This document shows positions 1-37,399 of a DNA stretch of 37,399 nucleotides, in pieces. The notes below the pieces were generated by a model, which saw nothing but the letters and a program-made list of their open reading frames with translations, had not been told where the DNA came from and made no database searches. The stretch lies in IMG/VR virus record IMGVR_UViG_3300042298_004108, positions 1 to 37,399 of that record. One strand, written 5' to 3'. The DNA is from a virus. Both the position numbers and the translations under genes were made by a program. Position 1 is the first letter of the stretch; each line of letters begins with the position of its first letter.

Positions 1-343
1 TTCTGCTTTTAATCTGATTTTGAGATATAGTATCGATAATAGTTAAGTTTAAACTATCTAATACTTGTTTATCCTCGTATGTTTTAACAGCATAATAGTC
101 TGATAAGATAGCTGATGTATCGATTGGGGTACTAAATGTATCAATATCTACTTGAGTAATATACTTTACTTTAGGGGTATATACTGGGTATGTTTTTTCT
201 ATAATAAAAGATTCAACAATAGTATCTCTAATGATCTGTGGTTCAGTAGGTGTACCTTTACCTGAACAACTTCTCATTAAAAAAATCACAACTATCAACA
301 CTACTATAAGTAGTGATTGAATATTTTTAAAATATTTAGACAT
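1..343 (-). CDS. Small membrane-anchored protein, 3' end cut by window edge
   Basis: An open frame starts with ATG at 343 and runs off the window after 114 codons, so the C-terminus is missing. Residues about 10-22 are an uninterrupted hydrophobic stretch (LLIVVLIVVIFLM) followed by R-S-C-S-G, which reads as a signal anchor or a lipoprotein-like signal with a Cys at residue 26. The rest is polar with many Asp, Thr and Tyr. The start overlaps the stop of the upstream gene as TAATG, indicating translational coupling. Short membrane-anchored periplasmic proteins of this layout in phages are often spanin-like (Rz) or of unknown function; I cannot tell which. The frame is clear; the function is not known. 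Confidence 0.8.
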   Translation of the reverse strand, partial: MSKYFKNIQSLLIVVLIVVIFLMRSCSGKGTPTEPQIIRDTIVESFIIEKTYPVYTPKVKYITQVDIDTFSTPIDTSAILSDYYAVKTYEDKQVLDSLNLTIIDTISQNQIKSR

Positions 344-1128
344 TACTTTAGCTTAGATACCTTGTCTTCGATTTCTATTTTAGCTTTTGACCAAAAGTCA
401 GCATACTTATCTTTATCTAAAACACGGTTAGCGTTATCTACTACACCAGCATCTCTCATATCCTTTAGAAATGCTTTAACTAATTTAGTTTTTTCTTGAG
501 CGCGGAGTTGAGCTGCTTTACCTTTTTCAAATTTACCACCTGAACCAGCTAGTTTACGTAGTTCCAAATCGGATGGTCCCTCTTGGTCTTCGCTGTCAGA
601 ATAGTATTTTTTAGTCATTGAGAATGTTTTTACCTTCTCGTCTTTTTTCTTAGCAGCAGGATTTGCTGATTTAGGGCGACCACGCATTCCTGGCTCTTTA
701 GGCTCTTTAGCTGGTTTGTTTGGATCTGCTTTACGTCCGCGTTGACCTACTTCTCTTTCGCCTCTTACTAGATCGATAAATTTATTAAGTTGGTTATCGA
801 ATAAATCGTCGTCTGGTCCTAGCGCAGCCTGAACTTTATCGTCTGTTTTAATGGCCTTACGGATGTCTTTCTTTTCTCCGTCTTTATTTTTTTCGATTAC
901 TTTTTCGATAGCTACTTTTAGATCACCTGCGATTTTAGCCATTTCGTTAAGCGCCTCGTCTTCGGCAATGGTTACAGGAGCATTCATTTCTTTAGCTTTC
1001 ATGATAGCAGCTTTAACTGTAGCAGGGTTTTCGTCCTTAACGTCTGCTGGAGTTGTATCTTTATCTACGATTGTTAATTCGCTTACGATCATTTCACGGA
1101 TAGCCTCCTTTAATTCAGATATTTTCAT
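343..1128 (-). CDS. Lys-rich protein with AT-hook-like motifs and recurrent MKxxEL N-terminus
   Basis: This 261-residue protein is highly charged and has no family I recognise. Its first residues MKISELKEAIREMIVSEL form an amphipathic helix that resembles the N-termini of several otherwise unrelated proteins in this window. Residues about 129-165 are basic and Pro-rich and hold two AT-hook-like cores (QRGRK near 130 and RGRPK near 150), which suggests minor-groove DNA binding. The second half is mixed-charge and helical. The gene follows an ATATTTATA motif 22 nt upstream, and its stop overlaps the next start. A DNA-associated head or core protein is an inference from charge and motifs; a host-directed nucleoid-binding protein is the alternative. 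Confidence 0.85.
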   Translation of the reverse strand: MKISELKEAIREMIVSELTIVDKDTTPADVKDENPATVKAAIMKAKEMNAPVTIAEDEALNEMAKIAGDLKVAIEKVIEKNKDGEKKDIRKAIKTDDKVQAALGPDDDLFDNQLNKFIDLVRGEREVGQRGRKADPNKPAKEPKEPGMRGRPKSANPAAKKKDEKVKTFSMTKKYYSDSEDQEGPSDLELRKLAGSGGKFEKGKAAQLRAQEKTKLVKAFLKDMRDAGVVDNANRVLDKDKYADFWSKAKIEIEDKVSKLK

Positions 1129-1150
1129 TTCTAGAAATATTATGTTTATG

Positions 1151-1159
1151 TATAAATAT
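1151..1159 (-). promoter_or_regulatory. Stranded ATATTTATA motif, putative late promoter
   Basis: The coding strand reads ATATTTATA 22 nt before the ATG at 1128, in the short gap after the kinase gene. It is one of ten copies in the same orientation ahead of genes in this window. Confidence 0.6.
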
Positions 1160-1689
1160 CACAGACCTAATTGAAATTTAAGCTGCTCGATACGTTCCTT
1201 AGTAGGTCCTTCCAATATACCATAGTTTTTAATAAGAGAACGTCTTGATTTAAGATAGTTAACAATTATAAAATCAATTAGCTTACGATATTCAGTATCT
1301 GTTTCACGTACACCATTATCTTCCATATCTACTCCTTCAGGATTTATATAAAAAATATAGTCATAGTCTTTAATTAACAACATAGCTAGTTGCTCAAAAT
1401 CATATTTTTCGACGGGGTCCATTGATTTAGAAGCGCGGGCAAACGCCATAACATCAATTATGGTACGATCTGTAATGATATTTTCTTGCATAAGCTCCAT
1501 AGCTCGTTCAGCTAAAAATACTGTTTGACCTTTAAGTGTAGAGTCTGTATTTAGAGGAATACCCTGCTCCATCAAATATTTAGAACGTTCAGTTCTAAAC
1601 GTATAGTCTTTAAACTCTGGTAATTCCTTAAGTGCGTTTACAAGTGTGGTTTTACCTACACTCATTGTTCCACATAATCCTATTTTCAT
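1159..1689 (-). CDS. P-loop nucleotide kinase / ATPase, NadR-kinase-like (AAA_28-like)
   Basis: The 176-residue protein opens with a beta strand and Walker A (GTMSVGKT, residues 7-14), followed by an R-T-E-R-S segment and an I-T-D-R Walker-B-like region near residue 73. The overall layout matches the small AAA_28 group that includes the C-terminal ribosylnicotinamide-kinase domain of NadR. A role as a nucleoside or nucleotide kinase in the host cytoplasm is therefore likely, but the substrate cannot be read from the sequence. It overlaps the upstream cupin gene by ATGA and is the last gene of a four-gene coupled run with a FAD oxidoreductase. A thymidylate-kinase-like role is the main alternative. 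Confidence 0.88.
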   Translation of the reverse strand: MKIGLCGTMSVGKTTLVNALKELPEFKDYTFRTERSKYLMEQGIPLNTDSTLKGQTVFLAERAMELMQENIITDRTIIDVMAFARASKSMDPVEKYDFEQLAMLLIKDYDYIFYINPEGVDMEDNGVRETDTEYRKLIDFIIVNYLKSRRSLIKNYGILEGPTKERIEQLKFQLGL

Positions 1690-2069
1690 AATTGTGATGA
1701 TCCTGGTAGTACCCTGTAACTGTCTTCCTCGTAGTGTTTAGTGGATACCTCAAAAATTGTAGCACCTTCAGTAAGTGCCTTTAGTTGATGGGGTTGTCCG
1801 ACCTCTAAATCTACGACGTCTCCCTTACAAATCAAAGTTGAGTGAATAGAAGCTTTTTCGGTATCAATCCAGCTATACTCAAATTCACCTTCAGAAACGT
1901 ACCATGATTCTTCTTTGATCAAGTGGTAGTGCATTGAGAATTTTTTATCTTTTTCAAATACAAGGAGTTTACCACAATATGCTTCGTGGTTTGCAATCCA
2001 AAGTTCGTGTCCCCAAGCCTTTTTGTAAATATCCCCTTTACGAGGTATAGGTTGATACTTATGTCCCAT
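1686..2069 (-). CDS. Single-domain cupin, sugar-isomerase-like
   Basis: At 127 residues this is one cupin barrel. Near the start W-G-H-E-L-W resembles the opening of type II mannose-6-phosphate isomerase / GDP-mannose pyrophosphorylase cupin domains. Metal ligands are visible: H47 and H49 in MHYH, E53/E54, and H94 in the second cupin motif (G-Q-P-H-Q-L). It is likely a metal-dependent sugar-phosphate isomerase-type or small-molecule-binding protein. Both ends overlap neighbours (TAATG with the upstream 90-residue gene, ATGA with the kinase), placing it in a coupled metabolic run. The exact substrate is unknown; a non-catalytic binding role is possible. Confidence 0.87.
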   Translation of the reverse strand: MGHKYQPIPRKGDIYKKAWGHELWIANHEAYCGKLLVFEKDKKFSMHYHLIKEESWYVSEGEFEYSWIDTEKASIHSTLICKGDVVDLEVGQPHQLKALTEGATIFEVSTKHYEEDSYRVLPGSSQL

Positions 2070-2341
2070 TAAAATCTTGTTGTTCCTCTCATTGAGGGAT
2101 TTTTATACCAAGGCAAACCTTCTCTTTCTTTACGTACTTCAGACCATTCTTCAAAAGTTAGCTGTTTACCATATAGATAGTATTCTTTTTTATGTTCTGT
2201 TTGTTCGCCCTCAATTGGGTGAATTGCTGGGCCTTCCCAATTATGGTATTTCCAAGCATCGCTACCACTTTCTTTAAAGAAGTGATGGTATGCTCCTTTA
2301 GATCTCATTCGGCGTTCTTCGTAAATTCTTTGTTTTTTCAT
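2069..2341 (-). CDS. Small protein with GPA ... YYLYGKQLTFEEW motif, unknown function
   Basis: This 90-residue protein is hydrophilic and rich in aromatic residues. The central part, with W-E-G-P-A followed about 20 residues later by K-E-Y-Y-L-Y-G-K-Q-L-T-F-E-E-W, resembles the short repeat found in many phage and bacterial proteins of the type GPA ... WYxNGKxxSxEE, whose function is unknown. It starts inside the stop of the FAD oxidoreductase (ATGA) and ends on the cupin start (TAATG), so it is translated with the metabolic genes. No catalytic residues can be assigned. Confidence 0.82.
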   Translation of the reverse strand: MKKQRIYEERRMRSKGAYHHFFKESGSDAWKYHNWEGPAIHPIEGEQTEHKKEYYLYGKQLTFEEWSEVRKEREGLPWYKNPSMRGTTRF

Positions 2342-3708
2342 ATTGCGTAGTGGCTAATAAATTCCGGATATTCGGTATCGCGAAGGTAATAAGAAAGAAC
2401 ATCCTCGGCAACGTATATTGCCTGAGCTCCTGAAACTGTTATACCTCTAGCTGATAATGCGTCTCCTACAAAGTGTACATTGGGGAATTTAGTAAGAGAT
2501 AAATTACGATAGTTTACAAGTGGTTCTGGTGAAAGATATTTTACCTCGGGAACGTAAATGCCCCAATCATCTTTTAATGTAGGGAATACTTTTTTCATGT
2601 CCTCGATAAAGTCCATAATATAGCTCCAATATTCACCCATTACATTTTCTACTCCACTTAAATTATCGATTTGGAAAGCTGTAACATTGTTTCCTTCTGC
2701 TGTAGTAGATGGAACTCGAGTTGGTGAATAATATAAACCAGTACCATTGAATTGTAGTTCTTTTACTACTTTACGTGACCAAGTAAATGGATCTTCAATG
2801 CCATTAATTTCCATCAAGATACCAAAATTGGTCATTCCGTTTAGGTATTTTGGATCTTTTTTAGCGTGACCATTGTAACTATGATCACCATATGTTTCCT
2901 CTACAGCAACATAAGCGGCATTATTGTTTGTACAGAATGAGCGAAGTGAAACACCTTTATCGTCAAATTTTCTATATAACTTAAAGTCGTATGAAATATC
3001 GATTAGTTTCTGGAAGTGTTCTTGTGGTGCTTCAAATCGAACTCCAATTTGAACTGACTTAGGTTCGTCTGGTAGTTCGTATTGGTTAGCCAATTGTTGA
3101 GCAAAATCAATACCTGATTTACCTACACCAAAGATAAGCTCATCATAAAATATCCCATCATTATCCATAGTTGCAAATTCGGGTTTAACCGAATGCATTA
3201 CAACCTCGTTGTGTCTAAAATTAATGCTGGTTACTTTAGTTTCCCAATGGAATTGTACTCCTTTAGATACTAGATAATCATACCAGTTTTTAGCAATTTC
3301 AGATAGATAATCTGTACCTACGTGCCAAACGGGAAACAAACGCAAACCAAAGTATGGTTTAATAAATTCTGGTTCTGTATCTGGATTTGAACATTGTACC
3401 TCTTCTGGTTTAGGGTGGAAACGTTTAAAATTAGTGATGACTTGATCCATCAATTCCATTGCTTTTTCCTCACCACAATACTTAGATAACTGACCGCCAA
3501 TGGCTGTGTGGTAGGTTAGTTTACCATCTGACCAACCACCTGCTCCTAAAAATCCAGTCATTACCTCTTCGGGTAAGCGGTTATATGGGTCTTTACCCAT
3601 ATCAATGATTGTGATTAGTTCACCAGGATAACCTTTGTCTACAAGCTTAGTAGCAGCATTCACTCCTGCCACACCTGCACCAACAATTACTATTTTCTTT
3701 CCCTTCAT
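2338..3708 (-). CDS. FAD-dependent oxidoreductase (COG2509-like dehydrogenase)
   Basis: The 456-residue protein begins with a Rossmann dinucleotide-binding strand and GxGxxG (GAGVAGVNAA, residues 10-19). A middle G-K-S-G segment near residue 200, followed by Q-I-G-V-R-F-E-A-P, matches a region typical of uncharacterised FAD-utilising dehydrogenases (COG2509). Near the C-terminus F-V-G-D-A-L-S-A-R-G-I-T-V-S-G-A-Q-A is the usual FAD-binding G-D motif with the stretch that closes over the flavin. The length suits a complete enzyme. It is the first gene after the strong terminator at 3731-3776, so it probably has its own promoter, and it is coupled to a cupin and a kinase. It reads as an auxiliary metabolic gene; the substrate is unknown. 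Confidence 0.9.
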   Translation of the reverse strand: MKGKKIVIVGAGVAGVNAATKLVDKGYPGELITIIDMGKDPYNRLPEEVMTGFLGAGGWSDGKLTYHTAIGGQLSKYCGEEKAMELMDQVITNFKRFHPKPEEVQCSNPDTEPEFIKPYFGLRLFPVWHVGTDYLSEIAKNWYDYLVSKGVQFHWETKVTSINFRHNEVVMHSVKPEFATMDNDGIFYDELIFGVGKSGIDFAQQLANQYELPDEPKSVQIGVRFEAPQEHFQKLIDISYDFKLYRKFDDKGVSLRSFCTNNNAAYVAVEETYGDHSYNGHAKKDPKYLNGMTNFGILMEINGIEDPFTWSRKVVKELQFNGTGLYYSPTRVPSTTAEGNNVTAFQIDNLSGVENVMGEYWSYIMDFIEDMKKVFPTLKDDWGIYVPEVKYLSPEPLVNYRNLSLTKFPNVHFVGDALSARGITVSGAQAIYVAEDVLSYYLRDTEYPEFISHYAI

Positions 3709-3730
3709 ATTTTTATTTGTTACGCGTTAA

Positions 3731-3776
3731 GATAATAAAAAGCTGTGGCATCTCCAAATTTGGTGACGCCACAGCT
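3731..3776 (-). terminator. Strong rho-independent terminator
   Basis: On the minus strand a perfect 9-bp stem (AGCTGTGGC pairing with GCCACAGCT, + strand 3741-3749 and 3768-3776) encloses an 18-base loop that itself contains the palindrome CCAAATTTGG. The stem is followed by TTTTATTATC. It lies 35 nt beyond the stop at 3811 and 23 nt before the ATG at 3708, so it closes the upstream transcription unit. The + strand lacks an equally good U-tract. Confidence 0.85.
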
Positions 3777-3810
3777 GTCAATAAATATTTTTAAAGCGAC
3801 TGGCTATGAA

Positions 3811-4080
3811 TCAGTCTAAATGTATTTTGACTTTTAAGGTGTCTTCACCTTTCCAAGCCCTGTGCCATTTGTGACGCATCATAAATATACACATTTCGGG
3901 TTCAAGATCAAAAGGTAATTGATCGTCAAATTGCATTTTCCAACCTTTTCCTACCTCTAAAATCTCTATAGTACGATCTTCATCGTCCCGATGCCACAAT
4001 AGCTCAATCGGGTCTATGTTCTCGTTGAACTCTCTGATGATGTATTGGTCTGTAACCTCTAAATCTTTATACGGTTTCAT
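3811..4080 (-). CDS. Small acidic cupin-like protein, unknown function
   Basis: The 89-residue protein has a pattern of short strands (L-L-W-H-R-D-D-E-D-R-T-I-E-I-L-E, then G-W-K-M-Q-F-D-D-Q-L-P, then R-H-K-W-H-R). This resembles a minimal cupin-like barrel seen in small phage proteins of unknown function. Histidines at the W-H-R-D and K-W-H-R-A segments could bind metal, but this is an inference. The start at 4080 lies inside the end of the upstream 205-residue gene (14-base overlap), and the terminator follows directly, so this is the last gene of its transcription unit. Confidence 0.8.
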   Translation of the reverse strand: MKPYKDLEVTDQYIIREFNENIDPIELLWHRDDEDRTIEILEVGKGWKMQFDDQLPFDLEPEMCIFMMRHKWHRAWKGEDTLKVKIHLD

Positions 4081-4684
4081 TTATATCGTAATAAAAAGAA
4101 TCTCCATCTTCAGTAATCCATCTATCTGATTGGTTTTCCACGCTTGGGAGTTCTGTATCTACCTTATATTGCTTTAGATTTTCTGGGAGTGGTTTAGTTA
4201 CCCAGTTTGAGTCTTTCCAGAATATTCTATTATTGGGCATACACATTAAATAACCTTCGTCTGATTCAAATATGTGACCGCATTTATAGTCTGATGGTTC
4301 ATCGCTGTATGGGTTATTGAACCAATCTACTGTAAAGATATACGTGCCCCAAACTTTGCTTCCGTCTCTTAAAACGATTTGTGCCCTATGAAATGCTAAA
4401 AAATCGTATTCCACTACGGCAACGTTCTCGCTAAAACAATCCCATAACTGTTTAAAGTTAAATGGAATGTCGTTTGTGGGTGGTTTTGTATAGATCTCTG
4501 ATAATGGGATTCTTGAACGAACCATACCATTGTCTGTCATAACGTGGAATGTTAAAATCCTTCCAGCGCAAGATTGAAGACCAAAAACGTATACATTATA
4601 GAATTCGTTATGGTCTTCTTGGTTTTTTGTAAAATATGATTTACGAACTAGCGCTTTAAAGCTAGGGATGTTTGCATTAAGCAT
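4067..4684 (-). CDS. Conserved phage protein of unknown function
   Basis: This 205-residue protein is rich in Trp, Tyr, Phe and Asp with no low-complexity sequence, and looks like a compact globular domain. Segments such as Q-L-W-D-C-F-S-E-N-V and V-E-Y-D-F-L, and later F-T-V-D-W-F-N, are of a kind I remember from T4-like phages of marine bacteria, where the protein is unannotated. No transmembrane segment or nucleotide-binding motif is visible. It lies one base downstream of a gene with a capsid-targeting-like N-terminus and overlaps the next gene by 14 bases. Confidence 0.82.
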   Translation of the reverse strand: MLNANIPSFKALVRKSYFTKNQEDHNEFYNVYVFGLQSCAGRILTFHVMTDNGMVRSRIPLSEIYTKPPTNDIPFNFKQLWDCFSENVAVVEYDFLAFHRAQIVLRDGSKVWGTYIFTVDWFNNPYSDEPSDYKCGHIFESDEGYLMCMPNNRIFWKDSNWVTKPLPENLKQYKVDTELPSVENQSDRWITEDGDSFYYDINETV

Positions 4685-4685
4685 G

Positions 4686-5003
4686 TTATTTTTCTCTTAT
4701 AAGCAACTCACCTAATACCTCTAAACGACCAACTTCACGTTGGAATTCTGTTTGAGTCATACCTAATGATATTTTTTTATAGGTTTCATCGAATTCTTTT
4801 TTAGCGGCTTCTTTATCAAAATTACCTTTTATAGCTTTTTTATAGTAGGATGGTTTAACATTAAAGTGAGTATATGTTAATAAAGCATCTCCTCCTTTTT
4901 CTTTAGCATTAGCTATAATTTTTTCAGCACCTGCTAAACGATTGGTTGCAAATGTTTCAAAGCTTTCTTTAGCTTCGGTTAGTAGTTGGATAAGTTTAAT
5001 CAT
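4686..5003 (-). CDS. Putative packaged internal protein with capsid-targeting-like N-terminus
   Basis: The 105-residue protein starts MIKLIQLLTE followed by Ala. This is the same length and pattern as the T4 internal-protein capsid-targeting sequence (ten residues ending in I/L-x-E, then Ala), which T4 gp21 protease removes. The rest is helical and basic, with a conserved-looking block A-G-A-E-K-I-I-A-N-A-K-E-K-G-G-D-A-L-L-T-Y-near residues 24-44. The mature protein would begin at Ala11. Packaging inside the head is an inference from this N-terminus; the function of the mature part is unknown. Confidence 0.82.
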   Translation of the reverse strand: MIKLIQLLTEAKESFETFATNRLAGAEKIIANAKEKGGDALLTYTHFNVKPSYYKKAIKGNFDKEAAKKEFDETYKKISLGMTQTEFQREVGRLEVLGELLIREK

Positions 5004-5017
5004 TTTATTTTATTTTA

Positions 5018-5629
5018 TCACCAGAATCCTGAAAAGTTAGACTTCAAACCTAACAATTTTGCGTATCGAGGGAGCCTACAAGACCAGTATGAAGCCTTTG
5101 TTCTATCTTTTTTATTAGGGCAATCATGACGTGCTGAAAATGCTTTACGTGCTTGTGGGTTATTGATTTTAGCTGATAAACCTGTTGTATCACCAAATGA
5201 TACTTTTTTAATTCCACCACCTGGTTTTCTTACGTAAACATAGAATTTTTTAGAGCCACCACGCTTTGGTTTACCAATTGGGGGATCTTTTTTCTTTTTA
5301 TCTGCCTCGTTTACTTCTACCTCCTCGAAAATAAAATCTAAAGGGACTTTTTTATCCTCATACATACCAAAATGACCTAAATCGGTTTCAGTTAGTATCT
5401 CTAAATCATCTCCTTGCACTTCGATGATGTTACGGCTGTATAAAGCGCGGGCTTCAGCCCATAAATTAAAATAACTATCCGAGCCTGCACGATATACGTG
5501 CTCTGTAAGAGGTCGTGCGTTATCTAAGTGATATTTCAACCCCTCGGAAAGGATTGCTTTTGGTGCTACACTTTCGTTTAGCACCACTGGTCTTTTAGTA
5601 TCGCAAGTATTGCAGCCGCAGTCACACAT
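5018..5629 (-). CDS. Two-domain phage protein with Cys-rich N-terminus and DUF5872-like C-terminus
   Basis: The 203-residue protein has a Cys cluster at its start (C2, C4, C6, C9), then LNE-S at 17-20 and LSE-G at 27-30, which resemble prohead-protease sites. Residues 30-75 form a first domain. A Lys/Pro/Gly linker begins after V-N-E-A (about 106-109). The C-terminal domain (about 128-203) has Y-V-Y-V-R-K-P-G-G-G-I-K-K-V-S-F-G-D, A-R-K-A-F-S-A-R-H-D-C and Y-W-S-C-R-L-P, the pattern of the DUF5872-type domain found in marine phages and large viruses, function unknown. It follows an ATATTTATA motif only 3 nt before the ATG. Confidence 0.85.
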   Translation of the reverse strand: MCDCGCNTCDTKRPVVLNESVAPKAILSEGLKYHLDNARPLTEHVYRAGSDSYFNLWAEARALYSRNIIEVQGDDLEILTETDLGHFGMYEDKKVPLDFIFEEVEVNEADKKKKDPPIGKPKRGGSKKFYVYVRKPGGGIKKVSFGDTTGLSAKINNPQARKAFSARHDCPNKKDRTKASYWSCRLPRYAKLLGLKSNFSGFW

Positions 5630-5632
5630 ATC

Positions 5633-5641
5633 TATAAATAT
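5633..5641 (-). promoter_or_regulatory. Stranded ATATTTATA motif, 3 nt from ATG
   Basis: The coding strand reads ATATTTATA, then GAT, then the ATG at 5629. If this is the -10-type element, transcription would begin at or next to the start codon (leaderless message). It overlaps the stop of the upstream gene. Confidence 0.55.
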
Positions 5642-6840
5642 TAGGATATTTCTATTCCCCTGATTTTATCAATTATACCAAAACGAGATTGGGCGCCACC
5701 ACTACCGTCTGCTTTTTTAGAGAAAATAACAGGTAATGTTTTATCGTTTAGGTTTTGGGTAGCTTGAGTAAAGAACAAATCACCGTCTCTTTTTCTAATG
5801 TGAGCATATAATTTACCGGCTTTGTCTTCTATAAATTTATCTATTGGAATAAAACTACCATTTGTTATCTTGATAGTTTGTCCTTCAGGTTTTCCATCAA
5901 CCTCCATCTCACCAATATAATAATAAGAAACAGGACCACCCATTTCAGGTGTACCTTTTAAGATAGTTGATATAATTTTTTCTGGTACTTTGATTGATAC
6001 ATCAGGTACTAGTTTATTTTTATATAGGTTTTGTCCTTCTAGACCTTCTCTATCTACTACTTCTTTATAATAGGCATAAGCTTTATTATAAAAATCATCA
6101 ACGAAGTCTAATATTTCGGAATTAGCTCCTCCTTTAGTTAAAAGTTTAATACCAGCTATACCACCTGAACCTAAAGTAGGTGCTGAAGGGCCTTTAGCAG
6201 ATACTAAAAGTTCAGAACCATCAGTCATTACAAGTTTAACGTCTGAATATGGTTCGGTTCCTGCTGCTGATGATTCTTCTACTTTTTCTGCTTTAGCTAC
6301 ACCTTCAATTTTAGAACCATCTTTTGAGATAATAGTTTTAGTACCTTCAACTGAATTGATTAGATCAACTAGACTACGCTCTTGGCGTTCAGTAGTTTGA
6401 GCTTTACTACCTCCGGTACCTCCTAATTCTTTTGTTTTAAAAATAGATTTAAAGCCTATCTTATTACCTTTTGAATCTTTAAAAAATGGGAAAGAGTTAA
6501 TTGAAGAACCACCTATTCTTTTTATATCTTCTACTTTTTGATTTGAGAACAAATCACTATAGTCTTCATCAGTATATGTTAAAACTTCTTCTTTACCATC
6601 TTCTAATTTGAAAGGTTCACCTTTTTTGATTTTATCATCAATAACTGTTAAACGGTAGTATTTTCTAGAAGCATCACTTAAATCAGGCCATGTTAAAGCT
6701 TTTTCAAGTACTATTTCTTCTTTTAAAACTTTACTTAACAATAATTCGAGTAAAAGAATATCCTGCTCATTCTTCATGTCAGGATATCCCTTATCAAATT
6801 TGTAAGCGAACTTACGAAAAAATTTATCAAAAACGTTCAT
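5641..6840 (-). CDS. 399-residue protein, possible PD-(D/E)XK-like nuclease fold
   Basis: No family is recognised with confidence. Residues about 24-46 are a strongly hydrophobic/acidic helix ending I-V-L-E-K. In the middle, a helix (T-E-R-Q-E-R-S-L-V-D-L-I-N, 150-162) is followed by a strand with D200 (Y-S-D-V-K-L-V) and a hairpin to L-L-V-S-A-K-G (K216), then S-A-P-T-L-G-S-G-G. The E...D...SxK spacing is what restriction-enzyme-like folds show, with Ser in place of the usual Asp/Glu. I infer a nuclease-like fold at low confidence. It overlaps its upstream neighbour by TAATG and sits in the block of putative head-internal proteins. Confidence 0.8.
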   Translation of the reverse strand: MNVFDKFFRKFAYKFDKGYPDMKNEQDILLLELLLSKVLKEEIVLEKALTWPDLSDASRKYYRLTVIDDKIKKGEPFKLEDGKEEVLTYTDEDYSDLFSNQKVEDIKRIGGSSINSFPFFKDSKGNKIGFKSIFKTKELGGTGGSKAQTTERQERSLVDLINSVEGTKTIISKDGSKIEGVAKAEKVEESSAAGTEPYSDVKLVMTDGSELLVSAKGPSAPTLGSGGIAGIKLLTKGGANSEILDFVDDFYNKAYAYYKEVVDREGLEGQNLYKNKLVPDVSIKVPEKIISTILKGTPEMGGPVSYYYIGEMEVDGKPEGQTIKITNGSFIPIDKFIEDKAGKLYAHIRKRDGDLFFTQATQNLNDKTLPVIFSKKADGSGGAQSRFGIIDKIRGIEIS

Positions 6841-7316
6841 TATGCTTCTTCTGTTTCTGTTTCTTCAGCTGAGGCTTCTATTTCGGTTCCGCTACCCCCA
6901 TCACCTGAACTTCCAGTATCAAACTCTGCTGGATCTTGGGTACCTGAAGAGTTAGGCATACCATATCTTAGCATACGAGCAATAGCTTGAGTAGCGTTTT
7001 CTTCTTCATTTAAATTTAATAAATAGTATCTTTTGCCTTCAATTTCAGCTACCCAACTTCTTTCGTTAAATACTAAATAGAAATTTTCTCCGTTTTTAAG
7101 ATTAATACGGAATGTAGTAGGTTTTGGGGCTACCCAATCAATCGAAGCTAAGAATACGTCAAATTGTGGACCGAGTAGGTCTACAATTACGTCTTTTAGT
7201 TCTGGGAATTTAGTAAGCTCGTCATATTTTTCTGCGGTAATATCAACGAGCTTCTTTTCACCATAAACCGTTTTAACTAAAAGTTTGATTTTATCTCTTA
7301 GTTCGGATTTTTTCAT
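6840..7316 (-). CDS. Protein with recurrent MKxxEL N-terminus and acidic tail, unknown
   Basis: This 158-residue protein begins MKKSELRDKIKLLVKTV, matching the N-terminal helix of at least three other proteins here. A globular alpha/beta part follows (about 25-115, with strands in T-F-R-I-N-L-K and F-Y-L-V-F-N). The last 35 residues are Ser/Gly/Glu-rich and disordered-looking (ending A-E-E-T-E-T-E-E-A). Both ends overlap neighbours (TAATG), so it is made together with the 399- and 278-residue proteins. The function is unknown; a virion or scaffold-associated role is inferred only from context. Confidence 0.82.
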   Translation of the reverse strand: MKKSELRDKIKLLVKTVYGEKKLVDITAEKYDELTKFPELKDVIVDLLGPQFDVFLASIDWVAPKPTTFRINLKNGENFYLVFNERSWVAEIEGKRYYLLNLNEEENATQAIARMLRYGMPNSSGTQDPAEFDTGSSGDGGSGTEIEASAEETETEEA

Positions 7317-8152
7317 TATTTAGCTTTATTTGCTTTAAGTCTTTTAGCTATTCTTTCAGCTAAAGTTTCTTCAATTTCGTTTTCTAAAGGCTTAGTAGGA
7401 GTACTTGAAATAATATCTTCAGCAGCTGCTACACCTACCATAGCATCAATTTCTGGTTCTTTTGTTTCGAAATCAAGATAATGTTTTGCTGATACCATAT
7501 TGTTTGCAGATGTGGTAATTTTAGACTGCCACCATGCTGGAAAATCAACCTCACCCATACCCTCAAATTGATCTACCATTTGGTAAAGTTCCATAGCGTA
7601 TTTTCCAATACGGTATAGTTCGGATTTAATCATGTGTGGTTCGTCGTCCTCGTGTCCTAGGTCAAGATCTTCATCTATATCCATTTTACCACCGATGTAC
7701 TCTTCGTAGTCAGCAATAAAATCATCTTCACTAAAATTCTTGTAGCTACCTACACCATTAATACGAATGTCGTTTACTAACGATTTTACATAAGTAGCCC
7801 AGTCCCTATCTTCAGGACCTTCTTTAATATTTTTAGCAACAGCAGCACGGCGATTAGTTAAGTATTTATCAGTTTTATCTACTTTACCATCGTTATTGAT
7901 ATCAGCATCTTCTCTACCTACTGGGTCCATTTTTTCACTCATGGGCTTTGTTAAAGCTGCTTTGACCATTTCTCTAAGTTTGTTCTGTTCCATGTCTGTT
8001 TCGGCTAATTTTTTAGCTAGATTAGTTGCGCGACCATACATTACTTTCTCAGCGTCGGAGCCATACTTTTTAACTAAGTTGCGCTTATTTTTCTTCATAC
8101 TCATGATGAGATCTTCGCGCTTGGCTAATTCGGCTTTTGAAAGTTTTGCCAT
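7316..8152 (-). CDS. Phage protein with a single EF-hand-like calcium loop
   Basis: The 278-residue protein has three visible parts. Residues 1-70 are basic and helical (K-Y-G-S-D-A-E-K-V-M-Y-G-R-A-T), a block I remember from other marine phages. Residues 84-95 (D-I-N-N-D-G-K-V-D-K-T-D) form a textbook calcium-binding loop of the EF-hand/dockerin type with ligands at positions 1, 3, 5, 7, 9 and 12. Residues about 105-225 are acidic and helical, including a block with A-M-E-L-Y-Q-M-V and W-W-Q-S-K-I-T. The C-terminus is basic. A calcium-stabilised structural or head-internal protein is an inference. It starts next to the stop of the histone-like gene. Confidence 0.82.
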   Translation of the reverse strand: MAKLSKAELAKREDLIMSMKKNKRNLVKKYGSDAEKVMYGRATNLAKKLAETDMEQNKLREMVKAALTKPMSEKMDPVGREDADINNDGKVDKTDKYLTNRRAAVAKNIKEGPEDRDWATYVKSLVNDIRINGVGSYKNFSEDDFIADYEEYIGGKMDIDEDLDLGHEDDEPHMIKSELYRIGKYAMELYQMVDQFEGMGEVDFPAWWQSKITTSANNMVSAKHYLDFETKEPEIDAMVGVAAAEDIISSTPTKPLENEIEETLAERIAKRLKANKAK

Positions 8153-8329
8153 TTATTTAGATGCTTTATCTTCAGCAGTAGATGCTTTACGATATTCGGC
8201 TGCAAGCTTTTTAAGCTCACCTGCTATTTTGCGAGCACGTCCGTGAGCTGCTTTAGCTGTTTTATGGTGCTCGATGGTTAGAGTTTCTAAAACTGTTACC
8301 ATTTTGTCGTGTAGTTCTTGTGATGTCAT
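8153..8329 (-). CDS. Small basic Hc1/histone H1-like protein
   Basis: A 58-residue frame starts with ATG at 8329 and stops with TAA directly before the next ATG. It begins M-T-S-Q-E-L-H-D-K-M and the second half reads A-A-H-G-R-A-R-K-I-A-G-E-L-K-K-L-A-A-E-Y-followed by R-K-A-S. This matches the short histone H1-like Hc1 proteins of chlamydiae and Bacteroidota in length, in the R-x-R-K helix and in the Y-R-K-x-S ending. Such proteins bind and compact DNA. It could help condense phage DNA in the head or alter the host nucleoid. The start is fixed by the five-base gap to the upstream stop at 8335. A general basic helical protein is the alternative. Confidence 0.75.
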   Translation of the reverse strand: MTSQELHDKMVTVLETLTIEHHKTAKAAHGRARKIAGELKKLAAEYRKASTAEDKASK

Positions 8330-8334
8330 ATCTT

Positions 8335-8925
8335 TTATTTTATTTTATTCCACATTGGGAATGTTATACCTTCATTTAAATTTTCTCTTTCTTCGTCTAC
8401 TTTAGCCATTGTTGGTTGGTCACCACCAACAACGAAATCGCGAGTAAAGAATGTGATTGTGTTGCCAACCTGAGTGATGAATTTTTGGTCACCAAACTCT
8501 TCGGCTTGTGCTCTTAGAGTCTCTAGTGAGTCAAGGATTTTTCTTGTATCATTTGGGAGTGAAGATAGAGAAACGATTTTCTTATCGATTACGATTGAAT
8601 CGCTAGCTTTTTCTTCGCCACCTTCGTCTTCAACTTCTTCTTCAGCATCAACTTCGATGTCTGTTTCTTCTTCTTCAGCTTCGGCTAAACCTTCAGCCTG
8701 ATAAGGATCCTTTTTAGTGCCTGTAATACGAGCTAGAATATCGTTTTTGCTTTCTTTTTCTGTTTCTTCTTCTTCAGAAAGCCGAGCTAACATTTCGTCG
8801 AGGTCTTCTTCAACTTCAATTTCGGCTACAAAGCTATAGGCGCTTTCATCAGCGTACTGACCATCACTACCCATTTCAGCTAAAAAAGCTGACTTAATTA
8901 TTTCTTCTAATTCTTTTCTTTTCAT
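8335..8925 (-). CDS. Very acidic protein with MKxxEL N-terminus, possible core/scaffold
   Basis: I place the start at the ATG at 8925 (196 residues). An in-frame ATG at 9003 would add 26 residues, but these overlap the upstream gene and the ATATTTATA motif and are unlike the conserved N-terminus. The protein begins MKRKELEEIIKSAFLAE, then has a long Glu/Asp-rich stretch (about residues 35-105), and a globular tail with I-T-F-F-T-R-D-F-V-V-G-G and a C-terminal L-N-E-G-I-T-F-P-M-W. Acidity and helical character resemble phage scaffold or core proteins, which is an inference. LNE-G near the end is a possible prohead-protease site. Confidence 0.8.
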   Translation of the reverse strand: MKRKELEEIIKSAFLAEMGSDGQYADESAYSFVAEIEVEEDLDEMLARLSEEEETEKESKNDILARITGTKKDPYQAEGLAEAEEEETDIEVDAEEEVEDEGGEEKASDSIVIDKKIVSLSSLPNDTRKILDSLETLRAQAEEFGDQKFITQVGNTITFFTRDFVVGGDQPTMAKVDEERENLNEGITFPMWNKIK

Positions 8926-8946
8926 TGCAATGAATTTGATATATGT

Positions 8947-8955
8947 TATAAATAT
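8947..8955 (-). promoter_or_regulatory. Stranded ATATTTATA motif
   Basis: ATATTTATA on the coding strand ends 21 nt before the ATG at 8925 and starts five bases after the stop of the upstream gene. It supports the choice of 8925 rather than 9003 as the start. Confidence 0.6.
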
Positions 8956-8959
8956 GCGT

Positions 8960-9238
8960 TTATTTCCTAAAGCGTACCTTTGCTTTAGGTGTATTAGATA
9001 CAAACTGTTTACCTTTTTTACTACCAGCTACTTTCTTTCTTGCAGTAGCTGCTCTTTGTGCTTTAGTTAAGCGTTGTGCTTTTGCTTTTGGTAGGCAACG
9101 TGTTGTTGCTTTGCCGGGTTTCATTGTACCACAAGGACCGGTTATATTACCAGCAGTATCGATACGCACCCAGTTCTCTTTTTTGAACCAGTCGCGTAGC
9201 GATTCTGTGATTATCTCTTGTAGACGTTCGTGTGTCAC
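8960..9238 (-). CDS. Small basic protein with Cys/Lys-rich core, GTG start
   Basis: The 92-residue protein starts with GTG at 9238, coupled to the upstream stop as GTGA. It opens T-H-E-R-L-Q-E-I-I-T-E-S, a variant of the recurrent N-terminal helix with a possible ITE-S cleavage site. The core W-V-R-I-D-T-A-G-N-I-T-G-P-C-G and R-C-L-P-K-A-K, followed by T-K-A-Q-R-A-A-T-A-R-K-K, is a pattern I recall from many marine phages, function unknown. The strongly basic second half suggests nucleic-acid contact. It may be packaged with the DNA, which is inference. Confidence 0.83.
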   Translation of the reverse strand: MTHERLQEIITESLRDWFKKENWVRIDTAGNITGPCGTMKPGKATTRCLPKAKAQRLTKAQRAATARKKVAGSKKGKQFVSNTPKAKVRFRK

Positions 9239-9915
9239 CCTTTCATTTGTCCTTTACAAACCTTAACAGCACGGCCCGAAAGATAAGCAGATGATTTTTC
9301 TCCGGCTGCTTGTCTTTTCTTGATGTATGCTTTACCTTTTGGGCAAAGTTCCTCGTAGATAACACCTTCACCTAAACGTGTAGTTTCCTCTACATCATCA
9401 TCGTCTCCCATAGTAGCAATCTTCATCAAGATTTTATCCATAACATCCTGTGTTAAACCTTGAGTTTTGCCTTTTGGGTTTTCTGGGGTAGCTAGATATT
9501 TTGAATAGCCGGTCATTTCATCAATGGGTTCACCTATAATATCTTGATAATCTTCCATTGATAAAAGACCTCTTAGCTTAACGGCTTCGATAGCGCGTTC
9601 TGTTACCTTATGTAGGTCAATATCTTGTTCAGCGTCCTCTCTTGCGTACTCTAACATACGAAGAAATAGGGGAATATCCATTGCAATAATGTCTGTTGGG
9701 TCTTCTTGTTCTTCTCTAATATTTTGAGCAACACCTTTAACTTTATCTACTAACTGCTTTAAAAGATCGTAGCTAAAGCCTGTTTCTTTCATTGCGTCTT
9801 TAATGTCCATTTTACCCTTAGCTACAAGTGTAGCATATGATAATGGTGAATAATCATTAGTAACTTCTTCTAGGGGGGTAGAGAAGAATTCTTGTACTTT
9901 TTTTAGGTCTTTCAT
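9235..9915 (-). CDS. Conserved phage protein with C-terminal Cys/Lys-rich motif, unknown
   Basis: The 226-residue protein starts MKDLKKVQEFFSTPLEE. Its middle (about 80-125) is helical, with M-L-E-Y-A-R-E-D-A-E-Q-D and L-H-K-V-T-E-R-A-I-E, and contains M-E-D-Y-Q-D-I-I-G. The last 40 residues (E-L-C-P-K-G-K-A-Y-I-K-K-R and S-S-A-Y-L-S-G-R-A-V-K-V-C-K-G) form a basic module with two Cys that recurs in marine phages next to genes like the one following here. The start overlaps the upstream stop (TAATG) and the end overlaps the next GTG. Function is unknown; both neighbours share the Lys-rich C-P-K-type tail. Confidence 0.83.
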   Translation of the reverse strand: MKDLKKVQEFFSTPLEEVTNDYSPLSYATLVAKGKMDIKDAMKETGFSYDLLKQLVDKVKGVAQNIREEQEDPTDIIAMDIPLFLRMLEYAREDAEQDIDLHKVTERAIEAVKLRGLLSMEDYQDIIGEPIDEMTGYSKYLATPENPKGKTQGLTQDVMDKILMKIATMGDDDDVEETTRLGEGVIYEELCPKGKAYIKKRQAAGEKSSAYLSGRAVKVCKGQMKG

Positions 9916-10412
9916 TACGATACGTCTTTTTCTGAAAATGATATTTTAATATTTTTATCTTTTAAAGACTTGATAATTTCTCTATCAGTATCATCGTCTT
10001 CAGCAAATATTTTATTGATACCTAAATTCTTAAGTAAATCGTCAAATTTAGCCCCAAAGAAATCCTTTTTAGAGCCATCTTTATAAGTTGCTCTAGCTCG
10101 GTTGAATAAACCTTCTCTTTCAGTATACCATAAATCAAGAGATTCGATTCCAGATGTTTCAGCCTCGTTTAAGGATTCCATATTTAATTCAGCTTGAAGA
10201 GCATCCATAAATTTTTTTTGCAATTCTGCTTGATATCCATTCTTAACTATAATAGCAATTGCTGCTCCTAAATCTTCTGGGAGAATACCTGAAGGATCAA
10301 TTTCGTCAAGAACTTTATCTATCGCTGTTGCCGTCTGACTTGCTAGACTTTCCTGAAGTCCCGCTTCCATCAAGTATTGGTTTTTCATCCACGTGTTTGT
10401 GTTGAAGTTCAT
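9915..10412 (-). CDS. Unknown helical protein with LME-A and LNE-A sites
   Basis: This 165-residue acidic, mostly helical protein contains Y-L-M-E-A at residues 13-17 and L-N-E-A-E-T near 80, both of the L-x-E-A form that T4-type prohead proteases cut. The second part has W-Y-T-E-R-E-G-L-F-N-R-A-R and ends with a Lys-rich stretch. The start is uncertain: ATG at 10412 is the longest choice, with ATGs at residues 9 and 15. Any of these overlaps the small 74-residue gene by about 60-100 bases. No family is recognised. Confidence 0.75.
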   Translation of the reverse strand: MNFNTNTWMKNQYLMEAGLQESLASQTATAIDKVLDEIDPSGILPEDLGAAIAIIVKNGYQAELQKKFMDALQAELNMESLNEAETSGIESLDLWYTEREGLFNRARATYKDGSKKDFFGAKFDDLLKNLGINKIFAEDDDTDREIIKSLKDKNIKISFSEKDVS

Positions 10413-10539
10413 TTGATTTTTCTTTAATAGGTTCTGGTTTTAATTCAATTACATGGGGGTTTACTTGTGTTTTAGATATATCCTTAATGTAAGCTATACC
10501 ATTTACTACCTTACGAGTTTGTCCCGGGTTGAATTTCAT
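10315..10539 (-). CDS. Small hydrophilic protein, long overlap with next gene
   Basis: A 74-residue frame begins at 10539, three bases after an ATATTTATA motif, as two other genes here do. The N-terminal half (P-G-Q-T-R-K-V-V-N-G-I-A-Y-I-K-D-I) looks like real protein; the second half is polar and Ser/Gly-rich and lies in another frame of the following gene over 98 bases. Either the overlap is genuine or the true C-terminus is shorter than it appears. Function unknown. Confidence 0.55.
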   Translation of the reverse strand: MKFNPGQTRKVVNGIAYIKDISKTQVNPHVIELKPEPIKEKSNELQHKHVDEKPILDGSGTSGKSSKSDGNSDR

Positions 10540-10542
10540 ATC

Positions 10543-10551
10543 TATAAATAT
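10543..10551 (-). promoter_or_regulatory. Stranded ATATTTATA motif, 3 nt from ATG
   Basis: ATATTTATA then GAT then ATG, the same 15-base arrangement as at 5641-5627. It lies three bases after the upstream stop. Confidence 0.55.
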
Positions 10552-10553
10552 TA

Positions 10554-11126
10554 CTATCTTTTAAGGGATTCAAGGTATGCAATAGTTTCTACTAGAGATT
10601 TATCTGATAGTTCTTTATTTATACCGCCTGTCCATTTTTGAACTTCACCCTGCTCACTAACAAACCCCTGATTTGATTCTGTAAATAAATTTTCCATCCA
10701 CTCTTTAAAACCATTAATAGTATTATCTACTATAGTGTTGTGGAGTTGATTAGTGTAAGTTTCCCAAAGACCTTTTTTTTTAAGTTCATGTTCAAAATCA
10801 ACATGACAATCAAAACAATGTCTAAAATGAGTATAGATGTCTTTATCTATATTTTTATTCATAATACGACTACAAGATGGGCAAAATAAAGGCATTACAG
10901 CCTCTTTTGCTTTATCTAATTTAGTGATATTTTGTTTAATACCATCTTTAATAGTCCATTGACGACCATTTTTAGTCCAAATATCTCCTTCTTTATGAAA
11001 TTCTTGAGTTTTATTATAACCTACTCCTTTTAAAGTTCGGTCTCCAGTATTACCTGAAACTACATTTCGTAAACGTTGAACTTCTTTTTCGTTAAATTCT
11101 TTTTTTAAAACTGATTCGTTTTTCAT
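10554..11126 (-). CDS. Zinc-finger phage protein, unknown function
   Basis: The 190-residue protein has a treble-clef or zinc-ribbon-like module: F-C-P-S-C (C82, C85) and H-C-F-D-C (C104, C107), with His at 100 and 103 nearby. The first 70 residues contain the motif G-D-I-W-T-K-N-G-R-Q-W-T-I-K-D-G, and the C-terminal part is helical. This combination is familiar from T4-like phages of aquatic bacteria, without a known function; a nucleic-acid or protein-binding adapter is plausible. It overlaps the large multi-enzyme gene by ATGA and is therefore coupled to it. Confidence 0.85.
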   Translation of the reverse strand: MKNESVLKKEFNEKEVQRLRNVVSGNTGDRTLKGVGYNKTQEFHKEGDIWTKNGRQWTIKDGIKQNITKLDKAKEAVMPLFCPSCSRIMNKNIDKDIYTHFRHCFDCHVDFEHELKKKGLWETYTNQLHNTIVDNTINGFKEWMENLFTESNQGFVSEQGEVQKWTGGINKELSDKSLVETIAYLESLKR

Positions 11127-14080
11127 AAACCTAAATCTTGTAATTGTTTAATTGTATCTTCGGCTGAGGTGTGAAATATACCAATCCCACCTGCGGAATT
11201 CCAAGCATCAATTGTATCTTTTCTATCGTCAATTAAAATTGAATCAGGACGAGCAAATTTTACTTTATTTTTAGCAGAAGCAAAATACATTTTACGCATA
11301 TTAGATAAGCGCTGGCTCCACTCAGTTTTACCTTGCATTGACTCATTGTACTCTGGAGAGTATCTTTGATCTGCAGGAGCATCAAAGTTTACTGAGGGGG
11401 CAGTTAAAACATATGGGTTGTATTTCTTAATATAATCCCAATATTTTTTTCCATCAGGCATCCAATCTAAACTAGCCCAGTATTCCTTTTCAGACATACC
11501 TTTTTCTTTTAGGCTATCTCTAAATATTTTCCAAAATTCTGTTTTACCTTGAGTATCAGCATGGTGGGTAGCCATACCTGTTAAATCTTTATAACCTTTA
11601 TCAAAATCAGCTAATACACCGTCCATATCAGAAAAGATATAGTATTTTTTCTTTTTAACACCCGTATCGTAAAGGTGTGAGGACTCTTTTACGTAGGTAC
11701 TAGTAAAGGTAGGTAAACTTAAAGCTTTTGCTCTTTTAGCCCATAAATTAAGGATATCTTTTCTTTCTTCCTGATTGATAGGTTGTTTATCTAAATAATC
11801 ATCTATAACCTCTAAATAGGGTTTACGAGATTTTTTAGCCTTAAAATAGAGACCTTGAAGCATTGCATCTATTTCCTTTTCTAATTTAAAATAGTCTGAT
11901 TTAGGGAGTAAATCAGCATTGATCATATCTCTAATAAACTCATCATCCTCCATTTTCTTTCCAGGACGTAAGTTAGCTCCGTCTTGTGTTAGGTGTTCAA
12001 GCTCGTGTCTGATAACGTCTTTTAAGTCAAACGAAACGGTCTGCCAATCTATATCTTTTGGGATTTCAAATCTAACTGATAGTAAAGGAGTAATTTCATC
12101 TTTTTTATCATCATACCCAGCATTTGCTCCTCCGTCTACTGTATAAGTATCGTCTGTATAAACTGCTTGAACATAAAAATCAAATTCAAAATCATCAGAG
12201 ATAATATCTGGGTCTTCATCAGCTGGTCCTACTGTAAATGTTTCATCTACTACTTTTCTACCTACATCGTATCCGTCTTTCATTAATTCGAAAGCAAAAC
12301 TAGAGAGTTCGTTAGTAAATTTATCGTATCGGCCTTCGTTTAATTGTTCTTCACCTAAACGAGCTAATTCGTAAGCAAAAGCATTTAAACCAAATGGATC
12401 TTTTACTTTACCACTTGGATTATTTTGCTTTTTATAATTATCCATATTTTTATTGGATGTTTTTTGACCATCTTCCTGTAAACTGTCTGTCCAGTTACGG
12501 AATGTCATTGTACCCTTTAGGTTAGCTTCTTTTTCAAGATCATTGATATGATCGTCCTCTAAAGTATTAGTAGTAGATACATCTCCTAATCTTCCCTCCA
12601 GGTTTTGGATGTGGTGAATCATTTCATGCGCGTAAGAACGCACAATATCTTTGGGATGACGCCCATAAGTGTATAGGATGATAGACTTATTGATTGGATC
12701 ATAGTATGCGGTTTTACCCAAGAATTCCCCGGCATTTTCTCTATCATCGTCTATGATTGTTATACCTGGAACTGGGTCGATATTGTATCCCTTTTCTCTC
12801 ATATAAAGAGTTAACTCGGCTATTTTTTCGAGTATATCAATTGAAGGGATAGTGTTTTCGGTTATATCTCTATAGTTTTGAGATGGTGGAAATGTCCCCA
12901 TTTTTTTCTTAGCCTGTTCTTTTGTTTTATAAGGGCCAAATTCTTGCCTAATACCTGGAGCAAATGGGTTGTCTTGGATATAGTAGTATTTATCTCCTCT
13001 TTTTTCAATAGCTCTATAGCGGGGTTGATTACCAAATGCTGTTTTTTCATTTACTTCTTTATACCCCGAACCCAGTTTGCCTGATTTACCATCGTGGTTA
13101 GGTGCTACGTTTTCTTTTTTTAAACGTTCAGTTTTTTCTTTAGATGCTTCTTTTCTCTGTTCAGCATAATCTAAAGCTGTTTTTAAACGTCTTTTAACAT
13201 CAGGATCTTTAGCTCTTTCGTAAGCTGCTCTTACTCGCTGGTGAATCAAATTAATGATTTGAGATTGACGAGCGTGTGGTTTAGATTTAAAAGAAGATTT
13301 AGATAAAGTATCTATAATGTCTTGCTTAGTAGAAAATTTTACTTTAACAGTATCGCTCGGATCTTCATCTGTGTATAATCTACGAGATGATCCTTTAGGT
13401 TTTTTACCTGTACCTGTTTTAGGATCTGCTTCCTCTAAACCACCAGGTGTATCTAATTTTTTACCTGTTTTAACATCTGTATCATAACCACAAGATCCCT
13501 CTTTTACAATAGCTTTAGTTACAATATTATATATATCTTCTTTCTCGTTAGCAGGTACCTCATCTGGGAGGAATGTAAAGAATTTTTCTTTATCTCCTTT
13601 TTGTAATGCTTTACGAGCATTAGTTCCACTTATTTCAGGATCTGGGGTAGTAATTACTTTAACCTCTAAATTAGGATATTTTTCTTCTACTCCTTTAGTA
13701 CGTAAAGTAATATCTTTTAAATCATCTTCTCTACCTTCACGATACCCAATTATAAAATATACTTTTTCGTTTGGGTGATCTTTAGCGTAACGTAAAACAT
13801 CTTTAATGGGTTGGACTGAGGGTTCTATTTGAACTTTAGAACCTAATATTTCTTTATAGACATCCCAAATAGCCATTGATTGTTCTTGGGTGATACCATC
13901 TCTAACACCACCACCCACATAAATGATAAAATCATCAATTTCAGGTAAATCTTTAAGTGCGGTTTGAACTAATCTAAAGTGACCTTTGATGGGAGGTTTA
14001 AACCCACCACCATAAACAGCAGTGACTTTTTGGTTATTTTCTAACAAAGGACGGATAAGTTCTTTAACTAATTGATTCAT
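11123..14080 (-). CDS. Multi-enzyme protein: nucleotidyltransferase, two HExxH domains, HAD phosphatase
   Basis: This 985-residue protein joins four enzyme-like domains. Residues 20-185 are a cytidylyltransferase/NMNAT-like fold with G-G-F-K-P-P-I-K-G-H-F (25-35; the first His of the usual HxGH is Ile) and I-S-G-T-N-A-R (150-156). Residues 340-405 are a small tyrosine-rich domain. Residues 410-575 hold HEMIH (485-489) and a downstream L-E-K-E-A; residues 585-790 hold HELEH (692-696) and L-E-K-E-I, both fitting gluzincin-type metallopeptidases. Residues 812-985 are a HAD phosphatase/nucleotidase (F-S-D-M-D-G-V-L-A-D-F). Glu sites lie at or near the junctions: 194, 217, 408, 582 and 799. The N-terminus (LLE-N at 12-15) is capsid-targeting-like. 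It overlaps both neighbours by ATGA. A packaged, processed polyprotein is my inference. Confidence 0.88.
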   Translation of the reverse strand: MNQLVKELIRPLLENNQKVTAVYGGGFKPPIKGHFRLVQTALKDLPEIDDFIIYVGGGVRDGITQEQSMAIWDVYKEILGSKVQIEPSVQPIKDVLRYAKDHPNEKVYFIIGYREGREDDLKDITLRTKGVEEKYPNLEVKVITTPDPEISGTNARKALQKGDKEKFFTFLPDEVPANEKEDIYNIVTKAIVKEGSCGYDTDVKTGKKLDTPGGLEEADPKTGTGKKPKGSSRRLYTDEDPSDTVKVKFSTKQDIIDTLSKSSFKSKPHARQSQIINLIHQRVRAAYERAKDPDVKRRLKTALDYAEQRKEASKEKTERLKKENVAPNHDGKSGKLGSGYKEVNEKTAFGNQPRYRAIEKRGDKYYYIQDNPFAPGIRQEFGPYKTKEQAKKKMGTFPPSQNYRDITENTIPSIDILEKIAELTLYMREKGYNIDPVPGITIIDDDRENAGEFLGKTAYYDPINKSIILYTYGRHPKDIVRSYAHEMIHHIQNLEGRLGDVSTTNTLEDDHINDLEKEANLKGTMTFRNWTDSLQEDGQKTSNKNMDNYKKQNNPSGKVKDPFGLNAFAYELARLGEEQLNEGRYDKFTNELSSFAFELMKDGYDVGRKVVDETFTVGPADEDPDIISDDFEFDFYVQAVYTDDTYTVDGGANAGYDDKKDEITPLLSVRFEIPKDIDWQTVSFDLKDVIRHELEHLTQDGANLRPGKKMEDDEFIRDMINADLLPKSDYFKLEKEIDAMLQGLYFKAKKSRKPYLEVIDDYLDKQPINQEERKDILNLWAKRAKALSLPTFTSTYVKESSHLYDTGVKKKKYYIFSDMDGVLADFDKGYKDLTGMATHHADTQGKTEFWKIFRDSLKEKGMSEKEYWASLDWMPDGKKYWDYIKKYNPYVLTAPSVNFDAPADQRYSPEYNESMQGKTEWSQRLSNMRKMYFASAKNKVKFARPDSILIDDRKDTIDAWNSAGGIGIFHTSAEDTIKQLQDLGL

Positions 14081-14880
14081 GAAGCTAAGAATGACTTTAA
14101 TTTAGATTGAGCTTCTTCAGGACTTACTATTTGTTGAACTGTTTTTGTAACGTTTTCTTTAGACATTAAATCTCGTATTTCCTGTTCAAGTTTTTCTTTT
14201 TGAGCTATTGATCTAGCTTTTTCCTTCTCTGATTTTTCTTTTGCGTCAGTAGGAATATACGGAGAAATATACTGGTCTACAATGTCTTCCAAATCTCTTG
14301 CGTCAACTAATTTTTTATCTTTTGTAGTAGCTACAAAGTTATTTCCAAATAAATTAAGATAAGGGATAAAGTTTTTAGTTACATTAGCCCATGTTTGCAT
14401 TACAATTGAAGGCATTAAACTACGATCTTCACCTCCTGAGCGTTCAAATCTATCTTCGTTTTTATCAAGTGATTTTTCAAGTGAAGAATAAACGTAAACC
14501 ATAAACACTTCATAACCAGCATCTTCTAAAGTTTTCTTTAATTGCTCTGTTTTGTTAAATGAAGCAGCAGTACCATCAATTACAATGTTTTCTCTATCTT
14601 GAATATCTTGGTTAAGTTTTTGCTGGTATGATTTTTGGGCTTGTTGCATTGCAACTGCTGCTTTACTTCTACCTTCAGAATCTGCTTTTTTAAGATCTAA
14701 AGATACCCCAGCTGCTTTTAAATTAGCTATAAAATCGTCATCAATATTTAAAACTTTTAAACCTAAATTTGAGATAATATCTCCAACAATAGATGATTTA
14801 CCAGCACCAGGAGCACCAGCTAAGATGACAGCTTTAGGAGCACCTTGTGCCTCTCTAAGTAATTGAACCAATGAAATCAT
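14077..14880 (-). CDS. P-loop kinase (zeta-toxin/AAA_33-like) with capsid-targeting-like N-terminus
   Basis: The 267-residue protein begins MISLVQLLRE then Ala, matching the T4 capsid-targeting sequence in length and in the L-x-E-A end. The enzyme part starts immediately after: a strand (A-V-I-L-A), Walker A G-A-P-G-A-G-K-S-S (22-30), an acidic N-I-D-D-D-F substrate-side motif, and I-V-I-D-G-T as Walker B region, with D-R-F-E-R and a lid-like stretch. This is the layout of zeta-toxin/polynucleotide-kinase-like small-molecule kinases. The C-terminal 60 residues are a charged coiled-coil-like helix. It is the first gene after the motif at 14896 and overlaps the multi-enzyme gene by ATGA. A kinase packaged in the head and injected is inferred; the substrate is unknown. 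Confidence 0.88.
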   Translation of the reverse strand: MISLVQLLREAQGAPKAVILAGAPGAGKSSIVGDIISNLGLKVLNIDDDFIANLKAAGVSLDLKKADSEGRSKAAVAMQQAQKSYQQKLNQDIQDRENIVIDGTAASFNKTEQLKKTLEDAGYEVFMVYVYSSLEKSLDKNEDRFERSGGEDRSLMPSIVMQTWANVTKNFIPYLNLFGNNFVATTKDKKLVDARDLEDIVDQYISPYIPTDAKEKSEKEKARSIAQKEKLEQEIRDLMSKENVTKTVQQIVSPEEAQSKLKSFLAS

Positions 14881-14895
14881 ACACGCATATTTACG

Positions 14896-14904
14896 TATAA
14901 ATAT
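14896..14904 (-). promoter_or_regulatory. Stranded ATATTTATA motif
   Basis: ATATTTATA on the coding strand ends 15 nt before the ATG at 14880 and overlaps the stop of the exonuclease gene. It would start transcription of the putative injected-enzyme block. Confidence 0.6.
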
Positions 14905-15689
14905 TAAAGTTCTCTTTTAACTGTAGTTCTGAATTCAGTAAAAATAGGTGAGTGTTTTGGATTTTCTAAATCAAACAATTTCTTAACTGTTTTAAATATA
15001 TCCATGTTTTCCTCTATAGTGCGACTAGATTCATAGATTTCCCATCCCTTACCTTGTATAGATCCAGATTTAGGGCCGCGCTTAGATGATTTGAGCCACA
15101 AAACAGCTGTGCGGTCAACTTGCTTACCGTAGCATTCTTGGTAACACGTAGCGTAAGCAGCTGTTTGTAGATCGTACGTTGTTTGTAGGTTATTAGAGGT
15201 TTTAAAGTCAATAATCCAAAGTTCTGTTTTACCCTCAAAATCTATTTCACAAACCAAGTCACAAGTACCAGCAATCTCATATTCATCAGAGAATAGATGA
15301 ACTTCGGTTTCGATTAATTTTGGTTTATATATTTCCCAAAAATCTACAAAACGAAGAAACATCTGCCATACATCTGGATTATGTTGTGGGTTGCCCCATT
15401 CGTTTAGAAAGTGTAGCTCTTTACCATTTAGATAATCCTCGATTAGCTCGTGAGTAGCTGTACCTTCTTCACCTGCTTTTTTAACAATATGTTCAGAAGC
15501 GTACCCTACTTTTTTTAACCAATCCTCAAAGAATTTTCCTTTAGGGTAAGCCGACAACACGTAAGTGATAGAAGGATAGTATTTCCCGTTACGTCTGTAA
15601 TAACGTGAATCTGGCATTGTAATCTGTTTAGCATCTTCAGAGATCTCTAGGATTCTGTTGTAAGATTGCTTAATGTTTCTTTTACTCAT
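14904..15689 (-). CDS. PD-(D/E)XK exonuclease (RecB/Cas4-like)
   Basis: The 261-residue protein has the full motif set of the RecB-family nuclease fold: H80 in G-T-A-T-H-E-L-I-E, E127/E129, D144 in G-T-C-D-L-V, D161-F-K163 in I-I-D-F-K-T, and Q175 in L-Q-T-A-A-Y. This matches phage exonucleases used in DNA repair, recombination or host-DNA degradation. It has no Cys cluster of the Cas4 type, so an iron-sulfur cluster is unlikely. It starts inside the stop of the primase gene (ATGA), tying it to replication. It is probably Mg-dependent and acts on DNA ends. Confidence 0.92.
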   Translation of the reverse strand: MSKRNIKQSYNRILEISEDAKQITMPDSRYYRRNGKYYPSITYVLSAYPKGKFFEDWLKKVGYASEHIVKKAGEEGTATHELIEDYLNGKELHFLNEWGNPQHNPDVWQMFLRFVDFWEIYKPKLIETEVHLFSDEYEIAGTCDLVCEIDFEGKTELWIIDFKTSNNLQTTYDLQTAAYATCYQECYGKQVDRTAVLWLKSSKRGPKSGSIQGKGWEIYESSRTIEENMDIFKTVKKLFDLENPKHSPIFTEFRTTVKREL

Positions 15690-16615
15690 ATTAATTGAAG
15701 TTTCTTTGACATTAAATCATATTGTGACAAAGGGTGGGTGTTTTGGATAATTTCGGTAATATTCCTAAATCCCATTTCAGAGGGATCTTTATCGTCTAAT
15801 TCCACTAAATAGACTTCTTTACCTTCGTTAAGTAATTGCTCACAGAACTTAATAGCATCTTTTTGAGCATCTTTATCTAAAGCAATATATATCTTTTTTA
15901 CCTCAGATGTAACAATTTTTTTCATTAATGCTTTTTGAATATACTTTCCTAAAAGCGGAATAGCATTTCGTTTAACAGCCAAGGCATCAAACATACCTTC
16001 AACTAAAATTAAAGGTGAAGACCAATTAATAAATAATTCAAAAGGTACAATATCTTTACTTAAAGGTGGGTTTTTGTATTTTGCTGGGGAGTGGGTATTA
16101 AAGTTACGAGCGACGAAATAATTTAATGCTCCTTCGTGGGAATACGACGGAATAATGATCATATAATCATATATACCACCACTGCAATAACCAATATTGT
16201 AGCGCAGTATATCCGCTTTAGTTACACCTCGTTTTTTTAAATAAACTAGTGCTTGTCTACCTTTAATATCACTTTTTGTGATTTCAAGTAAAGGTTTAAA
16301 TTCTTTAGGTAACTCTAAAGCTTCTATTTTTTGAGTGTATATCCCTGTATCCGAGTAGGTAACGTGTTTTTTAAGCTCAAATATTTTCTCTTCGGGAGCT
16401 TTAGCTTGTTTAAATAAAACAACTAAATTTGTACCTTTTTTATTACAAACCCAACAATGCCAAGGATTACCTTTTACAGAATCATCAAAATTAATCTCTA
16501 GTTTTGGTTTTTGGTGATGACAAAATGGGCAGTTATATGCCTGGTTGCCTCGTGCCGTTGGTTTTCCAACTCCTAAAACCGAATTTACTATATTAACTAG
16601 TAGATTATTTACCAT
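15686..16615 (-). CDS. DNA primase (zinc ribbon plus TOPRIM, DnaG/gp61-like)
   Basis: The 309-residue protein has a zinc ribbon (C29-P-F-C32 and H-C54-W-V-C57), a central primase core, and a TOPRIM domain with E206 (V-E-G-M-F-D) and D247/D249 (A-L-D-K-D-A). It also has K-D-P-S-E-M-G near 276-282, a usual primase TOPRIM motif. The length is close to T4 gp61. It makes RNA primers for lagging-strand synthesis, normally with a hexameric helicase, which is not in this window. The ATG at 16615 lies in the palindrome ACCATATGGT and downstream of a perfect hairpin, which may control its translation. It overlaps the exonuclease gene by ATGA. Confidence 0.92.
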   Translation of the reverse strand: MVNNLLVNIVNSVLGVGKPTARGNQAYNCPFCHHQKPKLEINFDDSVKGNPWHCWVCNKKGTNLVVLFKQAKAPEEKIFELKKHVTYSDTGIYTQKIEALELPKEFKPLLEITKSDIKGRQALVYLKKRGVTKADILRYNIGYCSGGIYDYMIIIPSYSHEGALNYFVARNFNTHSPAKYKNPPLSKDIVPFELFINWSSPLILVEGMFDALAVKRNAIPLLGKYIQKALMKKIVTSEVKKIYIALDKDAQKDAIKFCEQLLNEGKEVYLVELDDKDPSEMGFRNITEIIQNTHPLSQYDLMSKKLQLI

Positions 16616-16643
16616 ATGGTGTAAGATACGAACAATATCTTAC
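16611..16643 (-). promoter_or_regulatory. Hairpin and palindrome at the primase start
   Basis: On the minus strand, GTAAGATA pairs with TATCTTAC around a seven-base loop (+ strand 16621-16643). It includes the stop codon of the upstream gene. Directly after it comes the 10-base palindrome ACCATATGGT (16611-16620), whose centre is the primase ATG. There is no U-tract, so a terminator is unlikely; a translational control site or operator fits better. Confidence 0.5.
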
Positions 16644-17083
16644 TCAGCAAAGTCTTTTCTGAAGAACTTACCTAGAATGTTATCGTTAAAATATCCGTCT
16701 TGTTTTTCTATGACCCCTAACATAAATAGATATTTGCATTCGTAGTAAGTTAATAACTTTTTATTGGATACCAACTGTAAAATTTCGCGAGTGAATTCTT
16801 CTTGCTTACCTTCTTTTATTAAGTCTAAAATAGGTTTAGCTGAGCCATAGTAGGTTTTCCAGTCGCTTTCCTTTTGAACAATTTCTGTAGTAGGTTTTCT
16901 ACCCCTTCCGGTTTGTTCAACAAGTTGTTTTTTGGTAAGTTTTTTTCTTACGTTATGGAATAACGATTTTTTACCAATGTAGGATTTACCTGTAGGTTGG
17001 TGTATCGATATGTAAATGAAACCGTAAGTGTTTTGGGGGAGATCCTCTAGAGAGAGGACCTCTTTATTTTGATATAACCACAT
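16640..17083 (-). CDS. GIY-YIG-like putative endonuclease (SegE-like)
   Basis: The 147-residue protein has G-F-I-Y-I-S (21-26) and S-Y-I-G-K-K (34-39), a fit to the GIY-YIG core strands. A basic stretch (K-K-L-T-K-K-Q, then G-R-G-R-K-P) follows, then Y-Y-G-S near 79 and a C-terminal helical part with Y-Y-E-C-K-Y-L-F. Proteins of this shape occur in T4-like phages and are annotated SegE-like endonucleases. It may be a homing-type or repair nuclease, or a domesticated structural relative; a clear catalytic Glu is E114 in Y-E-C-K-Y-L. It lies between the tail module and the primase. Confidence 0.8.
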   Translation of the reverse strand: MWLYQNKEVLSLEDLPQNTYGFIYISIHQPTGKSYIGKKSLFHNVRKKLTKKQLVEQTGRGRKPTTEIVQKESDWKTYYGSAKPILDLIKEGKQEEFTREILQLVSNKKLLTYYECKYLFMLGVIEKQDGYFNDNILGKFFRKDFAE

Positions 17084-17087
17084 TTTA

Positions 17088-18011
17088 TTATCGGTCTAAA
17101 TTGATAAGAATTGTTGTGTCTGTTGTTCTGGATAAGGGTAGGGGTTGTGAGAGTTTCCCTACTGCTAGAAGTTCTTGTGTTTCATTATACATTCCTACTG
17201 TTGTAACATAGGGTTGGAAGTAAGAACTAGTTACGAATCCATATAATGTACCATCAGTTGAACCAGAAATTAAGGATGGGTTTTGCGAAAAATTAAATTC
17301 GTTTTCGTTTATAGTAGCTTTATACTGTGTCTCGTAAATCGTATATGATGAAGAAAATGAACAAGTAGTATTAGTATTGGTTGCCCAAAAACTAATATCT
17401 TCACCAAAAATAATATCGTCTTGATAAGTTAAAGTAGCAATACCGTGAGTATAAATTATATTTCCTACTATTAAACTTCCTGAGAGAAGATTACCTTCTC
17501 CATCATCTGTAAGACTTCCACCAGCTGTATTATTAGTCCAAATAAATGAATTAGGTTGAATGTAATCTCCAAATAAAAAACTAGGAATTGAAAGAACCGC
17601 TATTTGAACTCCTGAACCTGTAGGGAAATATCTATAGGGGGTAAGAGTAGATTGAAGATAATTATCAAATCTACCTGTTGGGTTAGATGAACCTATTATA
17701 GTATTTCCGGCTTCATCCGCTCCTGGGAGGATACTAGAAGTTGTAGCATTATCTCCATAACTTGCAGTTAAAAAATTTGAATAATATAATCCTTTAATTG
17801 AATTATAAACTAAAACTTGATATTGGGTTGTATTAATTCCTGTAGTAGTTGCTGTAGCAGGATAGAAAGTTCCAGGGTTATTAGTACCCAGGAACATATC
17901 TATTTGAACATCACTATCTGTAAAATCACTATAATTAAAGGTAAAACCCTTATTTACCTCAAATGGGGTTATGATTATATCAGAGGCTAAAAATTGTTTC
18001 CAAGCTCCCAT
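17088..18011 (-). CDS. Virion structural protein, paralogue 2 (shared C-terminal domain)
   Basis: This 307-residue protein is Ser/Thr/Gly/Asn-rich and beta-type throughout, with no charged helices, typical of tail appendage or fibre-associated proteins. Its last 69 residues (239-307: F-N-F-S-Q-N-P-S-L-I-S-G-S to the end) closely match those of the gene just upstream, including V-T-T-V-G-M-Y-N and L-L-A-V-G-K-L-S. The first 235 residues share no obvious sequence with it. This pattern suggests a common attachment or assembly domain and a variable exposed part. It is the last gene of the tail module. Confidence 0.87.
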   Translation of the reverse strand: MGAWKQFLASDIIITPFEVNKGFTFNYSDFTDSDVQIDMFLGTNNPGTFYPATATTTGINTTQYQVLVYNSIKGLYYSNFLTASYGDNATTSSILPGADEAGNTIIGSSNPTGRFDNYLQSTLTPYRYFPTGSGVQIAVLSIPSFLFGDYIQPNSFIWTNNTAGGSLTDDGEGNLLSGSLIVGNIIYTHGIATLTYQDDIIFGEDISFWATNTNTTCSFSSSYTIYETQYKATINENEFNFSQNPSLISGSTDGTLYGFVTSSYFQPYVTTVGMYNETQELLAVGKLSQPLPLSRTTDTTILINLDR

Positions 18012-18017
18012 TCATTT

Positions 18018-19031
18018 TTAGAAATCAAGTTTTACTCTAACAAGAGCTTCTTTTGTGAAATCTTTTAACAATGGTCTAGAAAGTTTAGCTACAGCTAATA
18101 ATTCACTAGCGTCATTATATAAACCTACAGTTGTAATGTATACTTGTGGGTTATTAATAAATGAACTATAAAGTACTTCACCAGTTGAACCTGAAATAAA
18201 TGATGGGTTCTGTGAGTAGTTAAATTGTGAACTTCTAGGTCTTACAAAGATAAAATCTGAAGAAATATTTTCTTGAGAATTTAGAGTAAAGGGTCTATTA
18301 TTAAAACCTGAACCTGAAATAGCGTTAAAGATTTTTCTTGGATTTTGACCGTCTGTATTAGCTGTTCTAGTAGGTACTAAGTTAATAGACTGAGAGATAG
18401 CTAAGGGATTTAATAAAATAGTTCCAATATCTGGGAGTAACCAACCATATGAACCTGAACTTGGTGAAAATCCATTAATACCATCTGTACCTGAACCTGA
18501 AAAAACTGTACCGGCTGAACCTGAAACGATTTGGAATACTCTACCTGCATCCGTAAATGTTTGAGAGGCTACTACTTGAGAATTATCTGTAAGAGTTAAG
18601 TAAGTAGAACCTGAAAGGGTAAGGGTTAATGAACCTGGAAGTAATGCTTCTTTATATCTATTTCTTTCAAATGAAAGTGCCCAGAAATCAGATCCAGTAA
18701 TACCACCCCAAGAGAAATTAGAGTTTTCATCACCTAATACTAGGATTTGATATTGGCCCCAAATAGTACCTGAATATGAGTATCCTGATACTGATGGGTC
18801 ATATAATTCGGTACCTAACCCGGTTTCATTACCATAAGTAACAGCAAATTGAATTGATTCAGTAGCGGCAGTATTGTAAACATTTAAATAATAGTTACCA
18901 GCTGAAGAAGCGGCTTGGGTAGATGACGTAAAAAACGTAAATAAACTAGCGGTTTCACCAGTCCAAATACCAGCAGTGACTGAGTCTACTGATACTACGA
19001 AATCATCTAGGTCGAGAGCTTGAAATGACAT
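18018..19031 (-). CDS. Virion structural protein, paralogue 1 (shared C-terminal domain)
   Basis: The 337-residue protein is beta-rich, with many Ser-Gly pairs and no membrane segment. Residues 270-337 (F-N-Y-S-Q-N-P-S-F-I-S-G-S, then T-T-V-G-L-Y-N-D and L-L-A-V-A-K-L-S-R-P-L) form the C-terminal domain shared with the downstream gene. I recall similar C-termini in structural proteins of marine T4-like phages. It probably sits on the baseplate or tail and may take part in host contact. It lies six bases upstream of its paralogue and ten downstream of the 217-residue structural protein. Confidence 0.87.
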   Translation of the reverse strand: MSFQALDLDDFVVSVDSVTAGIWTGETASLFTFFTSSTQAASSAGNYYLNVYNTAATESIQFAVTYGNETGLGTELYDPSVSGYSYSGTIWGQYQILVLGDENSNFSWGGITGSDFWALSFERNRYKEALLPGSLTLTLSGSTYLTLTDNSQVVASQTFTDAGRVFQIVSGSAGTVFSGSGTDGINGFSPSSGSYGWLLPDIGTILLNPLAISQSINLVPTRTANTDGQNPRKIFNAISGSGFNNRPFTLNSQENISSDFIFVRPRSSQFNYSQNPSFISGSTGEVLYSSFINNPQVYITTVGLYNDASELLAVAKLSRPLLKDFTKEALVRVKLDF

Positions 19032-19041
19032 ATTTTATAAA

Positions 19042-19695
19042 TTAAGATACTTGAGTTACTTGAACTGGGATTTGAATACGAGCTCCTGAATCTCTACCAA
19101 TTACAGTTAATGTAGCGTATAGAGTTGAGTTAGTACCAAATAATGTATTAACTGTAGTTGCTTTAAGGTTAATTGTTGTACCAACTACTGTTTTAGATAC
19201 TGAGGTTCCTAATGTTGTTGTAGCATTAAGAGCAACTGCATCTGTTGTGTTGATACCTACACCATTGAATTGGCTAAATAATCTAACATCAGAAATAGTA
19301 GCTGTGTAGCCTGCTGCTTCGGATTGGTTTCCACCTAAGTAGTTTAGGGTTTGGGGGGTAATTGCTAATGAAGCTCCTTGTTTAATTACGATTGAAGTAT
19401 AACCCAAATCTAGGATAGGTAACTTAGCTGTACCACGTGGTAAAGTTGTAAGTAAGTACTTCATAATTTGAGTACTTTGTGGAAAAGCTTCTAATAGAGG
19501 CATGTTTTCGATTGCCTGACCATAGTACGCTGACCCTGATGGTTGATTTGGATTGTAAAGTGTGTAGTCAATCTCGTCATCAGCTAAAGCAAACTGTGTG
19601 ATTTGGAATGAACCATCATTTTGAGCTAGTAATTGACGACCCTTATCTGTAAGGATAGCGTCTACGGTTACTACTGAGTTATTTAAATATCCCAT
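19042..19695 (-). CDS. Conserved tail-module structural protein
   Basis: The 217-residue protein begins with a conserved-looking block (V-D-A-I-L-T-D-K-G-R-Q-L-L-A, then I-T-Q-F-A-L-A-D-D-E-I-D-Y). This block occurs in structural proteins of marine myoviruses placed near the large baseplate protein. The second half (from about 105) is Thr/Asn-rich and beta-type (V-V-G-T-T-I-N-L-K-A-T-T-V), like an Ig-like or appendage domain. It has its own ATATTTATA motif 19 nt upstream, so it and the two downstream paralogues may be expressed more strongly than the large upstream gene. Confidence 0.85.
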   Translation of the reverse strand: MGYLNNSVVTVDAILTDKGRQLLAQNDGSFQITQFALADDEIDYTLYNPNQPSGSAYYGQAIENMPLLEAFPQSTQIMKYLLTTLPRGTAKLPILDLGYTSIVIKQGASLAITPQTLNYLGGNQSEAAGYTATISDVRLFSQFNGVGINTTDAVALNATTTLGTSVSKTVVGTTINLKATTVNTLFGTNSTLYATLTVIGRDSGARIQIPVQVTQVS

Positions 19696-19714
19696 TGTTT
19701 AATGTTTGATTTAT

Positions 19715-19723
19715 TATAAATAT
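19715..19723 (-). promoter_or_regulatory. Stranded ATATTTATA motif
   Basis: ATATTTATA on the coding strand ends 19 nt before the ATG at 19695, in the 46-base gap after the giant tail gene. It would allow separate expression of the three last structural genes. Confidence 0.6.
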
Positions 19724-19741
19724 ATTAAGTTAAAATTTTAT

Positions 19742-22700
19742 TTAGGATTTAGGCGCAGATTGCGGTTTTTCCTCAGTTTGGAATAAAGGTACGTTCGGAT
19801 TTGGATCATTGCCAAATCGTCTTGAAATATACTCTTGATTTTGTTGAACTAAAACTGTATTATCAGGTTTAGATAAACATCCTTTTCCAATTCCTGAGAA
19901 GTTAGTTACTTGAGGAGCTTGAGTTACAATTGCTCTTTTTGACTTATCTGCAGCCCAAATTAGAGCACCAAAAGATACCCCAGATACATTACCAGGCTGT
20001 CCTACGTTTTGGTTACCTCCTACTTTATCGTTATTAATAGAGTAAGTTCTAAAATCAGCTTCTTTAATACCTGCTGCTAAGTAAGTAATACCACTACCTA
20101 TATTTACTCCTGTAATTTTAATAGGCCAGTTTAAAACTTGGTTTAATGTACCTGAAGCAGTATCTCCTAAGCTTTGGTAAAGTGAAATATAATATTCACT
20201 TCCAGAAACACTTCCACTATAAAGTTCATTTAACATAGTATTAGTTGCTACTTGACTACCAGTACATTCAGCACCATTGCTATTTAAAGCTACACTATAT
20301 ATAGCACTAGTACCCGCTGATACTTTATTCCAAATAATGTATTGATCTGAGGTATTAAATACTATAGAACCGGTACCTACAACATTGGATGTAGATGGAA
20401 CTATAAAACTAGAAGTAGCAGGAATGCTAGCGTCTGTTAGTATGATTTGTGAAGCAGAAGGTGGCATAGTAGCATTTGAACCTTCATATTGATTTACTAT
20501 TACTAGATTTTCAAAGTCATATCCTCTATAATCATAATTTAGAATATCGGTATATCCTTGATCTTTTTGTTTAGTATAGAATACATTATCGGGACCAGTA
20601 GTACCAATCATTTGGGTTACAAATACAGCACCACCCTTTTCAATTTCAGGGTATGAACCACCTCCACCATTAAACTCTAATAAAGTATTACTTCTATCTT
20701 GAGCGGGATAAAATGGACTATCAATATCTGGGTTTACAGAGCCATAGTAATAACCTGGATCATTTGTTCCTTGTTCATCTGAATTTCTACTACCTATATA
20801 ACGTGGTAAAGTACTTCTTCTAGCATTATAGTTAAATGTTTGTACTGTAGAAGGAGTAGCATTACCATTTAAAATAGCTTGTTGATTAATAGGAATAGTA
20901 GCACTGTCTGGGTAATCAACATCCATGAATGTATCGTTTACTCTAGCTAAAACTGCGTTTCCGTAAACTGCGTTACAATCACTATTTTCAAAACTTGTAG
21001 GAACAAATGGTTCTAGTACAGTTAATACATTCGATTTATTAGCAATAGCTACAGTTCCCGCGGGGTTATCAGTTAAAACTGTTACATTATAAGAATTAGG
21101 AACAAGTTGAATTAAGTAATACCCAGTACCACTAAAACTAGTAGGATATTCTTGTATTGTAGTTATATCTAATTCTAAATTTCCTAAATTGTAAGATGGA
21201 AAAAATGAAGGAGTCCATCCAGAAAGAGTTACATCTCCACTAGTATATCCAGTTTGGAAAATATAGTTTAATACACTAGGTATGTAATTATCTAAATCTA
21301 AACCATTAGCTGAAGTTTTACTAATAGTAATAGCTGCAGGAGAATATATATAATCTACATATCCTGGTGAATAATCTCTTCGGTCATCTGTTGATTGTTC
21401 CCACCAAATATGGATTTCACCAGCACCCTGAACCAATTGTTGTTGGTTAACAAACCCCTGGAAAGTGGGAAGGAAACTACTTGATATATTATAAGTTATA
21501 AGAGTTGTAGGTGCTACTTTAAAAGGATCACATCCAGGATTAAGTTCCCCATCCGTAGCTACAATAGATGATCCACTAAATTCTCCATTAATAAATTCTT
21601 GAGCAGTGCTATCTGTAAATGGAATTAATTTAAATGGAGTTACATTTATACCATCCCAACTTTGAGTTACGTTAACTACTTGATTAACTGTAAATCCAAA
21701 ATCCTCATTAAAATTAGTTATCAGATTAGGCAAAGTACCACCATCTGATCCTGTAAATTGTTCAAGTGGAAATGATTCAAAATCAGTAGATGCTCTGTAA
21801 ATTCTTTGACCATCTAATAATTCAGGTACTTGACCAATTGAACCTGTTAATGTTAAATCCTGAAATAGGATAGGTGTAGTTAAACTAGCTGAGCTACTAT
21901 AAGCACCCTGTGGTGTTTCAATTGTTGCTTGTGGAAGTGGGTACTTCTGTCTTTCAAGCATATGTTGTTTAATTACAATACCGGTAGCAATACTAGTTCT
22001 AGCAGGCACATAATCTTTAACCATTTTAAAGAGTGAGTTATCAAAAAATTTAATTAATCTAACAAAATCTGTTAAATCATAGTTTTTGATATACTTTAAA
22101 AAGTATTGGTCACGTAGCTGTACTAACGACGGGTATTCCACGTTTCTCGATGGGATTAAACGCGGGTCGCCTATGTAGTCACCATAGTCAAAGAAACCGA
22201 TAGAATTAATTATATCGTCGTTAATTTCGTTTTGAGGTGAAAAAGCTACTTCTAAATAATTAATATTATTAGTGTAACTTTCACTTATAAATGAAGACTG
22301 TTGAACCGAAATCTGACTTGAAAGTACATTTGAATCTGGTAAATCTTGTTGAGTATTATCTCCGTATTCGGATGGAGCTAAAATAGTCTCGTAACGTTTA
22401 ATTTTATCAGTATTACGGTTTTTTATACCTGCTGGGAATGAATCATAGTAAATAGTACCTCTGTTTGTATTAAAACTTCCACTATTAATTCCAAAATTAC
22501 TATTAGAAGCAAATGAAGAAGTAGCAATCCAAGACCCAGTTACTTTGGGGTGTATTGAAACTGAACCTGTATATAATTCACCTCCTAATGGGGCTCTAAA
22601 TGCTAATTGAAGTGAACCACTATTAATACCATTACCCTCAATTGATTGAGGATTCATTACGTAATCTTTAAATACATCTACAGAAAGTGAAGATGTAAAG

Positions 22701-25039
22701 TATCTAATTTCTTGATATGAACCTGTAAAAGGTCTATAATTACCTATATTAGCTCTAGTATCTGAGGGGAAATAAGAAGCATTTCCATTAATCCAGTCAA
22801 TAACATTAGTATTTACAGATGAAGAAGATATAAATCCTATAGTAGAACCATCCCACCCATCATATATGTTATTAGCAGCATATAAAGTAAAATTAGCAGG
22901 ACTGTTTGAAGTATCTACAGTAGCAGCTACTGACCACCAACCACCATCAAAGAAAGGTAAGTAAACACTAGCTGAAACTGCAGGAGAAGAACCAATTATT
23001 AATTTTAAAGTAGCAAATTCATTATAAGGGTTGGGAGCTGAACCACTAAATGAGCCTGAGGTAAGTCCTGAACCCGTGTATTCTAAAACAATTTTAGAGA
23101 GACTACCGTCATCTAAACTCCAAAGAGATTGGCTTCTAAAAGTTATAGCTGAATCTAAACCTGGGGTTTGGAATCTAAATTGTAAAGTAGCAGGAGTACT
23201 ATTAGTAGCATTCCAATTACTATTTAATTGCCACCCAGTATTAATCCAACCACTACCACTGGTAGCAAACTTATAGTCAAATTGATCGTACCAAAGGTCC
23301 CAATCGTTTGTGTTAATTTTATCTTTACCTCCAAATTCACTAATACGTAAAATAGTATCAGGGATACCGTAAACATTTATAAGAGCTCTTAAACCAGCTA
23401 ACGTACCTTTTTTCTTTAAAAGATATGGTAAGTTATTATACAAACGTTTGTAAATACGTTTGTTAACATCATCAATAGGAACAGCATCATTTGAAGCTGA
23501 AATAGCTGTATTTACGTACTCATATCCTGTAGGAGTAGGTAAAGAACTCGTCATAAAAGGATATGGGAATAAACTACCTGAAGCTGTAGTACCTATGAAT
23601 GCTGAGTAAAGATCAAAGTCACTATAATTGTTTTGGTAAAGTTTAACACCAAAATCTCTTAAAATTTGAGCAACTAAATCTTTGGATACACCATAATCTA
23701 AACGGTTATCAGCATCGTACTTATTTGTAATATCTTTAACATACACCCAAACATTATCATCAAAAAATTGACCTATCATATCAACAAAAACCATGTAACT
23801 TTCGTTTTGGGCGTCGTTTCTTATATATTCAGGTATAGCGTATTTTAAATAATTATTATTAAATTCATCATATTCTGTAGCATCTACTAAACTAGCAGTT
23901 ACCCAAGTTTGGGCAGCTGAAGATGAGTATGAAGCGTTTGAAAAAGGAGCTTTAGAATTTAATTTAGGATAAGTTGTTGAACCTGATTCAAAGTATAAGT
24001 AATATTCATACCCATCAAAATTGGTAATAGTACTATTTATAAAATTATTAAGTGAATTAATTTCTTGGGCAGATGAAGTAGCTGCTACTAAAGTATTTAA
24101 TGTATTTAAAGCTGTACTAGCTGATTGAATTAATGTTACTTTAGTAAAGAAATTTTCTACTCTTGAATATGCCGATGAAAAATTAACAAAATTTTCAAAA
24201 TTAGAGTAATCAATATTAATCTCAACACCGGGTTTATTAAAGTAACTGTTTACCTGATATTGGGATTGAGATACTGAGGCACTAGTATAACTTTGTAAAC
24301 TAGCAAATTCTGTAGAATTATTAAGTTGACTAGAAGCAGCTATATTAAAATTAGGACCACTAATAGGAATTCCTAAATTTTGTGGAGTAACTTGATCTAT
24401 ATATAGCAATTGATATGCTAGACTATCTGATATTTTATCGACTACCCATAATTGGTCTTTAAGACTTATATTATTAGGAAGAGGTTCATATAATTTAATT
24501 AATACTGTAGCTTCAGCTCCTACAACATCTAATAAAATGTTATTAGCTATAACTGTAAAATTATCTCCAAAATTAAGATAAAAATCTTCAAATTCAGACT
24601 GGTTATTTCTAAAATTTACATATTCTGTAACTGAAGAACTAATTTCGTTAAATGTTAATGTTGTGGAAGATAGTCTTAATTCAGTTCTATTGGGACTTAT
24701 TTCTTTAATATAGTAATAAACACTAGTAGAAGAACTAAGTAGAGTTTGATAAAAATTATATACTACATTAACAGTACCTTGATCAAATCCCGATAATGTA
24801 ACATCAATATTTGGATCAATATATAACTCATTATCTAATATGGAATAACCAGTAAAGGGGACTGAAGAATTTAAAATGTTATTATTTAAATCATATATGT
24901 AAAACTCAACGTAGTCCGTATTTGGATTAAATACAGATTCTGAAAGGTTAACATTAAGTAAGCTTATATCTGATTCCTGGTAAGTCTCAGTTGAGAATGT
25001 AACCGGATCTATAAGGAATATATCTATTAACTCAGCCAT
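19742..25039 (-). CDS. Giant baseplate/tail protein with gpI-like segment and lectin-like domain
   Basis: At 1765 residues this is the largest gene here. Residues about 1-450 are beta- and Ser-rich. Residues about 530-572 (L-P-Y-L-L-K-K-K-G-T-L-A-G-L-R-A-L-I-N, then Y-G-I-P-D-T-I-L-R) match the signature of P2 gpI-type tail proteins, which link baseplate and fibres. Residues about 600-790 look like a concanavalin/LamG-type jelly roll that may bind glycans. Residues about 985-1035 (L-I-K-F-F-D-N-S-L-F-K-M, then P-A-R-T-S) recur in phages of Bacteroidota. The C-terminal 700 residues are beta-rich. It probably occupies the place of T4 gp7 or gp10 in the wedge and adds adhesin parts. It lies two bases from the 181-residue gene. 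Confidence 0.88.
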   Translation of the reverse strand: MAELIDIFLIDPVTFSTETYQESDISLLNVNLSESVFNPNTDYVEFYIYDLNNNILNSSVPFTGYSILDNELYIDPNIDVTLSGFDQGTVNVVYNFYQTLLSSSTSVYYYIKEISPNRTELRLSSTTLTFNEISSSVTEYVNFRNNQSEFEDFYLNFGDNFTVIANNILLDVVGAEATVLIKLYEPLPNNISLKDQLWVVDKISDSLAYQLLYIDQVTPQNLGIPISGPNFNIAASSQLNNSTEFASLQSYTSASVSQSQYQVNSYFNKPGVEINIDYSNFENFVNFSSAYSRVENFFTKVTLIQSASTALNTLNTLVAATSSAQEINSLNNFINSTITNFDGYEYYLYFESGSTTYPKLNSKAPFSNASYSSSAAQTWVTASLVDATEYDEFNNNYLKYAIPEYIRNDAQNESYMVFVDMIGQFFDDNVWVYVKDITNKYDADNRLDYGVSKDLVAQILRDFGVKLYQNNYSDFDLYSAFIGTTASGSLFPYPFMTSSLPTPTGYEYVNTAISASNDAVPIDDVNKRIYKRLYNNLPYLLKKKGTLAGLRALINVYGIPDTILRISEFGGKDKINTNDWDLWYDQFDYKFATSGSGWINTGWQLNSNWNATNSTPATLQFRFQTPGLDSAITFRSQSLWSLDDGSLSKIVLEYTGSGLTSGSFSGSAPNPYNEFATLKLIIGSSPAVSASVYLPFFDGGWWSVAATVDTSNSPANFTLYAANNIYDGWDGSTIGFISSSSVNTNVIDWINGNASYFPSDTRANIGNYRPFTGSYQEIRYFTSSLSVDVFKDYVMNPQSIEGNGINSGSLQLAFRAPLGGELYTGSVSIHPKVTGSWIATSSFASNSNFGINSGSFNTNRGTIYYDSFPAGIKNRNTDKIKRYETILAPSEYGDNTQQDLPDSNVLSSQISVQQSSFISESYTNNINYLEVAFSPQNEINDDIINSIGFFDYGDYIGDPRLIPSRNVEYPSLVQLRDQYFLKYIKNYDLTDFVRLIKFFDNSLFKMVKDYVPARTSIATGIVIKQHMLERQKYPLPQATIETPQGAYSSSASLTTPILFQDLTLTGSIGQVPELLDGQRIYRASTDFESFPLEQFTGSDGGTLPNLITNFNEDFGFTVNQVVNVTQSWDGINVTPFKLIPFTDSTAQEFINGEFSGSSIVATDGELNPGCDPFKVAPTTLITYNISSSFLPTFQGFVNQQQLVQGAGEIHIWWEQSTDDRRDYSPGYVDYIYSPAAITISKTSANGLDLDNYIPSVLNYIFQTGYTSGDVTLSGWTPSFFPSYNLGNLELDITTIQEYPTSFSGTGYYLIQLVPNSYNVTVLTDNPAGTVAIANKSNVLTVLEPFVPTSFENSDCNAVYGNAVLARVNDTFMDVDYPDSATIPINQQAILNGNATPSTVQTFNYNARRSTLPRYIGSRNSDEQGTNDPGYYYGSVNPDIDSPFYPAQDRSNTLLEFNGGGGSYPEIEKGGAVFVTQMIGTTGPDNVFYTKQKDQGYTDILNYDYRGYDFENLVIVNQYEGSNATMPPSASQIILTDASIPATSSFIVPSTSNVVGTGSIVFNTSDQYIIWNKVSAGTSAIYSVALNSNGAECTGSQVATNTMLNELYSGSVSGSEYYISLYQSLGDTASGTLNQVLNWPIKITGVNIGSGITYLAAGIKEADFRTYSINNDKVGGNQNVGQPGNVSGVSFGALIWAADKSKRAIVTQAPQVTNFSGIGKGCLSKPDNTVLVQQNQEYISRRFGNDPNPNVPLFQTEEKPQSAPKS

Positions 25040-25041
25040 AA

Positions 25042-25587
25042 TTAGTTATTATTTCGTCTTTCTTGTCTTATTCTTCTACGATTTTCTCTTCTTTCTGCTC
25101 TTTGACTTTGCCTTAATGATTTTGGATCTACTGTTGAGTTAGGATCTAAAGCTGCATTAGATATATCAGGGCTTTCAAATGAAGGGAGTGTAGGTAATGG
25201 TGGAAGTGTAAGTTGGGGTAAATTTAACCCCGAAGTTTGTAAAGTTTGTGATATAAGTTGAGCGGGTTGAGTTTGTAATTCGATTAGTTGTCTTCTTAAT
25301 TGAGTAATTTCTTGTTGAAGAAGAACAATTTCATCATTTACTACAGCAGAACCAATATATGCTTGACTTGTTTTTATAAGATACTCATGAGAATTAATTT
25401 CTCCAAATTTAGGTATTTCAAAAAATAACTGCTCGTAATTTTGAAAAAATTCATCTATAGTAGGAACATTTAAAACCTCATCTATTATAGGAGTTGGAGG
25501 CACCAATTGAGTAAAAGAAGTATCAATAACCTCTTGATATTGGATTTTTGAGGTAAAGTTTTCTTTAACTAAAGTAACTTTTTCCAT
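25042..25587 (-). CDS. Tail-module protein with coiled coil and Arg-rich tail
   Basis: The 181-residue protein has a globular N-terminal part (1-80), a coiled-coil segment (about 85-110: I-V-L-L-Q-Q-E-I-T-Q-L-R-R-Q-L), a Pro/Leu repeat (S-G-L-N-L-P-Q-L-T-L-P-P-L-P) and a terminal R-R-E-N-R-R-R-I-R-Q-E-R-R stretch. The G-L-N-L-P-x-L motif is also present in the 442-residue protein of the same module. It is coupled to the upstream gene by TAATG. A small baseplate or wedge-linking protein is likely from context; no family is recognised. Confidence 0.83.
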   Translation of the reverse strand: MEKVTLVKENFTSKIQYQEVIDTSFTQLVPPTPIIDEVLNVPTIDEFFQNYEQLFFEIPKFGEINSHEYLIKTSQAYIGSAVVNDEIVLLQQEITQLRRQLIELQTQPAQLISQTLQTSGLNLPQLTLPPLPTLPSFESPDISNAALDPNSTVDPKSLRQSQRAERRENRRRIRQERRNNN

Positions 25588-26750
25588 TATCCGTTAACTA
25601 CTTTAAAATAGTATTTGTCGTCGTAAACTGTTGTACTACCCCCAGCTGTTACTTGAACTAAAACTTTATAATATCTTTCGGGTTCTAAACCATTCATGTA
25701 AATATCAAAATAACTTGAAGTAGTATCAGCACTAATTTTAGTGTATTCTGAAAATTCAATTACGTACTCGTTAGTATCTAAATCTTTTACAGCATAAAAA
25801 GATGAACCTGAGGGTAAATAGTGTTGTATTGTATATAAAGAAGATGTAGTCCATACTACAGGAGGGTACATCTGAGTAACATTTAATCTAAATCTATTAA
25901 TACTTTCAGGGAAGAAAGTACCAGGATTTTCCGCTAATGAAATTTTAAGATTAGGTTGGCTTAATACCTCAATACCAGATGAACCGGTTTCCCATACAAA
26001 ATCATTCCATCTAATTTCAAGTTGTGGAGGATAAATTGTATTAGTATCAACACTGTAATATTGCATTACAGGTTGAACTAATTTATTTGGGTTAAATTCA
26101 ATATTATTTTCCCACTTAATTAAAAATCCTTGGTTAGGGATATTGCTACCTGTTATCCCTATTGAGTGAGAGTACCAAGTTGTTACAATATCAGTTACTT
26201 TTACATTTATATCTTTTACAGTTCTAACATCAAAAGATTCAGTAACTAGTGTATAATTAACTCCATTTGAACTAGTATACCAAGCACCACCCCCAGGAAC
26301 TGCAAAGGTTGCATTAAAAGAGCCAGTTGAGTATGTTAAAGTATTAATTGGCCAGGCATTACCCTCAGCAAAAAATGGAGATTCCCAACAAGCACCATCT
26401 GTGGTTAAGGGTTGATCTAAATAAGTACCAGTACCATTATTCCAAGTTGAGCCTGTAGGGGAAACAGCAGCAGGCCATACTTCTATAATCGAATCTTCTA
26501 CTATTCCTTGTGCTGTAGCTATAAATAGTTTTAAATAGGCATCCCATTGAGAACCGGATACTAAACCATTTAAAGTTTCAGCAATTTCGCTATTAACAAA
26601 CTTCACAAGTGATCTAGCAACTTGTGGTGAAGTATTCATAGCAAAATTAAGATTAGAAATCTGTAGAATAGGGTCAATGCCCGTATTCATTTTAGGATAC
26701 TGTGAATATAATGTAGTATCTTTGTATGGGAAAAGTTTATATACTGCCAT
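25587..26750 (-). CDS. Beta-rich tail-module structural protein
   Basis: The 387-residue protein starts K-L-F-P-Y-K-D-T-T-L-Y-S and continues with a jelly-roll-like pattern (R-S-L-V-K-F, W-D-A-Y-L-K-L-F-I-A-T, D-S-I-I-E-V-W-P). This resembles the DNRLRE/CBM96-type domain found in surface and fibre proteins, a weak match made by eye. The C-terminal 100 residues look like a fibronectin-type strand pattern ending in Y-Y-F-K-V-V-N-G. It lies between the gp6-like gene and the giant baseplate gene, so a baseplate component or fibre-attachment protein is likely. Each end abuts a neighbour. Confidence 0.84.
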   Translation of the reverse strand: MAVYKLFPYKDTTLYSQYPKMNTGIDPILQISNLNFAMNTSPQVARSLVKFVNSEIAETLNGLVSGSQWDAYLKLFIATAQGIVEDSIIEVWPAAVSPTGSTWNNGTGTYLDQPLTTDGACWESPFFAEGNAWPINTLTYSTGSFNATFAVPGGGAWYTSSNGVNYTLVTESFDVRTVKDINVKVTDIVTTWYSHSIGITGSNIPNQGFLIKWENNIEFNPNKLVQPVMQYYSVDTNTIYPPQLEIRWNDFVWETGSSGIEVLSQPNLKISLAENPGTFFPESINRFRLNVTQMYPPVVWTTSSLYTIQHYLPSGSSFYAVKDLDTNEYVIEFSEYTKISADTTSSYFDIYMNGLEPERYYKVLVQVTAGGSTTVYDDKYYFKVVNG

Positions 26751-26751
26751 T

Positions 26752-27111
26752 TTATCTATAAAAATCAGATGCTCTAGATGCTAAAATACTACCTTGACCC
26801 TCTACAGTGCTTAGTTGGTCTTGGTATGTAAATCTTGGGCTATAAGGTTGAGAAGATTGAACTTGAATTACGTTAGATCCTATACGAGTTGTATAAGCAG
26901 GTGCTTTAGGAGGTGCTAAACCAGGTGAACTGTAAGAGGGATTTTCAACATCTAAACCGGTTACATCAAATGAATCTACTAAAGCACTATTATTGACATT
27001 TAGTCCTATACCTAAATTTTCATTTCCTCTTTGACCAATTTGGTTTCCTGAAGGTGGGTAAAAAGCTAACCTCCAACTAGCTGAGTTGTATAAATCTAAT
27101 AATCCGGCCAT
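26752..27111 (-). CDS. Small tail-module protein, unknown
   Basis: The 119-residue protein is Pro/Ser/Gly/Tyr-rich and low in charge. Its opening M-A-G-L-L-D-L-Y-N-S-A-S-W-R and the middle P-G-L-A-P-P-K-A-P-A-Y-T-T-R suggest an extended polypeptide that wraps other subunits rather than a globular enzyme. It lies between the gp6-like wedge gene (10-base gap) and the 387-residue structural gene (1-base gap). A minor baseplate protein is the best guess from context. Confidence 0.8.
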   Translation of the reverse strand: MAGLLDLYNSASWRLAFYPPSGNQIGQRGNENLGIGLNVNNSALVDSFDVTGLDVENPSYSSPGLAPPKAPAYTTRIGSNVIQVQSSQPYSPRFTYQDQLSTVEGQGSILASRASDFYR

Positions 27112-27121
27112 AATTTATTTT

Positions 27122-28981
27122 TTAAAAGTTTACTACTCTACCTACTATATCTGTGTTAGGATATTTTACTTCAAATATCATAGGATCAATTGAAGGGTAA
27201 ATTGTATTGTTTTGAGTTGCTCCTTGAACATCATAAGCATATTGAGAATATCCTAAAGCTATTCCTACTTTATTATTAATTGTAACTGAGGCTACAGTTT
27301 GTACTCCTTCAATAGCATCAAGTAATAAATTAATTTCTTTAAGAAGAATAGGTTCATTAATTTGCCAATTATCTAAGGAAAAATATTGTTGAGTGGCTAA
27401 AATACAATTACGTAAAATTTCATTACTGTTAAAGTTTGGTCTAACTGTTATTTCAAATTCAACTCCAATATTAATTATAAATCCATCTTTAATATTAATT
27501 GAATCACCAATTATTCTGTATTGAGATAGATAAGTAGCTAAATTTTGTTTTAATGCTGGTGATGCTGTAGTTAAATTACCATTAACATCAAAAGTTAAAA
27601 CGTATAAATCTATTGTGCTTGGTGTTTCACCTGGGGTATCACTAGCAGCTTTAGCTTTAGTAACATATGCTTTAGCAATAGTACCAAATTCAGAAGGTAA
27701 ACTTAAAGCTCTAACTAAATAATCATCTTGTGTTACGTTACGTAATTGAGAATTAAAATTAGCTAAAGTATTCTGTCTAATTTCTTCAGTTGTATCTCCA
27801 TCTCCACCACCAGAAGCAGCTATAGGGTTATTAATAGCTACAGAATTAAATACATAATTACCATCAATAGTGCTAGCTAAACTAAAATTGTTAAATGTAG
27901 CAGTGTTTATAGGTAATACTGTTAAATTATTAGCAGGTATGTTTGAAGTAACTCCCCCTCCAGTTAAATATCTAACTATTAAATCGTTAGAAGGAGCAAT
28001 ACCGTAAGTATCGTTAAACATAAAGTTTTGAGGAGAAAATGCTGTTGTAAGCTTATTAATCTCAAATGGTAATCCTAGACCAACGTTATCAGCATTAGGT
28101 GTGATTAATTCCGCGGTATCGTTCGGAGATCCGGCGCCAAATTGAACTTGCAACGAACCACTACCTATAAAACGAGTAGCGTATCTTGTGGGTACACCTT
28201 GTAATCTAAGTAAATTAGGAGCATCTTGATCTAAATAAAGATTTGGATCATTTGGGTTTGTGTTAGCTACGGATATGAATACAGATTCGTCAGCTAAATG
28301 CGGAACTTCATACCATTTTTCACCTGTAACCGAATCTACTATATCTAAAATTCCTATGATATTAATATCATTAATGATACGAGTAGCAAATTCTTCGGGT
28401 TGTGAAAATGTAAATGTAGTGGTTTTAATGTTTCCTGAAATAGCTTTTCTACTTTTTTTAAGTAAGAAATAATTAACTACACCTCCAGCTTGTTGGTATA
28501 TAGATACAATAGTAGGATCTAAAGAAGATGAAACTGCAAAATTTACAGGATCTTCAATAATAAAATTAATGTTACTATTATTCTGTGATTGAACTTGTGT
28601 ATTAGCTGGGATAGTTAAAGCGTAATCGTAATCTGGGAATTGTTGGGGTCCAATGTATTTAGCAGGTACTTGTTGATAAAAATCAATATTAGTAGTTGCG
28701 GTAGCTGTTATTCTAGGTTTATAACCAAACATATAAGCTAAATCATACAGATTACTGGTTTCTCTAGCATATTGGATAAAGGTTTCTTGGAATTGATTAT
28801 CTTGGTAAAAAGATAAAACATCACCTACATAGGCAGCCATTTCCATAAACATCATACCTGGGGATGCTTCTGTAAAGTCGTTATATGTGTTTGGGAAATA
28901 TGTACGAGAATAATCAATTAGAGCTTGTCTAAGAGTAGAAAAGTCTCTATTAATATATTTTATGTTACGAGTAACTGCCAT
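27122..28981 (-). CDS. gp6: Baseplate wedge protein, T4 gp6-like
   Basis: The 619-residue protein begins R-N-I-K-Y-I-N-R-D-F-S-T-L-R-Q-A-L, followed by E-A-S-P-G-M-M-F-M-E-M-A-A-Y-V-G-D-V-L (38-56), the hallmark start of T4 gp6-type and P2 gpJ-type wedge proteins. The later region with E-E-I-R-Q-N-T-L-A-N-F, L-R-N-V-T-Q-D-D-Y and A-L-S-L-P-S-E-F-G is the conserved gpJ-like core. T4 gp6 is 660 residues. In the virion it forms the inner ring of the baseplate together with gp25, whose gene lies just upstream, as expected. Confidence 0.93.
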   Translation of the reverse strand: MAVTRNIKYINRDFSTLRQALIDYSRTYFPNTYNDFTEASPGMMFMEMAAYVGDVLSFYQDNQFQETFIQYARETSNLYDLAYMFGYKPRITATATTNIDFYQQVPAKYIGPQQFPDYDYALTIPANTQVQSQNNSNINFIIEDPVNFAVSSSLDPTIVSIYQQAGGVVNYFLLKKSRKAISGNIKTTTFTFSQPEEFATRIINDINIIGILDIVDSVTGEKWYEVPHLADESVFISVANTNPNDPNLYLDQDAPNLLRLQGVPTRYATRFIGSGSLQVQFGAGSPNDTAELITPNADNVGLGLPFEINKLTTAFSPQNFMFNDTYGIAPSNDLIVRYLTGGGVTSNIPANNLTVLPINTATFNNFSLASTIDGNYVFNSVAINNPIAASGGGDGDTTEEIRQNTLANFNSQLRNVTQDDYLVRALSLPSEFGTIAKAYVTKAKAASDTPGETPSTIDLYVLTFDVNGNLTTASPALKQNLATYLSQYRIIGDSINIKDGFIINIGVEFEITVRPNFNSNEILRNCILATQQYFSLDNWQINEPILLKEINLLLDAIEGVQTVASVTINNKVGIALGYSQYAYDVQGATQNNTIYPSIDPMIFEVKYPNTDIVGRVVNF

Positions 28982-28982
28982 T

Positions 28983-29387
28983 TTATAAGTTTAATGTTAA
29001 TTCTCCAGAGATTGTAGTATTAATAACGTTGTAAAATATCTGAACTGTAATTATATTATAGTCTGGTTGTGATAATACATCCAATCTTTGAACATTTACT
29101 GTGGGAAAATTTTGAGCAAGTTTATTTTGTATATCTTGCTTTATACCCTCTAAGTTATCATTAGAAATCTGATCAAAAATATATTGACGTAAATTTCCAC
29201 CATAAGTTGGGTTTAGAGGTCTTTCACCAGTATTGGTTAAAAAATAATCTATTAAATTAGCTTTTACAGCTTCACCAGTAGTGTACGTAGATTTAAAACA
29301 AGCAGGGCCATTAAAAGGTAACGCTACCCCTACCGCTCTACCTGGGCGGAAATCAATTGGTGGGATTTGTTGAGCGTTATATGGCAT
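28983..29387 (-). CDS. gp25: Baseplate wedge protein, T4 gp25-like
   Basis: At 134 residues it has nearly the same length as T4 gp25 (132). The conserved strand-helix G-E-R-P-L-N-P-T-Y-G-G (54-64), followed by L-R-Q-Y-I-F-D, carries the E-P-R-like motif of the gp25/lysozyme-like wedge family that also occurs in type VI secretion baseplates. The C-terminal strands (N-I-I-T-V-Q-I-F-Y-N-V) complete the fold. It binds the sheath initiator end of the baseplate and pairs with gp6. It is coupled to the upstream 131-residue gene by TAATG and ends one base before the gp6-like start. Confidence 0.93.
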   Translation of the reverse strand: MPYNAQQIPPIDFRPGRAVGVALPFNGPACFKSTYTTGEAVKANLIDYFLTNTGERPLNPTYGGNLRQYIFDQISNDNLEGIKQDIQNKLAQNFPTVNVQRLDVLSQPDYNIITVQIFYNVINTTISGELTLNL

Positions 29388-29782
29388 TACTTTTTATTCA
29401 TCAAATCCATAATCATGCCTAATCCTACATTTCCTTCTGGGAGTTTAGTTCCATCTCCCATAGTGTTCATACCAGGAGCTACTTGAAGAGTATTAGCATC
29501 AGTTCCCATACTTCTAGCATCTGAAGAGTTAAATGACATAGTTTTCATCTCGTTTAACATGTCAGTATACATTGCTCTTTTTTCAGCATATGATGTATTA
29601 CTGGGTTGGGGTGTTACTGGGGTACCTGTATTAACTACCCCATATCCAATTCCTCCTATAGGAGATTCAATGATTGGGGCTTTAGGTGCACGAACTGCTT
29701 CCAAAAGGATGTTTTTTAATTCCTCTTGGATAGCTTCTCTTACGGCTTCTTTAATTAAGTTTTTTAATTCCGCGGTTTTCAT
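29387..29782 (-). CDS. Protein with MKxxEL N-terminus inside the baseplate operon
   Basis: The 131-residue protein starts MKTAELKNLIKEAVREAIQE, then L-K-N-I-L-L-E-A (a possible cleavage site after E28) and I-I-E-S (E39). The rest is Gly/Met/Thr-rich, low in secondary structure, with short repeats of the type S-M-G-T-D and T-M-G-D-G. The long amphipathic N-terminal helix with the same opening as proteins in block 5 is notable because this gene lies between spike and gp25 genes. The ATATTTATA motif lies 4 nt from the ATG. Function unknown. Confidence 0.82.
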   Translation of the reverse strand: MKTAELKNLIKEAVREAIQEELKNILLEAVRAPKAPIIESPIGGIGYGVVNTGTPVTPQPSNTSYAEKRAMYTDMLNEMKTMSFNSSDARSMGTDANTLQVAPGMNTMGDGTKLPEGNVGLGMIMDLMNKK

Positions 29783-29786
29783 ATAT

Positions 29787-29795
29787 TATAAATAT
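29787..29795 (-). promoter_or_regulatory. Stranded ATATTTATA motif, 4 nt from ATG
   Basis: ATATTTATA on the coding strand, then four bases (ATAT), then the ATG at 29782. It lies four bases after the upstream stop and would drive the gp25-gp6 group. Confidence 0.55.
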
Positions 29796-29799
29796 TGAT

Positions 29800-31128
29800 T
29801 TAATAAGCTTTTAAATTGTCTCGGTCAATTATTAATTTGAGTTCTTCAATAAGAACTTGAGGATCTGAGGCAAATGATAATTCTGTAGATATTAGAATTA
29901 TACCATCTGCATTTTTACCTACTGCTCTGTTTCTATTAACAGTATCAGTATAAGGGAAGGTTTCAATTTCTAATCTAAAACCTTTATAAGTGTTTCCATC
30001 TGCTATAACTTGGTTAGCAGTATTGGACAATACGCTATCTGAAAATTTAACTAAACTATTTTCTAATTCAGGGTTACAAGTTGTTATTAACTGATCAAAC
30101 GCCCCCAATATTGCTATAAGTTTAGTTAATAAATTAGAAAACATATTTACAGGGACTGAAATGTTAGATACGGGGGCTTGAAGTTTTGGGAGACGAGCTT
30201 CCCCATTAAAATCAAATTTTAAAGATTCATTTATAGTATCTATATCTTTAGCTACTGAAACTACAGAACCAGGAATTAATGGAATTACTTTAATAGCTTG
30301 ATTAATTACAAAACTAGTTAAAGTTAGTACTTCAGAAGTTTGTTGTAAAAAGTTAGCTAAATCTCCAGAAATAGTAACTGTTCCTTTAATATTATTAACT
30401 GTAGTTTGTTGGTTATTTAAAAAATTAACTAAACTATTTCTTTTATTTAAAATAGATTGTAATGTAGCTGGGGTTGGGCATGCTAATTGTTTTAAATTAT
30501 CTAAATCTTCAGTCGATAAATTTTGAGGATCAGGTAAACCAAGAGCTGCTGCTTTAGCTTTAGCATTATCTAATAGTTTTTGTTTAGTTTCTTCAAATTT
30601 TTCTATTCCAGCCTCTCGAATCATATTAAATATAAGAGGTAAAGAAATTTTTAAAGTAGTTTTAATTAAACGAGTTAAAAAATTAGGTAATTTTTGAATA
30701 CCTTTAGGTTTTTGATCTTCAGGTATTTCTTGTTCTAATTGTTGAACATCTTCTTTAACTAAATCAATTTTTTCTTTCTTTTCAGCTTTTTTAGCTTTTT
30801 GTTGTTCCCTATATTGCTTTAATTTTTTAGGTGATTTTTTAGCTTCACTGTTTACTCTTTCGCGTTTGGCTTGTTGTCTAACTAAACGTTTCCACTCTAA
30901 AAACTGAAGTTCATTCCATTGGATTGGGGGTAGAATGTTAAGTTTATTTTCAATATCCCCAATTTTAATAAAAAATGTGTTTACTTCTTCTTGAGTTGGG
31001 AGAGGTAATTCAGGTAAGTTAAGACCAGCTGCTTCTAATACAATATCAGAAAAAGATTGACTTGCAACTGTTTCTAATGTTGTAAGTGTATCTTTTGTTT
31101 GTTGTAATCTTTGTAAAAAGCTAGCCAT
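29800..31128 (-). CDS. Helical tail-module protein with Lys-rich coiled coil
   Basis: The 442-residue protein has a leading helix (1-35) ending I-V-L-E-A-A-G-L-N-L-P-E-L-P-L-P, the motif shared with the 181-residue tail gene. A basic coiled-coil stretch follows (about 95-150: K-Q-Y-R-E-Q-Q-K-A-K-K-A-E-K-K-E-K). Then comes a hydrophobic segment (about 165-185: L-P-N-F-L-T-R-L-I-K-T-T-L-K-I-S-L-P), helices, and a C-terminal alpha/beta domain with Y-K-G-F-R-L-E-I-E-T-F-P. It lies between spike and gp25 genes. A baseplate hub or tail-completion component is inferred; no family is assigned. Confidence 0.83.
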   Translation of the reverse strand: MASFLQRLQQTKDTLTTLETVASQSFSDIVLEAAGLNLPELPLPTQEEVNTFFIKIGDIENKLNILPPIQWNELQFLEWKRLVRQQAKRERVNSEAKKSPKKLKQYREQQKAKKAEKKEKIDLVKEDVQQLEQEIPEDQKPKGIQKLPNFLTRLIKTTLKISLPLIFNMIREAGIEKFEETKQKLLDNAKAKAAALGLPDPQNLSTEDLDNLKQLACPTPATLQSILNKRNSLVNFLNNQQTTVNNIKGTVTISGDLANFLQQTSEVLTLTSFVINQAIKVIPLIPGSVVSVAKDIDTINESLKFDFNGEARLPKLQAPVSNISVPVNMFSNLLTKLIAILGAFDQLITTCNPELENSLVKFSDSVLSNTANQVIADGNTYKGFRLEIETFPYTDTVNRNRAVGKNADGIILISTELSFASDPQVLIEELKLIIDRDNLKAY

Positions 31129-32336
31129 TATTCAACTTTTACGAATTCTGATTTAATATCTTCTAATTGGGCTATATAACCACTTAAATTTTCTTGAACA
31201 GCAGAAGCTATAGTAGCTAGAGCACCTAACCCAGTTTCTGTAGGACGGGTTACTTGTTGACTCATTACACTTAAAAGAGTACTAATATCGGTAAAAATAT
31301 CTTTTAAAAGTTCTACAGTTGAATCACCTAATAAAACAGATTCATTAGCATCTTTAGACCCCAAGAAAATTTCACCAGCTTGAACTACAAATGGACCTGT
31401 TACATCTATATTAACGGATTGAACAGCATTTAAATTAATTGACTTTTTAGAAGAAAACATTAAGTGATCTTCTGTAGTATTAAACAATAAACGTCCTGAG
31501 TTAATTATAATTTGTTTACCTGAATATTGGTTTGGGGTGGTAGGAGCATTTTGAGGTTGGTAACTATCATAAAATGTAGAAGAAGCCTCTATAGGTACTT
31601 GTTGAGTAGATGTTAACCAAATATCAGATAAATCTTTATTAATATCTTCTACAGTTAAGGATTGAGCACTACCTGTAAGATTAAAATTTTGGCCGTTCCT
31701 AATAATAGTAATTGGATCTCCATTTTCAGAATTATTAGACCATACATTTAAAGGAATTCCTTCTAATATGTTAGTACTTCCAAATCTTATACTATTACCC
31801 CATCTACCTTCAAAAATTACATCTCCTTCAAAAGGATACAAAGGGAATATATTACTTTTTTCGGGGAAATAAACACCAGGTTTAAAAGTAGAAGTTGGAT
31901 TTACTGCGCTTTGGTTAGGAGATCCGGCTTCAATTTGGGCTATACTTTTATTAGTTGTAGGTGAACTAATATTAGTATAGGGGTTGGGTGTTGGGTTAGT
32001 ATTTACATTACCCCATAAACAAGTAGGAGTAAAATAATAATAAGTTACTCCTCCAGGGTTTTGAGAATATTTATTTATAGGACCTGTAACTATAAAAACT
32101 GTTTCGTTTTTTAAAGGATAATTTTTTATATTAGGAAATAATGGTGAAGCATTCACTATTTGAGCACCCTGGAGGGTCGCTTTAACTTCCATTATTTCAA
32201 CAGATACTTTTCCGTTAGATAAAGTATTAGTTTGATCTACATTTACTACTCTACCATATAAAAATTGGGAAGCAAGTTGCCTTTGAGCATCTTCACTTCC
32301 ACGATTTCTGTTATTATTACCCCCAAAAACACCCAT
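31128..32336 (-). CDS. Baseplate hub / central spike protein with OB-like start and beta-helix end
   Basis: The 402-residue protein opens with a Gly/Asn/Arg tail, then strands consistent with an OB fold (Y-G-R-V-V-N-V-D, then K-V-S-V-E-I-M-E-V). A conserved-looking G-D-V-I-F-E-G-R-W-G-N-S-I-R-F-G-S lies near 168-184, a pattern of gp5/VgrG-like hub proteins. Residues about 275-345 alternate hydrophobic and polar residues in short repeats (L-L-F-N-T-T-E-D, M-F-S-S-K-K-S-I-N-L-N, V-N-I-D-V-T-G-P, F-V-V-Q-A-G-E-I-F-L-G), as in a trimeric beta-helical spike. A C-terminal helix follows. It probably forms the membrane-piercing centre of the baseplate. No lysozyme domain is present. Confidence 0.85.
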   Translation of the reverse strand: MGVFGGNNNRNRGSEDAQRQLASQFLYGRVVNVDQTNTLSNGKVSVEIMEVKATLQGAQIVNASPLFPNIKNYPLKNETVFIVTGPINKYSQNPGGVTYYYFTPTCLWGNVNTNPTPNPYTNISSPTTNKSIAQIEAGSPNQSAVNPTSTFKPGVYFPEKSNIFPLYPFEGDVIFEGRWGNSIRFGSTNILEGIPLNVWSNNSENGDPITIIRNGQNFNLTGSAQSLTVEDINKDLSDIWLTSTQQVPIEASSTFYDSYQPQNAPTTPNQYSGKQIIINSGRLLFNTTEDHLMFSSKKSINLNAVQSVNIDVTGPFVVQAGEIFLGSKDANESVLLGDSTVELLKDIFTDISTLLSVMSQQVTRPTETGLGALATIASAVQENLSGYIAQLEDIKSEFVKVE

Positions 32337-32674
32337 TATTTATTTTTTTGGATTTTTTCTATCTCATCCAGTAATTGGGATTTTTCTTCCTCGCTAATTC
32401 CTAACCCGCCATCTTCAGCAGTATTATTTAAAGCGCGTTGAACTAATGTTGCCATTTTAATTAAGGCATCATCGTTTTTAACACCAATTTCTAGGTATTC
32501 TTTAATTAAAGGTACAATAAGGGTAGCATCACCAATGTCAGAAACCATTGGTTTTAATTCGGAAATAAGCGCTGATACCTGCGCTTCACGGCGTTTTTGG
32601 TTATTATAGATTTCCTCGAGTAAGTCCGAGAATTTCTTTTTACCAAAAACTACTTTATCAAATTGTTGGCTCAT
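32336..32674 (-). CDS. Small helical tail-module protein
   Basis: The 112-residue protein is wholly helical: D-L-L-E-E-I-Y-N-N-Q-K-R-R-E-A-Q-V-S, then I-G-D-A-T-L-I-V-P-L-I-K-E-Y-L-E-I-G-V, and an acidic end E-E-E-K-S-Q-L-L-D-E-I-E-K. I recall the central I-G-D-A-T-L-I-V-P-L block in marine T4-like phages next to baseplate hub genes, without a function. It is first in the tail operon after the motif at 32694 and is coupled to the spike gene by TAATG. It could be an assembly chaperone or small hub protein. Confidence 0.83.
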   Translation of the reverse strand: MSQQFDKVVFGKKKFSDLLEEIYNNQKRREAQVSALISELKPMVSDIGDATLIVPLIKEYLEIGVKNDDALIKMATLVQRALNNTAEDGGLGISEEEKSQLLDEIEKIQKNK

Positions 32675-32693
32675 ATTTATGACATTTATTTTT

Positions 32694-32702
32694 TATAAAT
32701 AT
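32694..32702 (-). promoter_or_regulatory. Stranded ATATTTATA motif, head of tail operon
   Basis: ATATTTATA on the coding strand ends 19 nt before the ATG at 32674 and starts three bases after the stop of the sigma-like gene. It would initiate the tail operon. Confidence 0.6.
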
Positions 32703-32705
32703 GAA

Positions 32706-33407
32706 CTATTTAAACTTTACATACCCGTTTTCTAAATAGAATATATAATTAATTTTAAATATATCGTAAAGTTGATCAGCTATTTTAGTAATTTTGGGAG
32801 TTTTAACATCAACCATTTCACGAATATATATGTAGAGTGCTTTTTTATTAAACACATCTATTTCATCTCGTTTACGGAATAGTTCAAGAATTGCATCTGC
32901 AATAGCAGCATCTTTATCTTTAGGAAATAACTCAAATATATTTTCAGTACAATGTACTACAAATAAATTTATAAACTGGGTTAATGGGTCATTTAAATAA
33001 TTAGTATCATCTAAACTATAAGAGTGATTATCATCTTTATAAAGTTCTTCTACTGGTACTTTATCTACACGTTTTTTATAGTTCTTTTGATTAGATATAA
33101 TTAAATATCTTTTAACTATAGTACCAAAATAAGAATATGCTTTTGCTCCTCTAGTAGGATCAAAGTGGTGCATTTTAGTAAGTAAAAAAGTAATGACCTC
33201 ATGTTGGAGGTCTTCAATATTTTCTACTTCTGTATAGTAAAATTTAAAAGTATGAATTATATTTTCCGTTAATTTAAAAAACGCGTAATGAATTCGCTCG
33301 TGGTATACTTTTTCTTTATGTAGGAATGAAGTTGAATTATTATATTCAACTATAGCATTCTCAGTGTCCTGAGTAAAGTAGTTTTTATCCTGTGATTTTT
33401 TAGGCAT
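32706..33407 (-). CDS. gp55: Late sigma factor, T4 gp55-like
   Basis: The 233-residue protein has the region-2 signature of sigma factors: E-D-L-Q-H-E-V-I-T-F-L-L (65-76) and F-D-P-T-R-G-A-K-A-Y-S-Y-F (82-94), followed by a basic helix (V-K-R-Y-L-I, then Q-K-N-Y-K-K-R). This F-x-x-x-R-G-x-K-A-x-x-Y-F form is that of T4 gp55, which directs host RNA polymerase to late promoters. T4 gp55 is about 185 residues; the extra C-terminal 100 residues are helical, ending in the aromatic N-Y-I-F-Y-L-E-N-G-Y. It probably recognises the ATATTTATA elements described here. It lies just upstream of the tail operon. Confidence 0.85.
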   Translation of the reverse strand: MPKKSQDKNYFTQDTENAIVEYNNSTSFLHKEKVYHERIHYAFFKLTENIIHTFKFYYTEVENIEDLQHEVITFLLTKMHHFDPTRGAKAYSYFGTIVKRYLIISNQKNYKKRVDKVPVEELYKDDNHSYSLDDTNYLNDPLTQFINLFVVHCTENIFELFPKDKDAAIADAILELFRKRDEIDVFNKKALYIYIREMVDVKTPKITKIADQLYDIFKINYIFYLENGYVKFK

Positions 33408-33415
33408 ATAAGATA

Positions 33416-33691
33416 TCAGTATTTACGGAGTTGGAACTCGTTTAAGATATCTTGTAATTGCTTAATAGCTTGAAAGAAAAAACCTACTTCATCATCACTT
33501 TTAAAGGTACCACGTGAATCAATGTCCTTTAATCTTTTATCTGAAACCTCTATTATTCGCGAAATTTTATCTAAGTAATTTAGATAGCCTCCCAAGATAT
33601 CTTCTTGTTTTTCGTTTTTACGTAAAAGGTTAAAAGTCGCGTATCCTAAGACCGCGACTAAAACTGATAGAATAATTACTAAGTATATCAT
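33416..33691 (-). CDS. Small inner-membrane protein with conserved DDEVGFFF motif
   Basis: The 91-residue protein has one N-terminal transmembrane helix (I-Y-L-V-I-I-L-S-V-L-V-A-V-L-G-Y-A, residues 2-18) and a charged helical part, then S-R-G-T-F-K-S-D-D-E-V-G-F-F-F-Q-A-I-K. The D-D-E-V-G-F-F-F block recurs in T4-like phages of aquatic bacteria in similar small membrane proteins of unknown function. The start overlaps the stop of the HD-domain gene (ATGA), and a sigma-like gene follows after 8 bases. Confidence 0.85.
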   Translation of the reverse strand: MIYLVIILSVLVAVLGYATFNLLRKNEKQEDILGGYLNYLDKISRIIEVSDKRLKDIDSRGTFKSDDEVGFFFQAIKQLQDILNEFQLRKY

Positions 33692-34467
33692 AGATTATCT
33701 AATAGGTTTTTTAACCCTTCACTTTTAATTGAACCAAGAGCCTTTTGCTGTTTATTTGAAGAAGCTTTAGGCGTATTTGATAATGTAAAATTCTTCTTTG
33801 TAGATGGCACGTTACCTTTCAATTTAGGTAACCATTCACGCTCAAACTCAATACGAGCAGCCATCATATCAGCAAAGTGAAGAACAAATGGAAGGCAAGT
33901 ACGTGGTTTTTGTTCGGGCATATAAGTCATTAAATATTTCTTATTTGCCTCATCATACAAACCATCGTGTGTTTGAATCGCTAACATCTCATTAAACGTA
34001 TACTGGATATTATGTGATTGGAGCATGAACAAACCACGGTCTGGGACCGAAGCAAATGCGAGTTTAGTGTTAAACATATAATCTTCACCTAGCTTATCTT
34101 TACGCCATTGGTCAGTTTGGGGAATATATGACTCGTATTGATCGTCTCCCATTTTACCCAAATCGTGATTAATAGCAGCAAATACTAGTTCTTCAACAGT
34201 ATATCCTGACATGTCAGCATCCTCGTCTGCCCATAATTGGTGTTGTTTTAGAGCACAACGTACAACACGAATAACGTGCTCTACATATCCTCCGGGAAAA
34301 GCATTATGGTATTCTTTTTTATGGGCAGCCGGCATAAGCATAACGCGCTCAGCATATTGATCATAGAATTCAAGTAGTTTTTCTTTACGGGGTGAGGAAA
34401 TATGTTCCTCAATAATACCCAAAAATACGTTCCAATTGTTTTGGATTTGTTCAGCAGTAAGATTCAT
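33688..34467 (-). CDS. HD-domain metal-dependent phosphohydrolase
   Basis: The 259-residue protein contains all HD-superfamily ligands: H64 in G-G-Y-V-E-H-V-I-R-V, H101-D102 in I-N-H-D-L-G-K-M-G-D, H152 and H167 (I-Q-T-H-D-G), and D200 in H-F-A-D-M-M-A-A. G-K after H-D-L is typical of nucleotidase/phosphodiesterase members and of YhaM-type 3'-5' exoribonucleases. The C-terminal 40 residues are Ser/Lys-rich and flexible. It could hydrolyse nucleotides or cyclic-nucleotide signals, or degrade RNA; the sequence does not decide. A weak variant ATATTTAAA lies upstream at 34470-34480. It overlaps the membrane-protein gene by ATGA. Confidence 0.9.
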   Translation of the reverse strand: MNLTAEQIQNNWNVFLGIIEEHISSPRKEKLLEFYDQYAERVMLMPAAHKKEYHNAFPGGYVEHVIRVVRCALKQHQLWADEDADMSGYTVEELVFAAINHDLGKMGDDQYESYIPQTDQWRKDKLGEDYMFNTKLAFASVPDRGLFMLQSHNIQYTFNEMLAIQTHDGLYDEANKKYLMTYMPEQKPRTCLPFVLHFADMMAARIEFEREWLPKLKGNVPSTKKNFTLSNTPKASSNKQQKALGSIKSEGLKNLLDNL

Positions 34468-34483
34468 AACTTTAATTTAAATA

Positions 34484-34654
34484 TTAATTTTCGCTTTCAA
34501 GCATATCACTTAAATCTTCTAGTAGATTATCTATAGTATCTAAAGATCGATTAATTTCTTGAAGGGTTTGTGGACGGGTAACTAATACTTTGATAGCTTT
34601 TATTTTACCATCAATCTGTCCTAATTTATTTACGAATGATTGTTTATTTCTCAT
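34484..34654 (-). CDS. Small helical protein, unknown
   Basis: I take the ATG at 34654 (56 residues: M-R-N-K-Q-S-F-V-N-K-L-G-Q-I-D). A longer frame from 34702 adds 16 residues overlapping a structured leader and seems less likely. The protein is two amphipathic helices with a conserved-looking V-L-V-T-R-P-Q-T-L-Q-E-I-N between them and an acidic end (D-N-L-L-E-D-L-S-D-M-L-E). No family is recognised. It lies upstream of the HD-domain gene. Confidence 0.72.
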   Translation of the reverse strand: MRNKQSFVNKLGQIDGKIKAIKVLVTRPQTLQEINRSLDTIDNLLEDLSDMLESEN

Positions 34655-34727
34655 AATTAATTGTATATAACATTGGGTATCTCGGGGTACCCATATCCCC
34701 ATCTCTTTTCCTTTCTCTCTTTCTCAT
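34644..34727 (-). CDS. Possible 27-residue leader peptide with the only strong Shine-Dalgarno
   Basis: GGAGG at 34736-34740 stands 8 nt before an ATG at 34727 that opens a 27-codon frame (M-R-K-R-E-R-K-R-D-G-D-M-G-T) ending in TAA just inside the next gene (+1 relative to it). The region is purine-rich on the coding strand and contains GGGTA/TACCC inverted repeats. It may be a leader peptide coupling translation to the 56-residue gene, or a non-coding regulatory leader. Confidence 0.35.
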   Translation of the reverse strand: MRKRERKRDGDMGTPRYPMLYTINYEK

Positions 34728-34760
34728 TTCCTGTACCTCCAAGTTACAAAAAAAAGATTA

Positions 34761-35186
34761 CTAGGGCAAGTTTTTCTTTAATAAGTCTTTAATTTTTTTT
34801 ATATGTGCACATTTTTCGTACTCTTCTTGCTCTTCCCAAAAATGAATAGCTAAGTCACAAGCTGCAACTGTATATTCATCTGAAAATATACGAGATGCAT
34901 CGATTCCCTGTTCTAAAGTTGGGTCAAAATCTTTAATATGAACCCATGCTCTGGTATATGTAACAAGTTCACCTACTTCATCACCATCAATAACCATAAA
35001 TTCTACTAATTCGGGCATATGTTTTTTTAAAGCCTCTAACTTAGCATTCATATCTTTTTGTTTCCAAATAATTTTTTTAAACATACCTAATTTAAATGCT
35101 TGTGTTTCTTGAAGCATAATTAATGCTGCCTTTTCTTGTAAAGGAGTATTATCTTCAAAAGCATTAAATATGTTATCTAAATTCAT
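34761..35186 (-). CDS. Phage protein with UVR-like C-terminal helix, unknown
   Basis: The 141-residue protein has helical and short beta segments (V-E-F-M-V-I-D-G-D-E-V-G-E-L-V-T-Y) and a C-terminal helix E-E-Q-E-E-Y-E-K-C-A-H-I-K-K-I-K that resembles the UVR motif by which UvrB and UvrC bind each other and which occurs in several stress adapters. Similar small proteins are found in marine T4-like phages without a known role. It ends in TAG, showing that TAG is a stop here. It overlaps the upstream gene by ATGA. Confidence 0.82.
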   Translation of the reverse strand: MNLDNIFNAFEDNTPLQEKAALIMLQETQAFKLGMFKKIIWKQKDMNAKLEALKKHMPELVEFMVIDGDEVGELVTYTRAWVHIKDFDPTLEQGIDASRIFSDEYTVAACDLAIHFWEEQEEYEKCAHIKKIKDLLKKNLP

Positions 35187-35419
35187 GGGAATTCATCTAA
35201 ATCTGTTTCTGTCTTAGTACGCCCACTTTTATAAACAGTCATTCTAGTAGGATACCAATCATCAAAATAACTAAAAACAACTTTATGTTTGGTTATTTCA
35301 ACGAATTCACAGTTTAATTCACTAAGCCATTTTTCAACATCTGATTTATCAAACGTCTTATCCAGATAATATTGGTGGACTATTTGGGCAAATGTTTTAA
35401 TTTCTACCTGTGTTTTCAC
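35183..35419 (-). CDS. Small unknown protein with GTG start next to ATATTTATA
   Basis: I place the start at GTG 35419 (78 residues: M-K-T-Q-V-E-I-K-T-F-A-Q-I-V). A TTG at 35437 would give 84 residues but lies within the ATATTTATA element. The GTG stands three bases after that motif, the same spacing as for the ATGs at 5629 and 10539. The protein is mixed alpha/beta with Y-F-D-D-W-Y-P-T-R-M-T-V-Y in the second half. Function unknown. It is coupled to the next gene by ATGA. Confidence 0.72.
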   Translation of the reverse strand: MKTQVEIKTFAQIVHQYYLDKTFDKSDVEKWLSELNCEFVEITKHKVVFSYFDDWYPTRMTVYKSGRTKTETDLDEFP

Positions 35420-35422
35420 GCG

Positions 35423-35431
35423 TATAAATAT
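35423..35431 (-). promoter_or_regulatory. Stranded ATATTTATA motif, 3 nt from GTG
   Basis: ATATTTATA, then CGC, then the GTG at 35419. It lies about 40 bases after the stop of the glycosyltransferase-like gene and supports the GTG start. Confidence 0.55.
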
Positions 35432-35473
35432 ATACAAATTCTACTTCACCGAAGGTGGTGGTTGTATTATAGT

Positions 35474-36391
35474 TTATTGATAATTCTGGCATATTTCCAC
35501 TAATTTAGGTATTTTATTTTTATATTCTTCGTTTGGTTGGGTTATCTGTAAATCCTCAAATGTTAAGTGAATAATTAACTTCCTCCATTTATCTATATTA
35601 TAGTATTTTTTTAACCCCCAAGTGTGTCTAAAATTATTAAAATGTTTTCTATATTTAGGGTGGGAATCTATCATAGGAAACCATTCGTGCCCTTCTTCAT
35701 TAAATTCAATATATTGTAAATATATATTAGATAATAAAGTTCCTATTTTTAAATTTAAAGTATTAGCTATAGCTGGGAGTAAGCGTTGTTCTATAAAAAT
35801 TGTATCTCTATTACGTCCTAAATCTGGGGTGTGAAAATTAGTTTTAATTACACCTTCAGCCCAATTGTACCAAGTATTTATTAAATTTTTATTATTAAAA
35901 TACATAAAAGCACAATTAATAGGCTCTATATCCCAATTTAATTTATTTAAATTTTCTTCACTTAAAAATATTCTAGGATCAGAATATACATTATACTCGG
36001 AATGGGGATTATAGGCTTCTTTATGATACCCTATAAAATCATATGATTCATCAAATTTATAATATTGAGTAGGATAAAAATCATTATCTAAGATAACAAA
36101 TTTATCATCAACTTTAGATATTTCTTTAGCTATATAAATTTTACAAAAACTCCAATACCTGTTTAAATATTCTTTATAGGGAATATTTTCTAAAGTATGT
36201 ATATTAATCTCATCATAAAATTGATCTGCATCGTATTCTTTAAGATAATCTAAAAATTCTTGATTACAATATAATTTAATAGGACCATAATGTTCTTTCC
36301 AGTGAATACATGAAGCTATATTTACTAAAATATCAATTTCATGATATTCATCAAAATCTTTATTTTTGGTATATATGTGGTATCCATTCAT
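35474..36391 (-). CDS. GT-A-type glycosyltransferase-like protein, paralogue 2
   Basis: The 305-residue protein has the start of a GT-A nucleotide-sugar-binding fold, with G-P-I-K-L-Y-C-N-Q-E-F (36-46) and the metal-binding D-x-D motif in F-V-I-L-D-N-D-F (D102, D104). The first 110 residues align well by eye with the gene just upstream, and W-S-F-C-K-I-Y corresponds to W-T-Y-P-K-M-F there. Bacteroidota encode similar proteins (DUF6734-like), thought to be glycosyltransferases. It could glycosylate host surface sugar, phage proteins or DNA; none can be chosen. It overlaps the upstream paralogue by ATGA. Confidence 0.82.
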   Translation of the reverse strand: MNGYHIYTKNKDFDEYHEIDILVNIASCIHWKEHYGPIKLYCNQEFLDYLKEYDADQFYDEINIHTLENIPYKEYLNRYWSFCKIYIAKEISKVDDKFVILDNDFYPTQYYKFDESYDFIGYHKEAYNPHSEYNVYSDPRIFLSEENLNKLNWDIEPINCAFMYFNNKNLINTWYNWAEGVIKTNFHTPDLGRNRDTIFIEQRLLPAIANTLNLKIGTLLSNIYLQYIEFNEEGHEWFPMIDSHPKYRKHFNNFRHTWGLKKYYNIDKWRKLIIHLTFEDLQITQPNEEYKNKIPKLVEICQNYQ

Positions 36392-37281
36392 AATTTAAAT
36401 TTATTTATATAAGGATATAATTGAATAAACAAAGAATTATATGACTCTTCAATATATCTTATAAGATCCCTAGTAAAAATTAATCTAGTATTATAATCAT
36501 CTTTTAATCTTTGTTTATTCACCCATAAATGTTGTACCCCAGATTGGGGTAAAATATCATATGGAGAGTTAGAAGCATCACAATTATATGGATATGGAGT
36601 TAATGATTTATAAGTATATCCTTTATCCTTTACAAGATTCCCTAATACTTTTTGTTCACAATATATAGTATACATCCAACTAGAGTTAGGATGGGTAAAA
36701 TCTAAATAAGGGGATTTAATAAATTTATTAGTTATTTGTATTAATTCTCCAATAATATCTAAATTATTATATACTACTAAACACGTATTAATAGCATTAT
36801 GTTTTAAAGTTGGGTTTAATTCTTTAAATAATTTTCCTATTTCTGGGGTTTCATATAGATTAGGGTAAGTTGCCTGCCAAATATCTTTTTCTTCGTGACC
36901 ATATATTATATCTTCTTTTAAATCTTTTAAATTAAGATAAGTATAAGCATCAGCATCTATAATAGCAAATCTTTCTTTTTGTTGGGCTTGGATAAACATT
37001 TTAGGATATGTCCAAAATATTTTATAATCTATATCTTGGGGAAGAGAATTAAGAGTAGTATTATCAATTTTATCCCACATCCAAAATAATTGATTATCTT
37101 TTACAAATTCGTAAAAATTAGTGTCACATACCAATTTTATAGGGCCATTATTTTGTCTCCATAAATGTGAAGATAACGCTAAAACCAAAAACTCAAAAAG
37201 ATAAAGTTGAGAATAAGATCCCATCCCATACCTTTCTCTTTCGGTTAATGAATATATAGAGTGTACCCCTGTTAAAGACAT
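36388..37281 (-). CDS. GT-A-type glycosyltransferase-like protein, paralogue 1
   Basis: The 297-residue protein contains G-P-I-K-L-V-C-D-T-N-F (46-56) and F-A-I-I-D-A-D-A-Y (D109, D111), the strand and D-x-D motif expected for a GT-A-fold transferase that binds a nucleotide-sugar with a divalent metal. It is a divergent tandem copy of the downstream gene; similarity is strongest over the first 115 residues and fades in the C-terminal half. It follows an ATATTTATA motif 21 nt upstream and the tRNA gene. The acceptor is unknown. Confidence 0.82.
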   Translation of the reverse strand: MSLTGVHSIYSLTERERYGMGSYSQLYLFEFLVLALSSHLWRQNNGPIKLVCDTNFYEFVKDNQLFWMWDKIDNTTLNSLPQDIDYKIFWTYPKMFIQAQQKERFAIIDADAYTYLNLKDLKEDIIYGHEEKDIWQATYPNLYETPEIGKLFKELNPTLKHNAINTCLVVYNNLDIIGELIQITNKFIKSPYLDFTHPNSSWMYTIYCEQKVLGNLVKDKGYTYKSLTPYPYNCDASNSPYDILPQSGVQHLWVNKQRLKDDYNTRLIFTRDLIRYIEESYNSLFIQLYPYINKFKL

Positions 37282-37302
37282 ATAGGTAATATAACAAAAC
37301 TT

Positions 37303-37311
37303 TATAAATAA
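37303..37311 (-). promoter_or_regulatory. Stranded motif (TTATTTATA variant) after the tRNA
   Basis: The coding strand reads TTATTTATA, one base different from ATATTTATA, ending 21 nt before the ATG at 37281. It lies in the 40-base gap between tRNA and the first glycosyltransferase-like gene. Confidence 0.5.
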
Positions 37312-37321
37312 AGCAAGTTTG

Positions 37322-37394
37322 AGCGAAAGACCGGATTCGAACCGGCGACCCTGACCTTGGCAAGGTCATGCTCTACCAACTGAGCTACTTTCGC
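37322..37394 (-). tRNA. tRNA-Gly (anticodon GCC)
   Basis: The minus strand folds into a full cloverleaf. The acceptor stem is GCGAAAG with CTTTCGC, and the D arm has GCTC/GAGC. The anticodon stem TGACC/GGTCA has the loop TTGCCAA, and the T arm GCCGG/CCGGT encloses TTCGAAT. The anticodon is GCC, reading GGC and GGU glycine codons. The discriminator is U and no CCA is encoded (the next bases are CAA), so host enzymes must add the end. It is 73 nt with no extra arm. Confidence 0.97.
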
Positions 37395-37399
37395 AAAAT

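Follow-up and report, generated by a model that had tools for sequence, protein, structure and literature searches.

A predicted virion cargo polyprotein with prohead-protease-type motifs between its enzyme modules in T4-type ocean phages

Why would a phage string a number of unrelated enzyme domains together in a single protein? The window, a stretch of 37,399 nucleotides that makes up IMG/VR virus record IMGVR_UViG_3300042298_004108 from position 1 to 37,399, holds a minus-strand open reading frame (ORF) of 985 residues, present exactly where the preliminary description had placed it, in which we identified four such domains (modules A, D, E, and F; Table 1), with a putative zincin MPTase as the hub. 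The cutting of polyproteins is characteristic of RNA viruses and retroviruses. We consider it likely, from comparative sequence evidence, that the 985-residue protein is a virion cargo polyprotein that is targeted by a leader, cut at its linkers by the prohead protease gp21, and destined to deliver its enzymes at infection. A polyprotein packaged in the head and cut into separate enzymes had been proposed from the sequence of the window, and the comparison of relatives lends this proposal good support, with the leader, the presence of gp21 and gp23, and the separate leader-bearing genes for the same modules all in agreement. More than a hundred related phages show the same arrangement.

Table 1. 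Positions in the window of the candidate polyprotein, its predicted parts, and neighboring genes (a slash marks a predicted cut)
Feature	Coordinates	Strand	Remarks
985-aa candidate polyprotein ORF	11123..14080	minus	ATG at 14080, coding to 11126, stop 11123-11125; relatives in IMG/VR
Capsid-targeting-type leader MNQLVKELIRPLLE, residues 1-14	14039..14080	minus	predicted cut after E14 (LLE/N)
Module A, residues 15-194, adenylyltransferase fold	13499..14038	minus	GGGFKPPIKGHF signature; predicted cut IVKE/G
Spacer GSCGYDTDVKTGKKLDTPGGLEE, residues 195-217	13430..13498	minus	predicted cut LEE/A; from AF2 model and recurrence in relatives
Module B and linker, residues 218-345	13046..13429	minus	DPKTGTGKKPKGSSRRLYTDE..., basic helical; then NVAPNHDGKSGKLGSGYKEVNE; predicted cut VNE/K
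Module C, residues 346-408, small, Tyr-rich	12857..13045	minus	RYRAIEKRGDKYYYIQDN...; predicted cut ITE/N
Module D, residues 409-582, zincin-like metallopeptidase (zincin-1)	12335..12856	minus	HEMIHH and downstream Glu (EKEANLKG); predicted cut LNE/G
Module E, residues 583-799, second zincin-like domain (zincin-2)	11684..12334	minus	HELEH and KEIDA; predicted cut VKE/S
Module F, residues 800-985, HAD-fold 5'(3')-deoxyribonucleotidase (NT5C type)	11126..11683	minus	phrog_2643, 1.3e-23
Upstream P-loop kinase/ATPase-like protein	14077..14880	minus	leader MISLVQLLRE/A
Other genes of the cluster, N-termini leader-like	4686..10412	minus	includes modular SKAELAKREDLIMSMK gene
Modular SKAELAKREDLIMSMK gene, second family	7316-8152	minus	SKAELAKREDLIMSMK..., ...EDLDLGHEDDEPHM..., KEPEIDAMV...

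The whole 985-residue protein had no match in Pfam, and the modules were assigned individually. Module A falls in the NMN/NaMN/phosphopantetheine adenylyltransferase superfamily, with NadD and PPAT as its top Foldseek matches, a PF01467 match in relative L009, and PDB profile matches. Modules D and E are zincin-like by their HExxH and conserved downstream Glu motifs; the homologue (gp088, 907 aa) in Flavobacterium phage immuto, the closest isolate, which infects host LMO8, has a weak Peptidase_M91 match, and sequence searches of the zincin modules against solved structures gave no identification. The core of module D ends near LQE/D at residue 536 and is followed by a disordered tail with VKDPFGLNAFAYELA. 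Further matches of module F are PF06941 (weak) and PDB 4mum. In the AlphaFold2 (AF2) model, which was built on an alignment of 46 relatives and has a mean pLDDT of 79.6, the leader forms a helix at residues 2 to 14. Between the two zincin modules, residues 556 to 582 (about 12335-12415) form a conserved disordered peptide (KDPFGLNxYARELA...E) that resembles an internal leader, and a similar peptide precedes other modules in relative L220.

One line of evidence for cleavage is where the Glu sites lie. All five sites named in the preliminary description were found at the residues given there (IVKE/G 194, GLEE/A 217, DITE/N 408, QLNE/G 582, and YVKE/S 799), and it had missed those at the leader end (LLE/N 14), at VNE/K 345, and at 536 and 577; its wider claim of a site at or near every boundary does not extend to the join between module B and its linker (KKE/N 323), which lacks [LIVM]xE. 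Because [LI]xE occurs in the whole protein at the frequency expected by shuffling (10 observed versus 9.6 expected), a raw tally is uninformative, and the nonrandom aspect is placement. The low-confidence segments of the AF2 model (residues 192-204, 206-238, 323-353, 399-413, 536-560, 564-582, and 795-810) contain sites 194, 217, 345, 408, 536, 577, 582, and 799. With the join consensus widened from [L/I]-x-E to L/I/V/M at P3, as seen in gp23 of the relatives, eight motifs lie in these disordered linkers against 2.8 expected (Fisher P value = 0.003). One of these four residues occupies P3 at 8/13 linker Glu but at 10/60 Glu in folded parts, while the four together make up only 12% of linker residues; the control motif [LIVM]xD was located in linkers in just 1 of 29 cases. 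Similar sequences had also been noted after the two VKE sites. The likeness proved weak: the first is the 23-aa spacer (GSCGYDxDxKTxKKLxTPGGLEE), which also occurs upstream of module B in relatives L178 and L205, and the second is limited to close relatives; an S/C..YDT.VK repeat was rejected as a general feature.

Scans of IMG/VR for relatives returned about 280 loci, some of them overlapping on the same contig, and revealed a protein family in which modules are gained or lost as whole units and are also moved, fused, and split. Module orders include ABCDEF, ABDEF, ADEF, ADE, ABDF, AEDEBF, and others. Module A is joined straight to D in L004 (VVRE/NLTSS), E is replaced in L011, and B has moved next to F in L019; L015 has no E and two extra modules, and its D-F join is without the consensus motif. 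In L241 to L256, module B occurs as a free-standing leaderless protein (MADPKVGTGKKPKG...).

Such rearrangement allows the motif to be followed through unrelated contexts, and it is here that the evidence is strong. Loss of the Glu sites from relatives that keep the domains had been named as evidence that would count against cleavage; instead, the sites are kept in the contexts of zincin-1, zincin-2, and module B. Zincin-1 contexts were anchored on the conserved core because the HMM start is a poor anchor. [LIVMF]xE occurs within 9 to 32 residues upstream of this core in 109/110 distinct contexts, and in 71 contexts the site stands exactly 16 residues before a conserved L-T-x-x-M even though the upstream modules are unrelated. 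Upstream of zincin-2, weighted frequencies reach 96% for L/I/M/V at P3 and 96% for Glu at P1, with P4 to P10 unconserved. The site precedes module B in 66 of 68 internal copies and in 20 of 24 copies behind leader-sized N-termini but in 0 of 7 leaderless free copies, against a background of 18% of random windows of the same proteins. In the lineage of the window itself, conservation of the Glu sites is uneven: it is highest at E582 (0.84), E408 (0.79), E14 (0.65), and E194 (0.58) and lower at E217 and E345 (0.49 each) and E799 (0.45); averaged over every Glu in the protein, the value is 0.44.

A broader comparison used homology breakpoints, defined as positions inside modular proteins at which BLAST alignments stop, thinned to limit redundancy and chosen blind to Glu. 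Of 547 breakpoints, 214 lie near [LIVM]xE, compared with 104.7 expected (z = 12.4); because the relatives share ancestry, this and the other tallies across relatives are descriptive, and the z-scores overstate independence. The remaining long ORFs at these loci, tried as a negative control, had the same enrichment, many of them belonging to a second modular family, and motif-based controls were therefore used. At the same breakpoints, z was -1.5 for [LIVM]xD, 1.3 for xK, -3.3 for xQ, -1.5 for x[NSTG], and 1.4 for polar-xE. Inside modules, [LIVM]xE is depleted relative to shuffled sequence (A, 0.64; B, 0.38; D, 0.50; E, 0.27), with module F near parity (0.93), whereas [LIVM]xD occurs there at 1.05 to 1.90 of the shuffled value.

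The same modules also occur as separate genes behind leaders. Stand-alone zincin-2 genes begin MKYIKQFENFLINE/GRYDKI and MIKLIDILKE/GAYDSM, matching the internal QLNE/GRYDKF, and a stand-alone module B gene begins MIKLVDILKEITE/GDPK. Module F, a separate gene in immuto (gp087, MKKVMGNLADLLLEE/SD), forms part of the fused chain in 78 proteins; at 42 loci it follows as the next gene, 37 times with a motif-bearing leader. Among 104 relatives that begin with module A, 81 have the leader and 22 lack it, the protein then starting at the adenylyltransferase (MGKVIAAYGGGFKPP). These leaderless relatives include L009, L015, L018, L019, L051, and L060, and several keep internal sites. In the close relatives L003, L005, L010, and L011, the leader ends in Asp (LIDG, LVDG). 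In T4, gp21 cleaves after L/I-x-E, a 10-residue leader is enough for targeting and packaging, and Asp at the leader end prevents cutting and still allows targeting (PMC9026906).

Since the window contig, a 37-kb fragment, yielded no gp21, we examined long relatives. A Peptidase_S77 (gp21) gene and gp23 are present in 18 of 20 of these and also in immuto, where the protease is gp070. The gp23 N-termini of the relatives carry LLE/S or LFE/G near residue 9, LLE/G near 36, and LVxE or IVxE near 63. With the mature end of gp23 placed by analogy with T4, LVxE and IVxE suggest that Val at P3 looks acceptable in these phages.

Indirect evidence from virions comes from cyanophages: among the modules, it is for a homologue of A that virion mass spectrometry has been published. 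The module A HMM matches cyanophage cytidylyltransferases (ACG-2014f, 3.3e-15; P-RSM4, 2.6e-14), and the P-RSM4 homologue is annotated as T4-GC 190, a family detected in purified S-SM1 virions (PMC3037559). Cytidylyltransferase was likewise detected in S-CREM2 virions, with possible carry-over during purification noted by the authors (PMC10665884). The cyanophage copies carry leaders of the same type (P-SSM2, MKSFSQFLTE/; P-RSM4, MKKFNAFLIE/A; S-N03, MKGFSNFLIE/). The literature searched contained no virion proteome of immuto.

In the mechanism we propose, the N-terminal helix MNQLVKELIRPLLE would serve as a capsid-targeting sequence of the T4 type and draw the entire polyprotein into the core of the prohead. 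A gp21-type prohead protease would then recognize [L/I/V/M]-x-E in the disordered linkers and cut on the C-terminal side of the Glu. Its action is predicted to remove the leader and to free the 23-aa spacer and about six units: the adenylyltransferase A (180 aa), B with its linker (128 aa), C (63 aa), the zincin D (174 aa, or about 128 aa after trimming at 536), the zincin E (217 aa), and the HAD deoxyribonucleotidase F (186 aa). The freed enzymes would stay close to the DNA and pass into the cell on infection. What we observed is the motif pattern, its persistence through module shuffling, its position in linkers, and, in relatives, gp21 together with gp23 bearing the same motif; packaging, cleavage, delivery, and enzyme roles we infer.

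Other explanations can be given for parts of this evidence. The chain might be packaged but stay intact, or lose its leader only, with the LxE motifs being scars of leaders left by gene fusion. Modules do exist as separate leader-bearing genes, whose fusion would leave leader remnants, and a leader-like peptide, DPFGLNAFAYELARLGEEQLNE, precedes module E. Yet scars should decay, and what is kept upstream of zincin-2 is P3 and P1 alone, with P4 to P10 free; the motif is also depleted inside folded modules, and inside the prohead, a disordered linker that keeps the consensus would be expected to be cut. We therefore think this explanation unlikely. Alternatively, the protein might be a multidomain polyvalent protein whose zincin domains carry out the processing, through auto- or trans-cleavage and with no part for the prohead protease. 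In favor of this are the two HExxH domains in the chain and the prediction of Iyer et al. (2017) that packaged polyvalent proteins undergo processing driven by an MPTase (PMC5512222). We consider self-processing of this kind quite unlikely, although a zinc enzyme may have some part in the cutting. Of 15 complete module B proteins in which HExxH is absent throughout, 13 retain the site, which argues against it; moreover, the motif matches both the N-terminus of the major capsid protein and the T4 gp21 sites, and the leaders of single-module genes end in the same motif.

It is highly improbable, finally, that the protein is an ordinary cytoplasmic multi-enzyme fusion in which Glu-rich linkers and the motif coincide by chance. 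The chance-level total of [LI]xE, the charged linkers, and the 22 relatives without a leader would fit such a fusion, but the breakpoints show no enrichment of the control motifs [LIVM]xD, xK, xQ, or polar-xE, and leaderless free copies of module B are without the site.

The predicted gp21-cut cargo chain has clear parallels in known systems. Like the T4 internal head proteins IPI, IPII, IPIII, and Alt, it combines a short helical leader ending in hydrophobic-x-E with cargo and, in the relatives, with gp21 and gp23. The T4 cuts, however, remove terminal propeptides, N-terminal ones and, in gp21 and Alt, also C-terminal ones (PMC9026906), whereas the sites described here lie between one folded enzyme and the next along a single chain. 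Polyvalent proteins share many disparate enzymatic domains, including zincin MPTases, and are predicted to be injected, but they are predicted to be processed by an MPTase of their own or by an assemblin-like peptidase fused to them (PMC5512222), while the motif at the joins of the polyprotein is that of a prohead protease encoded separately. In phiKZ and SPN3US (gp175, gp245), a relative of gp21 cuts many packaged proteins behind Glu (S/A-x-E, A-x-E), but the SPN3US cuts remove N-terminal propeptides, except for the protease's own C-terminal one, and involve no multi-enzyme chain (PMC10052503). Cyanophage T4-GC190 shares the module A homologue, the leader, and detection of its family in virions but is a single enzyme with an additional C-terminal region rather than a multi-zincin chain. 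Capsid-targeting leaders, gp21, and polyvalent proteins are thus already known, and what appears to be new is their combination as a multi-enzyme cargo chain with protease-site joins. No description of such a combination, and no phrase such as "bacteriophage polyprotein," was found in the literature searched, which lacks most subscription journals.

The polyprotein is probably part of a wider system. Because of its leader, the upstream P-loop protein is probably packaged too. At least one further family in the same cluster is, as far as its sequence indicates, built with the same junction signature: relatives of the SKAELAKREDLIMSMK gene reach 975 aa, their homology breakpoints are likewise enriched for [LIVM]xE, and parts of the gene are present in >200 cyanophage records. 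Elsewhere in the window, a small two-module protein (5018-5629, minus strand) has joins VLNE/S and EVNE/ADKKKKDPP before a phrog_7595 module, and a tail-cluster gene (29387-29782, minus strand) has a leader-like N-terminus, MKTAELKNLIKEAVREAIQEELKNILLE/A. We lean, with less confidence than for the polyprotein itself, toward a general cargo cassette system in marine T4-type phages, in which modules flanked by protease sites are shuffled between leader-bearing genes and long chains.

If the polyprotein reading is true, the prohead protease would have a second job, that of releasing packaged enzymes, and this would explain the free swapping of modules. In a cassette system, one leader would import many enzymes in equal numbers, and maturation would release them. 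Under the polyprotein reading, [LIVM]xE in linkers together with a leader would also predict virion cargo across many ocean phages, most of whose genes now carry the annotation "hypothetical."
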